A DNA stretch of 64,000 nucleotides from Planctomycetota bacterium. GTDB taxonomy: Bacteria; Planctomycetota; UBA1135. The position numbers and the translations under genes are program-made. How positions within the stretch are numbered: the stretch's first letter is position 1; each line of letters begins with the position of its first letter. Positions 1 to 64,000 of the stretch are shown piece by piece. The stretch spans positions 25,754-89,753 of the forward strand of contig JAPKBM010000005.1 in NCBI GenBank assembly GCA_026421205.1, read 5' to 3'. The notes below the pieces were generated by a model. It had not been told where the DNA came from and ran no database searches. It was given only the letters and a program-made list of their open reading frames with translations.

Positions 1-1
1 T

Positions 2-670
2 GGCATTCAAGTTCAATCACAAGTCCTTTCTATAAAGGGGTTTAAGTCGGAATCATCCTGGATTGATATCATTAAAGAGGCCCACAAGGCGGGGGAATCT
101 CTTGGGGGTACGTTCCAAGTCACCGCCGACGGCCTCCCTCCGGGTTTGGGCGGCTACGCACAGGCTACAGATCGCCTTGATGCCCGCTTGCTGGGGGTAT
201 TAGCCAGCATTCCAGCCATCAAAGGTGTCGAAATTGGCCTAGGTTTTACGGCATCTGAAACCGTCGGAAGTGATTTCCACGACGAGGTTTGCGTAGATTC
301 AGAGGCCTATCACTCTTTGGGCCGTGTGACCAACCGTGCCGGTGGAATTGAGGGCGGCTTGACGAACGGCCAGCAAATCCGTCTCCGGGCTGCCATGAAA
401 CCAATTCCGACTCTCCGCAAGGGCGTTCCTTCGGTGGACCTTGAAACAGGTGAGTTGGCACGATCTACTTATGAACGAAGTGACGTTTGCGCAGTTTTTG
501 CCGCCGCAGTAGTGGGAGAAGCCCTCGTTTGTTTGGAATTGGCGTCTGCATTGCGGGCAAGACTGGGTGGAACCACTTTGGCTGAGATGAAAGAACGCTT
601 TGAATTGCTTCGCCCCAAGGCTTTAGTCACAGATTGGCCTCGAACTTTGGACTCTCCCGGATTTTCCTAG
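2..670 (+). CDS. aroC: Chorismate synthase, C-terminal part (5' end outside window)
   Basis: Frame is open from base 2 (GIQVQSQVLSIKG...); motifs NRAGGIEGGLTNGQ and RSDVCAV.AA.VVGEA typical of chorismate synthase. Confidence 0.93.
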   Translation, partial: GIQVQSQVLSIKGFKSESSWIDIIKEAHKAGESLGGTFQVTADGLPPGLGGYAQATDRLDARLLGVLASIPAIKGVEIGLGFTASETVGSDFHDEVCVDSEAYHSLGRVTNRAGGIEGGLTNGQQIRLRAAMKPIPTLRKGVPSVDLETGELARSTYERSDVCAVFAAAVVGEALVCLELASALRARLGGTTLAEMKERFELLRPKALVTDWPRTLDSPGFS

Positions 671-679
671 CCCCTTTTG

Positions 680-716
680 TTGACTGGACTAGGGGCGACC
701 GTAAACTGTTCTGCCC
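680..716 (+). promoter_or_regulatory. Promoter for tRNA-Thr/Tyr/Gly/Thr-tuf: TTGACT-N16-TAAACT-N6-CCCTTTT
   Basis: -35 at 680-685, -10 at 702-707, CCC at 714-716, just upstream of the first tRNA. Confidence 0.75.
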
Positions 717-735
717 TTTTCCTTACAGGACTTGG

Positions 736-811
736 GCTAGCGTAGCTCAGTTGGTAGAGCTTCCGCCTTGTAAGCGGATGGTCACAGGTTCAAGTCCTGT
801 CGCTAGCTCCA
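736..811 (+). tRNA. tRNA-Thr (anticodon TGT), CCA encoded
   Basis: Acceptor gctagcg/cgctagc, anticodon stem-loop CCGC-CTTGTAA-GCGG, T-loop GGTTCAAGTCC. Confidence 0.95.
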
Positions 812-860
812 CCTGGAAGAGGTAGTTCTTTTGTGCGTTCCGGAAAGCTCCCGCTTTCTC

Positions 861-945
861 GGGGAGATACCGAAGTGGTCAAACGGGACGGATTGTAAAT
901 CCGTTGGCTCAGCCTTCAGAGGTTCAAATCCTCTTCTCCCCACCA
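861..945 (+). tRNA. tRNA-Tyr (anticodon GTA), CCA encoded
   Basis: Acceptor ggggaga/tctcccc, ACGGA-TTGTAAA-TCCGT, long variable arm, T-loop GGTTCAAATCC. Confidence 0.95.
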
Positions 946-950
946 ATTTT

Positions 951-1024
<74 letters not shown>

Positions 1025-1057
1025 CGCACATCTTCAACGGCTTCGCTTACGAAGTCC

Positions 1058-1132
<75 letters not shown>

Positions 1133-1233
1133 GAAAATAAAACGCGTCGGTTTTGTGCCGACGGATTCCCACAACCCAACCTAACATTAAGCCTTACACA
1201 CTCGGTAGAACAGCTATTGAGGGAGATTGACAC

Positions 1234-2439
1234 ATGGCAAAGGAAGTTTTTGAACGTACAAAGCCGCATGTAAATGTCGGTACCATCGGTCACGTCGACC
1301 ACGGCAAGACCACCCTGACTGCAGCTATTACTGGTTACCTCGCTAAGGTAACGGGTTCTACTGCAAAGGCCTTCGATGAAATCGATAAGGCCCCCGAAGA
1401 AAAAGCTCGGGGCATTACGATTTCTACGGCACACGTTGAGTATGAGACAGTTAACCGTCACTACGCTCACGTTGATTGCCCAGGACACGCGGATTATGTG
1501 AAGAACATGATCACGGGTGCTGCACAGATGGACGGCGCCATTTTGGTGGTTGCCGCCACCGATGGCCCCATGCCGCAAACCAAAGAGCACATTCTGCTCG
1601 CCAAGCAGGTCAACGTGCCTGCCATGTGCGTGTTCATGAATAAGTGTGACATGGTGGATGATGAAGAGCTCATTGAGCTCGTGGAAATGGAAATTCGGGA
1701 GCTACTCTCTGAGTACGATTTCCCCGGAGATGATATTCCCATCATTCAGGGTTCCGCCTTGAAAGCTCTTGAAGCCGTTCAAGCAGGTGTCGCTGCCGAC
1801 GATGATGCCTTTGGCGCTATGAAAGAGCTGATGGACGCGGTTGATTCCTACATCCCACAGCCTGAGCGTGAAATCGACAAGGCTTTCCTCATGCCTGTAG
1901 AGGATGTTTTCTCCATTGAGGGTCGTGGCACGGTTGTAACGGGCCGAATTGAAACCGGAATCGTGAAGGTCGGTGAAAAGATCGAAATCATTGGTGTGAA
2001 GGAAACCGTAGAGAGCACCTGTACGGGTGTGGAAATGTTCCAGAAGACTCTTGATGAGGGTCGTGCTGGTGACAACGTGGGAGTACTTCTTCGAGGTGTG
2101 AAAAAGGAAGATGTAGAGCGAGGTCAAGTTTTGGCCAAGCCAGGCTCCATTACACCACACACATTGTTCGAGGCTGAGGTCTACATCCTCAGCAAAGATG
2201 AGGGTGGCCGTCACAAGCCTTTCTTCGACGGATACCGTCCTCAGTTTTACTTCCGTACCACCGACGTAACCGGCACCATTAAATTGGCCGATGGCGTTGA
2301 GATGGTCATGCCTGGTGACAACATCAAGATGAACGTTGAGCTCCTTACCCCAATCGCCATGAGCGACCAACTACGCTTTGCAATTCGCGAAGGTGGTCGG
2401 ACCGTTGGCGCCGGCGTTGTCGCCAAGATTCTCGGCTAA
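1234..2439 (+). CDS. tuf: Elongation factor Tu
   Basis: [33 protein letters not shown]..., full-length 401 aa. Confidence 0.99.
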
Positions 2440-2455
2440 TTAAGGAAATGATTTT

Positions 2456-2478
2456 GCCGCCCTGTTTTCATGGGCGGC
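2456..2478 (+). other. Stem-loop GCCGCCC/GGGCGGC between tuf and rpmG
   Basis: 7-bp perfect inverted repeat; no clear U-tract, so possibly an RNA processing or attenuating structure. Confidence 0.45.
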
Positions 2479-2500
2479 TCAATCTCATCCCATTGAAACC

Positions 2501-2659
2501 ATGAAGAACAAAGAACGATTCGTTTTTCTCGAATGCACGGAGTGCAAGAACCGCAACTACACCACAGGGAAGCGGATTCGGGCCGAGTACAAGTTGGAGA
2601 AGAAAAAGTTCTGCCGCTTCTGTCGGTCCCATGTGGTCCATCGGGAAAAGAAACTCTAA
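2501..2659 (+). CDS. rpmG: 50S ribosomal protein L33 (C+ form)
   Basis: Short ORF not in the supplied track: MKNKERFVFLECTECKNRNYTTGKRIRAEYKLEKKKFCRFCRSHVVHREKKL; two CxxC pairs; located between tuf and secE. Confidence 0.95.
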   Translation: MKNKERFVFLECTECKNRNYTTGKRIRAEYKLEKKKFCRFCRSHVVHREKKL

Positions 2660-2661
2660 TT

Positions 2662-3105
2662 ATGCTGTTCCGCTATAAGCCCGATGAGGGTCGTAATGCA
2701 CGCCAAGCAACGTTTTGGCTTGGTGAGGGCATGTTGGCCTTCGCCTGTTACGCATTAAGTGGAACATTGACGGGTTGGGTTTCTATGCGCCGTCCATTGA
2801 TTGAGAGCTTGGAAACAGTGCCTGTGCTTGGTGTGCCCTTTACTGGGGCTTTTGCCATTGCTGCGGCCCTGTTCGTGGTGGGTTCCTTGGTTTTTGTGCG
2901 CTATATGTCGGCAGAAAAACAAGCTCAGCATCTCATTGAAGTGGAAGCTGAGGTGAACAAGGTGACGTGGCCAACCTTTAAGGAGGCGTCTAACTCCTCC
3001 ATTGTGGTTGTCATCACGGTGGTTGTTTTGATGGGCTTTCTGGCTATTGCGGACCTCCTCTTAGGAAAAGTATTCAACATCATTTTGTGGGAGAATCTGC
3101 GATGA
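2662..3105 (+). CDS. secE: Preprotein translocase SecE with N-terminal membrane extension
   Basis: C-terminal EVNKVTWPTFKEASNSSIVVVITVVVLMGF motif; synteny before nusG. Confidence 0.93.
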   Translation: MLFRYKPDEGRNARQATFWLGEGMLAFACYALSGTLTGWVSMRRPLIESLETVPVLGVPFTGAFAIAAALFVVGSLVFVRYMSAEKQAQHLIEVEAEVNKVTWPTFKEASNSSIVVVITVVVLMGFLAIADLLLGKVFNIILWENLR

Positions 3106-3659
3106 CCTTGGATTGGTACGTTGTTCGGGTTGCTACAAACCGAGAGGACTCCATTAGAGAGCGTCTTATGAAGCGTGTTAAGGCCGATGGCCTTGAGCAC
3201 CGCGTTCCACAGGTCCTTGTTCCCATTGAAAAAATTACAGAAATTCGCTCTGGGAAAAAGAAAGTAATTTCTAAAAAGATTTACCCAGGTTACCTGATGA
3301 TTCAGGCAACCCTCGGTGAGCAGGGGTCGGAGAACCAGGAAGATCAAGCAGTTTGGTTTGCTCTCCACGAAACTTACGGTGTTGGCCCTTTTGTAGGCTC
3401 CGGAAAAGAGCCTACTCCCATGACTGCAGATGAAGTGGACGGTGTCCTTTCTCGCATGAATGAAAGTGAAGCAACTCCAAAAATGGCTGTGAAGACAAAG
3501 CGGGGTGATATGGTGCGCATTAAGGAAGGACCTTTCGAGGGCTTCGATGGCACTGTGGAAGACGTAGACGGTTCAAAAGGCATGCTACGTATTTCGGTGA
3601 CCATTTTTGGTCGCGCAACTAGTGTTGAAATCAATCATTGGCAGGTGGAACCCATTTAA
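3102..3659 (+). CDS. nusG: Transcription termination/antitermination factor NusG
   Basis: WYVVRVATNREDSIRERL..., KOW motif GDMVRIKEGPFEGFDGTVEDVD. Confidence 0.97.
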   Translation: MTLDWYVVRVATNREDSIRERLMKRVKADGLEHRVPQVLVPIEKITEIRSGKKKVISKKIYPGYLMIQATLGEQGSENQEDQAVWFALHETYGVGPFVGSGKEPTPMTADEVDGVLSRMNESEATPKMAVKTKRGDMVRIKEGPFEGFDGTVEDVDGSKGMLRISVTIFGRATSVEINHWQVEPI

Positions 3660-3722
3660 CCATCTGCTCCATGCTGACTTCGGTTGGCACCCGTTCGAAC
3701 CACTTCGGTGGGAGGGAAAACA

Positions 3723-4148
3723 ATGGCAAAAGAAATTAGTGCAAAAATTAAATTACAGTGCCCCGCAGGCGCTGCCACCCCGGCTCCACCGGTAGGCCCA
3801 GCATTGGGCGCTCACGGGGTGCCCATTGGTGATTTCGTCAAGCAGTTCAATGACGCTACCGCGGATAAGCGTGGCACCATCATCCCGGTGGTCATCACGG
3901 TTTACACGGATCGCAGTTTTAGTCTTGAGTACAAATCTCCACCAGCCTCAGCGCTTTTGATGAAGGCGGCTGGCGTTCCGAAAGGCGCGGCGGAGATCGG
4001 CACGGAAATTGTTGGGAAAGTGACTTCGGCGCAACTCCAAGAGATCGCCGAAGTGAAACAAGCAGATTTAAACGCAGCTTCGGTGGAGGCTGCTATGAGA
4101 ATCATTGCTGGAACCGCCCGTTCCATGGGTATTGAGGTGGAGGCATAA
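3723..4148 (+). CDS. rplK: 50S ribosomal protein L11
   Basis: [24 protein letters not shown]. Confidence 0.98.
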
Positions 4149-4150
4149 TC

Positions 4151-4837
4151 ATGGCGAAAAAAAGTCGTCGTTATCGTGAAAATCTTGAGTCCTTAGACCT
4201 TTCCAGGACTTACTCCTTAGATGAGGCCGTGGGAGCTCTGAAGGGCCTTCGTCCTGCCAAGTTTGATGAAACGGTGGAAGTCGTAGCACGTCTTGGTGTG
4301 GATCCTCGGAAATCGGACCAAATGGTTCGCGGCGCGGTGAGTCTTCCTCACGGATTGGGGAAAACAATTCGCGTGGTTGCTTTCGCTGAGGGAGACGCAG
4401 CGGACGCCTGTAAAGAGGCGGGTGCTGTGGAAGTTGGCGGAGAAGATCTTGCAAAGAAAATTGAGGGAGGTTGGACGGACTTTGATTTAGTCATCGCCCA
4501 CCCCTCCATGATGCGTTTCGTCGGAAAGTTAGGCCGTACTTTGGGTCCGAAGGGCTTGATGCCTTCCCCGAAGTCTGGAACGGTTGCTCCGGATGTTGCC
4601 AAGGCTGTTGCTGATTTTGTGGCAGGTAAGGTGGACTTCCGAGTTGATTCCGCAGGGAATGTTCACGTTCCCGTGGGCAAGGCTTCTTTCTCAGCAGATA
4701 AATTAACGGAAAATGCTTCCGCGCTTTTGGACTACATCGTTTCGTTGCGCCCCGCAACGGCGAAGGGTATTTACATCCAAAATCTCAGCATTTCCACTTC
4801 TATGAGCCCAGGCCTTCGCGTCGCATATAGCTACTAG
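4151..4837 (+). CDS. rplA: 50S ribosomal protein L1
   Basis: [18 protein letters not shown]; synteny. Confidence 0.98.
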
Positions 4838-4847
4838 GAGAAGAATC

Positions 4848-5381
4848 ATGGTTAGCACAATCAATGAGTGGATCGTTTCTGAATACACGGATTTTTTCCG
4901 TGACAAGGAAGGCGTCGTCCTTTTGGACATGCACGCCCTTTCTGTGGAAGAATCCCAAAACTTGCGGGCATCCGTTCGTGCAACAGGTGCCGAACTGCGC
5001 CTCACTAAAAAGCGCCTCGCTAAGGTCGCCATGAAGGAAGCTGGTATCGCCCTCGGTGATGATGCTTGGTGTGCCGGTGATTTGGCCGTTCTTGTGGGTG
5101 ATGTTGAAGCCACAATCAGTGCCGCAAAAGCGATTAAAGATGCTTTCGGTGATGATGAGGCAAATCGCATTGTTTATCGTGGCGCATACTTCGACGGCTC
5201 CATCATGAATGCCGAAGAGGCTGTCACCCTTGCTTCCATGCCAGACAAGCAAACCTTGCGTGGCATGCTTTGTGGAGCCATTTCTGGCCCTGCACGTTCT
5301 CTCGCCTCTCTCTTGAGTGAGGTTCCCGCTTCTACCGCCCGCGTGCTTCAGGCACGGGCGGATCAAGGGGATGCCGCTTAA
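4848..5381 (+). CDS. rplJ: 50S ribosomal protein L10
   Basis: Position between rplA and rplL; L10-type sequence (LRASVRATGAELRLTKKRLAKVAMKE). Confidence 0.93.
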   Translation: MVSTINEWIVSEYTDFFRDKEGVVLLDMHALSVEESQNLRASVRATGAELRLTKKRLAKVAMKEAGIALGDDAWCAGDLAVLVGDVEATISAAKAIKDAFGDDEANRIVYRGAYFDGSIMNAEEAVTLASMPDKQTLRGMLCGAISGPARSLASLLSEVPASTARVLQARADQGDAA

Positions 5382-5426
5382 GCGGACCCCTTATCTCCTG
5401 AATCCCCTGACCGAATAAATAAAATC

Positions 5427-5834
5427 ATGTCCGAAGAGACCCAAGCAACCGTAGAGCTCGACTCTGATCTCGAAGCCCTCTTCACCCAGTTGGATGCATT
5501 GCCTATTGGCAAAGCTGCCAACCTTGTCAAAGCAATGGAAGAGCGCTGGGGTGTTAGCGCCGCCGCTCCTGTTGCTGCTGCCGCTGTTGCTGGCGGTGGC
5601 GTAGAAGAAGCTGCTGAAGAGAAGACATCTTTCGATGTCATCCTTGAGAGCATTGGTGAAAAGAAAATCAACGTTATTAAAGCCGTTCGCAGCATTACAG
5701 GCCTCGGCCTGAAAGAAGCGAAGGGACTCGTTGAATCTGCCCCGATGGCTGTCAAGGAAGGCGTCACGAAAGACGAAGCCGACGACGTCAAGAAACAGCT
5801 CGAAGAAGCAGGCGCTTCCGTCAAGCTCGCTTAG
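5427..5834 (+). CDS. rplL: 50S ribosomal protein L7/L12
   Basis: [27 protein letters not shown]. Confidence 0.98.
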
Positions 5835-5861
5835 GGCTAGGCTGCGTGCGTTCGTTTTTGA

Positions 5862-6004
5862 GCGGCCCCAATTTTCCTCGCCACACTTCAGTGTGTGGGG
5901 GGGGAGGGGCCCGTTTCGCCTCGCAATTTCGCTCACTTCCGTGGTGCGAAAATGCATTTTTGCTTGGCCCCTCATTTTTTGAGGTGCCGTGCGGGTTTCC
6001 CGCC
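5862..6004 (+). promoter_or_regulatory. Candidate rplL-rpoB attenuator with alternative RNA pairings
   Basis: GGCCCC (5864-5869) and GGCCCCTC (5966-5973) compete for GAGGGGCC (5904-5911); extra hairpins CCACAC/GTGTGG, CCTCA/TGAGG, GCGGG-TTT-CCCGC. Confidence 0.5.
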
Positions 6005-6033
6005 ACCTTTCTTCCATCCAGCAGATAAAGGTC

Positions 6034-9000
6034 ATGACCCCCTCAACTTCATCCACCGCTAACTCTGAGATTCGCGATTTCCGCTCCTTCCAATTCAAGG
6101 ATGCGAGCGTACTTCCAGGCTTGTCCGATCTCCAAACTGTTTCCTACACGGATTTTCTTCAAGTCGGTATTCCGGCAAACCGAAGGAAACTGCAGGGGCT
6201 CGAAGCTCTTTTTCAGTCTTCTTTCCCGATTGAAAGTCATGACAAGTCCATGGCGTTGGAATACGGAGGCTACACCTTGGGTCGCCCGCGCTATACCCCG
6301 GATGAATGTAGACAGTTGCGGTATAGCTATGCTTATCCATTGAAAGTAAAGATGGGTTTCAAGCGGGGTGATGACTTGCTCGAGGAGGATATTTACCTCG
6401 GTGAAATCCCGGTCATGCTTGGGGGTGGTGAGTTCGTTGTGAACGGGTCAGAGCGAGTCCTCGTGACTCAGTTACATCGTTCTCCTGGGATTGACTTTGC
6501 GGTTGATGTGCACACGGGGGACAAAAAACTCCATTCTTTCCGCGTCATTCCAGAGCGAGGCTCTTGGGTGGAAATGTTAGTGTCTGGAAAAGGGACTTTA
6601 CAGGTACGTATTGACCAGCAAGGGAAATTTTCCGCACTCACGTTCTTGCGTGCGATGCATCCAGATTGGGGCACCGACGATGAGCTGCTCAATTTGCTTT
6701 ACCCAGTAGAGAAGATGGGAAGAGGGAAGCATTCCAAGGCTAAATACGCATCAGTTCTTGCGGGTCGTTGTTCAATCGGTCAAGTCCGTGATAATCGTAC
6801 GGGTGAGATATGGGTCGAAGCTGGGAAGGTCATCTCAGATGAAGCTGCTGAGAGAATTGCGGTCTCAGACATGAAAACCGTTGCTGTTCTCTCTACGGAT
6901 CCAAAGCACAAAGCGGAGTTCCCTTGGATGGATGACACATTGATTTTGGACAGCATGAAGGAAGATACAGCCTCTTCTCATGAAGAAGCTTTGGCGGCAA
7001 TTTATGCTAAGTTGCGCCCGGGAAACCCCATCCAGTTAGAGAAAGCCAGGGAGCTTGTGAATGACCGCTTCTTTGACGAAAAGCGATACTCCTTGGGTCG
7101 TGTTGGCCGTTTCCGGATTAGCCGGAAGTTTAAGCGCCCATCCGAGGCCGATAAGGGGCCAACTACGTTGATGCCTGAAGATGTTTTGGACGCCGTGCGT
7201 TATTTGTTGTCGCTACGTGCCAATCACGGAGAGGTTGATGATATTGACCACCTCGGAAACCGGCGTGTTCGAACGTTCGGTGAACTAGCTACAGACGAAT
7301 TCAGAAAAGGTTTGTTGAAGGTTTCTCGTGCTGCTGTGGATCGGATGTCCCAGCAAAGTGATTCGGAAACATTGACCCCTCGAAGTCTTGTGAATGCGAA
7401 AGCTTTCTCTACCGCGGTAGATCAGTTCTTCGCCCGTGGTGAGTTGAGTCAGGTAGTGGACCAGACAAACCCCTTGTCTCAGCTAGCTCATGAGCGCCGC
7501 TTGTCGGCTCTTGGCCCAGGTGGTTTGAACCGAAAACGCGCGGGCTTCCAGGAACGAGATGTGCACATTAGTCACTACGGTCGCCTCTGCCCAATCGAGA
7601 CACCTGAAGGTGCGAACATTGGTCTTATTTCTTCTCTCTCTCTCTATGCAGTCGTCGACAACTATGGTTTTTTGACTACGCCCTATCGCATTGTCAAGAA
7701 GGGGAAGGTGTTAGATGAAATTGCCTATCTTCGTGCGGATGAAGAATATGACTGTGTGTTTGCGCCGGCTGACGCTGACATTAAGAAGAATAAGTTTGTT
7801 CCCGATGAATCGGGGCATGTGATGTGTCGCCATCACGGCGAATTCACCTTGAAGCACATGGACGAGATCCACTACTTGGATATCGACCCCGCGCAAATTC
7901 TTGGTATTTCCGCATCTTTGATTCCATTCTTGGAGCATGATGACGCAAACCGTGCCTTGATGGGTTCCAACATGCAGCGTCAAGCGGTTCCTCTATTGCG
8001 TACGGAGCCGCCTTTGGTGGGTACTGGAATGGAAGTTCCTGTGGCTATGAACTCTGGATGGATTGTGCGTGCACGGCGGGCCGGTACGGTGGAGAAAGTT
8101 GACGCATTTTCTGTAAAGCTGTCAGGTGATGCAGAGCCATACGCCCTACGAAAGTTTCAGGGCACCAATGAGCACACGTACTTGAATCAGAAGCCGATTG
8201 TCAAAGTGGGCCAAAAACTGAAGAAAGGGGACGTGATTGCGGATGGACCGGCCATGAAAAATGGTGAGTTGTCCATCGGAAAGAATCTCCTTGTGGCCTT
8301 TATGTCTTGGGAGGGCTACAACTACGAGGATGCCATCATCGTTTCTCAGCGTTTGGTGAAAGAGGATGTCTTTACTTCAGTTCACATCCACCACTTCGAA
8401 GCAGAAATTCGGGAAACAACCTTAGGTAAAGAAGAATTTACCCGGGATATCCCTAATGCGGGAGAGCGGGCACTTCGTAATTTGGATGATAGCGGTATTG
8501 TTCGAATTGGAACTCGAGTTGGCCCGAACGATATTTTGGTGGGCAAAGTCGCGCCAAAATCAAAGACGGAGTTAACCCCAGAAGAGCGTCTTCTGCATGC
8601 TATTTTTGGTCGGGCTGGAGAAGACGTGAAAAACGTATCTTTGAAGCTGTCGGCGGGCGTGCGTGGTGTTGTGATTAGCGCTGAACGCTATAGCCGAAAA
8701 ATCAACATGACCCCAGCAGAGCGTCGGGAGGCCCACGAGAAAATTCGCGATATTGAATCTGAATATGATGCAGTCTTGCGCGTTGAGTTGCAGGGTTGTA
8801 TTGAAGATTTGGAGGATTACCTCAGCACGTCTTTGACTTTTCCGGGCACGAAGAAAGGACTGAAAGTGGATGAGACTACTTTGTTCGGTGACTTGATGGA
8901 AGTGCGTGAGTGTTTAGCCGTCTTCTCACATGGCTTAGATCACGCAAGCAAAAAGAAGAAGGCGGAAGAACTTGTTCGCTATCACTTAGACCGCATTGAG

Positions 9001-9804
9001 GACAAGGAGGCTTGGAAGACGAAAATGGCTTCCCGTCTCTCTCGTGGAGATGAGCTTCCTAATGGTGTTCTTGAAATGGTTAAAATTCACATTGCAACCA
9101 AGCGCAACCTTTCCATCGGAGACAAGATGGCAGGTCGTCACGGGAACAAGGGGGTAATTTCCACAATTCTCCCAGAGGCTGATATGCCTTATCTCGAAGA
9201 CGGAACTCCCGTTGACATTGTCTTGAACCCTTTGGGTGTGCCAAGTCGTATGAATGTCGGGCAAATTCTTGAGACTCACCTCGGCTGGGCTGCTGCAAAG
9301 TCCGGTTTCCGTGCTTACACGGGGGCATTTGATGGGGCAACCGAAGCTGATATTGAGGCTGCTTTGGAAGAGGCTGGTCTCAACACATCAGGAACCTCTA
9401 CGGTCCTTGATGGGCGGACAGGCTCTGCCTTTGAGCAACAGGTTTGCGTGGGCTACATGTACATGCTGAAATTGCACCATTTGGTTGACGAGAAGGTACA
9501 TGCTCGCTCGACAGGGCCTTACAGCCTGATTACGCAACAACCTTTGGGGGGTAAAGCCCGCTTTGGTGGTCAGCGTCTTGGAGAAATGGAAGTGTGGGCC
9601 TTGGAGGCTTACGGAGCGGCGTACTTGCTCCAAGAACTTCTCACGGTGAAATCGGATGATGTCGATGGCCGTACAAAGATCTACGAATCCATGGTGAAGG
9701 GAAGAAACATCCTAGAGTCAGGAACACCGGTGAGTTTTGAGGTTCTCATGAATGAAATTCGTGGGCTTGGTCTCAATATCCAGTTGAACGATAAAAAAAA
9801 CTAA
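6034..9804 (+). CDS. rpoB: RNA polymerase beta subunit
   Basis: [45 protein letters not shown]; start chosen at ATG 6034. Confidence 0.99.
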   Translation: [1256 protein letters not shown]

Positions 9805-9813
9805 GGAGAAGGA

Positions 9814-12800
9814 ATGATGACTGAAATTACAAAAAATGTCGTAACGGAAGAAACCACAGTTCCACCTGCCCCTCCAGCTCCTTCAGTTGGAATGGATCGG
9901 AGTGATGCATTGGTCGTTTCCATCTGTTTGGCTTCTCCAGAAGACTTTAGTTCAGCTTCTTATGGTGAGGTGAAAAAGCCGGAAACAATCAATTACCGTA
10001 CTTTTCGTCCAGAGAAAGACGGTCTGTTCTGTGAGAGGATTTTTGGTCCAGAAAGAGATTACGAGTGTCACTGTGGAAAGTACCGTGGGCAAAAGCACAT
10101 GGGCATTGTTTGTGACAAGTGTGGCGTGATGGTCACGACAAGCCGCGAACGGCGAAAGCGCATGGGCCATATCACTCTTGCTGCTCCGGTGGCACATATT
10201 TGGTTTTTCTCCGTCACGCCAAGTCGCATGGGCAACTTGCTTGGTATGAAGAAGACAGAGTTAGAGCGCGTAATCTATTTTCAAGACTATGTCGTCATTG
10301 AACCAGGTGAGTCTGAGTATAAGAAGTGCCAACTGCTTACGGAGGACGAGTACCGTCGCGCACGTGCGCAGTTTGGATCTTCGTTTACGGCCTCCATGGG
10401 CGCCGAAGCCATTAAGGGGTTGCTTGCCTCGCTGAATCTCGAGTCTTTGTCTCGCGAACTTCGTGAAGATCTTAAAAATTCTAAGTCGAAGCAGAAGCAG
10501 GCCGACATGATTAAGAGGCTTCGCACCATCGAGATGTTGAGGGACTCTGAGAATGACCCAACCTGGATGATTCTTGATGTGGTTCCTGTTATTCCACCGG
10601 AATTGCGGCCTCTTGTTCGTTTGGATTCGGGAAACTTTGCAAGCTCGGACTTGAATGACCTCTATCGTCGCCTCATTAATCGGAATAATCGCTTAAAGCG
10701 TTTGATTGAACTCAAAGCGCCGGAAGTTATTATTCGGAATGAGAAGCGCATGCTTCAGCAGTCGGTGGATGCCTTGTTTGACAATGGTCGTTGTAAGCGT
10801 CAGGTGATGAGCACTTCAAACCAGGCCCTGAAATCATTGACGGACATGATTAAGGGTAAGCAGGGGCGTTTCCGCCTCAACTTGCTCGGCAAGCGAGTTG
10901 ATTACTCCGCACGTTCCGTCATTGTTGTAGGCCCGGAACTTCAATTGCACCAGTGTGGCCTCCCCAAGGTAATTGCGTTGGAGTTGTTTCAACCCTTTAT
11001 CATTCGTCGCTTAAAAGAATTGCGCTTGGCCGAAACTATCAAGGCAGCGAAGAAAATGCTTGAGCGTCGGGAAGATGCGGTATGGGATATTTTGGAAGAG
11101 GTTATTCAGAACCATCCCGTATTGTTAAACCGTGCCCCAACGCTTCACCGCATGGGTATGCAAGCCTTTGAGCCAGTTCTGATTGAGGGCAATGCCATTC
11201 AGATTCACCCTCTTGTTTGTCAGGGTTATAACGCTGACTTCGATGGTGACCAAATGGCCGTTCACCTTCCCCTTTCTTATGAAGCACAGGTGGAAGCATC
11301 AACGCTCATGTTGGCGACGAACAATGTGTTCAGTCCGCAGAGTGGAAACCCTATCATTTCGCCGCACCAGGATATTATTCTTGGCCTTTACTACATTACG
11401 GCGGACCGGGCAAAAAGTCGGAATGAATGGACAGAAGGGAATGGTGCGCAGGGTACCTATAGCACCTTGGATGACGTCCTTTTGGCCTATGCACATGGGC
11501 ACTTAGAAACCCACTCTTCTATCCTGGTTTTGTTTCCGAAGGATTCTGTCTTGGCAGAGTCACGTGGGAATACCTTCCGTGCGTTAACGGAGAGCGAATT
11601 GGTTTTGACTACACCAGGTCGTGTGATTGCCAATGACGCATTTCCTCCTGAGATGCCGTATTACAATTACCCCTTAGATAAAAAGTCGATTCACGGGATA
11701 ATTCATGATTGCCATAATTTAAGTGGTCGCGTTGCTACGTTGATACTTCTAGACACGCTCAAAGCCTTGGGCTTCAAGAGCGCAACACGATCTGGCCTTT
11801 CCTTTGCCAAAGATGACATGCTCATTCCCAAAAAGAAATGGGCGATTATTGCTGCAACGCAGGGGAAAGTCGACAAAGCCCAGAATGACTTTAGGGAGGG
11901 TGCGATTACAGAAACGGAACGTTACGCACAGGTTCTTGACCTTTGGACAGAGGCGCGAGATGCAGTCTCCGATGAACTTCTTGACGAATTAAAAGCAGAG
12001 GTAAGAGATGGTCGCCCGTACTTGAATCCCGTCTACGTCATGGCTCACTCCGGTGCTCGTGGTGGGGTGGATCAAATTCGCCAATTGTCTGGAATGCGAG
12101 GTTTGATGGCAAAGCCAAGTGGCGAAATCATTGAAACACCTATCCGTGCAAACTTCCGAGAAGGCCTACGCGTTTTGGAGTATTTCTCTTCAACCCACGG
12201 TGCTCGAAAAGGCTTGGCGGATACGGCGCTCAAAACGGCAGACTCCGGTTACCTGACAAGAAAGTTAGCCGATGTGGCTCAAAACGTGGTTGTCAACTTG
12301 GATGACTGTGAGACTACAAAGGGTTTGAAGAAAGAGGCTGTTTATAAGGGTGAAAAACTCGTCGTCACGCTCAGTGAAGTGGTTCGGGGCAGAGTTGCCC
12401 GGGATACCATCCGAGATCGCATTACAGATGAGTTGATTGTCGAGGATGGTCAAATCATTTCTCCAACCATTGCCCGCACCATCGAAGAGATGAATATCAC
12501 AAGTATCCGGGTGCGTAGCCCGCTTACCTGTGAAGCCGGCCAAGGTATTTGTGCACGCTGTTACGGCGAGGATTTGGCGCGTGGCGCTATGGTTGAGCAA
12601 GGGCTTGCGGCTGGAATCATTGCCGCGCAGTCCATTGGTGAGCCAGGGACACAGCTGACGATGCGTACTTTCCACATCGGGGGTACGGCAAGTCGGTCGG
12701 TGGAAGTGTCCGATATTAAGGCCCGACGGGGCGGGACGGTGGAGTATTCAAACCTGGTTACGGTAATCAGGCCTTCTGGAGAGTGCATCGCTCTTTCTCG

Positions 12801-14079
12801 AACTGGATGTGTCATTGTTCGTGATGCAAAAGGCAGGGAATTGGACCGTTATGACGTCAGTGTCGGTGGTCGTGTTCACGTGAAGGACGGCGGCAAAGTG
12901 AAAAAAGGCGCTAAAGTTTGTGATTGGGACCCACACTTTCTCCCCATTCTTGCAGAGCATGATGGAACCGTCCACTTCGAAGACGTGGTGGAAGGGCAGA
13001 CTATGCGCGTGGAAGAGGATGAGAAAACAGGCGTGAAGCGCGTCAAAATTGTGGAGTCTCGGGGAGCTCTTCACCCCCAGGTGCTCATCATGGGCGACGA
13101 AGGTGAAGTTTTTCATTATGCAACGTTGCCGGAGAATGCCTACGTCGACGTCAAAGAGGGACAAAAAGTGGAGTCGGGTGCTTTGCTTGCCAAGTCACCG
13201 CGCACCGCTTCCGGTACCGCAGATATTACAGGTGGTTTGCCACGGGTTACCGAGCTCTTTGAAGCACGGATGCCCAAAGAACCAGCCGTGATGTCAGAAA
13301 TTGAGGGGATTGTTGAATTGGGCGACAAGCGTCGCGGAAAACGAATCATCATTGTTCGAAACTCTGAAACGGGGGAAGAGCGAGAGCATCCGGTTCCATT
13401 GACCAAGCACCTTCGCGTTCATACCGGCGACCCCATTCAAATGGGTCAGCCTTTAGTGGATGGTCCTTTGCCGCCCCACGAAATCCTTTCCATTAAGGGG
13501 GAGGAGGCCGTGCAGACTTACCTCGTGGAGCAGATCCAGGCGGTTTATCGTGCGCAGGGTGTGGTCATCAATGACAAGCACATCGAGATTATTGTTTCTC
13601 AGATGATGCGTAAAGTTCAAGTCACCAACCCCGGTGACTCGGAATGGCTCCCCAATTCCTTGGTGGATCGCCACATTTTCCGTACCCGAAGAGAAGAAAT
13701 TGCAGATTCAGGTAAAACCCCGCCGTCGGCCAAACCCCTTTTAATGGGAATTACGAAGGCTTCGGTTCAATCTGAGTCGTTTATCTCGGCAGCATCTTTC
13801 CAGGAGACGACAAAGGTTTTGACCGAAGCGGCTCTCAAGGGGAAGGAAGATACTCTTCAGGGACTTAAGGAAAATGTCATTCTGGGCAATCTGATTCCTG
13901 CGGGAACAGGTTTCCGCGATTTCTTGCGGACCAGTGTTCAGAAGAATATTGACTTCTCCCAGTTTGAAGATGCTTTTGCCACCGCAGAGGGATCTACGGA
14001 CGTGGCCCCTGAAATCCCTTCTGCACCCCCCGTAGAATCCGCTCCTGAGGCCCCCTCACCGGTGGAGGAGGAAGAGTAA
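9814..14079 (+). CDS. rpoC: RNA polymerase beta' subunit
   Basis: [16 protein letters not shown] catalytic motif. Confidence 0.99.
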
Positions 14080-14081
14080 TC

Positions 14082-14118
14082 TTGACCTCCTCCCCGAAAT
14101 CGTTAAACTGTTACGCCC
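14082..14118 (+). promoter_or_regulatory. Promoter for rpsL-rpsG: TTGACC-N16-TAAACT-N6-CCCTTT
   Basis: -35 14082-14087, -10 14104-14109, CCC 14116-14118. Confidence 0.75.
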
Positions 14119-14153
14119 TTTCTTCTGGAAAACCCGGAATGTAAGCCTGCATC

Positions 14154-14522
14154 ATGCCAACCATTAATCAACTCGTTCGCCACGGTCGAAAGCCCGTGCG
14201 GAAGAAGTCAAAGAGTCCTGTATTAGACAAATGCCCTCATAAGAGGGGCGTTTGCACTCAGGTAAAGACCATGACCCCAAAGAAGCCGAACTCGGCTCTT
14301 CGGAAGGTCGCTCGTGTTCGCTTGTCTAATGGCAAGGAGATCACGGCATATATCGGTGGTGAAGGCCATAACCTTCAGGAACACTCCATTGTTCTTGTGC
14401 GCGGTGGCCGAGTTCGGGATTTACCGGGTGTTCGCTATCACGTAGTTCGTGGAACCTTGGACTGTGCAGGTGTGGATGATCGGAAGCAGGGTCGCTCTAA
14501 ATACGGAGCCCGGAAAAGCTAA
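14154..14522 (+). CDS. rpsL: 30S ribosomal protein S12
   Basis: [38 protein letters not shown]. Confidence 0.99.
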
Positions 14523-14524
14523 TT

Positions 14525-14998
14525 ATGCCTCGTAGTTTTCGCTCAACACAGAAATACCAGAAGCCTGACCCAAAGTTCGGTTCTCTTCTGGCTACCAAGT
14601 TCATCAATCAGATTATGTCGGATGGCAAAAAATCGGTGGCGATGGACATCTTCTACGAAGCCTGCGAGATGGCCTCAAAGAAATTGGAAGAAGTCACTCC
14701 AGAAGAAGTTTTCTCTCAGGCGTGTGCCAATGTTCGCCCATCGGTAGAAGTCCGCTCAAAGCGAGTTGGTGGCTCCAATTACCAGGTGCCTCGGGAGGTT
14801 TCTCCAAAACGTGCGCAAACCTTGGCCATCCGTTGGATCGTAGGGAATGCGCGTAAGAAGAAGGGCATGCCAATGGCCAAGCGCCTTGCCAGTGAATTCA
14901 CAGATGCTTGTAAAAATACGGGTGCTTCCGTTCAATGGAAAGAGAATGTCCATCGCATGGCCGACGCCAACAAAGCGTATAGTCACTTCGCCTGGTAG
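14525..14998 (+). CDS. rpsG: 30S ribosomal protein S7
   Basis: S7 sequence (GGSNYQVPREVSPKRAQTLAIRWIVGNARKKKG). Confidence 0.99.
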   Translation: MPRSFRSTQKYQKPDPKFGSLLATKFINQIMSDGKKSVAMDIFYEACEMASKKLEEVTPEEVFSQACANVRPSVEVRSKRVGGSNYQVPREVSPKRAQTLAIRWIVGNARKKKGMPMAKRLASEFTDACKNTGASVQWKENVHRMADANKAYSHFAW

Positions 14999-15018
14999 AT
15001 TTCTCAGAGTTTTTCCCT

Positions 15019-15049
15019 GTGGGCGGCATTTTTGCCGCCCACTTTTTTT
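15019..15049 (+). terminator. Rho-independent terminator after rpsG
   Basis: GTGGGCGGC-ATTTTT-GCCGCCCAC followed by TTTTTTT. Confidence 0.93.
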
Positions 15050-15060
15050 ATTCTAGGCCT

Positions 15061-15522
15061 ATGGAATTAGAAATCATTCTCCTTCGGCTGAATAAGGAGT
15101 CGCCAAAGCGTTGCTCATTGACGCCTTTGCGGGGAAAGTCGGAATACCCGATTCAATGGATTCATTGCTCTCCTGGGGATCTTGTTGAGGTGGGTGAAGT
15201 CACCCTGCTGCACCCCGACGGTGATCGATTGACTCCAGCCGATGCATGCCGTCCACTCTTGCTTGTGGATTCTTCATGGCGGGATTTGCCCAAAGTCCTT
15301 TCGGGTGTACGAGGTACATTGCATCGGCGTCGGCTACCCGTTGAAATGCAGACGGCTTACCCGCGAAAATCAAAGACTTTTAAGGATCCGGATGCTGGCC
15401 TTGCCAGTATTGAAGCACTTCACGCGGCCTGTGCCTTCTTGGGTCGACGTTGGGATGACCTCTTGCATGGATACCACTGGAAAGAGGATTACTTGAGGCT
15501 AAACCAAGGCCTCTTCCCGTAG
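15061..15522 (+). CDS. Tsr3-like (DUF367/DTW-type SPOUT) aminocarboxypropyltransferase-like protein
   Basis: N-terminal SPKRCSLTPLRG resembles Tsr3 DPKKCSGKKL; LLLVDSSW resembles LDCSW; RRLPVEMQTAYPRKSKTF..ASIEALHAACAFLG and terminal YLRLNQGLF match Tsr3-type layout. Confidence 0.72.
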   Translation: MELEIILLRLNKESPKRCSLTPLRGKSEYPIQWIHCSPGDLVEVGEVTLLHPDGDRLTPADACRPLLLVDSSWRDLPKVLSGVRGTLHRRRLPVEMQTAYPRKSKTFKDPDAGLASIEALHAACAFLGRRWDDLLHGYHWKEDYLRLNQGLFP

Positions 15523-15531
15523 AATTCCTTT

Positions 15532-17595
15532 ATGGCGGTTTCATTGCTCCGGAATATTGGCATCGTGGCACACATTGATGCGGGGAAGACGACGTTAACG
15601 GAGCGTTTTCTTTTTTTGACGGGGGTGGAGCGTCGCATGGGGGAAGTTCATGATGGAGCGGCAACCATGGATTGGATGACGGAAGAGAGAGAACGAGGAA
15701 TCACCATTTCCGCCGCGGCCACCACGTGTCCATGGAGAGGGCACCAGATTCAAATCATTGATACCCCGGGCCATGTTGACTTCACCATTGAGGTTTCTCG
15801 TTCTCTTCGCGTGCTAGATGGGGTCGTAGTGGTTTTGGATGCTGTCGCAGGAGTCCAGGCGCAGACGGAAAATGTACTTCGTCAGGCGGATCTATTTGAA
15901 ATTCCAAGGATTGCATTGATCAATAAAATGGACCGCCCAGGCGCAAATTTCCAGAAGTCCATTCATTCTTTAGAGGAACGGGGGACCATTCCCGTTGTAC
16001 CAGTTCAAATTCCTATGGGGGAAGGTGAGGATTTTGTCGGAGTGATTGACCTCATCAAGCTTCAATCAATCTCATGGGGCGGAGAAAATGGGGAAGTCGT
16101 GGTCACCCAATCTATTCCAGAGTCATTGCTGCGGGCCGCGGAGAAAGGCCGGGATCTCCTTTGTTCCCGTGTTGCCGAAGAGGTTTCGTCTCTCGCTGAC
16201 CTTTACTTGGAAGAGGGAACGCTGAATCCTAAGCAACTCTCCGAAGGCCTACGCGTTGCGGTCCTTCAGAGGAAGCTAGTCCCTGTCTTTGCGGGAGCGG
16301 CCCTTTGTAATAAGGGAGTGCAACCCGTGTTGGATGCCCTTGTGGACTGGATGCCCTCCCCAGAAGACCGTCCATCCGTGAAAGGAAAAAATCCGGCTAC
16401 AGGGGCCCGCTTAGAACGCACACCCAAAGCTAGTGAACCTTTTTGTGCCCTTTGTTTTAAAATCTATCATGAGTCTTTTGGCGACCTAACGTACTTGCGT
16501 ATTTACTCCGGCACTCTCCGAGAAGGGGAGTCCGTCGGCGTCCCTAGGCTTCAGAAAACGGAGCGTGTCGAGAGGCTATTTCGAATGCATGCGGATTCTC
16601 GCGAGGCAATTCCCTCTGCAAGTGCAGGAGAAATTGTGGCCGTGATGGGTTTTAAGCATGCGCAAACGGGGGACACGCTTTGCTCCCTGGAAGAAGAGAT
16701 GCTCTTGGAGGGTTTGGATTTCCCAGACCCCGTCATTCGAATGAGCCTGGAGCCTCGTGAGCCCGCTGACCAAGATTCCTTGACGGCTGCCTTGCGTGTG
16801 GTTGCCAGAGAGGATCCTTCGCTGGTGGTGCAACTCGACGGGGATACCGGGCAAACCGTGATTTCTGGTATGGGAGAGCTCCATTTGGAAATCCTCCTCC
16901 ACCGCCTTGAACGAGACTTTTCTGTCCGACCTTTGGCGGGAAGGCCCCAGGTTTCTAGGAGGGAATTTGTAAAAACTCCACAGCGGGGGGTCGGCCGAGC
17001 AGAGAAGCGAACTCCCGATGGTGGCCAAGCCGTTTCCCTGACCTTGCAGGTCTCGCCAAGCGAGGCCCAGCTCATTCAGTGGCAACCTCATGGAATGGAG
17101 CCCATTCCTGCGGCATTACGGGTGTCTTTGCAAGAAGGCGTCGGGGCAATGGGCCTGACAGGGCCATGGGGTTATCCGCTGTCCGGTGTCACCCTCTCCG
17201 TGGCGGCTTGTGAGTGGACTCCGGGAGACAGCTCACCTTCTTTAGGCCTCCTTTTTGGCGCTTTTACGTCCGCGCTGTCCGATGCCATAAAGGGGAATAC
17301 GGGTTTTTTAGAGCCCGTGATGAATCTTAGCATTCATGTGCCCAAGGAGTTTTTATCCGGAGTATTGGCTGATTTGAGCTCTCGTCAAGCGGAAGTCCTT
17401 TCTGTCAATGCACTTACAGAAGAAGTCTTTGCGCGCGCACCGATGGATTGTCTTTTCTCCTATTCCACTGATTTAAGATCTTTATCCCAAGGGCGCGCTT
17501 CATTTCTTGCTGCCCTCGACGGATTTTCCCCGCTTTTGGGAAGTCGGGAGGCGAAGCTCCTGAAAAGATTAGGCGGTTCGCCTCTTTCTCCTTGA
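15532..17595 (+). CDS. Divergent elongation factor G (EF-G II / spdEFG2-like)
   Basis: Complete G domain (AHIDAGKTTLTERF, DTPGHVDF, NKMDRPGA), but domain IV lacks GGRGQYGHV and SYHEVDSSE signatures. Confidence 0.85.
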   Translation: MAVSLLRNIGIVAHIDAGKTTLTERFLFLTGVERRMGEVHDGAATMDWMTEERERGITISAAATTCPWRGHQIQIIDTPGHVDFTIEVSRSLRVLDGVVVVLDAVAGVQAQTENVLRQADLFEIPRIALINKMDRPGANFQKSIHSLEERGTIPVVPVQIPMGEGEDFVGVIDLIKLQSISWGGENGEVVVTQSIPESLLRAAEKGRDLLCSRVAEEVSSLADLYLEEGTLNPKQLSEGLRVAVLQRKLVPVFAGAALCNKGVQPVLDALVDWMPSPEDRPSVKGKNPATGARLERTPKASEPFCALCFKIYHESFGDLTYLRIYSGTLREGESVGVPRLQKTERVERLFRMHADSREAIPSASAGEIVAVMGFKHAQTGDTLCSLEEEMLLEGLDFPDPVIRMSLEPREPADQDSLTAALRVVAREDPSLVVQLDGDTGQTVISGMGELHLEILLHRLERDFSVRPLAGRPQVSRREFVKTPQRGVGRAEKRTPDGGQAVSLTLQVSPSEAQLIQWQPHGMEPIPAALRVSLQEGVGAMGLTGPWGYPLSGVTLSVAACEWTPGDSSPSLGLLFGAFTSALSDAIKGNTGFLEPVMNLSIHVPKEFLSGVLADLSSRQAEVLSVNALTEEVFARAPMDCLFSYSTDLRSLSQGRASFLAALDGFSPLLGSREAKLLKRLGGSPLSP

Positions 17596-17628
17596 CCTCT
17601 CGACGCCCTCGGCTAGAATACTTGGCCC
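17592..17628 (+). promoter_or_regulatory. Promoter for rpsJ (S10) operon: TTGACC-N16-TAGAAT-N6-CCCTTTTT
   Basis: -35 17592-17597 overlaps the EF-G stop; -10 17614-17619; CCC 17626-17628. Confidence 0.75.
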
Positions 17629-17639
17629 TTTTTAGGGAT

Positions 17640-17696
17640 AGCTCCGGAAAAACTTTGACCTCACCACGAAATGTGGCGGATAAGTTTTCCGGGGCT
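17640..17696 (+). promoter_or_regulatory. S10-operon leader hairpin
   Basis: AGCTCCGGAAAAACTT / AAGTTTTCCGGGGCT long stem (one bulge, one GU) enclosing CCAC-GAAAT-GTGG; ends 13 nt before the rpsJ ATG. Confidence 0.6.
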
Positions 17697-17709
17697 CAGT
17701 CACATTCTC

Positions 17710-18015
17710 ATGGCAAATCGCATTCAAATCCGTCTCGAGGCTTACGACCACGAGTCCATCGACCAAGCAACGGAATCGATCATCGAAGCTGCTCGTCTTA
17801 CGGGTGTTTCGGTCTCGGGGCCTATCCCACTTCCTACTCGTGTGGAGCGCTACACCGTTTTGCGTTCTCCTCACGTCAACAAAAAGGCTCGTGAACAGTT
17901 TGAGATTAGAACGCATAAGCGTTTGATGTATCTCTTAGAGCCTACCCCACAGACCGTTGATGCGCTAAACCGCCTCGTCTTGTCTGCGGGTGTCGACGTT
18001 CGAATCAAAGTCTGA
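17710..18015 (+). CDS. rpsJ: 30S ribosomal protein S10
   Basis: [24 protein letters not shown]...[35 protein letters not shown]. Confidence 0.98.
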
Positions 18016-18087
18016 ACGTAGATCTTTCTCCCGCATGACCCCACGGGGTCCGCTGCGACTCACCTCGGCTGGATACCGAGCAGAAAC

Positions 18088-18732
18088 ATGTCTGACAATA
18101 AATTCTTACTCGCCCGCAAAAAGGGCATGACACAAATCTTTCGCGAAGACGGCACAGTTGTCCCTGTGACCGTTCTTGAAGCAGGTCCCTGCATGGTGAC
18201 CGGCCTTATGAGCGAAGGGCATCACGGGTATTCCGCTGTGCAGTTGGGCCTAACGCCCGCGCGCGAAAAGCACGTGTCAAAGCCTCAATGGAAGGATTTT
18301 GAGAAGCGCGGTGTCAAAGCTCACCGCATTCTCAGGGAATTTCGTGTCCCTAGTACCGACGGATTTGAGGTTGGGCAAGAGCTTGGCCCTGAGGTCTTCG
18401 AGGTCGGTGACGTAGTCGACGTAGTCGGCAAGTCCAAAGGTAGGGGTTTTGCCAGTGTCATTAAGGCTCATGGTTTTGCCCGTGGTCATGAAACCCACGG
18501 CTCCCACAGTGTGAGAACGCCGGGCTCCATCGGCCAATGTGCGTACCCTGGACGTGTGTTCAAGGGACAGCGTATGGCGCGCCATTATGGAGATGAGCAG
18601 CGCACCGTTAAGAATGCAACGATTGAGGGCGTGGACGTAGAGCGTGGCCTCCTCTTGGTCCGAGGCGGTGTTCCAGGGGCCCCAAACAGTTTGGTTCAGT
18701 TGGCTACGGCCAAAACAGGGAGGCGGGGATAA
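18088..18732 (+). CDS. rplC: 50S ribosomal protein L3
   Basis: KGRGFASVIKAHGFARGHETHGSHSVRTPGSIG. Confidence 0.98.
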   Translation: MSDNKFLLARKKGMTQIFREDGTVVPVTVLEAGPCMVTGLMSEGHHGYSAVQLGLTPAREKHVSKPQWKDFEKRGVKAHRILREFRVPSTDGFEVGQELGPEVFEVGDVVDVVGKSKGRGFASVIKAHGFARGHETHGSHSVRTPGSIGQCAYPGRVFKGQRMARHYGDEQRTVKNATIEGVDVERGLLLVRGGVPGAPNSLVQLATAKTGRRG

Positions 18733-18734
18733 TC

Positions 18735-19379
18735 ATGTCGACTATCGCAACATATGATTTGACAACAGGTTCCTCTGGTGAAAGAGAGCTTGCTTTGGAC
18801 TTGGGTGACAAAGTGCTTTACCGCACGATTAAAGACGCCATTGTTCAATACCAAGCAAATCGACGTCAGGGAGATGCACACACGAAGATCCGTACTGAGC
18901 TTGCCGGCCATAAAAAGAAGCCGTGGAAGCAAAAGGGGACGGGCCGCGCACGTGCCGGTGACCGTCGAAGTCCTCTTTGGGTGGGTGGAGCCACCACGTT
19001 TGGTCCTCGGAATAAGCGTCGTTGGGGCTACCATCTTCCAAAGAAGCAGCGCTTGGTCGCTTTGCAAAGCGCACTACTTGGGAAAATCCGAGATGGTGAA
19101 GTGAAGGAAGTCGCGAGCCTTACCTTTGAGGAGCCTTCTTCTAAGGCCGCGCGAAAGATGATTCAAGCTTGCGCCCCTAAGGGAACCGTTCTTGTCCTTT
19201 TGTCTGAACAAGACCGCAATGTTTGGCTGTCTTTCCGTAACTTTCCGAATGTGCGTACCCGTTGCGCAACCGACGTAAACGCTTATGACCTTTTGGCTCA
19301 TAAGTGGGTGTTGGCGCAAGAAGGCGCTTTAGAGGTTGCTGCAAATCGCTTGCCGGCCTCTGTGGGGGATCTATCATGA
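18735..19379 (+). CDS. rplD: 50S ribosomal protein L4
   Basis: KKPWKQKGTGRARAGDRRSPLWVGGATTFGP. Confidence 0.97.
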   Translation: MSTIATYDLTTGSSGERELALDLGDKVLYRTIKDAIVQYQANRRQGDAHTKIRTELAGHKKKPWKQKGTGRARAGDRRSPLWVGGATTFGPRNKRRWGYHLPKKQRLVALQSALLGKIRDGEVKEVASLTFEEPSSKAARKMIQACAPKGTVLVLLSEQDRNVWLSFRNFPNVRTRCATDVNAYDLLAHKWVLAQEGALEVAANRLPASVGDLS

Positions 19380-19666
19380 GTCTTTTGTCTGACCACCAGC
19401 AAATATTAACCAAGCCCGTCTTGACTGAGAAGTCAACCACGGATCAGGAACGACTCAATGCGTATCGATTTGAGGTTGCCGGAGGTGCAAATAAGATTGA
19501 AATCCGTAATGCTGTGGAGGCTTTGTTTGAAGTGAAGGTTCTCAAAGTAAACACGATGGTCCGTCCTGGTAAAAACCGTCGTAGGGGAGCCAGTTACTTC
19601 CGGACTCCTTCTCGCAAAATTGCAATTATTCAATTGGCCGAGGGCCAGAAAATCGACCTGCTCTAG
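19376..19666 (+). CDS. rplW: 50S ribosomal protein L23
   Basis: KPVLTEKST...FEVKVLKVNTMVRPGKNRRRG; ATGA overlap with rplD. Confidence 0.95.
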   Translation: MSLLSDHQQILTKPVLTEKSTTDQERLNAYRFEVAGGANKIEIRNAVEALFEVKVLKVNTMVRPGKNRRRGASYFRTPSRKIAIIQLAEGQKIDLL

Positions 19667-19684
19667 GGCAGGTGGAGGCATATT

Positions 19685-20518
19685 ATGGGCATTAAGTACT
19701 ACAAGCCAACCTCTCCCGGTCGTCGGGGAGGTTCCATCTTGGATCGCGCTGAATTGACGCGGCAAACCCCAGAGAAGAGCCTTTTGGCACCTTTGAAGAA
19801 AACGGGTGGGCGCAATAATCTAGGGCGTATCACCTGTCGCCATCACGGTGGAGGCGCAAAGCGTCGTTATCGCGTGATTGACTTTAAGCGCCTCAAGGAT
19901 GGCGTTCCTGCCAAAGTGGCTCATATTGAGTATGACCCTAACCGAAGCGCCTATATTGCCCTTCTTCACTACGTAGACGGGGCAAAATCGTACATCGTGT
20001 GGCCAAAAGGCCTTTCCCAGGGAGACACCGTGATGTCTGGCCCTGATGCAGAGCCCAAACTTGGATGTGCCATGGAACTTGGCCATATTCCTCTTGGGAT
20101 GGAAGTGCACAACATTGAGTTGCGTCAAGGCCAAGGAGCGAAAATGGCCCGGAGCGCGGGCGCCTCCGCACGTCTTGCTGCTCGAGAGGGTAGTTATGCA
20201 TTGCTCGTTCTCCCAAGTGGGGAATTGAGAAAGGTGCATACACGTTGTCGCGCAACGATTGGCGAGGTTGGAAACGCCGATCACAAGAACGTCAAGTTCG
20301 GGAAAGCAGGCCGACGTCGGCATTTGGGTTGGCGGCCAACAGTTCGTGGCGTGGCTATGTACCCAGCAGCTCACCCTCATGGAGGTGGTGAAGGCCGCAC
20401 CATGGGTAAGCACCCGGTCTCGCCGTGGGGTCAGCCTGCGAAAGGGCAAAAGACGCGTAATAAGCGTAAAACAACTAGCAGTTTCATTGTTCGCCGTCGC
20501 AAGACGGGCAAGAGGTAA
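19685..20518 (+). CDS. rplB: 50S ribosomal protein L2
   Basis: [29 protein letters not shown]. Confidence 0.99.
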
Positions 20519-20521
20519 ATC

Positions 20522-20782
20522 ATGGGTCGTAGTCTTAAGAAAGGTCCTTGGATTGATCCCCGCATTCAGCGGAAGGTTGACAAGGCAATTGCCGATGGCA
20601 ATAAAATGCCCATTCAGACTTGGGCTCGTGCATCCACCATTACTCCGCAGTATGTCGGTATGACCTTTATGGTCCACAACGGGCGTGCCTTTACGAAGGT
20701 CTACGTGACGGATGACATGGTCGGACACCGTTTGGGCGAATTTTCCCCGACCCGGACTTTCCGTGGTCATGACAAGAAGTAG
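20522..20782 (+). CDS. rpsS: 30S ribosomal protein S19
   Basis: [13 protein letters not shown]...[16 protein letters not shown]. Confidence 0.99.
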
Positions 20783-20793
20783 GTTTGAGGATT

Positions 20794-21144
20794 ATGGAAT
20801 TCCGCGCTTCACACCGTTACGCACACATCTCCGCGAAAAAGGTTCGGCTTACGGCCAATCTTATTCGTGGATTGAATGTCAACCGTGCCTTGGAGGTTTT
20901 GTCCGTCACGACCACAAGAGGCTCCTCGATGTTTAATAAGGTGCTCCGCTCTGCTGTTGCCAACGCCAGTCAAAATGATGGTGTTGATGTGAACTCTTTG
21001 TTCGTGAGCGAGGCTCGCGTAGATGAAGGGCCGCTCATTCATGGCCGAGCGCGTTTCCGGCCAGGGGCTATGGGTAGAGCCATGCCCATCCGTCGGCGTA
21101 CTTCACACCTGAAACTTACGGTCACCGAACGGGAGGCCAACTAA
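20794..21144 (+). CDS. rplV: 50S ribosomal protein L22
   Basis: ISAKKVRLTANLIRGLNVNRALEVL...RARFRPGAMGRAMPIRRRTSH. Confidence 0.96.
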   Translation: MEFRASHRYAHISAKKVRLTANLIRGLNVNRALEVLSVTTTRGSSMFNKVLRSAVANASQNDGVDVNSLFVSEARVDEGPLIHGRARFRPGAMGRAMPIRRRTSHLKLTVTEREAN

Positions 21145-21146
21145 CC

Positions 21147-21779
21147 ATGGGACAAAAAATCCACCCTCTTGGTTTCCGCGTTGGCATTACCGAGCCCTGG
21201 CGTTCTCGCTGGTTTGCTCGTGGTAAGGATTACGGCGAGAAGCTTCTCACAGACCATAAGGTGCGCACTTTAATTAAAAAGCGTTTCCGGAAAGGGGTCA
21301 TTTCCCGTATTGATATTCAACAGCGCGGAAATCGTTTGACGATCCTCCTTTTCGCAACGCGGAAAGGTGAGGTCATCGGTCGGGGGTACGCTACGCGTGA
21401 CGCTCTCGTTTCCGATTTGGAGAATATGATCAACATGGAGGTCAAGCTAGATATCCAAGAAGTTGGTCATTGGGATTTGGATGCACAGACGGTGGCAGAA
21501 AATCTTGCCGGGGCTATTGAGCGAAGGGTGTCACCTCGTCACCAAATCAAGCGGATCATGGAAAACACAATGAATGCCGGTGCGCAAGGGGTGAAGATAC
21601 AGGTGAGTGGGCGCATTGATGGGAAAGAGATGAGTCGAACGATCAAGCAGCATATTGGTCGCATTCCTCTGCAAACCTTAGATGCGCGTTGTGAGTATGG
21701 TTTTTCAGAAGCGCAAACGACCTACGGGATTCTCGGCGTAAAAGTCTGGATTTATGCGGGTGAGACCGCTCGTTTATAG
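21147..21779 (+). CDS. rpsC: 30S ribosomal protein S3
   Basis: [24 protein letters not shown]. Confidence 0.99.
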
Positions 21780-21790
21780 GAGTTTTTGCC

Positions 21791-22297
21791 ATGTTAATGC
21801 CAAAGAGGACCAAGTACCGAAAGACCCAGCGTGGAAAATTGAAGGGGACTTTCCGGTGTAAACTGAAGCAGGGGAAAGGCCCTGCTGCTCGAAACCTTCA
21901 TGGGCGGGGCTACCCCGTACTGAAGAAGGATCGTTGTACCGCGAAAGCAATGCGTGGCAACCGCGTCTCCTTCGGGGATTACGGACTTCAGGCACTCGAG
22001 TGGTGCTGGCTGAGTGCGCGCACGATTGAAGCTGGGCGTGTTGCCTGCAACCGTGCTGCGGGCGGCGGAAAAATATGGATTCGTATCTTCCCTCATAAGC
22101 CCGTGACCGCAAAGCCCCTTGAGGTTCGCATGGGTAACGGAAAAGGAGATGTTGACCGTTGGGTTGCCGTTGTAAAGCCAGGAACCGTGCTTTACGAAGT
22201 GGGTGGCGTAGAAGAGCCTATTGCTCGGAAGGCCTTTAATAGAGTGGCGCACAAAATGCCCGTTCGTTGTCGCATGATTACAAGAAAAACCATTTAG
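21791..22297 (+). CDS. rplP: 50S ribosomal protein L16 with N-terminal insertion
   Basis: [15 protein letters not shown]...[11 protein letters not shown]...[38 protein letters not shown]. Confidence 0.97.
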
Positions 22298-22300
22298 GAA

Positions 22301-22519
22301 TTGATCATGAAAGCTAATGAAGTACGAGGGAAGGAAGATTCAGAACTTCTGTTTGAAATCAAAACTCTTGAAAAAGAACTTTTTGATATGCGTTTCCGTT
22401 CCATGACGGAGGGCATAGCAAATCCTGCTCGGATTAAGGCCCTGCGCCGGAATGTTGCACGAATGAAAACTATCCTTCAGGAGCGCCAATTAGGCGTCGC
22501 CGGTCAGGAGACTCGCTAA
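22301..22519 (+). CDS. rpmC: 50S ribosomal protein L29
   Basis: Small L29-like ORF (ELLFEIKTLEKELFDMRF) between rplP and rpsQ; start may be ATG 22307. Confidence 0.92.
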   Translation: MIMKANEVRGKEDSELLFEIKTLEKELFDMRFRSMTEGIANPARIKALRRNVARMKTILQERQLGVAGQETR

Positions 22520-22521
22520 TA

Positions 22522-22800
22522 ATGACAAATAACACTGAAACTCCCGGAACGCGAAAAAGCATGGAAGGCGTTGTTGTTTCCGCGAAACAGGACAAAACTA
22601 TTGTTGTGCGTGTAGAGCGCACGACAAAGCACTCGCTCTATCACAAGGTTTTGAGAAAGCGGAAAAACTATTACGTGCATGATGCGGAAAATCAAGCTGC
22701 CATGGGCGACAAAGTAAAGATCATGGGCACTCGTCCATTGAGCAAGTTGAAGCGTTGGCGTTTAGTTCAGGTCATCGTAAAAGCTGTTCAGGAGAATTAA
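22522..22800 (+). CDS. rpsQ: 30S ribosomal protein S17
   Basis: [41 protein letters not shown]. Confidence 0.97.
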
Positions 22801-22801
22801 A

Positions 22802-23170
22802 ATGATTCAAATGCAAACCAAGCTCAAGGTCGCTGACAATAGCGGCGCCAAGGAGGTCAGGTGTATTAAAGTGCTCGGGGGCTCTAAGCGGCGATTTGCC
22901 GGACTTGGAGACCTTGTGGTTGCTTCAGTGCAAACGGCTCTCCCAGATTCTGAGATTAAAACGGGCCAAGTAGTTCGTGGCGTGATCGTTCGTACAAAGC
23001 AGCCTACGCGAAGAAAAGACGGATCTTATGTTCGTTTTGATGGCAATGCACTGGTTCTTGTGGATGGTGATGGGAACCCAAGGGGAACTCGCATTTTTGG
23101 TGCCGTCGCCAGAGAGTTGCGCCAGAATAATTTTATGAAAATTGTCTCATTGGCCCAGGAGGTTGTCTGA
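22802..23170 (+). CDS. rplN: 50S ribosomal protein L14
   Basis: [28 protein letters not shown]. Confidence 0.99.
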
Positions 23171-23481
23171 TGGCTTTGAAAATCAATGATGAAGTTGTTG
23201 TGACTTCTGGTAATCACAAAGGACAACGGGGAAAGGTCATGAAGATCAATGGTGTAACCCAGCGGGTTACCGTAGAAGGCGTCAATATGCGCGTTCAATT
23301 CCTTCGTAAAACGCAGGAAAACCCACAGGGTGGAGAGGTGGAAAGGGAAACCCCGCTTCATGTCTCAAGCCTTCTTCTTTGGAGCGAGAAAGCGGGCAAA
23401 GGTGTCCGGGTTCGCGTGAAAAAGGTGGGTGACTCAAAAGTTCGTGTCGGTATTCCTTGCGGCACACATTTCGACTCATAA
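23170..23481 (+). CDS. rplX: 50S ribosomal protein L24
   Basis: KOW motif DEVVVTSGNHKGQRGKVMKIN; synteny. Confidence 0.96.
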   Translation: MALKINDEVVVTSGNHKGQRGKVMKINGVTQRVTVEGVNMRVQFLRKTQENPQGGEVERETPLHVSSLLLWSEKAGKGVRVRVKKVGDSKVRVGIPCGTHFDS

Positions 23482-23483
23482 TC

Positions 23484-24032
23484 ATGTCACGTCTCCTCGA
23501 AACTTATAATACAACGGTCGTTCCAGCATTGAACGAGCGTTTTTCATACGGAAATCCCATGCAAGTGCCTGTCATTATGAAAGTAGTGGTGAGTATGGGT
23601 GTGGGCAAAGCCGTGGACAACAAATCTCATGTTGAATCTGCCGCAAAAGATTTGACGCGTATTGTGGGCCAAAAGGTCAAAATCACAAAGGCGCGAAAGT
23701 CAATTGCAAACTTCCGGTTAAGGGAGGATCTCCCTATCGGTTGTATGGCAACACTCCGTGGTGATCGAATGTATGAGTTTATGGATAGGCTTATTTCCGT
23801 CGTCCTTCCTCGTATTCGAGATTTCCGTGGACTAAAGGACAATTTTGACGGCCAGGGTAATTTCAGCCTCGGTTTGACTGAGCAGTCGTTGTTCCCTGAG
23901 ATTAGTTTAGATCAAGTCGAATTCCAACAGGGGATGAATATCACTGTTGTAACCACAGCCCGAACTGATGAAGAGGGCCGTGCTCTCCTTGAGGGTTTTG
24001 GCTTTCCTTTCCGTAAAAGGGGGAATGAATAA
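23484..24032 (+). CDS. rplE: 50S ribosomal protein L5
   Basis: [39 protein letters not shown]. Confidence 0.98.
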
Positions 24033-24337
24033 TGGCAAAGACAAGCGCCATCCATCGTGAATTGAAGCGGCAAAAAATTGCTGCACGTTACGCAGAGCGT
24101 CGCAATGAGCTCATCAAAGTCATTAAAGACGCAAACGCTACGCTTGAAGAAAAGGCAAATGCTTACAAGCGCATTTCAAAAATGCCACGTGATGCCAGCC
24201 CAGTGCGTCTGCATAACCGTTGTTCCATCACAGGACGCCCTAAGGGCTACTACCGCAAGTTTGGAGTTTCTCGGCTTGTTTTTCGTCGTTTGGCCCATCA
24301 AGGCCAACTCCCCGGTGTTCGCAAGGCCTCTTGGTAG
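24032..24337 (+). CDS. rpsN: 30S ribosomal protein S14 (long, zinc-free form)
   Basis: [26 protein letters not shown]. Confidence 0.98.
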
Positions 24338-24349
24338 GAGATTGATTTT

Positions 24350-24751
24350 ATGACAATGACAGATCCCATTGCCGACATGCTGACACGAATCCGTAACAGC
24401 ATCATGGTCGGAAAAACAGAAGTCTCGATGCCGACTTCCCGCTTAAAGTCCAATATTGCTTTGGTCTTGAAGGACGAAGGTTTCATCCAAACCGTAGAGT
24501 CCGTTTCTGTAGACGGCCCTCGGGATAACCTCCGGATTGAGTTGAAATATACTCAAGACGGAGAATCGGTGATTCATGAATTGAGCCGCATTTCCAAGCC
24601 AGGTTGTCGCGTATATGCGGGTGCTTCAGAGGCCCCCGTCGTACGTAACGGTCTTGGCGTTTCCATTCTCTCTACCTCAAAGGGTGTCATGAGTGGCCGA
24701 AAGGCTGCTGAGCTCGGCGTCGGTGGAGAAGTTCTCTGTACCGTTTTCTAG
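24350..24751 (+). CDS. rpsH: 30S ribosomal protein S8
   Basis: [24 protein letters not shown]. Confidence 0.98.
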
Positions 24752-24761
24752 GAGAAAATTA

Positions 24762-25304
24762 ATGTCAAGAATTGGAAATACTCCTGTTGCCGTTCCAAGT
24801 GGGGTGACCGTTACACCTGGCCCATCTTCTGTTGAAGTGAAGGGTCCAAAGGGGGCGTTGACGTTTCCGTTGTTTACGGAGATATCTGTCTCGGTGGAAA
24901 ATGATGTCGTCACCGTTGCTCGGTCTGGCTCTGGCTCTGTGAAACAAGCCGCAGCGTTTCATGGCCTAGTGCGTGCGCATATTCAGAACATGGTTCTTGG
25001 TGTCACCGAGGGCTACACCAAGGCACTCGAAATTCATGGTACTGGTTGGAATGCAAAGCCGAAGGGGCAAGGTATTGAGATGCAGATTGGCTTTTGTCAT
25101 CTCGTTGAATGCCATCCACCGGAAGGCGTTTCGGTAGAACTCATTAGTCCCACGGAAATAAAAATTAGTGGCATCGACAAGCAACAAGTCGGCCAATTTG
25201 CCGCCAATATTCGTGCTGTCCGCCCCCCAGAGCCTTACAACGGTAAGGGAATCCGATACCAAGACGAACACGTTCGTCGCAAAGCCGGTAAGGCCCTCGC
25301 ATAA
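24762..25304 (+). CDS. rplF: 50S ribosomal protein L6
   Basis: MSRIGNTPVAVPSGV...PEPYNGKGIRYQDEHVRRKAGKA. Confidence 0.98.
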   Translation: MSRIGNTPVAVPSGVTVTPGPSSVEVKGPKGALTFPLFTEISVSVENDVVTVARSGSGSVKQAAAFHGLVRAHIQNMVLGVTEGYTKALEIHGTGWNAKPKGQGIEMQIGFCHLVECHPPEGVSVELISPTEIKISGIDKQQVGQFAANIRAVRPPEPYNGKGIRYQDEHVRRKAGKALA

Positions 25305-25307
25305 GAA

Positions 25308-25682
25308 ATGGATCATCTACAACAAAAAAAGAAATGGAAAATGCGTTTGCGCAAGCAACGCGGAATCCGTCGTCGCTTGCAGGCCGCAGGAGGTCACCCT
25401 CGTTTGAGTGTGTTCCGAAGCTCAAAAAATATTTCTGTGCAACTCATCGATGATTCTAAGAGTCTTACTTTGGCGGCTGCATCGACCCTTGAATCTGCCC
25501 TGCAGGACCAGATGTCTGGGAAAACCAAAACGGAGCGCGCAACCATCATTGGTTCAACCATTGCAGAGCGCGCAAAGGCTGCGGGCGTCGAAAAGGTGCT
25601 TTTTGACCGTGGTCGTTTCCTTTTTCACGGCAGAGTGAAAGCTTTAGCCGAAGCCGCACGTGAGGGCGGCCTTAAATTCTAA
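25308..25682 (+). CDS. rplR: 50S ribosomal protein L18
   Basis: [19 protein letters not shown]...[28 protein letters not shown]. Confidence 0.97.
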
Positions 25683-25684
25683 GC

Positions 25685-26197
25685 ATGACAAAATTGCAAT
25701 TTGAATTCCTGGATCGGCACCAAGCCGACGCACTAGGCGAGCTGAAGGAAGAGCGCGTGAAAGTTAACCGGACTGCAAAAGTAGTCAAAGGTGGCCGACG
25801 CTTTGCTTTTTCTGCCTTGACCGTTGTTGGCAATCAGAGTGGTGTTGTGGGCTATGGCTTTGGCAAAGCAAAGGATATCCCAAGCGCCATGCAAAAAGCA
25901 TTCAAGGATGGCCGAAAGCACTTGATTCGTGTTCCTCGCGTGGGGACTTCTATTCCTCATGAAATTGAGGGAGAGTTTTGCTCTTCTCACGTGCGGCTCA
26001 TTCCCGCATCCCCAGGAACGGGAATTATTGCAGGTGGAACGGTCCGTGCGGTTCTCGAACTTGCTGGTGTGAAGGACGTTTTGACAAAGTCCTACGGATC
26101 GAATAACCCAATCAACCTGGTGAAAGCCACGATGGCAGGCTTGGCACAATTACGGACGAAAGAGATGGTCTCTGAAGCCCGAGGAGTAGAACTCTAA
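25685..26197 (+). CDS. rpsE: 30S ribosomal protein S5
   Basis: [45 protein letters not shown]. Confidence 0.98.
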
Positions 26198-26643
26198 TGC
26201 AGATTCATGATGTAACCGCAAAAGGCGTTAAATATAAAAACCGCAAACGTGTTGGTCGGGGTCAAGGCTCTGGGACCGGAAAGACTGCGGGTCGTGGCCA
26301 CAAAGGGCAGCGCTCTCGGTCTGGTGACAATCCACGCCTCGGGTCAGAGGGGGGGCAGATGCCTCTCTATCGCCGGATGCCAAAACGTGGATTTACCAAT
26401 GCTCGCTTCAAGAAGCATTACACGTTGGTGAATGTTGAAGTTCTGAACTCCTTTGAAGAAGGATCTGAAGTGACACTAGAGAGCGTATTGAGTCGTGGCC
26501 TCGGTCGGAAGACGGGTGACATGTTGAAGGTTCTAGGGTCCGGAGAAATCACGGCGAAGTTGACGGTAAAGGCGCACAAGTTCTCGGCCACGGCTTCCGC
26601 AAAAATTGAAGCTGCGGGCGGAACGGTCGAACTGATTCAGTGA
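26197..26643 (+). CDS. rplO: 50S ribosomal protein L15
   Basis: KRVGRGQGSGTGKTAGRGHKGQRSRSG. Confidence 0.98.
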   Translation: MQIHDVTAKGVKYKNRKRVGRGQGSGTGKTAGRGHKGQRSRSGDNPRLGSEGGQMPLYRRMPKRGFTNARFKKHYTLVNVEVLNSFEEGSEVTLESVLSRGLGRKTGDMLKVLGSGEITAKLTVKAHKFSATASAKIEAAGGTVELIQ

Positions 26644-26647
26644 ATTC

Positions 26648-27964
26648 ATGATTCAAGCTCTCAACATCTTCCGGATTCCTGAGTTACGTAGCCGTATCGG
26701 GGTTACGTTCTTATTGCTTTTTGTCTATCGCCTTGGGTTCCAAGTGCCACTTCCAGGAGTAAATCTAGAGGGAATTCGTACGGCGTCAGAGAAGATTGCG
26801 GGAAGCTCCATGGGGGGGTTGTTTGGCATTATGAATGCCTTTACAGGTGCAGGAATTGGTCAGGCGGCACTCTTCTCCTTGGGGGTGATGCCTTACATTT
26901 CGGCATCCATTATTTTTAGTCTTCTCGTTAAAGTAGTTCCTACTTTAGAGGCGTTGTCCAAAGAAGGTGCTGCAGGTCAGAAAAAAATTGGGCAGTTGAC
27001 CCGTTTGGCGACGATTCCTATTTGTATCCTTCAGGCCTTTTTCATTCTATACGGGGTAATCTACAATCCGGCATACGGCTTGCTTCAAGGTGAAGCATCC
27101 TTCCTTTACGGGCTTTCCGTGATCGTTGCTTTAACGGCCGGAACGGTTTTCATCATGTGGCTTGGTGAACAAATTACGGAACACGGCATTGGAAATGGTG
27201 TTTCCATCATCATTATGTGTGGAATCATTTCGGCAATGCCTACTGCGATGCAGTCGATGATGTCAGTTGCTGAAAATGCACATCAGCTTGCAGTGACTTT
27301 AATGGCAATGTGGGCGTTGACCGTCCTGGTCGTAGTTTACATCACAAAGGGCCAAAGGCGCATTCCCATTCATCAAGCAAAGCTCATGCGGGGCCGAAAG
27401 GTCATGGGTGGCAGTAAGCATTATCTTCCGCTACGGGTGAATCAGGCAGGAGTGATGCCTATTATCTTTGCTTCAGCTTTGTTTATTGTCCCAAGCATTC
27501 TTGGAACCGCCCCCGGCTTTCAGTGGCTCGGGAATTTGTTTGGTTCCCCTGGTTTTGTTTACATAACGACCTATACCGTTTTGATTTTCTTTTTCTCTTT
27601 CTTTTGGGTTCGACTCATGTTTCAGCCGGCTGAAATCGCGGATAATTTGAAAGAGCATGGATCGTTTATTCCGGGCATCCGCCCCGGGAAAGCAACTGCG
27701 GAGTACCTCGGTTTTGTATTGAACCGCATCACCTTAGCCGGTTCAGCTTTCCTGACGATTATTGCAATCTTGCCTACCATGGTGACTTCCAACCTCCATG
27801 TCCCCTTGATGGTCTCTTACTTCCTTGGAGGCACCTCCATCTTAATTGTGGTGGGTGTTGCTCTCGACATGGTGGACCGTCTGAACTCCCATCTTCTTAT
27901 GAGAAACTATGAGGGCTTCATGAAGAAGGGTGGGTCCGGATGGGCGCAGCGGAAGGGCTCATGA
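26648..27964 (+). CDS. secY: Preprotein translocase SecY
   Basis: Multi-TM; GVMPYISASII, GEQITEHGIGNGVS, FQPAEIADNLKEHGSFIPGIRPGKAT. Confidence 0.99.
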   Translation: MIQALNIFRIPELRSRIGVTFLLLFVYRLGFQVPLPGVNLEGIRTASEKIAGSSMGGLFGIMNAFTGAGIGQAALFSLGVMPYISASIIFSLLVKVVPTLEALSKEGAAGQKKIGQLTRLATIPICILQAFFILYGVIYNPAYGLLQGEASFLYGLSVIVALTAGTVFIMWLGEQITEHGIGNGVSIIIMCGIISAMPTAMQSMMSVAENAHQLAVTLMAMWALTVLVVVYITKGQRRIPIHQAKLMRGRKVMGGSKHYLPLRVNQAGVMPIIFASALFIVPSILGTAPGFQWLGNLFGSPGFVYITTYTVLIFFFSFFWVRLMFQPAEIADNLKEHGSFIPGIRPGKATAEYLGFVLNRITLAGSAFLTIIAILPTMVTSNLHVPLMVSYFLGGTSILIVVGVALDMVDRLNSHLLMRNYEGFMKKGGSGWAQRKGS

Positions 27965-28536
27965 TAGTTATTCTTTTAGGACCTCCGGGAGTCGGTAAAG
28001 GCACCCAGGCTGCTATGGCAGCAGAGGCCCATGGATGGCTGCATCTCTCCACCGGAGACCTCCTGCGTGCTCAAGTGGCCCAAAAGACGGATATCGGCCT
28101 GCAGGCAGATCAGTATATGTCCAAAGGTGACTTGGTCCCTGATGTGCTCATGGTGGAAATGGTGGCCCAACACCTAACAGACGTGAGCTCTGAGGTCGTC
28201 GTTCTTTTGGACGGCTTTCCCAGGACAATTGCTCAGGCAGAAGCACTCTCTGAGAAAGCCCCTGGCGGCTCGATTGCCCTTTCGTTATACTTCAGGGCTT
28301 CCAACTCGGAACTTTCCTCTCGTTTGACAGGAAGAGGAAGAGCGGATGATACGGAGGAAGTTGTGGCACATCGCTTGAAGGTGTATCACGAAACGACCTC
28401 ACCTCTGATTTCTTGGTACCAAGAAAAAGGAATACTTGTCGAGATTGATGCCAATCGAGACATCGCGTCCATTCAAACGGATTTTGCCCATGCGGTAGAC
28501 TCTACTTTGAAAGGGTTCTCTCAAATCACTGGGTAA
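27961..28536 (+). CDS. adk: Adenylate kinase
   Basis: [19 protein letters not shown]..., [21 protein letters not shown]. Confidence 0.96.
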
Positions 28537-28538
28537 TC

Positions 28539-28793
28539 ATGGCTAAAGAAGAGCCCATTACTTTGAAGGCCGTTGTGCGGGAATCCCTCCCAAACGCGAA
28601 TTTCTTAGTCGAACTCGAAAATAGCCAAGTTGTACTCGCACACATCTCCGGAAGAATGAGAAAACACTACATTCGCATTACTCCCGGCGACACCATTACA
28701 GTAGAAATGTCCCCTTACGACCTAACTCGTTGCCGCATCGTTTACCGCGGCGAAAGGCGCCCTCGGCGTCAACCAGGTCCACGGCGACGCTAA
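28539..28793 (+). CDS. infA: Translation initiation factor IF-1
   Basis: [56 protein letters not shown]. Confidence 0.97.
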
Positions 28794-28819
28794 CCCAATT
28801 ACCAAGACCAGGAAATCTC

Positions 28820-28936
28820 ATGAAAGTTCGTGCAAGTGTTCGCCGCATCTGCGAGTCATGTAAAGTCATTCGACGCCACGGAGTCGTGCGCGTGATTTGT
28901 ACTCGAGATCCTCGTCATAAACAACGCCAAGGCTAA
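28820..28936 (+). CDS. rpmJ: 50S ribosomal protein L36
   Basis: [38 protein letters not shown]. Confidence 0.97.
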
Positions 28937-28944
28937 TTCAAATT

Positions 28945-29328
28945 ATGCCACGTATTGCTGGAGTCGACATCCCCGCTGATAAGCGGACCATTGTTTCACT
29001 GACGTATATCTTCGGTGTCGGGAATACCCGTGCCAAGGATCTTTGTGAGGCCCTTTCTCTTGATCCAGATAAGCGCGCTAAGGAGATTTCCGATGAGGAA
29101 CTGACGGCTATTGCCGCTTATTTGAGTTCTCAATACCCTGTTGAGGGTGATCTTCGTAGGAACAATATCCAAGACATCAACCGTCTTCGTGACATTGCGT
29201 GCTATCGTGGAATCCGCCATCGCCGTGGACTTCCATGCCGTGGGCAGAGAACGAAAACGAATGCCCGAGGTCGCAAGGGCACCAAGAAAACAGTTGCGGG
29301 TAAGAAATCCGTAAAATCATTGAAGTAA
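28945..29328 (+). CDS. rpsM: 30S ribosomal protein S13
   Basis: [26 protein letters not shown]...[24 protein letters not shown]. Confidence 0.99.
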
Positions 29329-29332
29329 TCTC

Positions 29333-29710
29333 ATGAGCGCTGCATCTAAAAAACAAAAGAACGCCCCTGCAAAGGGAATCGCCCATGTGCGTTCCACCTT
29401 CAATAACACTACCGTGACGATTACAGATCGGAAAGGTGATGTTATTTCATGGGGCAGTCCTGGCTTGGCCGGCTATAAAGGCTCCCGTAAATCCACACCA
29501 TTTGCTGCCCAACAGGCTTCCATTCGTGCAGCAGAATCTGCTTACAAGGCAGGTATGAGAGAGGTTGAAGTTCGCGTGAAAGGCCCTGGTGCCGGTCGCG
29601 AGAGTGCCATCCGTGGCTTAAATCAAGCTGGCCTTCGGGTCACTCTCATTGAAGATGTCACTCCACTGCCGCACAACGGCTGTCGTCCCCCTAAGAAACG
29701 TCGCGTCTGA
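29333..29710 (+). CDS. rpsK: 30S ribosomal protein S11
   Basis: [24 protein letters not shown]...[18 protein letters not shown]. Confidence 0.99.
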
Positions 29711-29712
29711 TT

Positions 29713-30345
29713 ATGGCTCGTTATACCGGAAATGTTTGTCGCTTGTGTCGCCGTGAAGGCCACAAGCTTTTTCTCAAGGGCCGTCGGTGTGAGAGCGAGA
29801 AATGCTCTGTTGACCGCCGGAACATCCCGCCAGGATCCAACTTGCGGACTCGACCACGTCGACTGTCTGATTACGGGGTCCACTTGCGTGAAAAGCAAAA
29901 GGTGAAGCGTATTTATGGTGTACTGGAGCGGCAGTTTATTCGCTACTTCAAGATGGCCGAGCGCATGAAGGGAAACACGGGTGTGAACCTTTTGACGATC
30001 CTTGAGCGGCGTTTGGATAACGTCGTGGACGCCTCTGGCCTTTCCATTTCGCGCTTCCATTCTCGTCAAATGATCAATCATGGTCACATGATGGTCAATG
30101 GTCGGAAAATGGATATTGTTTCTTATATGGTCCGTGTGGGTGATGTCATCCAGGCTCGGGACAAGGAAGTCTCCAAGAAGCTCACTTCAGAGAGCCTTCA
30201 GCTTAATGCGGACAAAACAGCCCCTCAGTGGCTGAAGGTTGACGCCGAAGCGGGCACGATTACCGTGACCGCACTTCCCGCTCGCGAGGATGTTCGTTTT
30301 CAGGACATTCAAGAGCAGTTCATTGTGGAACTCTGTTCCAAGTAA
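29713..30345 (+). CDS. rpsD: 30S ribosomal protein S4
   Basis: CRLCRREGHKLFLKGRRC...RLDNVVDASGLSISRFHSRQMINHGHMMVNG. Confidence 0.98.
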   Translation: MARYTGNVCRLCRREGHKLFLKGRRCESEKCSVDRRNIPPGSNLRTRPRRLSDYGVHLREKQKVKRIYGVLERQFIRYFKMAERMKGNTGVNLLTILERRLDNVVDASGLSISRFHSRQMINHGHMMVNGRKMDIVSYMVRVGDVIQARDKEVSKKLTSESLQLNADKTAPQWLKVDAEAGTITVTALPAREDVRFQDIQEQFIVELCSK

Positions 30346-30359
30346 TTAGGAGAACTAAT

Positions 30360-31364
30360 ATGCGTATTCGCTGGCGAGAGTTTGAATTACCTTCTGGTGT
30401 GGTCCACGATAAAGTGACCGCAACAGAAACTTTTGGAAAATTTTCCATTGAGCCTTTTGAGGGAGGTTTTGGGCATACCATTGGAAACGGCCTTCGCCGT
30501 GTTCTCTTGGGTGCTATTGAAGGTGCTGCCGTTACATCGGTAGAAATCGAAGGCATAGAGCATGAATTTACGGCAACCTCAGGCGTTGTTGAAGACGTGA
30601 CCGATTTAGTCATGGCTTTCAAAGCTCTTCGTGTTCAGGTTGAAGTGGATGCACCGGTAATCCTGACCTTGGACGTCTCTGGAGCGGGGGATTACACCGC
30701 AAAGGACATCCAATGTCCTACTGGCGTCACCATCATGAACCCAGAACTTCCATTGGCAACGCTGACGGAAGACCGCCCTTTAAAGGCAACTTTAGTTGTC
30801 CGCCGTGGTCGGGGTTATGTGCCTGCTGATGAAACGGGTGAACCGATGGATCAAATCGGTCTTATTCCTTTGGACGCAACTTACTCTCCAGTTGTGCGTT
30901 GTCGTTACACCGTTGAGGCAACTCGCGTGGGCAAGTTCACAAACTATGACCGTTTAGTTCTAGAGATTTGGACGGACGGTACCGTTTCTCCCGAAATGGC
31001 TTTGGTGGAAGCGGCGAAGATTTATCGCAAACACCTCAATCCTTTCATTCAGTTTAGCCAGGCCTTGGCAGGAGTTCCTGTTGTTGAAGAAGTGAAGGCT
31101 ATTGATGCTGCTGCGGAACGTCGCAAGGATCGAATGACTACCTTGTTAAGCGAATCCGTAGATCGTTTGAGTCTTTCAACACGAGCGAGGAATTGCCTTG
31201 ATGGTGCTCAGATTGGAACTCTCGGAGAGCTACTCTCCTTTTCCAATGACGAACTCCTCAAGATTAAGAATCTTGGACAAACTGTCCTGTCTGAAATTGA
31301 GAAGAAATTGGCCGAGTTGGACTTGGCCATTGGCATGAACCTTGAAGAAGCAACCCAAGCATAA
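30360..31364 (+). CDS. rpoA: RNA polymerase alpha subunit
   Basis: FSIEPFEGGFGHTIGNGLRRVLLGAIEGAAVTSVEIEG; C-terminal KIKNLGQTVLSEIEKKL. Confidence 0.99.
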   Translation: MRIRWREFELPSGVVHDKVTATETFGKFSIEPFEGGFGHTIGNGLRRVLLGAIEGAAVTSVEIEGIEHEFTATSGVVEDVTDLVMAFKALRVQVEVDAPVILTLDVSGAGDYTAKDIQCPTGVTIMNPELPLATLTEDRPLKATLVVRRGRGYVPADETGEPMDQIGLIPLDATYSPVVRCRYTVEATRVGKFTNYDRLVLEIWTDGTVSPEMALVEAAKIYRKHLNPFIQFSQALAGVPVVEEVKAIDAAAERRKDRMTTLLSESVDRLSLSTRARNCLDGAQIGTLGELLSFSNDELLKIKNLGQTVLSEIEKKLAELDLAIGMNLEEATQA

Positions 31365-31366
31365 TC

Positions 31367-31795
31367 ATGCGACATCGCGTTAAAACAAGAAAGTTATCTC
31401 GTACACCTGCTCACCGTAAGGCCTTGGCTCGGAATATGGCCGCTGCCTTAATTGAGCATGAGCGGATTGAAACGACTTTAACAAAGGCAAAAGCCCATCG
31501 GCCATTTGTTGAGAAGTTAGTCACCTTGTCAAAGGAGAAGACTCTCCACAACTACCGTCGCGCTCTTGCGCTTCTTGGCAACAACAAGGCAGCCGTTGCC
31601 AAGTTGTTTGATGTCCTCGGCCCACGTTTTCTGGAACGTCCTGGTGGATACACCCGTGTTCTGAAAATGGCAAAACCTCGCTTGGGAGACAATGCTCCAC
31701 GTGCTATCTTTGAGTTTGTTGAACGCTCAGAGGGAGAGGAATTCTCTCCTGAGCTGGCCGCAGCGGAAGCTGCCTCGGCAGAAGTAACGGCATAG
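31367..31795 (+). CDS. rplQ: 50S ribosomal protein L17
   Basis: MRHRVKTRKLSRTPAHRKALARNMAAALIEHERIETTLTKAK. Confidence 0.98.
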   Translation: MRHRVKTRKLSRTPAHRKALARNMAAALIEHERIETTLTKAKAHRPFVEKLVTLSKEKTLHNYRRALALLGNNKAAVAKLFDVLGPRFLERPGGYTRVLKMAKPRLGDNAPRAIFEFVERSEGEEFSPELAAAEAASAEVTA

Positions 31796-31810
31796 CATCC
31801 GCTCCTTGGA

Positions 31811-31849
31811 TGGGCCGAGGCGTCACGAAGATGCCTTGGCCCATTTTTG
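31811..31849 (+). terminator. Terminator of the S10-spc-alpha operon, overlapping the 3' end of dnaE
   Basis: TGGGCCGAGGC / GCCTTGGCCCA 11-bp stem (one GU), then TTTTTGT. Confidence 0.85.
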
Positions 31850-34800
31850 TTTTGGAGCTTTGTCGGGAATATTGCGCTCGGCGCGGACCTGAGCTCGGCC
31901 ATGATTCTCCAGGAGTTGATTGAGTTCGTCGACAACGGCACTGCCCAAGTCTACTTTCCATTGTGCTCCTGCTCGGATAGCTACTGGATTCCCAGAAGGG
32001 TCTCTGTAGTGAAACCGAACGGGTGCGCTACCCAGATGGCGTTGAAGAGTTTCTTGAATACCTTGAATGTAGTCCTCGTTTGTAACATGGATTTCAAGTG
32101 TGCCGGAGACCGAAATCTTTCCGGGCTCACCAAGCGGCTCAATCCTTTCAAGGATCAACTCGGGAATGGCATTCATGCTTTCTCTCTTCACTTTGCCGTG
32201 GAAAATTCCAAGGAAATCTTCCACGAGGACGTCCCCGCATTCTTCAACCGTGCTTGGCCACGCGAACGCGGCGATAGAGCCGTGAAGGTCTTCGACCCTA
32301 AGTCGCGCAATTTTCCGCGAAGGGTTTTTACGAGTAGGTCGAATCTCAACATGGGTTGCTAATCCGGCCATGCTTACCATGCTTTCATCACTTAATTCGA
32401 GAATCGTTCGAGAGTTCCAAGGTGAAACGCCTCCAAGGACATTGCGGTATGGGTCTAAGGGGTGGCGCGTTAGATAAAGCCCCAAAGCTTCTTTTTCGAG
32501 TTTGAGAGTTTGCTTTTCCTCGAGTTTGCTGAGTGCGCGTTTTTTGATTGTGGTTTTGGTGGACTTTGCAAGAGAGGGTGGTTCGGACTCGCCAAAAAGA
32601 CTCTTTTGCCCACGCTTGAGATCCTTTGCTTGATGCTTTGCAATCGCCAAGTCCTCTTCAAGGCCTTGGATTAGGTCAAGTCGAGGGACTTGATACTCAT
32701 CACACCCGCCAGCTTTGATTAGGCTTTCAATCATTCCCCGATTTACTTTTCCGGAAACGGCCGTAGTGAGAAAGTCTTGGTAAGAGGAGAATCGACCCTC
32801 TTCTTTGAGAATACGCTGTTCGATGAGATTTTCCGCCGCTTGCGTACCAACACCTTTGATTGCCTCAAGTCCAAATCGGATTGCCCCGCTCTCATCGACA
32901 TGAAATCGTCCATTTGAGGTGTTGATGCACGGTGGCAAAATATTGAGATTGTGACTACGGGCATCTTCAATCAAGGTCGCAAGCTTGTCCGTGTCCTGAG
33001 CTTCGTAGGTGAAGGTTGCAGCATAAAATTCTTCCGGATAGTGTGCCTTCATATAGGCGGTTTGCCAGGTCACCAAAGAATACGCGGCAGAGTGAGATTT
33101 ATTGAATCCATATTCTGCAAATTTCTCCATAGTCTCCCAGATTTCGCTGGCGACATTCTCATGGACCGCATTCTTCTTTGCTCCTTCCATGAACTTGGGC
33201 CGATATTCTGCCATAAGGTCAGCATTTTTCTTGCCCATGGCCTTCCGTAGAGAGTCCGCTTCGCCAAGAGAAAAGGCACCCATTCGTTGCGCCACGCGCA
33301 TAATTTGCTCCTGGTAGATTAAAACCCCGTTTGTTTCGGACAAGATTTCCTCCAAAAGAGGGTGGGGATAGGAAACAGCCTCGAAGCCGTTTTTACGACG
33401 CGCATACGTTGTGTGAAGGCCTGTCCCTAACGGTCCTGGTCGGTAAAGAGCCAGTACAGCAATGATGTCTTCGAAGACGGTGGGTTTAAGGTCCGCAAGA
33501 AGTGCTTTCATGCCCGACGATTCCAACTGAAATATGCCTTCTGTATCTCCTTTCTCTAACAATTCAAAGGTCACTTTGTCGTCGAGCGGTAAATCATCGA
33601 GGACAAGCTCCACCCCATGCCTTTTTTTGACGAGCTGTACGGCTTCATTCAGGATGGAAAGGGTCCGAAGCCCGAGGAAATCCATCTTCAGAAGGCCAAA
33701 TTCTTCAGCTCCCTTCATGTCCCATTGCGTGGTTTTGATGTCATCTTGCATCGCAATCGGGATGATGTCTGTGAGGGGCTCATCCGCAATAATCACGCCG
33801 GCTGCGTGCACACTGCTATGCCGTGAAAGGCCTTCAAGATTTCGAGCAAGTTTAAACCACTTCTTGTTACGTTCCGAGCTTTCTTGAATAGCGAGGAGTT
33901 CCGGCTCTGCGTCAAAAGCTTTTGCAAGGGTCACCCCAGGACCTTCAGGGATTTTTTTCACAATTTGGTCTACTTCAGGAAGGGGAATATCCATAACCCG
34001 GGCAACATCGCGAAGAGCTGCCCGCGCCTTCATTTTCCCAAAAGTAATAATTTGGCATACGCGTTCATCGCCGTACTTGTCACGCGTATACGTCAGCATC
34101 TCTTCTCGCCGATCCTTGCAGAAGTCAATGTCAATATCCGGCATCGAGATACGCCCCGGATTGAGAAATCGTTCAAACAGTAAGTCATATTTCAGTGGAT
34201 CAATCCGCGTGATGTCTAAGACATAGGAGACCATCGAACCTGCGGCGGAGCCACGACCCGGCCCAACAGGGATTTTCTGGGACCGGGCATAATAAATGAG
34301 GTCCCAAACAATCAAGAAGTAAGAGACAAAGTCCATTTCCGCAATGATTCTCATTTCATACTCGAGCCGTTCGCGTGCAGCCGAAGGGTTGCCTGGATAG
34401 TACCGCGCAAAACCACTTTCGCAAAGTTTTCGGAAGCACTCTTTCGGAGTGGACCCATCCTCCGGTGTGAACACAGGCAGTCGGTATTTGCCATACTCTA
34501 ATTGAACGTTCACTTTGTCTGCGACAGTCATGGTGTTGCGCAATGCTTCCGGAATATCCTCGAAAATACGGTTCATCTCTTCTCGTGTTCGGAAAAATAG
34601 TGTGTCCGTGTCCATACGCCATCGGTCAGGATCATCTATTTTTTTCCCAGTATTAATACACAGCAGTGCGTCTTGAGCTTGGCAGTCTTCATGGCGGAGA
34701 TAGTGAATGTCATTGGTCGCAATGACGGGTGCATTCACCATGGACGTCATCCTCATCATGCCTTCGGTAAGACGGTCTTGCTCCTCCATGCCATTTCGCA

Positions 34801-35326
34801 TAATCTCCAAGAAGAAATGTTCTTGGCCAAACATATCCTGTAGCGTCCCAGCCATTGCCCGGGCACCAGGCTCATCTCCTTGGCGGAGGCGTCGATTGAC
34901 GGGGCCAGACATACAGCCAGATAGACACGTGATTCCTTTAGCTTTTTGAGCAAGAAGCTCAAGGTCAATCCTGGGCCGAAAACTTTTGCCCTTTGTATGG
35001 CCTAAAGAGACGAGCTGGTGAAGATTTTTCCAGCCTTCGGCATCGTGTGCTAATAGTGTGAGATGCGTGTAGGGGTTGTTCTGCTTGTGGTGCTTTTGCT
35101 CCATCGAGTGTTCCGCCACATATACTTCACAGCCTAAGATCGGCTTGATGCTGGCTTTAGTGCATGCTTTGTAGAATTCAAAAGCACCATAAAGGTTGCC
35201 GTGGTCGGTAATCGCAATAGCTTGGTGCCCATCTCTGTGGGCAGATTCCACCAAATCTGGGATTCTATTGGCACCGTCAAGCAGAGAATATTCCGTGTGG
35301 ACGTGGAGATGAACGAAGGGTTCCAT
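31823..35326 (-). CDS. dnaE: DNA polymerase III alpha subunit
   Basis: PHP motif FVHLHVHTEYSLLDGANRI, GPGRGSAAGSMVSYVLDITRIDPL, PDIDIDFCKDRREE. Confidence 0.98.
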   Translation of the reverse strand: MEPFVHLHVHTEYSLLDGANRIPDLVESAHRDGHQAIAITDHGNLYGAFEFYKACTKASIKPILGCEVYVAEHSMEQKHHKQNNPYTHLTLLAHDAEGWKNLHQLVSLGHTKGKSFRPRIDLELLAQKAKGITCLSGCMSGPVNRRLRQGDEPGARAMAGTLQDMFGQEHFFLEIMRNGMEEQDRLTEGMMRMTSMVNAPVIATNDIHYLRHEDCQAQDALLCINTGKKIDDPDRWRMDTDTLFFRTREEMNRIFEDIPEALRNTMTVADKVNVQLEYGKYRLPVFTPEDGSTPKECFRKLCESGFARYYPGNPSAARERLEYEMRIIAEMDFVSYFLIVWDLIYYARSQKIPVGPGRGSAAGSMVSYVLDITRIDPLKYDLLFERFLNPGRISMPDIDIDFCKDRREEMLTYTRDKYGDERVCQIITFGKMKARAALRDVARVMDIPLPEVDQIVKKIPEGPGVTLAKAFDAEPELLAIQESSERNKKWFKLARNLEGLSRHSSVHAAGVIIADEPLTDIIPIAMQDDIKTTQWDMKGAEEFGLLKMDFLGLRTLSILNEAVQLVKKRHGVELVLDDLPLDDKVTFELLEKGDTEGIFQLESSGMKALLADLKPTVFEDIIAVLALYRPGPLGTGLHTTYARRKNGFEAVSYPHPLLEEILSETNGVLIYQEQIMRVAQRMGAFSLGEADSLRKAMGKKNADLMAEYRPKFMEGAKKNAVHENVASEIWETMEKFAEYGFNKSHSAAYSLVTWQTAYMKAHYPEEFYAATFTYEAQDTDKLATLIEDARSHNLNILPPCINTSNGRFHVDESGAIRFGLEAIKGVGTQAAENLIEQRILKEEGRFSSYQDFLTTAVSGKVNRGMIESLIKAGGCDEYQVPRLDLIQGLEEDLAIAKHQAKDLKRGQKSLFGESEPPSLAKSTKTTIKKRALSKLEEKQTLKLEKEALGLYLTRHPLDPYRNVLGGVSPWNSRTILELSDESMVSMAGLATHVEIRPTRKNPSRKIARLRVEDLHGSIAAFAWPSTVEECGDVLVEDFLGIFHGKVKRESMNAIPELILERIEPLGEPGKISVSGTLEIHVTNEDYIQGIQETLQRHLGSAPVRFHYRDPSGNPVAIRAGAQWKVDLGSAVVDELNQLLENHGRAQVRAERNIPDKAPKQKWAKASS

Positions 35327-35385
35327 GGGGGGCTTTATCCTAGCGGAAAAAGGGGCAGAACTCTCCCCGATTTTTACGTTCTGAC

Positions 35386-35422
35386 TTGACGGGAGGCCTC
35401 GGATACGTTGAAATTTGCGCCC
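35386..35422 (+). promoter_or_regulatory. Promoter for tRNA-Arg-tadA: TTGACG-N16-TTGAAA-N6-CCC
   Basis: -35 35386-35391, -10 35408-35413, CCC 35420-35422. Confidence 0.6.
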
Positions 35423-35431
35423 GCTTTGAAT

Positions 35432-35508
35432 GCGCTTGTAGCTCAGCTGGATAGAGCACCTGACTACGGATCAGGAGGCCAGGGGTTCGAATCCTCTCAA
35501 GCGCGCCA
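35432..35508 (+). tRNA. tRNA-Arg (anticodon ACG), CCA encoded
   Basis: Acceptor gcgcttg/caagcgc, CTGA-CTACGGA-TCAG, T-loop GGTTCGAATCC. Confidence 0.95.
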
Positions 35509-35526
35509 CCCCTTTTTGGTGGAACC

Positions 35527-36039
35527 ATGAATCTTCTTTTTCCTCTTGGAGAACCGCCTGACCCTGCTGAGCGTGATCGGAAAATCATGGGCATGGCGCT
35601 TCGGGAGGCACACCTTGCCATGGAAAGGGATGAAGTTCCTGTCGGGGTAGTTGTCGTTCTTGGTAATCGTGTCCTTGGCCGCGCAGGTAATTCCGTGGAG
35701 CAACTCAAAGATGCTACTGCGCATGCAGAAATGCTGGCATTGACTCAAGCATTTGAAGCCGTCGGCGAAAAGCGCCTCGAAAAGGCAGAGGTTTTCTGTA
35801 CTTTGGAGCCTTGCATTCAATGCGCTGGGGCCCTCATGCATGCTCGCGTTGCCCGGCTTGTTTATGGGGCAACCGATCCAAAGTTTGGGGGAGTAGAAAG
35901 CTTGGCAACGCTTTTTGACCTGCCCGGCGTGAATCACCGAGTCCGGCACGAGGGGGGCCTCTTTGCGGAAGAGTCGGCTCAATTACTTCGGCGTTTTTTT
36001 CAATCCAAGCGTAGGCGAAGCAAGGGGAATTTGTTATAA
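35527..36039 (+). CDS. tadA: tRNA adenosine(34) deaminase
   Basis: HAE and PCxxC deaminase motifs: DATAHAEMLAL, TLEPCIQCAGALMHARV. Confidence 0.93.
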   Translation: MNLLFPLGEPPDPAERDRKIMGMALREAHLAMERDEVPVGVVVVLGNRVLGRAGNSVEQLKDATAHAEMLALTQAFEAVGEKRLEKAEVFCTLEPCIQCAGALMHARVARLVYGATDPKFGGVESLATLFDLPGVNHRVRHEGGLFAEESAQLLRRFFQSKRRRSKGNLL

Positions 36040-36049
36040 TTTCCGTCCC
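36032..36049 (+). promoter_or_regulatory. Extended -10 promoter for tRNA-Ser: TGTTATAAT-N6-CCC
   Basis: TATAAT 36035-36040 preceded by TG-T; TTCCGT then CCC 36047-36049. Confidence 0.65.
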
Positions 36050-36053
36050 GATA

Positions 36054-36144
<91 letters not shown>

Positions 36145-36173
36145 CGGAGAACGTTCCTTATAAATCAAAAACA

Positions 36174-36263
<90 letters not shown>

Positions 36264-36269
36264 TGATCG

Positions 36270-36398
36270 CGCAGAGGATGTCGGGAGTCCGGCTTCACGC
36301 GGCGGATTGACTCAGAACTGGGTCAGGTCGGGAACGAAGCAGCCCTATGGGTTTCAATCCGGGTGCCGTGGATCACCGGGCTTCCGACTTCTTCTGCG
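36270..36398 (+). ncRNA. ffs: Signal recognition particle 4.5S-type RNA
   Basis: GGGTCAGGTCGGGAACGAAGCAGCCC apical signature; ends pair (CGCAGAGGATGTCGGGAG with CTTCCGACTTCTTCTGCG). Confidence 0.9.
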
Positions 36399-36431
36399 TA
36401 TTTTCTTGCCGGCAAGGTAGGATGATTCCGT

Positions 36432-37994
36432 ATGAGTTACCAAGTCCTCGCTCGCAAGTATCGGCCGCGCACTTTTGCGGATGTCATTGGGCAGGACCAC
36501 ATTGTCAAGGCTTTGAGCAGAGCCCTTGAAAAGGACCGGATTGGGCAGGCCTATTTATTAATCGGCCCACGAGGCACGGGAAAGACGAGTACCGCGCGCA
36601 TCCTGGCTAAGTCCTTGAATTGCGAAAAAGGGGAGTCCGTTGCACCTTGCCTTGCCTGTGGCCCTTGTTTGGAAATTGAATCTGGCGCGGACATGGACGT
36701 CGTGGAAATTGACGGGGCTAGTAATAACGGTGTTGATGACGTCCGAGATTTACGGGAGAAAGTCCATTTCCGGCCTATGCGAGACCGGCGAAAAGTCTAC
36801 ATTATTGATGAAATTCAACGACTGACGGGTCCAGCATTTGACGCTCTCCTTAAAACGTTAGAGGAACCTCCCGACCACGTCATTTTTCTTTTTGCCACGA
36901 CTGACCCGCACAAAATTCCTGACACGATTGTTTCCCGATGCCAAACCTTTGAATTCCGACGCCTTCGCGAAGATGATATTCTCAACAAGCTTCTGGATAT
37001 CTGTCAAAAGGAAGGGGTGGAAGTTTCCGAGGATGTCTTGGGCGCAATTTCTCGCGGTTGTCGCGGTGGCCTTCGAGATGCGGAGTCCATGTTGGATCAG
37101 TTATTGGCGGTCACCGAAGGGGTCCCTACCCTAGAAGAGTTGGAAATGGTGGCGGGGCTGGCCCGACCTGAGTGTTGGCAGATTCTTCTAGAAGCCGTGT
37201 CCAATCAAGATGGTGCTCAAATATTGAAATCCGTAGATGCCTTTCTTCAGCGGGGGGGTACAGAGCGAGATTTTGTAGAGCAACTTGTGGATGCCTTGCG
37301 TGATTTGCTGCACGTCGCACTTCTTGGTGAAGATGTTCTTGGTGTGGTTCCTTCGGCGGATCGCCAACAAAGAATGGTGAAATTGGCGGGGGCTTTAGGC
37401 CAAGACAGGCTGGAGACTTTGATGGGAATGTTCTTTTCTCTTGAGTCTAGAATGAATCAATCTCCACTTTCTGCGCGCGCCCTTTTGGAGTGGACCTTGC
37501 TTCGTGCTTCTCGCCTGGGGGATTTATTGGAAACCACGACACTCCTTCAAAATTTACGGAGTGGAACTCTCACCGCCACCTCTGTTTCTGCAGAGCCCCC
37601 CGCGCCGGTAAAAAAGCCTGAGCCCGTAAGGGCGTCGGCGCCCACCCTGCCGTCGCCACCAACCTCCCCAACCCCGCCCACTCCATCGCCGTCGGCGACA
37701 TCTATTCAAGATTTGCTCAAAGAAGTCCGCGAGCGACGTCCTTCCTTAGGCCGCGTTCTCACGGACTATCTCGTCGAGGGAACCTTGCATGAAGACCGCG
37801 TCGAAGTCGTGTTGCAACCTCTGGAAGACCGGTCCCGCCGTATGGTCGAAGACCCCATTGAGAGCCGTTTCCTCAAGGAGCTTCCGAGCAGTCCAGGCCC
37901 TTGGACGATTCGTTACTTCGAAAAAGTCCAACGGCACGACCCTCTCGGCGAGCAACTGAAATCCTCCTTTGAGGGCGTAGAGGAGGTACCCTAG
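36432..37994 (+). CDS. dnaX: DNA polymerase III tau/gamma subunit
   Basis: YQVLARKYRPRTFADVIGQDHIVKAL, GPRGTGKTSTARILAKSLNC, Pro-rich linker, C-terminal domain. Confidence 0.97.
   Translation: MSYQVLARKYRPRTFADVIGQDHIVKALSRALEKDRIGQAYLLIGPRGTGKTSTARILAKSLNCEKGESVAPCLACGPCLEIESGADMDVVEIDGASNNGVDDVRDLREKVHFRPMRDRRKVYIIDEIQRLTGPAFDALLKTLEEPPDHVIFLFATTDPHKIPDTIVSRCQTFEFRRLREDDILNKLLDICQKEGVEVSEDVLGAISRGCRGGLRDAESMLDQLLAVTEGVPTLEELEMVAGLARPECWQILLEAVSNQDGAQILKSVDAFLQRGGTERDFVEQLVDALRDLLHVALLGEDVLGVVPSADRQQRMVKLAGALGQDRLETLMGMFFSLESRMNQSPLSARALLEWTLLRASRLGDLLETTTLLQNLRSGTLTATSVSAEPPAPVKKPEPVRASAPTLPSPPTSPTPPTPSPSATSIQDLLKEVRERRPSLGRVLTDYLVEGTLHEDRVEVVLQPLEDRSRRMVEDPIESRFLKELPSSPGPWTIRYFEKVQRHDPLGEQLKSSFEGVEEVP
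37610..37643 (+). promoter_or_regulatory. Candidate programmed -1 frameshift site in dnaX
   Basis: In-frame A-AAA-AAG (37610-37616); -1 frame GCC then TGA (37619-37621); hairpins GCCC-GTAA-GGGC (37622-37633) and GGGCG-TCGG-CGCCC (37630-37643). Confidence 0.75.
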
Positions 37995-37998
37995 AGGC

Positions 37999-38331
37999 AT
38001 GGCAGGAAGTCTCGGAGACCTTGGCGGGCTTTTAAAACAAGCTCAAAAAATGCAACGGCAAGTGCAGGAAATTCAAGAAGATTTAGCAAAGTCTTCTTAC
38101 GAAGGTTCCGCCGGTGGTGGCGCCGTCACGGTAGTAGTGAACGGCCAGCGACATTTGCAAAGCGTGAAAATTAAGCCCGAAGCCGTGGACCCGTCGGATG
38201 TCGAGATGCTCGAGGACCTCGTGCTCGCAGCAGTTTCCGACGCAATGGCCCAAGCGGAAAAAGCATCGGAGGCGGCCATGAAAGGCGTCACGGGTGGGCT
38301 TGGAATGCCGGGTATGCCCGGAATGATGTAG
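37999..38331 (+). CDS. ybaB: YbaB/EbfC family nucleoid-associated protein
   Basis: Small protein between dnaX and recR; LLKQAQKMQRQVQEIQEDLAK...GGGAVTVVVNGQ. Confidence 0.93.
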   Translation: MAGSLGDLGGLLKQAQKMQRQVQEIQEDLAKSSYEGSAGGGAVTVVVNGQRHLQSVKIKPEAVDPSDVEMLEDLVLAAVSDAMAQAEKASEAAMKGVTGGLGMPGMPGMM

Positions 38332-38954
38332 TGGCCTTTCCGGAACCTCTTGAGCGCTTGATTCGCGCACTGGAAAAGTTCCCTGGGGTTGGCGCACGAA
38401 GTGCAGAGCGCATGGCGCTCCATGTGTTGCGCTCTCCCGCGGAAGAGGTTGCCTCCTTGGCCATGGCTCTGCGTGATGCGCGCATGGAAACGTGTCGTTG
38501 TGAGATTTGCCGTAACATTGCCTTGAAGTCGCCATGTCCGATTTGCGCGGACGCCACACGGGATGCACAAGTCGTTTGTGTGGTGGAGGGCCCCCGGGAA
38601 GTGGAGAAGTTGGAAAGTTCTCATGCACATCAAGGCCTCTACCACGTCCTCTTGGAAGGTTTCGCGCCTAGAGAAGGAGCAGGCCCGGACCCTGAATCCA
38701 TTCAGCATCTCTGCCGGCGCGTTCAATCGGGCACGGTGAAGGAAATCGTGCTGGCCACTGCACCCGATCGAGAAGGGGAGGGTGCGGCGTTATTGGTGAT
38801 GGAAGCTTTAGAAGGTATGTCCGTTACCATCACTCGTTTGGCGCGGGGGATTCCGGTCGGGACCCGTTTGGAATATCTGCACGGGGAAATCTTGGCAGAA
38901 GCATTCCGTGGCCGTCGGCCGATTGATCCTTCGGAGACCCCACCTCTTGACTGA
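38331..38954 (+). CDS. recR: Recombination protein RecR
   Basis: KFPGVGARSAERMALHVL, CEICRNI...CPIC, TOPRIM; GTG start overlapping ybaB stop. Confidence 0.95.
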   Translation: MAFPEPLERLIRALEKFPGVGARSAERMALHVLRSPAEEVASLAMALRDARMETCRCEICRNIALKSPCPICADATRDAQVVCVVEGPREVEKLESSHAHQGLYHVLLEGFAPREGAGPDPESIQHLCRRVQSGTVKEIVLATAPDREGEGAALLVMEALEGMSVTITRLARGIPVGTRLEYLHGEILAEAFRGRRPIDPSETPPLD

Positions 38955-39741
38955 ATTTCGGCGGATTGCACTTCGGGTGGCCTATCACGGGGGGGATTTT
39001 TTTGGATTTCAACGCCAACCTGACGTACCAACCATTCAAGGAGAATTGGAATCTGCGTGGCAAAAGATTAGCCAGGAACGGGTCACAATGCAGGGGAGCG
39101 GACGAACGGATAGTAAGGTGCACGCGCTGGGTCAGGTGGCACACTTTGAGACGACCTCAACATTGCCGGTTGGGAAAATCCAGCAGGCCTTGAACGCGCA
39201 GGTCCCACGGAGCATTTCGGTTCGCGCGTGTGCCGATGTCTCGATGAAGTTCCACGCTTGCCATAGCGCCATTGGAAAACGTTACCTTTATCTCTTGGCC
39301 GTTGGCCCTGACCGCCCCGTTTTACGTCCTGGCTTGGTTGCTTGGGAAAGGCACCCCCTGGACCTTTTCGCCATGAGAGAGGCGGCCCAATTTCTCCTTG
39401 GACACCATGATTTTGCGGCCTTTGCCGCCCGTGGCGGGAGCACTCAAACCACCACGCGCCATTTGCGCTCGCTGCATATCCAGAGAATACGCGGTGGATT
39501 TATGTTTTCCTTTGCTGCCGACGGCTTCTTGTATCGGATGGTCCGTAATTTGGTCGGCTCCTTATTGGAAGTCGGAAAAGGCAGGCGGGCTCCAGAGTGG
39601 GTCGAGGCCGTTCTTCAGGGGAAGGATCGTTCCCGAGGCGGAGTCACGGCTTCTCCCGAAGGCCTCTACCTTTTGCGCTCCCTTTATCTTTCAAATCCCT
39701 TTGATTCCTCTTTTGCTGAAGACAAGGAGAGTTTATCCTGA
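38947..39741 (+). CDS. truA: tRNA pseudouridine synthase A
   Basis: RIALRVAYHGGDFFGFQRQPDVPTIQGELESA...GSGRTDSKVHALGQVAHF; TTG start proposed. Confidence 0.93.
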   Translation: MTEFRRIALRVAYHGGDFFGFQRQPDVPTIQGELESAWQKISQERVTMQGSGRTDSKVHALGQVAHFETTSTLPVGKIQQALNAQVPRSISVRACADVSMKFHACHSAIGKRYLYLLAVGPDRPVLRPGLVAWERHPLDLFAMREAAQFLLGHHDFAAFAARGGSTQTTTRHLRSLHIQRIRGGFMFSFAADGFLYRMVRNLVGSLLEVGKGRRAPEWVEAVLQGKDRSRGGVTASPEGLYLLRSLYLSNPFDSSFAEDKESLS

Positions 39742-39775
39742 AGAGTGCGCAGGGCACGACCCCCTTCTCAATTCC

Positions 39776-40078
39776 ATGAAATACCACGTCATCTTCCGGA
39801 ATGATTCCATTCCAGATATGCTTCGCGAATACGCGCAGGGGCGTGTTCAACATATTGAGAAGTACGGGGAGAAATTTGAGAAGTCGGAAGTCATTTTAGA
39901 CATACAGCATGGAGAAACTCTCTGCGAAATCATTCTCCATCCCCACCGAGGTTCCAGTCTTATTGCACACGATAAAGCACAGGATGGCCGTTCTGCCATT
40001 GATGGTGCCGTGGTCAAATTGGAGCGTCAATTCCTAAAGATGAAAGAAAAGAAATCAGCCGCTCGCCGAAAAGGTTGA
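39776..40078 (+). CDS. hpf: Short ribosome hibernation factor HPF/RaiA
   Basis: MKYHVIFRNDSIPDMLREYAQGRVQHIEKY...DKAQDGRSAIDGAVVKLERQFLKMKEK. Confidence 0.85.
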   Translation: MKYHVIFRNDSIPDMLREYAQGRVQHIEKYGEKFEKSEVILDIQHGETLCEIILHPHRGSSLIAHDKAQDGRSAIDGAVVKLERQFLKMKEKKSAARRKG

Positions 40079-40088
40079 GTGAAGCATC

Positions 40089-40556
40089 ATGGCATACTCA
40101 GAATTGTTTACAAAAGATTCCGTCCTTCTCAATCTAGATGGCGGAGACTCCACCGCAGTACTTGGCGCGTTGACCGATGCACTATGTGCAAAAAACCCAG
40201 AGTTGAAAGACCGTCGGGATGAGGTCCTCCAGACCCTCATTGAAAGAGAGTCTCGAGGCTCCACGGGCACAGATGGCGTCGGCCTTCCTCACGTCAAAAT
40301 GGCTGGGGTCACCCAAGTGACGGTGGTCGTCGGGGTTCACCAAGCGGGCGTTGAATTTAATGCGCTGGATGGTGAGAAGGTCCACGTTTTCTTTTCAGTG
40401 ATTCGCCCTGAAGAAGGCGCCGATGAGCATATTGGTCTATTGCGTTGGCTTGCAGGCATTGCCCAGCATGAGGATTTCGTGTCCTTTTCCTGCCAAGCAA
40501 CTTCGAAAGAAGAGTTGATTGCTCTTCTTTCTGAATTGGCCAGCACTTCCGCTTAG
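40089..40556 (+). CDS. PTS IIA (fructose/nitrogen, PtsN-like) protein
   Basis: RESRGSTGTDGVGLPHVKM active-site His region. Confidence 0.9.
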   Translation: MAYSELFTKDSVLLNLDGGDSTAVLGALTDALCAKNPELKDRRDEVLQTLIERESRGSTGTDGVGLPHVKMAGVTQVTVVVGVHQAGVEFNALDGEKVHVFFSVIRPEEGADEHIGLLRWLAGIAQHEDFVSFSCQATSKEELIALLSELASTSA

Positions 40557-40837
40557 TGATGGCATCGTCGGTCACCCAAACGGTGACAGTTGTGAGTCCG
40601 CATGGGTTGCATGCTCGGCCAAGCCACGCCATTGTGGCCATGGTGAGCCGTGTGGATGCGAAAGTCACCCTTCAGTTTGACGGTAGAGAGGCTGACGGAC
40701 GCAGCATTCTTTCCGTGATGTCGTTGGGGGCGGTGCATGGGGCAGAAGTTGTCTTGAAGGGAGAGGGCGCTGACGCCGAAGAGGTCATGCAACGTTTGGT
40801 TGATTTTTTTGAAGCCGGATTTGAGGAAAATGTATGA
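40556..40837 (+). CDS. HPr-like phosphocarrier protein
   Basis: PHGLHARPSH (His-15 site), SILSVMSLGAVHG (Ser-46 region); ATG at 40559 also possible. Confidence 0.92.
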   Translation: MMASSVTQTVTVVSPHGLHARPSHAIVAMVSRVDAKVTLQFDGREADGRSILSVMSLGAVHGAEVVLKGEGADAEEVMQRLVDFFEAGFEENV

Positions 40838-41343
40838 ACATTCGTTATTGCATTGAGTTTTCCAAGTCAGGCCCGGCACGGTTTTTAGGGCATCTTGATC
40901 TTCAGGCGCTTTTCGAGAGGCTTCTTCGAAGAGCGGGTCTTCCTTTGTCTTACACGCAAGGGTTCCATCAACGGGTGAAAATTCAATTTGAAGAAGCTCT
41001 CCCTTTGGGGTGGTCCTCAGATTGTGAACGAGTTTGGGTTGAGCTCCTGACAGCCTACCCTGCTGAATCCATCAGCAAACAACTTCGGAGTCATTGTCCT
41101 GAAGGCATTGGAATTCTTCGAGCTTATGCCTGGGCCGGAAAACCAAAACTGGCACAAGTGAAGTTTTTTCAAGTGTCTTTTTCCACTCCTTTTTGCCGAA
41201 CACCTCAGGAGGGTTTTTCAATCCAACTCATTTCCACGCAGGGTTCCGCGCCATCTTTAAAGAAAGTTTTGAAGAATTTACTCGGCACTTCACTTCCCGA
41301 AAACTTAGAGGTTCGCCGCCTTACCTTGGAGCAATACGCATGA
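40834..41343 (+). CDS. DUF2344 / TIGR03936-type radical-SAM-linked protein
   Basis: YCIEFSKSGPARFLGHLDLQALFERLLRRAGLPLSYTQGFHQRVKIQFEEALPLG; upstream of rng as in many bacteria. Confidence 0.85.
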   Translation: MNIRYCIEFSKSGPARFLGHLDLQALFERLLRRAGLPLSYTQGFHQRVKIQFEEALPLGWSSDCERVWVELLTAYPAESISKQLRSHCPEGIGILRAYAWAGKPKLAQVKFFQVSFSTPFCRTPQEGFSIQLISTQGSAPSLKKVLKNLLGTSLPENLEVRRLTLEQYA

Positions 41344-42929
41344 ATACCGACGCCCTCCGCCTTGTTGTGAATCACTCAGACCCCGAAGAAGTTCGCGTTG
41401 CTCTTTGCAAGGGCACGGAACTCCAGGGGGTGCGTTGTTGGCAATCCGAGGCCATTAGTATTGTGGGAGCTGTGTATTGGGGTAGGGTTTTGCAAGTTGA
41501 GGCTGGGCTTGAAGCTGCTTTTGTCGACATCGGCGAAAAACGGGCAGCTTTTCTACACTTTGGAAATATTCATCCAGCATATGCAGAAGAAGACTGTCAC
41601 CCTATGGAAGTTGCCGAAAGGCCGAGTCGGATTGCCGAAGAAGCGGCTGGAGCACCTGAGGAGCCAATGGATAAAATGTCGTCGGCCGACAGAGAAGGGG
41701 AACAAGAAGAGGACTTGCTGGAAAAAGAGGTTCATTCTCCTGCCGATTTCTTGAAACCGGGCGATACCGTTTTGGTTCAGGTTCTCCGTGACCCTGTTCG
41801 TGGAAAGGGAGCAACCCTGACAACCTTTCTTTCTTTGCCCGGTCGTTACGGCGTTTTGATGCCCAGCTTAAATCGGGTTGGGGTAAGCCGAAAGATTGTC
41901 GATGCGAAAGAAAGAAGTCGGCTTCGGGCTATATTCGAAGGCATGTCGGCGGCGGCTGCTGGCATGATTGCGCGTACGGCGGCAAGTGGAGTGGAGGAAT
42001 CCGAGATTCTGAAAGACTTGGAGCTTTTGCAGTCTATTTGGGCAGACGTACGAAAGCAGTCCGAGGGCCGCGAAGATGTGGGTTGTCTTTGGCAAGAAGC
42101 ATCCCCATTCATCCGCGCAGTGCAGGATTTGTGCTATGGGGAAGTCACAGAAATCCTTGTGGACAGCGACGGCGCAAAAGAAGAGGCCCAGGAATATATT
42201 CAGCGCTACTTCCCTGATGGCGGCCCTGCATTAACAGTTTCTACCTCGTCGAAGCCAATTTTTGAAGCTGAAGGGTTGGAGCGAGATTGGCAGCTTCTTT
42301 TCCGTCCACGCGTTCCCATTGGATCGGGTGCTTCCATTGTGATTCATGAAACGGAAGCCCTGGTGGCGATTGATGTGAATAGCGGGCGATTAGACCGAAA
42401 CAGTTTGGAGGAAACTGCGTTTGACACTAATTGTTTGGCTGCGGTGGAAGCGGCTCGTCAGATTCGTTTGCGCGATATCGGCGGTATCGTGGTGCTTGAC
42501 TTCATCGATATGCGTTCGCCGGAAAATCGCTTTGCTTTGGAAAATCTATTCCGGGATGAATTAGCGAAAGATCCTGCAAAGTCAAAGGTCGGCCCGCTCG
42601 CCGCCTTCGGCCTTCTTTCGATGACTCGCCGACGTCAAGGATTTGGCCTGAGAAAAGGCTCCGCTTGGATGTGCAAGGGCTGTGGAGGATCCGGCTCTAC
42701 TTCGCACCATCAGGCCGGTGGTTTGCGTGTTTTGAGAAAGATGCGTACTTTCTCGAAGTCGACGTCCATTCAGATTCGTTGTCATCCTGGGGTGGAGGCC
42801 GTTTTGACGGGTGCCTTTAAGGAGGCACTCTATAATTTGGGCCATTCTGTGAAAGTACTTGCTGACCCTCAGGTTCCGTCAGGGGACTCCGTGGTTGAGG
42901 TCCTTGCTCCGGACCCAAGGAAACGCTAA
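41340..42929 (+). CDS. rng: Ribonuclease E/G family
   Basis: GRVLQVEAGLEAAFVDIGEKRAAFLH, AIDVNSGR, DIGGIVVLDFIDM. Confidence 0.95.
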   Translation: MNTDALRLVVNHSDPEEVRVALCKGTELQGVRCWQSEAISIVGAVYWGRVLQVEAGLEAAFVDIGEKRAAFLHFGNIHPAYAEEDCHPMEVAERPSRIAEEAAGAPEEPMDKMSSADREGEQEEDLLEKEVHSPADFLKPGDTVLVQVLRDPVRGKGATLTTFLSLPGRYGVLMPSLNRVGVSRKIVDAKERSRLRAIFEGMSAAAAGMIARTAASGVEESEILKDLELLQSIWADVRKQSEGREDVGCLWQEASPFIRAVQDLCYGEVTEILVDSDGAKEEAQEYIQRYFPDGGPALTVSTSSKPIFEAEGLERDWQLLFRPRVPIGSGASIVIHETEALVAIDVNSGRLDRNSLEETAFDTNCLAAVEAARQIRLRDIGGIVVLDFIDMRSPENRFALENLFRDELAKDPAKSKVGPLAAFGLLSMTRRRQGFGLRKGSAWMCKGCGGSGSTSHHQAGGLRVLRKMRTFSKSTSIQIRCHPGVEAVLTGAFKEALYNLGHSVKVLADPQVPSGDSVVEVLAPDPRKR

Positions 42930-42941
42930 ACTGTTCGACCC
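42904..42941 (+). promoter_or_regulatory. Promoter for rplU-rpmA: TTGCTC-N17-TAAACT-N6-CCCGTTT
   Basis: -10 42927-42932 and CCC 42939-42941 match the layout of the other ribosomal promoters. Confidence 0.6.
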
Positions 42942-42967
42942 GTTTCGCTAAGAAACCCGTAAATCTC

Positions 42968-43285
42968 ATGTACGCTATCGTAAAAGATCGTTCTCGTTGC
43001 CTCACCCTTCAACCCGGTGAGGAACTTTGGATCGACCGCATGCCTACGGCTGAGCCAGGCAGTGACCTTATTTTTGACCAAGTTCAGTTTCTAAAGAAAG
43101 AAGATGGTTCGATGGAAGTCGGCACCCCTTTGGTAAAGGGCGCAACCGTGGTTGCTGAAATTGTCGGAAACGTCAAAGACAAGAAGCTTTTCGTAGCCAC
43201 CTTTAAACGCCGGAAAAATTCGCGCAAGCGTACCGGGCATCGGCAAGGCTACACCCACATTCGAATCAAAGAAATCCGCGGATAA
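42968..43285 (+). CDS. rplU: 50S ribosomal protein L21
   Basis: MYAIVKDRSRCLTLQPGE...FKRRKNSRKRTGHRQGYTHIRI. Confidence 0.97.
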   Translation: MYAIVKDRSRCLTLQPGEELWIDRMPTAEPGSDLIFDQVQFLKKEDGSMEVGTPLVKGATVVAEIVGNVKDKKLFVATFKRRKNSRKRTGHRQGYTHIRIKEIRG

Positions 43286-43299
43286 ATAGGAGCTGAATA

Positions 43300-43548
43300 A
43301 TGGCACATAAGAAAGGCGGTGGTTCCACCAAAAACGGGCGTGACTCTAATCCTCAAATGAGAGGAATCAAGCGTTACGGTGGTCAAACCGTGCGCGCAGG
43401 TGAAATCCTTGTTCGCCAGTGTGGCAACCGTTTTCACGCGGGACATGGCGTAGGCTGCGGTAACGATTACACCTTGTTTGCTTTGCAGGACGGTGTGGTT
43501 GAGTTTCTTTCTCGTCGCCGCATTGCGGTGATGTCTCAAGAGGGCTAG
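43300..43548 (+). CDS. rpmA: 50S ribosomal protein L27
   Basis: [40 protein letters not shown]. Confidence 0.98.
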
Positions 43549-43565
43549 TCCCTTGTTGATTGACT

Positions 43566-43601
43566 GAACGGGGGGCCCAAGTAGCCTCCCGTTCCTTTTT
43601 T
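43566..43601 (+). terminator. Rho-independent terminator after rpmA
   Basis: GAACGGGGGGC-N7-GCCTCCCGTTC (one GU) followed by CTTTTTT; lies inside the over-extended 43560 ORF, so obgE starts downstream. Confidence 0.92.
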
Positions 43602-43607
43602 AATTAT

Positions 43608-44639
43608 ATGAAGCAAGACGGCATGTTTCGCGACGAGGCGGTTCTTCATGTAAGAGCTGGGAAGGGGGGGGATGGTTGTTGCAGTTTTCACCGAGAAAAA
43701 TACGTCACGCAAGGTGGTCCTGATGGAGGAGATGGCGGTGATGGTGGCAACGTCGTTTTTGTCGCAACCTCTCATGAGAACTCTCTCTTTCGTGTTGCAC
43801 GTCAAAGAGAACATTTTGCTGAGCATGGCCGGCCTGGGGGCCCTAATAATTGCTCCGGTGCCCAAGGGGAATCCATTGAAATCCATGTCCCTATTGGCAC
43901 GCAAATCAAAGATGCACGTCGGGGAAATTTACTGGCGGACTTGAAGGAAGATGGGGAACAGATTGTGATTGCCGAAGGAGGTCGCGGTGGCAAGGGCAAC
44001 GCGCGTTTTGCTTCGGCCACACACCAGACTCCTGATCGCTTTGATAAGGGGACGCCGGGCGAAGATCGGCAGGTAGCCCTGGAATTGAAATTAGTGGCTA
44101 ATGTTGGCTTTGTTGGACTCCCGAACGCTGGAAAGAGTACGTTATTGCGGACGTTGACCTCGGCGCGGCCGCGGGTTGGTGCGTACCCATTCACGACTTT
44201 GGATCCAAGCCTTGGGGTCATGGAAACGGGAGCTGACCCACCAACCTTGGTGTTGGCGGATATTCCTGGTTTGATTGAAGGTGCTAATGAGGGGAAAGGG
44301 CTTGGCCACCAGTTTCTGCGCCATGTAGAGCGCACCCAAGTACTTTTACATTTGGTGGATTGCTCCGTGGCTTCGGAGGACCCTTGGACAGATTTCCAGA
44401 CGATTCGCCAAGAAATAACGGCATTTAGCCCAGAATTATCCCAAAGAAGTTGGCTATTGCTTGCTACAAAAATAGAAGATGATGCATCCAGATTGCGAGC
44501 TCAGGATCTCATGGAGAAATCCGGCCAAGATGGCTTGTTGATTTCTGCAGCGATGGCGCAGGGACTCGACGCTTTGCGATTCCGCTTGGCGGCAATTGTG
44601 AAAGAAACAGCCCTTCGCATTACTTCGGAGCAGGGGTAG
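43608..44639 (+). CDS. obgE: GTPase Obg/CgtA
   Basis: GKGGDGCCSFHREKY, GLPNAGKSTLLRTLTSARPRVGAYPFTTL; start 43608 or 43623. Confidence 0.96.
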   Translation: MKQDGMFRDEAVLHVRAGKGGDGCCSFHREKYVTQGGPDGGDGGDGGNVVFVATSHENSLFRVARQREHFAEHGRPGGPNNCSGAQGESIEIHVPIGTQIKDARRGNLLADLKEDGEQIVIAEGGRGGKGNARFASATHQTPDRFDKGTPGEDRQVALELKLVANVGFVGLPNAGKSTLLRTLTSARPRVGAYPFTTLDPSLGVMETGADPPTLVLADIPGLIEGANEGKGLGHQFLRHVERTQVLLHLVDCSVASEDPWTDFQTIRQEITAFSPELSQRSWLLLATKIEDDASRLRAQDLMEKSGQDGLLISAAMAQGLDALRFRLAAIVKETALRITSEQG

Positions 44640-44648
44640 GATGAGAAG

Positions 44649-45614
44649 GTGAGTTATCGTCTCATTCGCTTGTTTTTCACCTTGGCTGGTGTTCTAGCCT
44701 TGGCGGGCTTTGGGTTGTCTTTTAGTGATTTTGTGCAAAACCGTGCCACATACCTGCAGCCTTTTGATCCGCGTCGCTTGCAGTCCTCGATTAAAGAATA
44801 TTCTTCCAATACACTTTTTGGGCATCTGAAGGCGCATGACCCACATTTCCAGGTTCTCCATCTCAAGGAAGCTTCCGGCTGGGTGAAGCCCCTAGAAACC
44901 TTACCTGGTGCCGTTGCTCCGCCTCCTCCAAAGCCTAAAATTGGCCCCGATGACTTGGAAGTTATTTTAATTCAGTATTCTTCCGTATCGGCCCGCGCGG
45001 CGGCATTTTTGCGGCCCACGGATGCCCCCAGTGGCGACCCTTCTGTGGGAGGGTTCTACCGTCACGGGGAAGAGTTTGAAATTGAGTCGAAGGAAGGTCT
45101 CACTCTTTTCTTGAAGGACATTCGAAGGAATGAAGTGGAAATTGGAATTAAAGAGGATGACTTTTCATTTGTTCTTACGACTCGGGAGGCCGAGATAGAC
45201 ACAGAAGGTCGCATCACCGTCATGGGCTCAAACGGAGAGGCCGTCTCCATAACAACAAGTCGTTCTAAGACAGAAGAGGTGGTCCCGGATACGTTTGAGT
45301 TGGGGTCGGACGATATTCGCATGATGGAAGAAATGCCGGAAGATGAGATTCTTGCCGCCGTTCAAGTTGGCCCTGCGCGGGATGCTACCGGGCAAGTCGT
45401 CGGCTTGAAGATTAAATCCATTAAAGCGGGTTCTCCTTTTGCACACATCGGTTTAAAAAACAATGACATTGTGTTGCAGGTCAATGGCCTTCCCACAACG
45501 GACCGTGCGGAGGTACTTCGCTTTATGCGCCAGCAAGAGCCTGGTCAAACGCTCCATGTTTTGGTGGAGCGCTTAGGTCGCATGCGTTCCTTGACTTACC
45601 GCCTTCCGCGTTAA
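44649..45614 (+). CDS. Membrane-anchored PDZ protein, GspC-like
   Basis: N-terminal TM and C-terminal PDZ (IKSIKAGSPFAHIGLKNNDIVLQVNGLPTTDRAEVLRFMRQQEPGQ). Confidence 0.65.
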   Translation: MSYRLIRLFFTLAGVLALAGFGLSFSDFVQNRATYLQPFDPRRLQSSIKEYSSNTLFGHLKAHDPHFQVLHLKEASGWVKPLETLPGAVAPPPPKPKIGPDDLEVILIQYSSVSARAAAFLRPTDAPSGDPSVGGFYRHGEEFEIESKEGLTLFLKDIRRNEVEIGIKEDDFSFVLTTREAEIDTEGRITVMGSNGEAVSITTSRSKTEEVVPDTFELGSDDIRMMEEMPEDEILAAVQVGPARDATGQVVGLKIKSIKAGSPFAHIGLKNNDIVLQVNGLPTTDRAEVLRFMRQQEPGQTLHVLVERLGRMRSLTYRLPR

Positions 45615-45617
45615 TTC

Positions 45618-46358
45618 ATGGCTGAAGTTTGGCTACTGGACCTTGGCAACACCCAAGCAAAGTTGTCTTGTTCCGTCTCTTTCGGAGCGCACGGAGAAGT
45701 CTTTGTTTTTGAGCACCCGGCACAAGGAATTCTTTCTCCCGACCTTTTTGCCCTGCTTGTACAAAAGCCCAAGGCCCTGATTCTTGTAGCTTCAACATCT
45801 CCCCAGGCGCGAGAGGCATTCGATTCCTCCTCAGTCGGGAAACGAGCTATCACTGTCAGGCAGCAGGATATTCCTTTGGAAATCATCACGACAGGAACAG
45901 GCATTGACCGTCTTCTCGTTGCTTGGGCTGCGTGGAAGTCTCACAAAGAGGGCGTGCTGGTTGCGGACTTCGGCACGGCATGGACTTTGGATACCGTCAC
46001 GAGAGAAGGCGTCTTTCTGGGGGGCGCCATCGGGCCGGGTCTTTCCGCGCAAATCCAAAGTCTCCAAAGGTCTTGTCCGCATTTGCCTACGCCGTCGGCG
46101 GTGGAAGCATCTTCCGAAGAAATCCCCCGCCAATCCGCGGCCGCTGTTTCGGCAGGAACATATCGGTTTTTAGCGTTAGGGGTGAATGCCTTAGCCCAGT
46201 CTTTTGAGGACTCTGCGGGCCAATCTTTGGGGCGATTCCTGACCGGTGGGGCAAGTCCTCTCTTGCGGTCATTTCTGCCTTCTACCTGGAAAGAAGAGCC
46301 CCATTTGATGATGAAGGCTCTGGCCTCTCTTCCGCAGAGAGAAAGCCTGGATGCCTAG
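45618..46358 (+). CDS. coaX: Type III pantothenate kinase
   Basis: LLDLGNTQAKL, VADFGTAWTLDTV, GGAIGPGLSAQ. Confidence 0.88.
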   Translation: MAEVWLLDLGNTQAKLSCSVSFGAHGEVFVFEHPAQGILSPDLFALLVQKPKALILVASTSPQAREAFDSSSVGKRAITVRQQDIPLEIITTGTGIDRLLVAWAAWKSHKEGVLVADFGTAWTLDTVTREGVFLGGAIGPGLSAQIQSLQRSCPHLPTPSAVEASSEEIPRQSAAAVSAGTYRFLALGVNALAQSFEDSAGQSLGRFLTGGASPLLRSFLPSTWKEEPHLMMKALASLPQRESLDA

Positions 46359-47262
46359 TTATCGACTTTTATCGGCTCCCGCTGCTCGGGCGATTTCTGT
46401 TTGGGGCCTTTGGGCTACTTCGCAAGAAATCAATGCGGCATTTCGGAAAGTCCCGGCTCTCCATTCTTTCTCTTTGTGCTCGGTAGGTGCGGGTCAGGGC
46501 TTTGATGAAGGGCTTTTATGGCATAAAGGAGAAAACCGTTCCCCTCCTTTTGAGGTGCATCTTCATGGGGGGCAAGGAATTGCGTCGACCTTCTCTTCTT
46601 GGCTTGAAAGCCTGCACTGGCAGGAGCTTATTTCCTCTCCGAACCCTCTTCAGAATCGATTTCTTCAGGCGCGTGGTTTAGCGAATGCACTCTGGGCATC
46701 TCGAGCACTTCACGGGGATCCTCCCGCCGCACCTTCTTGGCAAGCCGTTTTAGAGAATCCGCCGAAAGTTGTCTTGGCGGGCCCGACCAATGTCGGCAAG
46801 TCCACTTTAATGAATGCGTGGCTCGGTGCAGACCGTGTCACCGTTTCACCGCACCCGGGGACAACCAGAGACAGCGTTGAGGTCGGGATTTTAATGGGGG
46901 AAGGTGAGGCGTCGGCCGAAGTCCGCTTGGTAGACACGGCAGGTTTCGGAGTCTTTGAAAACGATTTGGATCAGGCAGCACTCATACAAACACGAGAGGC
47001 CTGTGATCAAGCTTGGAAAGTGGTGTGGCTTTGTGATGCGCATACTCCGCCGATTGCACCGGTTGCGCAATGGGTCCAATCTTCTCCTTCCGAGCATCTT
47101 CGCGTTCTTTTGCGGACGGATTTAGAGGAGACGTGGTGCCCCGAAGACCTCTGGCCTGGCCCATGGATTCGCGGTTCTTGCCATCAAGATGCGCCCACGT
47201 TATTGGCAGAAATTGAACAGGCACTTTTTGAGCCGCTAGGGATTTTATCATTCGTGCGGTAG
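46351..47262 (+). CDS. Reduced MnmE/TrmE-like GTPase
   Basis: N-terminal EVHLHGGQ (MnmE-like) and G domain GPTNVGKSTLMNAWLG...PGTTRD...DTAGF; no C-terminal C-x-GK motif. Confidence 0.7.
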   Translation: MPSYRLLSAPAARAISVWGLWATSQEINAAFRKVPALHSFSLCSVGAGQGFDEGLLWHKGENRSPPFEVHLHGGQGIASTFSSWLESLHWQELISSPNPLQNRFLQARGLANALWASRALHGDPPAAPSWQAVLENPPKVVLAGPTNVGKSTLMNAWLGADRVTVSPHPGTTRDSVEVGILMGEGEASAEVRLVDTAGFGVFENDLDQAALIQTREACDQAWKVVWLCDAHTPPIAPVAQWVQSSPSEHLRVLLRTDLEETWCPEDLWPGPWIRGSCHQDAPTLLAEIEQALFEPLGILSFVR

Positions 47263-47293
47263 GGTCAATTCCCCGCGAGGGTAAACTAGGGGT

Positions 47294-48613
47294 ATGAGGC
47301 TTCTGCCCTTGACGGAAGGTTTGCACTCAGCTGAAGCCTTCTCTCGGCCCTACCTGGAGTCCTTTCTGGAGCTTGTTCGTTCTATAGAGAGGTCACCTTT
47401 GCGTTATGCCAATGCCCTTGATGGCTATCTGATTGCCACCGTCTTTGAGGAGCCCTCGACCCGCACGCGTCTTTCTTTTGAGGCGGCAGCCCACCGTTTG
47501 GGCGCCCGTGTAATTTCTATTTCAGACCCAAGAAGCTCAAGCTCCGTAAAGGGCGAAACACTCAGCGATGCGGCTCGTGTGATGGGCGGATACGCCGATC
47601 TTCTTGTTTGGCGCCACCCGAGAGATGGCGCATCTCGTCGAGCCGCCCAAGTGGCTGGAGTCCCTGTGATTAATGGGGGAGACGGGCGTCTAGGGCATCC
47701 CACCCAAACTTTGGTTGATCTATCCATACTACATCAGAAGTGGGGAGTCATTGAAGGAAAGACCGTCGGCATCCTCGGAGACATTCAAAATGGCCGAACG
47801 GCTCGTTCCTTAGCGTGGAGTCTGGCTGTGCTAGGAGCGCGCATTTTGCTGTTGCCCGGTTCTGGTTTAGATTGGGAACCAGGATTCGAGAATCGACTGA
47901 TGCATCGCTTCGCTTACCGATTGAAAAGAGTGCGGCATCCGTTAATTCAGGAATGGACGGGGAACCCGGAGGCACGCATGCTGGAGCCCAAAGGCTTAGT
48001 GCAGGGCGAACTTTTTGGTGTGGGTACTTCTGCTCTTCATGGGCTAGACGCTCTCTACCTCACCCGTCTTCAAGAGGAACGGGGTGCCAAGGCCCACCGT
48101 GGGGGATATCCGGGTATTACGGTAGAACAATTGAAAGATCCACTCTTGCAAGACACCTTGTTATTGCATCCCTTACCACGGCGTGATGAGCTCCCAGTTG
48201 CAGTGGATGAGGATCCTCGTGCCCTTTATTTTGAGCAGGCCAACATGGGTCCTCGAGTGCGTCAGGCAGTCTTTTTATCTCTTTTATGTCCAGAAAAGGT
48301 CGATTTGCCGGCTCTAAACCCACTTCCCTCCGGGAATCCGGAGCATTTCTTGGCTCCTTGCCCTAATAAGAACTGCATTACGCACGCCGAAGGCCTTCGG
48401 CCGCCTTGGCGCGTTGAGGGCAAGGGGAAGCGTATTTTCTTGTGCTCTTTTTGTGATGTGCCGCTTGAGGCTCCTTATGTGGGTTGTTTGTCGAGCAGGA
48501 AGGTGCATCCGGCGTATTCCCCGCTGGTTCAGCAGATTCGGCCGGAGAATCTGGTGCCTTTTCAAACGCGTGACCAGGCGGAGAAAGAGGACTATTCCTG
48601 GGGCGGAGGCTGA
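47294..48613 (+). CDS. pyrB: Aspartate carbamoyltransferase with C-terminal PyrI-type zinc domain
   Basis: FEEPSTRTRLSFEAAAHRLGA, HPTQTLVDL, HPLPRRDE; C-terminal CPNKNCITHAE...FLCSFC. Confidence 0.9.
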   Translation: MRLLPLTEGLHSAEAFSRPYLESFLELVRSIERSPLRYANALDGYLIATVFEEPSTRTRLSFEAAAHRLGARVISISDPRSSSSVKGETLSDAARVMGGYADLLVWRHPRDGASRRAAQVAGVPVINGGDGRLGHPTQTLVDLSILHQKWGVIEGKTVGILGDIQNGRTARSLAWSLAVLGARILLLPGSGLDWEPGFENRLMHRFAYRLKRVRHPLIQEWTGNPEARMLEPKGLVQGELFGVGTSALHGLDALYLTRLQEERGAKAHRGGYPGITVEQLKDPLLQDTLLLHPLPRRDELPVAVDEDPRALYFEQANMGPRVRQAVFLSLLCPEKVDLPALNPLPSGNPEHFLAPCPNKNCITHAEGLRPPWRVEGKGKRIFLCSFCDVPLEAPYVGCLSSRKVHPAYSPLVQQIRPENLVPFQTRDQAEKEDYSWGGG

Positions 48614-48624
48614 TCTTGTCCCAG

Positions 48625-48650
48625 GTGTGCGAAATCGCACACTTTTGCTT
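48625..48650 (+). terminator. Inverted repeat GTGTGCGA-AA-TCGCACAC then TTTTGCTT (terminator and/or activator site)
   Basis: 8-bp perfect arms 12 nt after the pyrB stop, centred about 84 nt upstream of the predicted sigma-54 start. Confidence 0.6.
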
Positions 48651-48690
48651 AAAAACGCCCGATTTTGCCCCCAATTCTCCGTTTTTTGGT

Positions 48691-48706
48691 TGGCACAGTT
48701 TTTGCT
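48691..48706 (+). promoter_or_regulatory. Sigma-54 (RpoN) promoter: TGGCAC-N5-TTGCT
   Basis: TGGCACAGTTTTTGCT matches the -24/-12 consensus with correct spacing. Confidence 0.75.
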
Positions 48707-48713
48707 CTAAGCA

Positions 48714-48781
48714 TGGTGCAGGAGGCTCTCCGCTGTCTTAGGATGGTCATCATCTAGGACAACCCCTCCTGCTCCATTTTT
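48714..48781 (+). promoter_or_regulatory. Structured 5' leader of the lipoprotein operon
   Basis: TGGTGCAGGAGG pairs with CCTCCTGCTCCA (one mismatch), inner GTCTTAGG/TCTAGGAC, then TTTTT, ending 3 nt before the ATG. Confidence 0.6.
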
Positions 48782-48784
48782 GGA

Positions 48785-51700
48785 ATGAATCAGACACGCC
48801 TTCACCGTCTTCTCACCGTTGGCCTTTTGGCCCTCGTTTCCTTGCTCCCCGTGGCCTGTATCCCGGGCGGGTCTAACTTGGGTGGATCTTCTTCCGGCGC
48901 TGGTGGTGATTCTGAAGGAGGTGCTTTTTACCTAGAAACGGTGGAGTGGGGGCGTTTAGTAGATGTCGTGGATAGAGACGGGCAATTGGTTCAGACGGAT
49001 GTTGTTATTCGCGCAGAGTTGAGCTTGGCCGGAGACTATTCGCTTTCGAATAACCCGGTTACAGAAGCCGAGGTCTTAACCATTTTGAACTATGCACAGG
49101 TGGATGCCGGTTTTGATTCCTTATTCACTTCGGCGACTTCGGGATTAGATGGCATTTTGACCAAGGGTCCCAGTGACAACCAGCCGTACACCATGATTCC
49201 AAGGAACGCAGCCATGAAGCTGACCTTCTCTGCCCCGCTTGCGCAGAGCTCTGAGGAGGTGACCCAAGAAATGGTGCAGTTTTATATGGGCACGGACTAT
49301 TCAAGCCCTTTTCTTGGCCGCTTTTCCGTCCAGGAGAGCGTGGACGGATCTATGGGGATTCTTATCTTTGACCCCACGATTTCCGCTCGGCAATCGACGG
49401 ATTTGATTTTGCCTCATAACACCGTGGGCTTCCCGGCTTCTTTGGACAGCGTGGATGACAATTTCCTTTTGCGTTTGCCGACCAGGGCCGACCCCGTTGA
49501 TTTTCAGTCCGAAGTCTTGCGCGGCGCTTCCGGTGAGCGCTTATCGACTCAACTTGAGTCGGGTGAGCCTGTCACTTCCTCTCAGGCAGGGCATGATATT
49601 TTGGTGCGGAGCCTTCGAACGGGCAATGAAGCAGATCCTTATCACGGCTTCTTGAAAGATGTCACTCGCCCCAGCTTGTTAGGGGTTTTCGGTGTCACCA
49701 TTACCGCGTTGGTTTCCGACGGCACGGATTACTTGGTCACCTATGCATTAAATGACGCCGCCTGCCAGAACATTCAACCAAAGATTGGGGATACGTTTGA
49801 GGCCGAAGGAGATTCCGTTCTCTTGGTAATTTCGGCCGAAGATTGGACGGATCCTGGGGCTTACAACAGCCGGGTCACGCTCATTGACGGCCCACTTCCG
49901 TCACTTGTTCCCCAGTCCGCGCGTCTCTCCACGCGCTATTCCACGGCGGATGTGGCATTACAAACCTGTTACGTTCAGGTTTCACCCAATCCACTTACTG
50001 CACCAGCCCAAGGAACTTCTCAATATGCTTCCTTTTCAGTGCAGTTTGATGAGCCTGTGGATCCGGCTTCCGTCACTTCTATGAGAACCCTTGTTCTCAC
50101 TGCGTTTGAGGAAGTCAATTCATGGCCCAGTGAAGTCGCTCCTTTTCAGGCCCCAGACTTGATCAGTGGCACCGCGGGTTTCACATTAGAAACAGCAGGT
50201 GACTACATTGATCGTCAGCGCGGTTTCCACTTCATTCCAGACCAAAGTGCCATTTGGGGGGCAGGCACCGAGTTTGGCGGAAGAATTCACTTCGGCCCCA
50301 TTGAGGTTTCCAACGGTAGCCGAAGTTTTCTTCTCTTGCCCCAGGCCGGCCTTTCCAACCCAGACGGCGGGGGGATCCAGGCTTTTGCTTTGGCTCTTCG
50401 AGATGGCGCTGATGGCATTGTCGATTTAGCCGGAAACCCACTGGACTTTGCCCATTTCGTTGCGGGAAAAGATGGAGCTGCGGCCCCGGCCATGGCAATT
50501 TACCCAGACCCCGCCACACTGGACTCTACAAGTGTTGTTTATTTTGCACTCCTCGGCGGCGCAGCGGATGAAAATGGAGACGGCATGGCGGAGTACGGTG
50601 GGCAATTTACCGTGGGTCCTTCCACGATTACGGGCAGACCAATCCAGCACTTTTCTAGGACTTCGGACCGTGGCAATGAATACATTGGGGCCGCTCTTGC
50701 GGTTCCACCGGCAAACAACCCGTATGAGCCACTGACGCCTTTTGGCGCTGTGGTCATGACCCTTTGGCGTCCGGGAGACTTCGGTTTTGGTAGCCCTGCT
50801 CTCGGGAGTGCCTTTGAAGATCCGAATGAGTTCAACATGGACATTGAAGGCTTGTCTTGGGCACCTGTAAACGGGGTGATTCTTGATGAGAGTTACGCTC
50901 GGGTCTCCCTTGCTTTAAGTCACGCAAATAGCTTACCGGATGAAGCAATGACCCCGCAAGGTCAAGCGGTTTACCCGCTATCAGGACTTACTAGTGCGCG
51001 TGCATTTGACGAAAATATTTTAGGTTGGGATGTCGGGGTTACGGAAGAGCTGATTTTTGATGGATCTTATGCCTTGCGTAACATCAATAATTACGTTGCG
51101 GATTCAGGCACAACCATGCTTCCATGGCCTGAGTTCAATCAAACATACACTTGGCGAGATACAGGTTACGAGTCAGACTTGTTCGGCACCCCGTCCGGAA
51201 CGGACAGTCCTGGGTCCCCACCAACCAATCAGCAGTCTTCGGATTCGAGTGGGTTTCTTTACCCAATTTGGGAACCTGGTAGCGTGCCGTCTGTCGGTCT
51301 TTCTTTGCTTGCACGTTTCCGTTGTTACCCTGCTTCCCAGGTCTCAGTTTCACAAAACCAATTCCAAGTGTCTCAAATGGTGACCAACTCAGCGCTTCCT
51401 GGTTGGAGAGCATTCTCAGCTGGTGGGGTTGATTCCGGTGCGGTGGAACACCTGGTGATTCCAGACGTTGAAGGGAATAATGGGACGTGGCCATCCGGGG
51501 GTTGGACGGGAGGAGCGATCACCCCACCGGTGGACAACTTGGTGTACTGGTCTCAAGCAGACTTTGTAGTCAAGGTGTCTCGTGTCTACACACACTGGTT
51601 TGCACTAGGTGGCACACTGATTCCTGGAGGGTTCCACGGAATGACCCTGGAGCCGGCTTTTCCTTATCAATTGCCAGAGACTGAAGTGCTCGTGGAATTC

Positions 51701-51970
51701 CGTGGTTCCTTCGCGGTGACACATGGAGGCGTGGACCCAACAACGAACCCCAGTGCCTTGACAGATGCTGCAAGTCAATTTGACTACTACGGCGAAGACG
51801 ACGGTATGGGTGCCGTCAGTGACACAGGTCCTTGGACGACGGATTTCGCCGACCTTGAATTGAACGGTGCTACGGCATACAACTTTTTCCAAATACGCTT
51901 GACCTTCGTTGCGGATGAAACGACCGACTCAATGGCGGAAATGGATGGCCTCGGTATTGCGTATGACTAG
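48785..51970 (+). CDS. Large secreted lipoprotein with SbsA-type Ig-like regions (paralog A)
   Basis: Lipobox LLPVAC; 1061 aa; homologous along its length to the next ORF. Confidence 0.75.
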   Translation: MNQTRLHRLLTVGLLALVSLLPVACIPGGSNLGGSSSGAGGDSEGGAFYLETVEWGRLVDVVDRDGQLVQTDVVIRAELSLAGDYSLSNNPVTEAEVLTILNYAQVDAGFDSLFTSATSGLDGILTKGPSDNQPYTMIPRNAAMKLTFSAPLAQSSEEVTQEMVQFYMGTDYSSPFLGRFSVQESVDGSMGILIFDPTISARQSTDLILPHNTVGFPASLDSVDDNFLLRLPTRADPVDFQSEVLRGASGERLSTQLESGEPVTSSQAGHDILVRSLRTGNEADPYHGFLKDVTRPSLLGVFGVTITALVSDGTDYLVTYALNDAACQNIQPKIGDTFEAEGDSVLLVISAEDWTDPGAYNSRVTLIDGPLPSLVPQSARLSTRYSTADVALQTCYVQVSPNPLTAPAQGTSQYASFSVQFDEPVDPASVTSMRTLVLTAFEEVNSWPSEVAPFQAPDLISGTAGFTLETAGDYIDRQRGFHFIPDQSAIWGAGTEFGGRIHFGPIEVSNGSRSFLLLPQAGLSNPDGGGIQAFALALRDGADGIVDLAGNPLDFAHFVAGKDGAAAPAMAIYPDPATLDSTSVVYFALLGGAADENGDGMAEYGGQFTVGPSTITGRPIQHFSRTSDRGNEYIGAALAVPPANNPYEPLTPFGAVVMTLWRPGDFGFGSPALGSAFEDPNEFNMDIEGLSWAPVNGVILDESYARVSLALSHANSLPDEAMTPQGQAVYPLSGLTSARAFDENILGWDVGVTEELIFDGSYALRNINNYVADSGTTMLPWPEFNQTYTWRDTGYESDLFGTPSGTDSPGSPPTNQQSSDSSGFLYPIWEPGSVPSVGLSLLARFRCYPASQVSVSQNQFQVSQMVTNSALPGWRAFSAGGVDSGAVEHLVIPDVEGNNGTWPSGGWTGGAITPPVDNLVYWSQADFVVKVSRVYTHWFALGGTLIPGGFHGMTLEPAFPYQLPETEVLVEFRGSFAVTHGGVDPTTNPSALTDAASQFDYYGEDDGMGAVSDTGPWTTDFADLELNGATAYNFFQIRLTFVADETTDSMAEMDGLGIAYD

Positions 51971-51982
51971 CAACTAAACATT

Positions 51983-54900
51983 ATGCTTTTAAACCCCACA
52001 TCTCGGAACGTTTCCTGCCTCGCCCTGCTTTTGCTGTGCGTTCTTCCGGCAGGATCTTGCCTGCCAACGGGAGGCCTTGGCGGGGGTGACGGAAGCTTTG
52101 GGGGCGGGGCGGGCTTTGGGGAAATGCATTTGGAGGACGTTTTCTGGGGTCGCCTTGTTGACGTCATGGACGTAACAGGGATTATTGTCGAAAAAGATGT
52201 GGTTATCCGTGAGAGCCTTGTGACGGACGCCAATTACTCGTTGGCCAGAAACCCCATAACCGGGGCGGAGACAGTCGCCATCCAGGAGCCACACTTGAAT
52301 GGACTAGGACTCGAAAACCCGGTCTTTGCTTCTCTGCTGCGTGCAGCGCGCTATGGCTTGGTGGCTGTTCCGCCGAACGGGCCGGAAGCCAATGGTGTTT
52401 TTGCGCGGGTTGCTCGAAATGGCGTGATTCGTTTGGAGTTCAATGACTACCTGGACCCTTCCACGGTCAATCGCCAAACGGTGCAAGCAGTGTTGAACTT
52501 GGCCGTGTCCAACACCCGTTATATTGTGAAGCAAGGGGAAAACAGTGCCGGGGAGGCAATCGGCATCATTATTGTGGACCCCATAATTTCGGCTTATGAA
52601 TCCGCCGAAACGGGGCTTCCTGAGAATGGACTTGGGTTTTCAGAATCGGCAGACCAGTTAGCGGCTAATGGCTTACTCCGCATTCCCACGGTGCTGGAGC
52701 CCCTCTACGGCCAGACACAAATCCTCACAAATTTGGCCGGGAATCGAACCATTGGGTCAAGAACGCAAGACCCTGCGGAGTTGAGCGATGGCGGAAGCCC
52801 GGTCATCATTCGTGCGTTTCGCAGTGGCAATGGTGATGACCCATTCCGCGGCTTTATGGTGGATATGGAAAAGCCTTCGATTTTGGCTGAGCTTGACGTT
52901 GGGATTTCGTCAATTGCAGATTTAGGATCTGGCCTTTATGAGTTCAGCTACGGCATTGAGGCTGTTAACTGTCAAGGCATTTCTTCCAAAGTCGGTGATG
53001 TGCTTGAATTTGGGGACGCCATTGTGTTGGTCAGTGGTATTCTTGGTGCCAACCCTGCGGCACCATCTGAGGTACTTGTGTCCGGTGCATTGGCACAGGG
53101 CTCGCTTGTCGTCGGTGATTATTCTTCGAGCCCGCTTGTCTCAAAGTTACATACGCGGTACGCCGACGTGGATGCTCATTTGCAATATTGCTGGGTTCGT
53201 TTCACCGCGGCACCTCAAACCCTTCCGGCAGAAGAGGTCGACCCTTATGCCACGGTTGGGTTGCGCTTTACGGAGGCTGTCCTTCCGTCGTCGGTGAAGT
53301 CCTTGGGCACCATGGTGCTGCATACGTTTAATAGCGTGGCCACCATTGACTCTCCAGAGCCAAACTCGCGGCCCATTGACCCGATGGAGTCCACGGCGAC
53401 CTACATCGACCGCCTTTTAGGTTATGCAACATCTGGGACGGGCTCGGGGCGGATTTTCCTCGGCCCCATTGAAGCGGCCATGGACTCTCGTACTTTTATT
53501 CTGGCTCCATCGGCTGGAATATCTAATGTGAGTCTTGACCCAACCTTGTCCGTGGCCTTGGCGATTCGTGACGGAGCAACCGGCATTTTAGATTTAGCCG
53601 GCAACCCGTTGGATTTTTCCAAATTTGTTGCGGGGAGTCCAGGACAAGAGGCCCTGTTTTCTTTGGATCCTAGTATCCCACCTCCCGATTCTCGTTACTT
53701 TGCGCTACGCGTACTTGGCTTAGATGAAAACGGAGACGGACTGTCAGAGTACACGGGGCAATTCGGATTTGAGCCCGGAATTTTAAGAGGCCGCGCTCCA
53801 AGTCGTTTCAGTCGCTCGGCAGACATGTCTAACTTATACATTGGTCAGCGGGCGCCCTGGTCCAGTTCTATCATGACTCCGCTTACTCCGGCTGGGGCAG
53901 TCTTGATGACTTGTTGGGGTTACCACCATCTTGGCTTTGGTTTGACTTCGATTGCGGAGATGGATGTGGACGTAGAGGGAATGAACTGGAGTCCATTCGG
54001 GGCATTAGCTTTTAATGATGTGTTTGACCGATACTCTATTGCTTTGTCGCATAGTGAGCGCCTTCCCGATGATTACATCAATCCTTCTACAGGTTATCCA
54101 GATTACGATGCATCGGGCTTAAAGCGGAATGCCCTTTTTGACAAAAATACTCTTGGCTTTGCTGAGGGCTATTACGAGAAAATTGTGTTTGACACAAAGT
54201 ATGAAATTGACCCCGGACAGCTTTTTCAGTCTGAGCGAGGTTCTGCAATGTTGCCGTGGCCGGATTTTGAAACTACGTACACATGGCGTGACACTTCTTT
54301 TCCGGAGGACCTCGTAGGGACGCACCCGGATAAAAGTGTGGGGGTTCCCCCTGCCGTGACCAGTCAAGTCCCGTATTGGTCTGCGGGGCAAGTTCCTTCG
54401 GCAGGATTGCCTTTGCTGGCACGCTTTCGCTCTTACCCAAGTATGGACAGGCCGGGGCCGAATGGTTTCCAGGTTCAAATCATGGTCCCTTCTTCAAACC
54501 GGCCTGTCTTTCGTATTTTCTCTTATGGGGGAAATGGAGGCGCACTCGTGGTTCCGGACGTCGGAGATTCTGGGACAAAGCCTACGGGTGGGCTTTTGTC
54601 CAATGGGGGCGGCGTGCAAAATGGTTATGGTCCGGAACTTTATTGGCAACAAATTGATTTTGTGGTGCGCGTTTCTCGTGTTTATACCCACTGGTTCTCC
54701 TTTGGTGGCGTATTGGAGTCTGTGGCCAGCCAAGTCGTTGACCCTTTTGAGCAATTAGGGGACGCCGAATTTCTTGTCGAATGGCGAGGGTCCGAGATGA
54801 TTGATGTCGTTAATTGTGAAGCACAGGACCAAAAATCCCTCATGAATGATGCTTCCTCGCAAATTGACTATTACGGTGAGTTTTTAGGGTCCCCGATCCA

Positions 54901-55099
54901 CTACGATCGTCTGGCGGGCGCCCCTAACCCGTCTTGCGGCACGTTAAGTGCACCTTCTCCGTGGACGGCAGACCCCACGGCTCTGGCAGCCGAAGCAAAA
55001 TGGCAATTCTTTCAACTCCGTTTTACATTCGTCTCCGACATAGAAAACAACATTGAAGCTGAAATGGATGCATACGGCTTTGCTTGGACGATTCAGTAA
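51983..55099 (+). CDS. Large secreted lipoprotein (paralog B)
   Basis: Lipobox LPAGSC; shares WGRLVDV, DLAGNPLDF, DENGDG, MLPWP.F..TYTWRDT, VSRVYTHWF with paralog A. Confidence 0.75.
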   Translation: MLLNPTSRNVSCLALLLLCVLPAGSCLPTGGLGGGDGSFGGGAGFGEMHLEDVFWGRLVDVMDVTGIIVEKDVVIRESLVTDANYSLARNPITGAETVAIQEPHLNGLGLENPVFASLLRAARYGLVAVPPNGPEANGVFARVARNGVIRLEFNDYLDPSTVNRQTVQAVLNLAVSNTRYIVKQGENSAGEAIGIIIVDPIISAYESAETGLPENGLGFSESADQLAANGLLRIPTVLEPLYGQTQILTNLAGNRTIGSRTQDPAELSDGGSPVIIRAFRSGNGDDPFRGFMVDMEKPSILAELDVGISSIADLGSGLYEFSYGIEAVNCQGISSKVGDVLEFGDAIVLVSGILGANPAAPSEVLVSGALAQGSLVVGDYSSSPLVSKLHTRYADVDAHLQYCWVRFTAAPQTLPAEEVDPYATVGLRFTEAVLPSSVKSLGTMVLHTFNSVATIDSPEPNSRPIDPMESTATYIDRLLGYATSGTGSGRIFLGPIEAAMDSRTFILAPSAGISNVSLDPTLSVALAIRDGATGILDLAGNPLDFSKFVAGSPGQEALFSLDPSIPPPDSRYFALRVLGLDENGDGLSEYTGQFGFEPGILRGRAPSRFSRSADMSNLYIGQRAPWSSSIMTPLTPAGAVLMTCWGYHHLGFGLTSIAEMDVDVEGMNWSPFGALAFNDVFDRYSIALSHSERLPDDYINPSTGYPDYDASGLKRNALFDKNTLGFAEGYYEKIVFDTKYEIDPGQLFQSERGSAMLPWPDFETTYTWRDTSFPEDLVGTHPDKSVGVPPAVTSQVPYWSAGQVPSAGLPLLARFRSYPSMDRPGPNGFQVQIMVPSSNRPVFRIFSYGGNGGALVVPDVGDSGTKPTGGLLSNGGGVQNGYGPELYWQQIDFVVRVSRVYTHWFSFGGVLESVASQVVDPFEQLGDAEFLVEWRGSEMIDVVNCEAQDQKSLMNDASSQIDYYGEFLGSPIHYDRLAGAPNPSCGTLSAPSPWTADPTALAAEAKWQFFQLRFTFVSDIENNIEAEMDAYGFAWTIQ

Positions 55100-58000
55100 T
55101 GAAAATGATGACACACTTTTTTCGCGCTCTCCTTCTTTTGCCCCTCATCCTTTTTGTGGGGTGCTTTGCAAAGGAAGTGGATAACCCATTTTCGGGTGAT
55201 TTTTCGGTTCAAACAGTCACCGTAGAAAACAATGATACTTGGCAGTTAAATCGCCCTATCGTTTTCATTTTTAATCACCCCATTGATCCAGCCAGTGTGA
55301 CTTTTGGGTCGGTGATTTTGAAACCAGTAAGTTCTGAGGTTCTGGCTTATCCCGTTACGGGCCAGTTTGAAGTCGGAGGAGAAGATGACCGTTCTCTGAC
55401 TTTTGTGCCAGCTTGCCCCACCAATGAGACCAACGACAATGGCGGTTTTATTCCTGGAGGCTATGAGTACCAGCTCATCATTCCGACCCTGCAAAACGGT
55501 TTGGGGGAAACGGTCCTCCGTGATCATGAAGGACGCCCTCTTTCTGTGGGCCTTACCCGGGTGTTTTTCACCCCTGTTCTTGAGGAGCCCCTATTTATTG
55601 ACACGGTGGTCGGCCCACCAAAGTTTATTGAAGCGGACCTATCGAAGAATATAGTTCCTTGGACCTCGCCCGAGGGGCTCAATCTTTTCACCTACCCGGA
55701 TTCGGATTTTGTGGTCGTTTTTGATCAACCGATTGACACTTCGGCATCAAATCTCAACACGGACCGGCTGTACATTCTTTTTTCTGAGACGGACGGGACC
55801 ACTTTTCCTGTGACGAATAAGATTTCTGGCGAGTGGCTTGTGATTGATAATTGTTCTGTTGTTGGTCCTAGTGTTCGTTTTCGTGCTTCTGGACCTCTTC
55901 CTCCCGACAGGGCCTTTCAGTTGGTGATGACCACCAGTTTTGAAGATTTATCTGGAGAGCGCAATAACGTGAACCAGACAGAAGAGGACTCCCGTGCTAC
56001 GCCAACTTCTCTTACCGACATTTTTTCGGACACACAAACTTGGGCCTCCACGGTTGCTTTTGATGAATTTCAAGAGGACTTTGAAAACACACTGAATATT
56101 GATTTGACCGCCGGTGTGCAAACTCCTTTGGTGGATTTTGGCAATGGATTTGTTCAGGCCTCGTTTGACTTCCCCTACTCCGGTGAGATTGACCCTTTGA
56201 CGGATAATTTGGTCGTCTCCAGCGGAGATTTCCACGTATTAGGCACCAACGGAAATTTTTCATATCAAGACTCTGATGGAAGCTTCTTTACTTTGGTTGA
56301 TGGCCTGCTCAAGGTTCATAATTTGACGATTGCAGCAGGCGGAACTCTAAAAGGTGAGGGGACCAACCCCCTTATTGTCTACGCAACGGGAACGGTCACA
56401 ATTGCAGGTACCTTAGATGCGGGCGGGAATGATGCCCAAAGCCCTGCGCCCTTGGGCCACCCGGAGATTGTTGAAGCGGGCGCCTTGGGGCATTGTGGTG
56501 GAGGAAATGGTGGATCCGCTTCTCAAGAAACAGATAAAGAAACTCTTCAAGCAGAAAATGGCCAAGGGGCCTTTGGTGCTTCTTCTGGAGGAGGTATTGG
56601 CGGAGAGGGTGGCGTTCAGCAAATCCAAGGGGTGATGGATTTGTTCACTCCGGTCGGAGAGGGCGAAACTTGGGACGGCATGTCTTTGGTTGGGAGTGGC
56701 AATATGAACTATCTACTTGCTGCAGGCGGTGGAGGTGGAGCTTTTGCTTTGACCCAGAACCAGGCGGTTCAATGGGCCCGCTGGTCGGACAGCCAAAGCC
56801 TTTTTGTCTGGGACAATGGATTCTCTGTTCTTTATGATGACCATGGCCCGGATAATCGCCCAGATCTTCACCTAACGCTGGATTTGACTCAGCCGGAATT
56901 CCAAGGCGCTGAAGCCGGACTAAGAGGAAGTTCGTACGATTCGGACAACCCTTTCCATAACACGGCAAATGAGACTGCTGGCGGACCTGTTCCCGCGGGT
57001 GTTTACGGGATGAAAGACGGCATTATGGATCAGCTCGCAGAGGATCAAGCCAGTGGCTGGGACCCTTCTCCTGATGCGGGTGTCTCCACCTTTAATCCAG
57101 GGCACTCTTCTGATGGCCCCGATGGTGGATCTGGTGGTTCATCTCCTTTTCAAGATGGGCTCGCTAACGATTACTGGGGGAAACGGGTTTCCACAACCGG
57201 TGCGGTTGTGGACGGAGAGCTGACCATGGCTTGGGCTGGTGGCGGCGGAGGTGGAGGGGGCGATCTTTCAGTTGTGGAGAGAGAGATTTGGGATAGCAAT
57301 GTGAATGGCATATTTGATGCGCCTGACGAACTTTTCCCTATGATGACAAATTTCCCTGACCCGGATTTTCCGGCCATGTCGGGTTTCCCTTACGGGTGGA
57401 CCCGGGCCTACTTCAAGGGCGCTGCAGGCGGCGGCGGCGGCGGACAACTCCTACTTTTTGCCCTCGGTGAGATTGTTCTTGCAGACACCACGGTGCTCAA
57501 AGTGAATGGTGGCTGTGGCGCAGGAGGAGAACATGCTTTATTTGCCTATAACCAAGTTTCCGGCTCTGGTGGCGGTGCTGGGGGGCATATGGTCTTGCAC
57601 TCCAATACTGGACTGAATCTTGAAAACATTTCGGTGGGAACTCCCGCCGATATTGCGGAATTCCTAACTTATGACTTCCCCTTGATGCAAGCCATTGGTG
57701 GTCGGCGAGGGTGGTCGGCAACGTCATTGGGAATGACAGGAACGCACGCTACATCTGGAGACGGCAATTCGGATTATATGGCCGGTCGTGGAGGTGCTGG
57801 AGCAAACGGCGTGATTCAAATTCACGTGCCGAATCCAGGAGCGGATATCTCTTTTCATCCCAATGTTGCAGCCGGGATTGCAGCCTACGTAGCTGACGGG
57901 GGGGGGACTTCGGATTATGTCAACACAGATAGAATGGAACAGGTCTTGGGCGTTTTTTCTAGCCCATCTCCTGTTGTCTGTGTTCCTTTCTTTGATTCTG

Positions 58001-58746
58001 AGTCGATGCTTCAGAGTAACTGGCTGGATTCAGGCACGGCACTTCTTCGTCGATCTGACGCAGTTGCCCCGGAGTTCTATCCAAGATGGTCGGGGCAGAA
58101 TATTTCCATGGCCGGTCTCGACGGGGATGGCCGCGTGACCAAATCTGGGGCCAACATAGCAGTTGGGACCATGGTTGCCTTTGGATCAAGCGGTACCACC
58201 GTGGATGCCTATGAGGTGCTTGTGCCCAATATTTCGACCAAACTCCAGGACCCATCTTTTGAGCCGTGCCTTGCTAATCCGCACATCCTCATTGGCTACG
58301 ACTACGTCACCGATCCAGGCACGCCTTTCGTTGCACAGTACTATGAGATCGCTGCAGCGACTTATGACGAAGCTACGGATACCATGACTTTGATCATAGG
58401 TTCTGAGGATGGCCCTATTCCTGGTGCAGGAGCTTCATGGGCCATTGCGCAAAAATTCTTCCGTTTTGATACAGCCGATGTCAAAGACACTCTTCCTGCT
58501 TTGGGGTATGCCAAGGTTGAATTTAGGGGTGCAGACGAATTGGGAGCAGATCCTACAACGGGAGTCTTTTGGTCGGGTCAAAATATTCCTGGCGTGCCCA
58601 CTGACTGGACCACGGACTTAGCAGATCTTGAAGGCAAGCGCTTCTTCCAGTACCGCATTAGTTTTGACATCGCAGAATCCGGCGGTCTTTCCGCCTCTTC
58701 GCCGCGGCCCAAACTGAAGTACTTCAAAATTCCGTACGGCTGGTAA
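55099..58746 (+). CDS. Large glycine-rich secreted lipoprotein (Ig-like plus Gly-rich repeats)
   Basis: Lipobox LFVGC; NHPIDPASVTFGSV Ig-like; Gly runs GGGGGAF, GGGGGGGGDLS, AAGGGGGGQLLL; C-terminus resembles paralogs A and B. Confidence 0.72.
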   Translation: MKMMTHFFRALLLLPLILFVGCFAKEVDNPFSGDFSVQTVTVENNDTWQLNRPIVFIFNHPIDPASVTFGSVILKPVSSEVLAYPVTGQFEVGGEDDRSLTFVPACPTNETNDNGGFIPGGYEYQLIIPTLQNGLGETVLRDHEGRPLSVGLTRVFFTPVLEEPLFIDTVVGPPKFIEADLSKNIVPWTSPEGLNLFTYPDSDFVVVFDQPIDTSASNLNTDRLYILFSETDGTTFPVTNKISGEWLVIDNCSVVGPSVRFRASGPLPPDRAFQLVMTTSFEDLSGERNNVNQTEEDSRATPTSLTDIFSDTQTWASTVAFDEFQEDFENTLNIDLTAGVQTPLVDFGNGFVQASFDFPYSGEIDPLTDNLVVSSGDFHVLGTNGNFSYQDSDGSFFTLVDGLLKVHNLTIAAGGTLKGEGTNPLIVYATGTVTIAGTLDAGGNDAQSPAPLGHPEIVEAGALGHCGGGNGGSASQETDKETLQAENGQGAFGASSGGGIGGEGGVQQIQGVMDLFTPVGEGETWDGMSLVGSGNMNYLLAAGGGGGAFALTQNQAVQWARWSDSQSLFVWDNGFSVLYDDHGPDNRPDLHLTLDLTQPEFQGAEAGLRGSSYDSDNPFHNTANETAGGPVPAGVYGMKDGIMDQLAEDQASGWDPSPDAGVSTFNPGHSSDGPDGGSGGSSPFQDGLANDYWGKRVSTTGAVVDGELTMAWAGGGGGGGGDLSVVEREIWDSNVNGIFDAPDELFPMMTNFPDPDFPAMSGFPYGWTRAYFKGAAGGGGGGQLLLFALGEIVLADTTVLKVNGGCGAGGEHALFAYNQVSGSGGGAGGHMVLHSNTGLNLENISVGTPADIAEFLTYDFPLMQAIGGRRGWSATSLGMTGTHATSGDGNSDYMAGRGGAGANGVIQIHVPNPGADISFHPNVAAGIAAYVADGGGTSDYVNTDRMEQVLGVFSSPSPVVCVPFFDSESMLQSNWLDSGTALLRRSDAVAPEFYPRWSGQNISMAGLDGDGRVTKSGANIAVGTMVAFGSSGTTVDAYEVLVPNISTKLQDPSFEPCLANPHILIGYDYVTDPGTPFVAQYYEIAAATYDEATDTMTLIIGSEDGPIPGAGASWAIAQKFFRFDTADVKDTLPALGYAKVEFRGADELGADPTTGVFWSGQNIPGVPTDWTTDLADLEGKRFFQYRISFDIAESGGLSASSPRPKLKYFKIPYGW

Positions 58747-58791
58747 TCTGTTCCCTTGATTTCCGGCCCCGCGTAGACGCACAATACCAAG

Positions 58792-59778
58792 ATGGATTGG
58801 TGGAGCGTACTACGTGGGGCCGAACTTCTGTATGGGGGGCTTCTCCTCCTTTTAGGAGGCATTGCCGGCTCCTTTGCATCGGCGGCTATTTACCGCATTC
58901 CGGCGGAAGACCTCAGCCTCATTCGTCCAGCCCGTTCTTTCTGCCCATCCTGCAAGCACACACTGAGCTGGTTCGACAACATCCCTTTCTTTGGCTGGAT
59001 CCTTCTCAGGGGTCGATGTCGCTATTGCGGCGTCACTTTCGGCGCGGCTTACTTGATTCATGAGATTGGCCTTGCGGTACTTTTTTATCATGCAGGGTAT
59101 TCTTGGGCGGGCGAACAGGGGCCCCTTGCGCTCGGCCTTTTTCTCATCACCCTCACAGCGCTCTGGATTGCCGCCACAATCGATTTCAAGCATTTCATCC
59201 TTCCAGACGGGATCACTCTTGGGGGCATTGTTTTTGGCCTTGCTGTAGCCTTCTTGGAGCCTTCGTTTCAGATGGGGCTTGGTACTTCGGAATTACCCTG
59301 GGGGGTCAGCTGGCTGGGCCTGACTCTTGAAAATACCCCTCAAAAAGTGGCATTCGCCTCTTCTTTCCTCGGCGCAGGAATTTCTTTCCTTTTGCTATTT
59401 GGAATCAGGACTCTGTTTCGCTACATTCTAGGGCAGGAAGCCCTCGGCCTTGGGGATGTCAAATACCTCACCGCAGTGGGCGCCCTTCTCGGACTGGAAG
59501 GTGCCATCTGGACCTTCTTCGTCGGCGTTCTCGTCGGCGCCATTTTTGGTCTTTTAAACATTATTCGCATGATTTGCCTCATCGCATCCCGACGCCGTCG
59601 GCGAAATCGGTGGGCAAATTGGCGACTTACCGTCTTTCGAGGTTGGTGGTTGGGCCGTGTCATCCCTTTTGGTCCCCCCCTCATTCTCGGAACAGGCCTG
59701 GTCCTTTTTGCGCAAGACAGTCTTCGGACGTTTTTCCTTCAGACTTGGCCTCGTCTCATCCAAGATTTCCTCACATAG
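58792..59778 (+). CDS. Prepilin peptidase (type IV pilin/T2SS)
   Basis: GSFASAAIYRIP, CPSCKHTLSWFDNIPFFGWILLRGRCRYC, IDFKHFILPD, GLGDVKYLTAVGA. Confidence 0.93.
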   Translation: MDWWSVLRGAELLYGGLLLLLGGIAGSFASAAIYRIPAEDLSLIRPARSFCPSCKHTLSWFDNIPFFGWILLRGRCRYCGVTFGAAYLIHEIGLAVLFYHAGYSWAGEQGPLALGLFLITLTALWIAATIDFKHFILPDGITLGGIVFGLAVAFLEPSFQMGLGTSELPWGVSWLGLTLENTPQKVAFASSFLGAGISFLLLFGIRTLFRYILGQEALGLGDVKYLTAVGALLGLEGAIWTFFVGVLVGAIFGLLNIIRMICLIASRRRRRNRWANWRLTVFRGWWLGRVIPFGPPLILGTGLVLFAQDSLRTFFLQTWPRLIQDFLT

Positions 59779-59803
59779 CCTTTTGGGCTCCCCTTGCAAA
59801 CTC

Positions 59804-60493
59804 ATGAATAAATTCGCTCTCATCCTCGCTGCCTCAGCTTTGGTACTTCCGGCCTGTCAGCCGGGATTCCAGAAGCAAATCCAAGAAGATTCGGACCGGC
59901 AACTTACCGCGTATCAATCGCAAACTCGCCAACTTCGCTCTGCCCGTGACTTGGCTCAGGCTGAAAATGCTTCCCTAGAGGAGCAACTTCAGTACGAGCA
60001 AAGTCGTGCTTCAGAATTGGAAGCCCGGGTTGCTTCCATGACTCAAACTATGGATGAGGCCGACGCCGAAGTTGAAGCACTTCGCGCACGTCTCTCTGGT
60101 ACGGGTGTGGACGTAGATCGTCGTGGTGGTTTTCTCGTGTTGAATCTTCCCTCGGCTTTGACCTTTAAGTCCGGCTCTGCTTCTCTTGTGAAAAAGGGAG
60201 AGGACAGTCTTGCCACAGTGGCTTCGGCCTTGACCAGTGATTACTCTGGACGCACCTTCTGGATTGAAGGCCATACAGATAATGACCCCATCAAAAAATC
60301 CAAGTGGGGCACAAACCTCCGTTTGTCCGTAGAACGCTCTATGGCTGTTGCAGATTACTTGACCCAAACCATGGGCATGGATTCCGCTTTTGTGCGCATT
60401 GCAGCGCACGGCCAGTTTACTCCAAAGGGTGATAACGGTACAAAAGATGGAAAAATTGCCAACCGCCGTGTTGAGATCTTAATTCTTGACTAG
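59804..60493 (+). CDS. OmpA-family (Pal-like) lipoprotein with coiled coil
   Basis: Lipobox LVLPAC; coiled coil; FWIEGHTDNDPI...NLRLSVERSMAVADYL...IANRRVEILI. Confidence 0.88.
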   Translation: MNKFALILAASALVLPACQPGFQKQIQEDSDRQLTAYQSQTRQLRSARDLAQAENASLEEQLQYEQSRASELEARVASMTQTMDEADAEVEALRARLSGTGVDVDRRGGFLVLNLPSALTFKSGSASLVKKGEDSLATVASALTSDYSGRTFWIEGHTDNDPIKKSKWGTNLRLSVERSMAVADYLTQTMGMDSAFVRIAAHGQFTPKGDNGTKDGKIANRRVEILILD

Positions 60494-60512
60494 GTGAAAG
60501 GCGTTACGATAG

Positions 60513-60552
60513 CGGGCTGTGGCATCGAAAGATGTTACGGCCCGTACTTTTT
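60513..60552 (+). terminator. Rho-independent terminator after the OmpA-family gene
   Basis: CGGGCTGTGGCATC-GAAA-GATGTTACGGCCCG 14-bp stem (three GU), GNRA loop, then TACTTTTT. Confidence 0.9.
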
Positions 60553-60588
60553 CCCCTGTACCATTCGTTCCCCCGCTTAGGAGAAGCC

Positions 60589-60807
60589 ATGTCCGCGCAA
60601 GACATTCATAATATTTCTTTTTTAGGCTACTACGATACTGGAAAAATCACTTTGTTGGAATCCGTTGCACATCATTTCGGGGCCATTCTTCGCCAAGGTG
60701 TCGTTACCGATGGCTTGAATAACCGTCGCGGTCAAATTTTGAGGATGGATACGGAGGGGGGAGTTTCAAGTAATCACAGCTCAAGTTCGATTGGCGAAGG
60801 AGCATGA
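60589..60807 (+). pseudogene. EF-G N-terminal remnant or EF-G-derived small protein
   Basis: MSAQDIHNISFLGYYDTGKITLLESVAHHFGAILRQGVVTDG aligns with EF-G G1 ([33 protein letters not shown]) but is only 72 aa. Confidence 0.55.
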
Positions 60808-61235
60808 AGAAGCTTAGCTTGCATTCCCAGCATGGGTTCACCTTGCTTGACTTGGTCTTGACGGCAGCAATTCTTTCTGTTGTTGCAGGTCTTGCCTTCC
60901 CATCATTCTACGAGCCGCGGCGTTTAGAAAATGAGGCCTGTGCAGAGGACTTATTGCAAATGATTGCCTCCGTAGAACAGATTTGGATGAATGAGAAACA
61001 GGCCTTTGTGACTTTCCCTCGGTTGTCAGAACCTTTTGATATTTCCCGTTCCGTGTCGTATCCGCTTTTGCCTTTTTTCTTTCCCAACAATCACGGAGAA
61101 TTCCGGTACGGGGGCTACTTGTTTTCGATGGAAGTTCAAGAAAATGGCCTTGACTTTTTCGCGCATCCTGTGCTTTCGGGTTATTCTGGGACGAAAGAGT
61201 TTCAGGTGTCCGTGTCTACTTCTATGCCCGAATGA
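60804..61235 (+). CDS. Type IV pilin-like/pseudopilin
   Basis: HGFTLLDLVLTAAILSVVAGLAFPSF class III signal sequence. Confidence 0.82.
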   Translation: MKKLSLHSQHGFTLLDLVLTAAILSVVAGLAFPSFYEPRRLENEACAEDLLQMIASVEQIWMNEKQAFVTFPRLSEPFDISRSVSYPLLPFFFPNNHGEFRYGGYLFSMEVQENGLDFFAHPVLSGYSGTKEFQVSVSTSMPE

Positions 61236-62008
61236 AATGAAATTTCAAATGCTTCGCATGTATTTTGATAAGTGATTTCAGCAAGATCAATCGGTGACAT
61301 CTTGCGAATTTCGGCAAGTGCCTGAAGCGTATGCGGTAAAAACGCAGGCTCATTTCTCTTTCCACGTTTAGGCTGTGGCGCAAGAAAGGGAGCGTCCGTT
61401 TCAAGGAGAAGTCGGTGTTCCGGTACGAGTTGGGCAGATTGTCGGATGGCGTCGGACTTCGGGTATGTGAGGTTTCCTGCAAACGAGACCCAGACCCCCA
61501 AATCAAGAAAAGGTTTGAGCTCATCGGGTGAACCAGACCAACAGTGCATGATGCAACGTTCCGGATTGCCGTGGTTTTTTAGAATGGCAAGGGTTGCGTC
61601 CGCCGCATCTCTGCAGTGAATTACGGTAGATAAATCCCATTCTTTTGCAAGCTCTAGCTGAAAAGTAAACCCTTCTTCCTGGACTTCTCTGGTTGTGTGC
61701 TCCCGAAAAAAATCCATCCCCGTTTCACCGACGGCCACCCAGCTGGTTTCTTTTGCCAGGGAATTTAAAGTCTGGAGTCTCGCCGCAAGTTCGCTTCCGT
61801 CTCCGAGATCATTGGGGTGGATTCCAAAAGTAGGGTGTACTTGAGGGAATATATCTGCAAGTGCTTTGCATTCAAGAGCGTTCTTTTCATCGACAGCCAC
61901 ACAGATGAATTGCTCCACTTGATTTGCGTGCGCTTGTTGAAGCCATTCCTCCACCGGATACTGGTCGTCGGCCCAAGTGAGATGGCAGTGCGAGTCAAAG
62001 AGTTTCAT
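61202..62008 (-). CDS. tatD: TatD-family metal-dependent deoxyribonuclease
   Basis: FDSHCHL, GIHPND, GETGMDF, VIHCRDA, HCWSG, LLETDAPFLAP. Confidence 0.95.
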   Translation of the reverse strand: MKLFDSHCHLTWADDQYPVEEWLQQAHANQVEQFICVAVDEKNALECKALADIFPQVHPTFGIHPNDLGDGSELAARLQTLNSLAKETSWVAVGETGMDFFREHTTREVQEEGFTFQLELAKEWDLSTVIHCRDAADATLAILKNHGNPERCIMHCWSGSPDELKPFLDLGVWVSFAGNLTYPKSDAIRQSAQLVPEHRLLLETDAPFLAPQPKRGKRNEPAFLPHTLQALAEIRKMSPIDLAEITYQNTCEAFEISFHSGIEVDTDT

Positions 62009-62913
62009 CGAGGGCGGTCCGGGGAGCTTGGGCCAGGGGGGAGTTTGGGGAGGCCTTCCTCTTTACGAAGAAATCGGAAGAACTCATAGAGAATCGGTTC
62101 CGACTCGGCATTGGGGACACGGGTCATGAGGAATCGATGACCCAGTTTCGGGTCTAGCTTGAGGGCTGCGTGGAAGGCCTCTTTTTTAATATTGAGGTCA
62201 TCCGTCTCACTGAGGAAAATGCTTGCCATATGCTGGGCGGCTGCCTTATTTTTCGTTTTAATCAGTTTTTGAATGGCAATACGTCGTGTCCAGGTGTCTT
62301 GTCCACTATGTTTTGCGCAACGGAGGAGGAATTCTGCTACGAAGGGACTGGAGGTTGGCGGAAGAATTTCCTGCAAATATCGGGGGCGGATTTGCTCATT
62401 CCCCCGGGTTTTTTCGGCAAAGAAAAGGCGGTTTGCGCGGGCAATAGCAATTCCTGGAGCATTGGCCCAAAGGATTTGATGCGCTTTGAGGCGCAGATCA
62501 GTTTGTGTATTCCGGTCGTCGAGTGAGTCCGCAAGGGTAACGCCTTGATTCGAGAGAAACGGGCCAGAGATGCTGAGGAGAGCCGTGGCCGTAAGCGGGG
62601 AAGCGTGTTGCCGTTTTTCAATCCAGGTTACCCATGGAAGTTCAGGCGCAAGAGGGAGCAGGGAAAGGGCTTTTGCCATCCGCTCGATTTCTTCCTTCGC
62701 CTGTCGACCTTCTGCGGCAGTCAGGGGCTGATTAAGACGAGATTCTGCAGCCTCGGCGCGGGCCAGGAGGGCCTCAGGACCTTTTAATGCTCCTAAGTCC
62801 AATGCTTCTAGGACCTCTGCCGTGAGGGGCGCAGAAGGGGCCGGAGTGCATCTTGTTTGAAGAATGAGAAAACTCAAACTCAAGCTAAAAATAACCGGAA
62901 GGATGGTGTGCAT
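62005..62913 (-). CDS. Putative lipoprotein with HEAT-like alpha repeats, unknown function
   Basis: Signal peptide plus cysteine (ILQTRC), helical repeats; ATGA overlap with tatD. Confidence 0.5.
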   Translation of the reverse strand: MHTILPVIFSLSLSFLILQTRCTPAPSAPLTAEVLEALDLGALKGPEALLARAEAAESRLNQPLTAAEGRQAKEEIERMAKALSLLPLAPELPWVTWIEKRQHASPLTATALLSISGPFLSNQGVTLADSLDDRNTQTDLRLKAHQILWANAPGIAIARANRLFFAEKTRGNEQIRPRYLQEILPPTSSPFVAEFLLRCAKHSGQDTWTRRIAIQKLIKTKNKAAAQHMASIFLSETDDLNIKKEAFHAALKLDPKLGHRFLMTRVPNAESEPILYEFFRFLRKEEGLPKLPPGPSSPDRPR

Positions 62914-62964
62914 GAATGCAGAGGAATGGAGAGGTTTGCTAGACTGGAGGGGAGTGATGACTCC

Positions 62965-64000
62965 ATGAGCATGAACAGAATACGGCCTTTTTTTGCATTT
63001 TCCGCACTCTTCCTTTTTGGATGCGTGCCGGTTGGAGACGGTTCCTCTTCTGGCGGTGGGGAGGGTGATTTCCAGCTACACGTCTGTAGCCTTGGGTGTA
63101 CTTCTGCAGGGACCTGTGCGATTCAACAAATGAGTGTGAATAGTGATTTAGTGTTTACTTTTTCTGATGACGTAGACCCTAATTCCGTTTCCTTTTCTAG
63201 TTTCAATATTTTAAGCGTGGAAAGTGGCACCGCACCGGCGGGGGAATTCCTGGTGGACGGCCGCGACGTTATTTTCCGCCCTGCTTTGTTAGATAACGCG
63301 TCCTCCACAACTTTTGGCTTTGAATTGGATCAAGCCTACCGCTTCACGATAACTTCCGCGGCATCTTCGTCCACGGTGATTCGTTCAATCACGGGTGATC
63401 CAAACCAATCAGCAATTGGTTGCGTGGTTGTAGCCAGTAGCATCCAGGATTTTATTGCAGGGAATCCTTATGCCGTGGTTTCTCCCTCTGAGCTTGCCCC
63501 GCCAACATCGACCGAGTTCCAAATTGAAATCACCTTCAATGACATCATCCCACAGTCTTTGTTGATTGATGAGGATGGGAAGAGTGAAACGGTGCTTGTT
63601 GAAGTTGTTCTTGAAGATGCGCAAGGATTGCAGACTGAACTGCCCATGACGGGGTCTTTTGAAATGGTGCATGATTTAGATGTAAAGTCAACACTCTTAA
63701 CCTTTACGCCAGATTCGGCCTTCCCTATTTCTGCAGGTGGCACACGATGGGCACAGGTTCGCATTATTCAAGGAATTCAAGACATTGCAGGGAATCCTCT
63801 CCAGAATCCTGGCAACTTTGTCATCCCTCTTCTGGATGGCGATGTTTCTTCCGAAACTTTCACAGAGTCTTTCACTGAGGAAGGTATGGAAGATCCAGCA
63901 GGAAGTACCGCAGGACTTTGGGACACTGCATCCGGTTACTTAGACAGTGGTTTAGACCCTGTCACCCAATTCCATTATGGTGGCGGATCGGGTGTCCTTG
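62965..64000 (+). CDS. Secreted lipoprotein with SbsA-type Ig-like domains, truncated by window end
   Basis: Open frame from ATG 62965 to window end, not in the ORF track: MSMNRIRPFFAFSALFLFGCVPVGDGSSSGGG...DVDPNSVSFSSFNILSVESG...IQDIAGNPLQNPG. Confidence 0.75.
   Translation, partial: MSMNRIRPFFAFSALFLFGCVPVGDGSSSGGGEGDFQLHVCSLGCTSAGTCAIQQMSVNSDLVFTFSDDVDPNSVSFSSFNILSVESGTAPAGEFLVDGRDVIFRPALLDNASSTTFGFELDQAYRFTITSAASSSTVIRSITGDPNQSAIGCVVVASSIQDFIAGNPYAVVSPSELAPPTSTEFQIEITFNDIIPQSLLIDEDGKSETVLVEVVLEDAQGLQTELPMTGSFEMVHDLDVKSTLLTFTPDSAFPISAGGTRWAQVRIIQGIQDIAGNPLQNPGNFVIPLLDGDVSSETFTESFTEEGMEDPAGSTAGLWDTASGYLDSGLDPVTQFHYGGGSGVL

Follow-up and report, generated by a model that had tools for sequence, protein, structure and literature searches.

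The DNA analysed here, a stretch of 64,000 nt (the window), belongs to a Planctomycetota MAG of 2.15 Mb in 96 contigs (88% complete) and carries a series of translation genes whose promoters, all on the + strand, had been described in an initial annotation as sharing a -35, a -10, six nucleotides and CCC. We count promoter positions from the first base after the -10, so that the six nucleotides are positions 1-6 and the first C is position 7; a slash in a sequence marks the boundary between positions 6 and 7. The promoter of the tRNA-Thr/Tyr/Gly/Thr-tuf operon (680..716) consists of a -35 TTGACT (680-685), a -10 TAAACT (702-707), GTTCTG (708-713) and a C-run (714-716), the predicted +1 being 714. 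The rpsL promoter of the str operon (14082..14118) has TTGACC (14082-14087), TAAACT (14104-14109), GTTACG and CCC (14116-14118), and the rpsJ promoter of the S10 operon (17592..17628) has TTGACC (17592-17597), TAGAAT (17614-17619), ACTTGG and CCC (17626-17628). At the tRNA-Arg(ACG)/tadA promoter (35386..35422), TTGACG (35386-35391) and CCC (35420-35422) flank a weak -10, TTGAAA (35408-35413), in place of which our blind scorer favours TGAAAT one base on (35409-35414). The promoter of tRNA-Ser(CGA), tRNA-Ser and the SRP RNA (36035..36049) reads TATAAT (36035-36040), TTCCGT and CCC (36047-36049) with no recognisable -35, and that of rplU-rpmA (42904..42941) reads TAAACT (42927-42932), GTTCGA and CCC (42939-42941) behind a -35-like TTGCTC (42904-42909). 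All six of the annotated -10/N6/CCC strings are thus present, while a -35, which had been claimed for all of them, is clear at four (tuf-tRNA, rpsL, rpsJ and tRNA-Arg), partial at rplU and not recognisable at tRNA-Ser. In terms of a sigma70-type core (TTGACN/TANNNT, 16-18 bp spacing), the match is clear at tuf-tRNA, rpsL, rpsJ, tRNA-Arg (in its -35) and the 16S rRNA, and weak at tRNA-Ser and rplU. Only one further promoter candidate in the window scores above 9, the candidate promoter of obg, the gene of a ribosome-assembly GTPase (43560..43601; TTGACT-N16-TAGCCT-CCCGTT-CCTTTTTT), which was absent from the initial list and has CC at positions 7-8; the six sites are therefore no hand-made selection out of a longer list. 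As a separate observation on the str operon, its fusA (15532-17595) is divergent, being about 44-53% identical to the str-operon copies of relatives, and a second EF-G-like gene, 41% identical, lies elsewhere in the source genome (C8:4657).

For comparison, 25 genomes of the same family were available, together with 35 that represent the order's other families, with codon-scored gene calls in the GC-rich relatives, where spurious ORFs otherwise cover the promoters. From the family we assembled 77 translation promoters (rpsL, rpsJ, rpsB, the tuf-tRNA operon and own tRNA promoters), picked by their -35/-10 score alone and blind to the sequence downstream. C occupies position 7 in 95%, position 8 in 90% and position 9 in 71% of these, and CC stands at positions 7-8 in 68/77, while at control positions 10-20 of the same leaders CC occurs in only 0-11/77. 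Gene-internal promoter look-alikes used as decoys have CC in 2/30, and of 13 non-translation promoters hand-sorted with Pfam, a small control set, 2 carry it (Fisher P = 3e-7 in comparison with the family set and 5e-4 in comparison with the translation set of the own genome). Orthologous promoters within the 77 are not independent counts; the tRNA promoters of the own genome are separate loci, and 14 of 16 have C at position 7 (binomial P = 4e-7), with CC or CCC in the start region of many of their leaders. The shared start region proposed for translation promoters is thus upheld by the blind-picked family set, the decoys and the own tRNA loci, the layout being far commoner there than at decoys or at other promoters. 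Locus by locus, CC at 7-8 is found in all 15 family orthologues of the conserved tuf-tRNA promoter, in 10/10 scorable orthologues of the rpsL promoter and in 19/19 of the rpsJ promoter; the rplU promoters of relatives read CGG/CC in three genomes (G001, G002, G003) and CCG/CT in a fourth (G007). The start regions of the rRNA promoters P1 and P2 agree with those of the rpsL, rpsJ, rpsB and tuf-tRNA orthologues, as do those of rpsT, rplM, rpsU, rpmB and tRNA promoters; 16S rRNA P1 reads TAGAAT-ACTCGG-CCC and a second 16S candidate TAAGAT-ACTACG-CCCC.

The CCC of the initial annotation needs to be amended in one respect. C at position 7 and CC at 7-8 are conserved, but the third C is optional, with CCC in 50/77 family promoters and 4/16 own tRNA promoters and with rpsB often showing CCA or CTC, so that the CCC homopolymer is not the key feature. 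The conserved core is instead longer (RYYCGG/CC): the bases upstream favour R-Y-Y-C-G-G, position 6 is G or A in 91% of the 77 promoters, and the bases following the C-run are AT-rich. Beyond the family, 20 scorable promoters from other families of the order show C at position 8 in 19/20 and a pyrimidine at position 7 in 17/20, and the order-level leaders begin YCCTTTT. A phylum-wide CC start was not found, the 10 scorable tuf-tRNA promoters having two pyrimidines at 7-8 in 8 cases and CC in 1. By these comparisons the CC form is kept most strictly in this family and loosens in more distant relatives, becoming YCC elsewhere in the order. In two loci from other families of the order (L094 and L096) the rpsB promoter is not recognisable by the same core, which suggests promoter turnover.

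The full element can be written TTGAC-N17-TARAMT-RYYCGG/CC(C). Genome-wide, plain TANAMT-N6-CCC is not enriched (49 matches against 62 for a reversed control), although it is concentrated at translation promoters; the discriminator YYCGG is needed for enrichment, and TANAMT-N-YYCGGCC gives 135 matches against 17 for its reversed control, summed over 16 family genomes. In a survey of 527 kb of the source genome, identified intergenic TANRMT-N-YYCGG sites precede rRNA, tRNA, rpsB, rpsT or rpmI-rplT, with L046:216 and the contig-edge site L050:67 falling outside the identified ones. Among 42 classified matches to TANAMT-N-YYCGGCC in four genomes (G000, G001, G003, G006), 26 precede rRNA, tRNA, r-protein or release factor genes, 8 are located inside genes or antisense to them (among these a site that recurs within a coding region), and 8 are other or unknown. 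The class is consequently dominated by translation genes (26/42) but not restricted to them, since the extended motif also precedes sucC in the source genome and, in relatives, isocitrate dehydrogenase (IDH), GAPDH, an ArsC-like/fdhD operon and a dksA-like-lspA operon. Among individual sites, one promoter of the CGG/CC type in a relative (G006:C18) lies ahead of a gene for a protein in which two copies of the C-terminal domain of RNA polymerase alpha are fused to TPR repeats (L281:1118-2491). At two others a glycine riboswitch on the opposite strand adjoins the promoter (L252:1580-1673 and L273:304-399), the promoter in L252 preceding rpmB (L28).

Leaderless genes provide a ruler for the position at which transcription starts. 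For 1086 called genes we recorded the spacing of TANRHT to the in-frame start codon, with unrelated spacings as baseline. At a spacing of six nucleotides ATG occurs 52 times against a baseline of 5.2 and GTG 15 times against 1.9, while at five nucleotides both remain at baseline (6 vs 5.2 and 3 vs 1.9); TTG and CTG show no peak. These genes are best read as leaderless genes, which are common in this planctomycete family, and leaderless-gene promoters in which TANNNT lies some 12 bp ahead of the start codon are known in other bacteria (PMC3160421), sharing with the translation class the -10 and position 7 for +1. Smaller excesses of start codons 7-10 nt after TANRHT indicate that positions 8-11 may also be usable as +1. 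Given the +1 at position 7 in leaderless genes, the +1 of the translation promoters should be the first C, where the initial annotation had expected it, and their RNAs would begin pppCpC. The two initiators are then opposite: leaderless promoters start with the A or G of the start codon, mostly as C(-1)A/G(+1), and carry YYCG in 0/52, whereas translation promoters favour YYCG and have C at position 7, that is G(-1)C(+1) with +1 at position 7. Within the window this contrast is illustrated by the leaderless-type promoter TAAACT-AGGGGT-ATG (47282..47296, + strand) before an aspartate/ornithine carbamoyltransferase-PyrI-like (PyrB-type) gene starting at 47294, in which the A of ATG occupies position 7, where translation promoters carry C; a second site of the leaderless type (TANNNT-N6-ATG/GTG) lies at 44637-44651.

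We propose, with a probability of about 0.6, that these sites form a specialised sigma70-type promoter class for ribosome and tRNA production whose RNAs probably start with C and whose output, less certainly, would follow CTP supply and supercoiling. The comparisons above establish computationally the class, its conservation, its preference for translation genes and the +1 geometry read off leaderless genes. In this model a strong core, TTGAC-N17-TARAMT, would be joined to a dedicated start region, R-Y-Y-C-G-G/C-C-(C)-N-W-T-T, that is a deliberately poor initiation site, as two consecutive CTPs would be needed first and no favourable purine would be available at +1. With a G at -1 ahead of two Cs (+1 and +2), the first two nucleotides would bind weakly, and the GC-rich bubble would give a short-lived open complex, so that output would track the supply of the initiating nucleotide, CTP, and supercoiling. 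Synthesis of rRNA, tRNA and r-proteins could in this way be coordinated at initiation in a lineage free of RelA/SpoT. RelA/SpoT was detected in 0/26 genomes of the order searched, with 11/14 control genomes positive, in agreement with its reported absence from the PVC superphylum (PMC3153485). The promoters thus display one trait of stringent control, a GC-rich discriminator with CGG favoured at positions 4-6 and followed by CC at stable-RNA and r-protein promoters, while the ppGpp-making RelA/SpoT is missing. It is this absence from 26/26 genomes that makes CTP-sensitive initiation, a hypothesis drawn from sequence patterns, attractive.

The main rival is a classical GC-rich discriminator with which transcription really starts at a purine, either that of position 6 or one beyond the C-run, placing CCC at +2 to +4 or upstream of +1. 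RNA polymerases generally prefer purines, and the purine at position 6 found in 91% of the promoters could be the start, a point that counts against the C-start model together with the motif at metabolic genes (sucC, IDH, GAPDH). Furthermore, E. coli rRNA and tRNA promoters carry GCGC followed by CC at the same places, and the start of rrnB P1 in E. coli lies 9 nt downstream; since GC-rich discriminators can shift the start (PMC7822876), the leaderless-gene ruler may not transfer exactly to translation promoters. However, leaderless genes make no use of position 6, which disfavours a start there, and positions 7-12 are free of purines in 25/77 translation promoters, excluding a purine start in these over most of the range used by leaderless genes. 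A few promoters lack a purine at positions 5-6 as well, such as those of a tRNA-Leu (ATTCCC/CCC) and of rpsL in L004 (CTCACC/CCC). A literature search found no paper on planctomycete start-site mapping. Taken together, we regard a purine start as somewhat unlikely.

We consider it unlikely that a regulator binding DNA or RNAP, such as the DksA/TraR-like protein that relatives have, recognises CGGCC around +1, the bases there being kept for its sake and not for that of the initiating nucleotide. Conservation does cover both the C-run and the discriminator (YYCGG), and proteins with a DksA/TraR zinc finger (zf-dksA) were found in 14/15 same-family relatives searched. In three of them (G008:C56:15833, G011:C23:6084 and G015:C91:6889) a CGG/CC promoter precedes a dksA-like-lspA operon, the motif lying some 280 nt ahead of where the zinc-finger match begins, in an order whose searched genomes are without RelA/SpoT. 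Against such a regulator, no DksA-like gene was found in the source genome (88% complete), DksA does not read DNA sequence, and the rigid spacing between -10 and CC fits RNAP geometry.

An element acting at the 5' end of the RNA, either by TOP-like control of translation or decay or as a protective 5'-terminal CCC..GGG hairpin, would be compatible with the ability of rpsJ and some 16S leaders to pair CCC with a nearby GGG, with the order-level YCCTTTT leaders and with the pyrimidine initiators of eukaryotic translation genes (PMC6954239). The rpsJ leader (17626..17709, + strand), which ends before the probable rpsJ start codon, ATG at 17710, begins with such a 5' CCC..GGG hairpin, followed by a conserved long hairpin with the internal motifs GACCUAAC and GCGGAUA. 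The long hairpin has 17 consensus pairs, 10 of them with two-sided changes that keep the pair, and no Rfam family scores above threshold; by this pattern the leader forms a structured RNA that the family conserves, and it may bind an r-protein and be a candidate for autoregulation. As a general explanation, a function in the RNA is nevertheless very unlikely: tRNA leaders of 10-30 nt carry CC but no GGG for it to pair with, and RNase P cleaves these leaders off, which speaks against the resemblance to 5' TOP messages suggested initially. The element is moreover common to rRNA, tRNA and mRNA, RNAs of different fates, and should therefore act at initiation. Start-site slippage, also raised initially, we judge highly improbable as the means of regulation: CC by itself is too short for efficient slippage, and the homopolymer of at least three at +1 that reiterative transcription takes is not conserved (CCC in 50/77 and in 4/16 own tRNA promoters, rpsB often having CCA or CTC), even though homopolymer starts slip in other bacteria and reiterative initiation is pervasive in S. 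agalactiae (PMC4448216). Chance or selection by the reader, to which the unenriched plain TANAMT-N6-CCC might point, is refuted by blind promoter choice, orthologue conservation and the 135:17 ratio of the extended motif, and its probability is practically nil.

The preferred reading of C-starting, CTP-responsive promoters can be extended to the proposal that the order coordinates ribosome synthesis, independently of ppGpp, via a CTP-sensing regulon of pppCpC starts whose inverted initiator (G-1 C+1) would have converged on the eukaryotic TOP/TCT type, which we offer tentatively as possible but on balance doubtful. The means by which bacteria that lack ppGpp adjust ribosome production to nutrients are poorly understood, and the chief free-living group to lack RelA/SpoT is the PVC superphylum. 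A concrete target for this question is offered by a sharply delimited promoter class that spans rRNA, tRNA and r-protein operons and whose inferred start nucleotide is the reverse of the one used by the genome's other genes. If the C-start CTP reading is true, ribosome production would possibly be tied to nucleotide supply. The class also provides a clean motif with which translation promoters of planctomycetes not in culture can be annotated.

Compared with known systems, the element by its sequence is a related but distinct variant of the known GC-rich discriminator region. The same analysis applied to E. coli K-12 reveals several stable-RNA and r-protein promoters in which a GCGC discriminator is followed by C or CC at 7-8, such as glyV (GCGCCT/CCC), rrnB P2 (GCACAC/CCC), leuQ (GCGCCT/CC) and rplU (TCGCGC/CC), so that the layout is less unusual than initially held, although the discriminator itself differs. 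The E. coli stringent discriminators resemble the planctomycete class in gene set and region; they differ in being GCGC rather than RYYCGG, in lacking the nearly invariant positions 7-8, in serving ppGpp/DksA control, for which the planctomycete lineage has no RelA/SpoT, and, at rrnB P1, in a start 9 nt downstream in contrast to the first C predicted here from leaderless genes. In B. subtilis GTP is the initiating nucleotide of every rRNA promoter, and their output tracks the GTP level (PMC7824091), a similar case in that one start nucleotide, here a predicted one, would be common to all stable-RNA promoters of a genome. The planctomycete class would use C in place of G and covers tRNA and r-protein promoters too, and NTP sensing, known for B. 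subtilis, is hypothetical here. The likeness to eukaryotic 5'TOP/TCT, with a pyrimidine initiator at translation genes and YR at others (in the planctomycete, mostly C(-1)A/G(+1) at leaderless genes), is an analogy only. A 5'TOP start has C at +1 followed by 4-14 pyrimidines in an mRNA, and only 26/77 promoters are all-pyrimidine through position 11. The planctomycete class further differs in that it is read by another polymerase, is found on rRNA and tRNA as well, implies no machinery of the LARP1/TOR type and would act before any mature RNA exists.

Follow-up and report, generated by a model that had tools for sequence, protein, structure and literature searches.

The window, that is, the whole stretch of DNA analysed (64,000 nucleotides of a planctomycete genome), contains a str locus in which a gene encoding a 153-aa protein, with the N-terminal sequence MELEIILLRLNKESPKRCSLTPLRG, lies between rpsG and the gene for EF-G. 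The open reading frame, its coordinates, its two neighbours and the motifs quoted for it in a first-pass annotation were all recovered in the window. The relevant features are the following.

14154-14522: rpsL, a neighbour in the str locus
14525..14998, + strand: rpsG (S7), the upstream neighbour of the Tsr3-like gene
15019..15049, + strand: terminator-like hairpin with a 10-bp stem and a 4-nt loop, followed by seven T, between rpsG and the Tsr3-like gene
15061..15522, + strand: gene for the predicted acp transferase of the pc1599 family (Tsr3-like, TDD superfamily), 153 aa plus stop
15109..15117, + strand: R17-C18-S19, counterpart of the K/R-C-T SAM-binding motif of Tsr3 (T19 in V. distributa Tsr3)
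15268..15279, + strand: D70-S71-S72-W73, the D/E-x-S/T-W catalytic and SAM-orienting motif
15325..15414, + strand: R89-R90-R91-L-P ... T98-A-Y-P-R102 ... G113-L-A-S-I-E118, the family-specific conserved block
15532..17595, + strand: gene for the EF-G of the str locus, a divergent EF-G, 9 bases downstream of the Tsr3-like gene

The first-pass annotation described the product as a Tsr3-like acp transferase. The profile matches, the predicted fold and the active-site signature all bear out this description, with acp activity itself as a prediction. The protein matches PF04034 Ribo_biogen_C (DUF367) over residues 64-151 (E 7.7e-6), the NCBIfam DUF367 model over residues 5-151 (E 9.3e-7, far under the model's own cut-off) and the NCBIfam 16S rRNA aminocarboxypropyltransferase model (E 1.1e-4, far below the curated cut-off). 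All curated Tsr3/DUF367 cut-offs lie above the scores obtained, namely, 26.1 against the Pfam cut-off of 29.9 bits for PF04034, 28.8 against 152 bits for NF002621, and 22.1 against 300 bits for NF053630. In an alignment of 30 relatives, PF04034 matches every member, with a best E of 2.5e-12, and PF03942 (DTW) matches 16, weakly; in the 153-aa protein, PF03942 gave no match at E <= 10. Comparison of profiles places the family nearer to Tsr3 (E 7.9e-15) than to DTW (E 5.7e-7), where the Tsr3 side consists of two sequences only, one of them partial. In the suggested check of DUF367 against DTW, the PF04034 match, the lack of a PF03942 match in the protein and the closer Tsr3 profile favour DUF367.

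The structural evidence leads to the same relatives. Searching the PDB with the single 153-aa sequence retrieved no relative, and the profile of the 30 relatives retrieved the Tsr3 structures 5apg (E 7.7e-13) and 5ap8 (E 2.5e-7) with no other significant match. The AlphaFold2 model (pLDDT 92.3, pTM 0.88), when compared with the PDB by Foldseek at E <= 0.001, again matched only 5apg (E 3.2e-8, TMq 0.72) and 5ap8 (E 5.8e-6); E. coli TapT (9kz5) reached E 0.22. The protein is accordingly predicted to adopt the SPOUT fold of the Tsr3 type, and chance is excluded as the source of its likeness to Tsr3.

Judged from the alignment, the catalytic and SAM-binding signature of the TDD superfamily, D/E-x-S/T-W, is intact as D70-x-S72-W73: D70 and W73 are invariant, and 26 of the 30 relatives have S or T at position 72. 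In the upstream motif, C18 is invariant, position 17 is conserved in at least 90% of them and position 19 is S or T. Within the third block, R90, T98, Y100, P101, R102, G113, L114, A115 and E118 are invariant among the same 30 proteins, and the family-profile alignment pairs the block with RRRLPLLIAANPTHYGKPYILSTIEA of 5apg; RRLP...TAYPRKS...GLASIEA is the family's own. In the characterized enzymes, the D/E of the motif is the likely base, W places SAM for acp transfer and T19 touches SAM, while mutation of D and W strongly lowers the activity of both yeast Tsr3 and E. coli TapT (PMC7026641). By analogy with these two enzymes, we infer acp chemistry on a uridine of a tRNA or an rRNA: W73 would orient SAM with the acp group towards the substrate, and D70 would serve as the base that takes the proton from N3 of this uridine, so that acp3U and methylthioadenosine would be the products.

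A bacterial family of this kind has been described before. Burroughs and Aravind reported pc1599 in 2014 as one of five TDD families, found mainly in planctomycetes, verrucomicrobia and chlamydiae, and proposed for it a nuclease role which predates the evidence that Tsr3 and TapT are acp transferases (PMC4275035). Against that published description, the distribution and the sequence of the 153-aa protein identify it as a pc1599 member: its relatives are planctomycete and verrucomicrobial, hence PVC-bacterial, and they are related to Tsr3 and distinct from both Tsr3 and DTW. The remark in the annotation that no bacterial member has been characterized appears to be true, since no paper assaying any pc1599 protein was found in the open-licence literature, but the family itself was already on record (PMC4275035).

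To survey its distribution, 294 genomes of the phylum were searched. PF04034 identified 38 carriers, and strong matches to the 30-member alignment (E <= 1e-30) raised the number to 63; the weaker alignment matches (E 1e-6 to 1e-4) correspond to DTW proteins, which do not enter the count. Within the order to which the window belongs, 22 of 22 sampled genomes carry the gene. Those relatives that carry a name belong to Planctomycetota, among them the complete chromosomes Pla86 and Poly30 (the latter from Saltatorellus ferox), apart from a few records labelled Verrucomicrobiota or Opitutia; Saltatorellus is classified in Planctomycetia incertae sedis. Of 80 named loci, 62 have the gene flanked on its own strand by rpsG immediately before it and fusA immediately after it, and a further 10 have one of the two in place (62 to 72 of 80), some of them showing a single neighbour because the contig ends. 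The distances between Tsr3-like proteins correlate with those between rpsG proteins (r 0.79 over 69 loci, where permutations gave at most 0.15), in keeping with vertical inheritance. Outside the order, no widely common neighbour was found and the gene sits elsewhere, without ribosomal neighbours; in three families there, a gene which we named IspG-like from its sequence recurrently adjoins it. The order-wide presence and the str-locus placement, in many cases with a terminator-like hairpin in front of the gene and fusA directly after it, are apparently new. Two loci depart from the usual layout: in the relative L049 (5511-6600), rpsJ directly follows the Tsr3-like gene without a fusA match between them, and in the family-level relative L217 (7103-7981; G207:C6), the Tsr3-like and EF-G frames extend past their usual starts and overlap their neighbours.

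The hairpin at 15019-15049 is G+C-rich (z -5.9). Of 56 relatives, 29 have a hairpin followed by T in the same gap, where shuffled sequences would give 2.3; the stems differ in sequence among the relatives. Since the hairpin and its T tract separate rpsG from the Tsr3-like gene, the latter probably starts a unit with fusA, 9 bases downstream, which would be reached by read-through or from a promoter of its own. This short gap behind the hairpin, together with the divergence of the str-locus EF-G, would suit a protein-modifying acp transferase that acts on the neighbouring EF-G, as the first diphthamide step does on EF-2. We consider such a role extremely improbable, since the characterized TDD enzymes all modify uridine-type RNA bases, and the gene is not beside fusA outside the order, nor does L049 have an adjoining fusA match.

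The str-locus EF-G is itself unusual. Its identity to the proteins of relatives is about 37-60% (best segment), even where their S12 reaches 97%, and it scores just under the TIGR00484 cut-off (642 against 659.4 bits). A second EF-G, 41% identical, is encoded elsewhere in the genome (G000:C8:4657-6699). Pairs involving spdEF-G divide the labour of EF-G between them, and by analogy such a division may possibly exist here.

The specific proposal of the annotation was an acp-modified base at position 966 in helix 31 (h31) of 16S rRNA. At this site archaea have acp3U and eukaryotes m1acp3Psi, and bacteria always have G or m2G (PMC6259748, PMC2584109). The genome's own 16S rRNA (contig C96) reads TTTAATTCGAAGCAACGCGAAG across h31, also given as TTTAATTCGAAGCAACGCGAAGAACC, and its alignment to E. 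coli rrsH assigns A965 and G966. Position 966 was G in all 13 carriers and all 30 non-carriers in the 16S alignment, and also in seven further carriers scored by motif inspection (20 of 20 carriers altogether); the partial 16S of carrier G109 fits as well. With G at 966, the proposed modification has no substrate base at that position: the uridine at SSU position 966 that characterizes Tsr3 proper is absent, acp3U966 was rejected on these 16S sequences, and the enzyme must act elsewhere than on Tsr3's target. The annotation was therefore right in its observation and wrong in its h31 claim.

An acp base at 966, or more widely in the h31 loop, as made by archaeal and eukaryotic Tsr3, would agree with the Tsr3-like fold and the ribosomal-operon location, the more so as archaeal TSR3 genes are likewise linked to the ribosomal super-operon, with bacterial DTWD2 linked to tRNA (PMC4275035). 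It is nevertheless very unlikely. Apart from G966 in carriers and non-carriers alike, the sole uridines nearby, U960 and U961, are common to carriers, non-carriers and E. coli. The genome also holds a PF03602 (RsmD-type) match (E 1.5e-35), which is supporting evidence only because the model is broad and matches archaea too, and no EMG1/Nep1 was found in it. At position 966, moreover, bacteria invariably carry G or m2G (PMC2584109).

The h31 survey covers families other than f29. In f29 genomes, among them G024, G048, G181 and G238, which are single-contig and 99-100% complete, neither the covariance model nor the pattern matched a 16S, a miss which is likely due to masking or to loss in the search filter. 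Among the 16S entries L113 and L121, G285, a close relative in the same family as the genome studied here, reads GAAGCTACGC in h31, where A968 is replaced by U968, and G028 reads GATGATACGC.

A uridine elsewhere in rRNA, as a new bacterial acp site perhaps in the 30S head, is a reasonable candidate target, though one we hold with limited confidence. An rRNA is favoured by the Tsr3-like character of the protein and its ribosomal location: the family stands closer to Tsr3 than DTW does, both by profile and by C-terminal motif, lacks the Cys-rich N-terminal extension of TapT, has kept its str-locus place over the long term and coexists with DTW in 16 genomes. On the other hand, no 16S position was convincingly U in carriers only, in an alignment analysis in which kinship was ignored (at position 1005, for example, every carrier has U, but so do 40% of non-carriers), and the ribosomal neighbourhood is confined to the order.

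The other main candidate is tRNA, where the protein would do the job of TapT (acp3U47) or modify another position such as 20/20a; we regard this as a serious possibility, if somewhat short of an even chance. In bacteria, acp3U has to date been reported only from tRNA (PMC6895100, PMC7026641), and the Y-P-R block looks like the Y-x-h-R block of DTW proteins. No TapT/DTW homologue (PF03942) was found in the genome, which makes the Tsr3-like protein its only detected TDD enzyme and is the reason why we slightly favour tRNA; the assembly, at 88% completeness, may lack a DTW gene that the organism has. Candidate substrates exist, since G46-U47-C48, the context of acp3U47, occurs in four of the nine tRNAs examined, those of the window and of the rRNA contig. 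However, tRNA-Arg(ACG), which in E. coli is modified by TapT, carries C47 in this genome, the protein is more Tsr3-like than DTW-like, and the gene is not anticorrelated with DTW. DTW proteins scored above the cut-off in 16 of 63 carriers against 46 of 231 non-carriers (Fisher p 0.38), so that carriage of the Tsr3-like gene is independent of DTW and a simple swap with TapT across the phylum was rejected. The 16 carriers with both enzymes probably use them for different jobs.

Taken as a whole, the protein likely uses SAM to transfer acp to a uridine of some translation RNA, at a site other than position 966 of 16S. In this genome, a tRNA uridine, for example U47 in the variable loops with G46-U47-C48, would be the likeliest target and another rRNA uridine the next; what weight remains goes to other targets or to a protein without acp activity. 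What stands is a conserved Tsr3-like predicted acp transferase which is a well-defined orphan of the str locus in a planctomycete order. That the pc1599 family as a whole might be a bacterial rRNA acp transferase, with its target uridine in 23S or at a 16S position other than 966, is a more doubtful proposition. If true, bacteria would gain a type of hypermodified rRNA base hitherto known only from archaea and eukaryotes, at a different place, and acp modification of rRNA is treated as a trait of these two domains. A Tsr3-like enzyme long kept in the main ribosomal locus of an order, with its canonical target base missing, raises the question of which RNA and which base it modifies. Knowing this would show whether the superfamily had already split into its rRNA and tRNA branches in bacteria, and the carriers with complete chromosomes (Saltatorellus ferox Poly30 and Pla86) should make an answer attainable.

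When compared with known systems, the protein shares with pc1599 as published its PVC distribution, the absolutely conserved W and the D/E-x-S/T-W motif, while the str-locus linkage seen here is absent from the 2014 text (PMC4275035). TapT/YfiP and DTWD1/2, the tRNA acp3U enzymes (PF03942), belong to the same superfamily and have a D-x-T-W motif, but are clearly more distant than Tsr3 by profile and fold; TapT carries a Cys-rich N-terminal extension, whereas the planctomycete protein starts at the core, and the Y-x-h-R block of DTW proteins has its look-alike in the Y-P-R block of the pc1599-type relatives. Tsr3, the archaeal and eukaryotic SSU rRNA acp transferase, provides the sole significant relatives of solved structure (5apg and 5ap8), and has in common with the planctomycete protein K/R-C-S/T, D-x-S-W, RRLP and the C-terminal W-x-x-x-F/Y-L-x-x-N. 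The two differ in that identity is about 25%, the A-N-P-x-x-Y-G of Tsr3 is replaced by T-A-Y-P-R-K-S, the SAM contact A76 of V. distributa Tsr3 is L, and the target base U966 is missing from the rRNA of the host.

Follow-up and report, generated by a model that had tools for sequence, protein, structure and literature searches.

A candidate -1 frameshift site in the dnaX linker of a planctomycete and other putative dnaX recoding layouts in its phylum

The dnaX gene of a planctomycete carries, in the linker that follows domain III, an A_AAA_AAG heptamer in the -1 register with a stop codon one codon further on in the shifted frame, and we consider it probable, from the nucleotide sequence, that ribosomes slip measurably at this site; that the slippage would also be selected (i.e. 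programmed) has about an even chance. In E. coli, the same heptamer yields a short second protein (gamma) from dnaX, the signal additionally comprising an internal Shine-Dalgarno sequence about 10 nt upstream and a stable stem-loop about 5-6 nt downstream. If the planctomycete site is programmed, we infer that it is a lineage-restricted gain and not an inherited E. coli signal.

The slippery site and its stimulators

The gene lies in a stretch of 64,000 nucleotides (the window) from a genome of 2.15 Mb that is 88% complete; the genus comprises no other genome, the family 26. The dnaX product matches NCBIfam TIGR02397 (391 bits, residues 3-358), and the gene is flanked by tRNA-Ser genes and the SRP RNA upstream and by ybaB and recR downstream, the order dnaX-ybaB-recR being common to the planctomycete window and E. 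coli. Among viral contigs, distant relatives alone were returned. The gene and the elements of the site are:

36432..37994, + strand: dnaX, DNA polymerase III gamma/tau subunit, with a zero-frame tau-like product of 520 aa
37610..37616, + strand: A_AAA_AAG slippery heptamer, -1 register, codons 392-394 (GTA AAA AAG)
37616..37621, + strand: -1 frame codon GCC (37616-37618), then stop TGA (37619-37621), for a predicted short product of 396 aa
37617..37618, + strand: CC immediately 3' of the heptamer, shift-prone in E. coli (PMC5009743)

The first A of AAAAAAG falls at codon position 3, which places the heptamer in the -1 register, and we could thus confirm the earlier note, which had described an in-frame heptamer identical to that of E. 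coli dnaX and a slip that reads GCC and then TGA. The predicted -1 product (C-terminus ...EPPAPVKKA) is gamma-like and ends after domain III; as also proposed in that note, the site falls inside the Pro-rich linker, about 20 codons past the end of domain III (residue 374, Pfam). In E. coli, A_AAA_AAG ranks in the top three -1 motifs for efficiency when stimulators are present and still exceeds 0.10% without them (PMC4066793), and CC is the most shift-prone dinucleotide after the heptamer (PMC5009743). We propose an intrinsically slippery -1 site that would have arisen independently in the window lineage: the tRNA-Lys(UUU) paired with AAA AAG would move back by one base and pair with AAA AAA, a step favoured by the following CC and the downstream structure. 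Some of the ribosomes would then terminate at the TGA, so that a gamma-like subunit of 396 aa would be made alongside the tau-like one of 520 aa.

The supply of tRNA-Lys is consistent with such slippage. The sole tRNA-Lys found by ARAGORN is tRNA-Lys(UUU), and a family-wide search with its gene gave, at the loci checked, only more UUU genes and tRNA-Asn. Strong slippage on AAG in E. coli has been ascribed to its sole tRNA-Lys, whereas Thermus has two (PMC5009743); a sole tRNA-Lys(UUU) is a slip-prone situation, although this evidence is supportive only, because the genome is incomplete (a Gly-GCC tRNA, for instance, was likewise not found). Elsewhere in this genome, contig C55 holds a degenerate tRNA-like sequence (L155:305-385, 27.8 bits) with the loop TTCTTAA, similar to tRNA-Lys(CUU). 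It was rejected as a tRNA-Lys(CUU) gene: its arms are broken, ARAGORN makes no call, and the callable similar places in relatives are other tRNAs, none of them for Lys. A stretch on contig C13 (L154:280-375, 40.8 bits) resembles tRNA-Arg(TCT) in its 3' part and is atypical in its 5' half; again ARAGORN makes no call, and the stretch is perhaps a relic or an integration site.

Downstream of the heptamer, the hairpin and the overlapping alternative stem announced in the earlier note are both present in the sequence, together with an extension of the hairpin and a larger competing fold:

37622..37633, + strand: GCCC-GTAA-GGGC hairpin, 4 bp, 5 nt past the heptamer, -6.7 kcal/mol
37618..37638, + strand: 8-bp bulged extension of the 4-bp hairpin (CTGAGCCC/GGGC-G-TCGG), from 1 nt past the heptamer; 30-nt fold, -11.6 kcal/mol
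37630..37643, + strand: overlapping alternative stem GGGCG-TCGG-CGCCC, -7.9 kcal/mol
37631..37657, + strand: larger competing stem, the predicted minimum, 14 nt past the heptamer, -15.8 kcal/mol

By folding, the 45 nt that follow the heptamer rank 14th among 506 windows in the gene (top 3%), the corresponding rank in E. coli dnaX being 22 of 629. Dinucleotide shuffles of the 40-60 nt downstream gave z values of only -0.6 to -1.2, and those of the 101 nt around the site (upstream hairpin included) a z of -2.96; whole-gene synonymous shuffles reached the hairpin fold in 3 of 400 cases, a test that the locally GC-rich linker inflates. An internal Shine-Dalgarno sequence was not found upstream of the heptamer, where the best anti-Shine-Dalgarno pairing is -2.3 kcal/mol, compared with -6.9 kcal/mol in E. 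coli. The view that the site matches the E. coli architecture therefore stands for the heptamer, the register, the stop one codon later and the location past domain III, ahead of the C-terminal part (with a sole tRNA-Lys(UUU), as far as found, as a further likeness), but only in part for the stimulators, since the Shine-Dalgarno element is lacking and the hairpin, although rightly spaced at 5 nt, has only 4 bp, with competing folds, instead of a long stem.

Chance, inheritance and transcriptional slippage

The main rival to a functional site is a heptamer that arose by chance in a linker evolving fast and under weak constraint; like other unselected A_AAA_AAG sites, it may slip a little but would have no role, with tau made alone or gamma made otherwise, as in Caulobacter, where the gamma form arises via proteolysis. 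We give this explanation somewhat less than an even chance. Its frequency agrees with chance, as A_AAA_AAG occurs twice in the window for 1.9 occurrences expected from codon usage (60 ORFs, 19,514 codons), and among 247 dnaX genes AAAAAAG after codon 345 has no preference for the -1 register (33/16/27 by register). Additionally, many unselected cases are known in E. coli (PMC5009743). Against it stands how seldom heptamer, immediate stop and position would coincide: with the codon usage of the window the expected rate is about 1e-4 per codon, which for a linker of 55 codons amounts to about 0.5%, and at about 10% of window positions a -1 stop follows within one codon. When the codon order of the dnaX linker was shuffled (2000 trials), the heptamer was regained in 0.3%, and followed within 10 codons by a -1 stop in 0/2000. 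The combination is unusual, but it was chosen out of a large scan, and the shuffle figure alone is no proof of function.

The comparison with relatives also bears on chance. The earlier note had suggested looking for the heptamer across the phylum and in close relatives, and there it is not conserved: A_AAA_AAG is absent from all other readable dnaX linkers of the family, within which the sequence and length of the linker turn over completely. At the family level (the genus being represented by the one genome) this is the kind of outcome that the note had named as refuting its reading. Across the phylum, 6 of 169 planctomycete dnaX genes (some truncated) have AAAAAAG in the -1 register at codons 345-470, the window gene included; the other five carry it at codons 435-464, and their G+C content does not exceed 49%. 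An E. coli-like A_AAA_AAG was found in no other planctomycete linker of the phylum sample. In L034, a further named record from the phylum, an A9G run occupies codons 381-382 and the -1 stop lies at a distance of 23 codons.

Since the other family linkers lack it, the site does not represent an E. coli-like system inherited within the phylum. The identical heptamer and the -1 stop one codon on would fit a signal that shares its origin with the E. coli one, by inheritance or by transfer; nevertheless, the surrounding nucleotides differ from those of E. coli, the other sampled planctomycete linkers hold no such heptamer, and the published alignment of the signal draws on nine proteobacterial genera (PMC3711429), so that homology is refuted as far as sampled and has a negligible probability.

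Slippage of the RNA polymerase on the A run, as in Thermus, would instead give mixed mRNAs, some of them ending at the TGA. The window gene shares with Thermus thermophilus dnaX a homopolymer A run with a nearby stop and a zero frame that encodes tau, and the dnaX genes of Thermus and of several planctomycete families (f30, with runs of A9-A10) fit this type. However, the run has six A in the window gene and nine in Thermus, and selection against slippage becomes evident in many bacteria at a run length of about nine (PMC1088944); the A6 run being too short, we rejected this explanation and consider it very improbable. In the two-ORF dnaX genes, in which tau is made by recoding (PMC3711429), the recoding takes place, as proposed here, at the end of the gamma part, but in the window gene tau is the zero-frame product and it is the short form that would need the shift.

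Strong heptamers in the linkers of the same family

The linkers of the family (codons 366-440, 22 linkers) were scanned for the three heptamers named most efficient in PMC4066793, leaving out the dnaX of G011, which is split over contigs. Four strong heptamers were found (in the window gene, L012, L019 and L021), each with a -1 stop within 9 codons, and none in the other two registers of these linkers; the remaining 10,555 codons of the family genes contain two, both at codon 49, in the P-loop. A further linker, read later (L367, genome G019), has no strong heptamer within the linker proper; one occurs at codon 441, already inside the domain that follows. The L012 site is C_CCA_AAG at codon 388, and L019 and L021 (two species of one genus) have G_GGA_AAG at codon 372, with a 6-nt spacer, a perfect 10-bp stem and the -1 stop four codons on.

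This excess was evaluated with tests that we devised after seeing the data. In codon-order shuffles of the family linkers, 0.43 heptamers were expected for the four found (P(>=4) 0.0015, post hoc) and 0.12 heptamers with a near -1 stop, again for four (P 0.0005, or 0.001 for three or more genomes, post hoc). In the same region of other planctomycete families (10,249 codons), three heptamers occur and no near stop accompanies any of them; Fisher tests of the family against these families gave P 0.009 for heptamers and 0.0003 for heptamers with a near stop (0.037 and 0.0025 with L019 and L021 counted once), also post hoc. The excess of top-strength heptamers is thus confined to the linkers of the window's own family, which argues against chance.

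The L019/L021 pair also gives a view of synonymous sites. At the site, 16 of the 17 codons for the same amino acid are identical, for an average of 62%; within the first 390 codons an equal synonymous identity is reached at the 5' end only, and over the whole gene 21 of 488 15-codon windows reach the linker value. Among ten same-family pairs, a linker peak of synonymous-site suppression was observed for L019/L021 only (14 of 15 codons, 370-386). This peak backs constraint, in a supportive but not decisive way, and the L019/L021 site appears to be a better E. coli-like candidate than the window site itself.

There is moderate evidence, in our view, that some family members make a short DnaX by -1 shifting at non-homologous sites. 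A broader scheme, in which the fast-evolving family linker acquires and loses -1 sites for a short DnaX time and again, so that the function recurs while the signal turns over and is non-homologous between genera, is rather unlikely on present evidence. Most family members are without a strong heptamer site, and a short DnaX is therefore not needed by all of them. For the window gene, a functional recent gain and a chance heptamer in a loose linker are near even, the functional gain being slightly favoured by the family pattern and by the low odds of finding heptamer, stop and position together.

Other dnaX layouts in Planctomycetota

Several other planctomycete families have unusual dnaX genes. 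In family f16 (L349-L365), all 17 complete genes have a zero-frame stop at codon 384-397 and a -1 frame that holds the C-terminal part of DnaX and stays open for 59-231 codons, with a C-terminal motif shared by most. Sixteen of the 17 have a C_CCN proline codon as one of the last two codons ahead of the stop, and the stop itself coincides with, or lies only a few bases from, the start of a strong stem-loop (-19 to -35 kcal/mol); in the exception (L354), C_CCG lies four codons further up and a GGCCGG/CCGGCC pairing spans the stop. Two of the -1-frame tails, compared with the DnaX C-terminal family PF12362 (Pfam), gave a sub-threshold match only. The layout suggests that ribosomes shift by -1 at a stop codon directly adjoining a stem-loop, which would make tau without poly-A, and the case is stronger than that of the window dnaX site; the described class of tau made by recoding is mostly tied to poly-A (PMC3711429).

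A candidate for a second layout of tau made by shifting is family f10 (L334, L336 and L337), whose three dnaX genes all have G_GGA_AAA_GCC_TGA at codons 375-378, 77 codons open in the -1 frame and downstream structure. Runs of 9-10 A occur in all six dnaX genes of family f30 (L229, L262, L263, L264, L267 and L272), and a run of A10 in those of L102, L103, L104 and L110; these runs lie in the linker, near codon 380-418, several with close stops in other frames, and are candidates for Thermus-like transcriptional slippage. Family f28 (L257, L259, L265, L282, L285, L286 and L290) has unusually short dnaX genes, of 416-471 codons. Among the papers accessible to a literature search on dnaX frameshifting in Planctomycetes, none describes such recoding layouts.

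If the window site is indeed functional, the well-studied dnaX frameshift of E. coli would have evolved a second time in a remote phylum, with an identical heptamer, an equally placed stop and weaker stimulators, and the parts that are needed (slippery site, single tRNA-Lys, near stop) would be separable from the optional ones. The several dnaX recoding modes apparent in Planctomycetota outweigh the window site itself, and bear on the question of why cells want two DnaX lengths.
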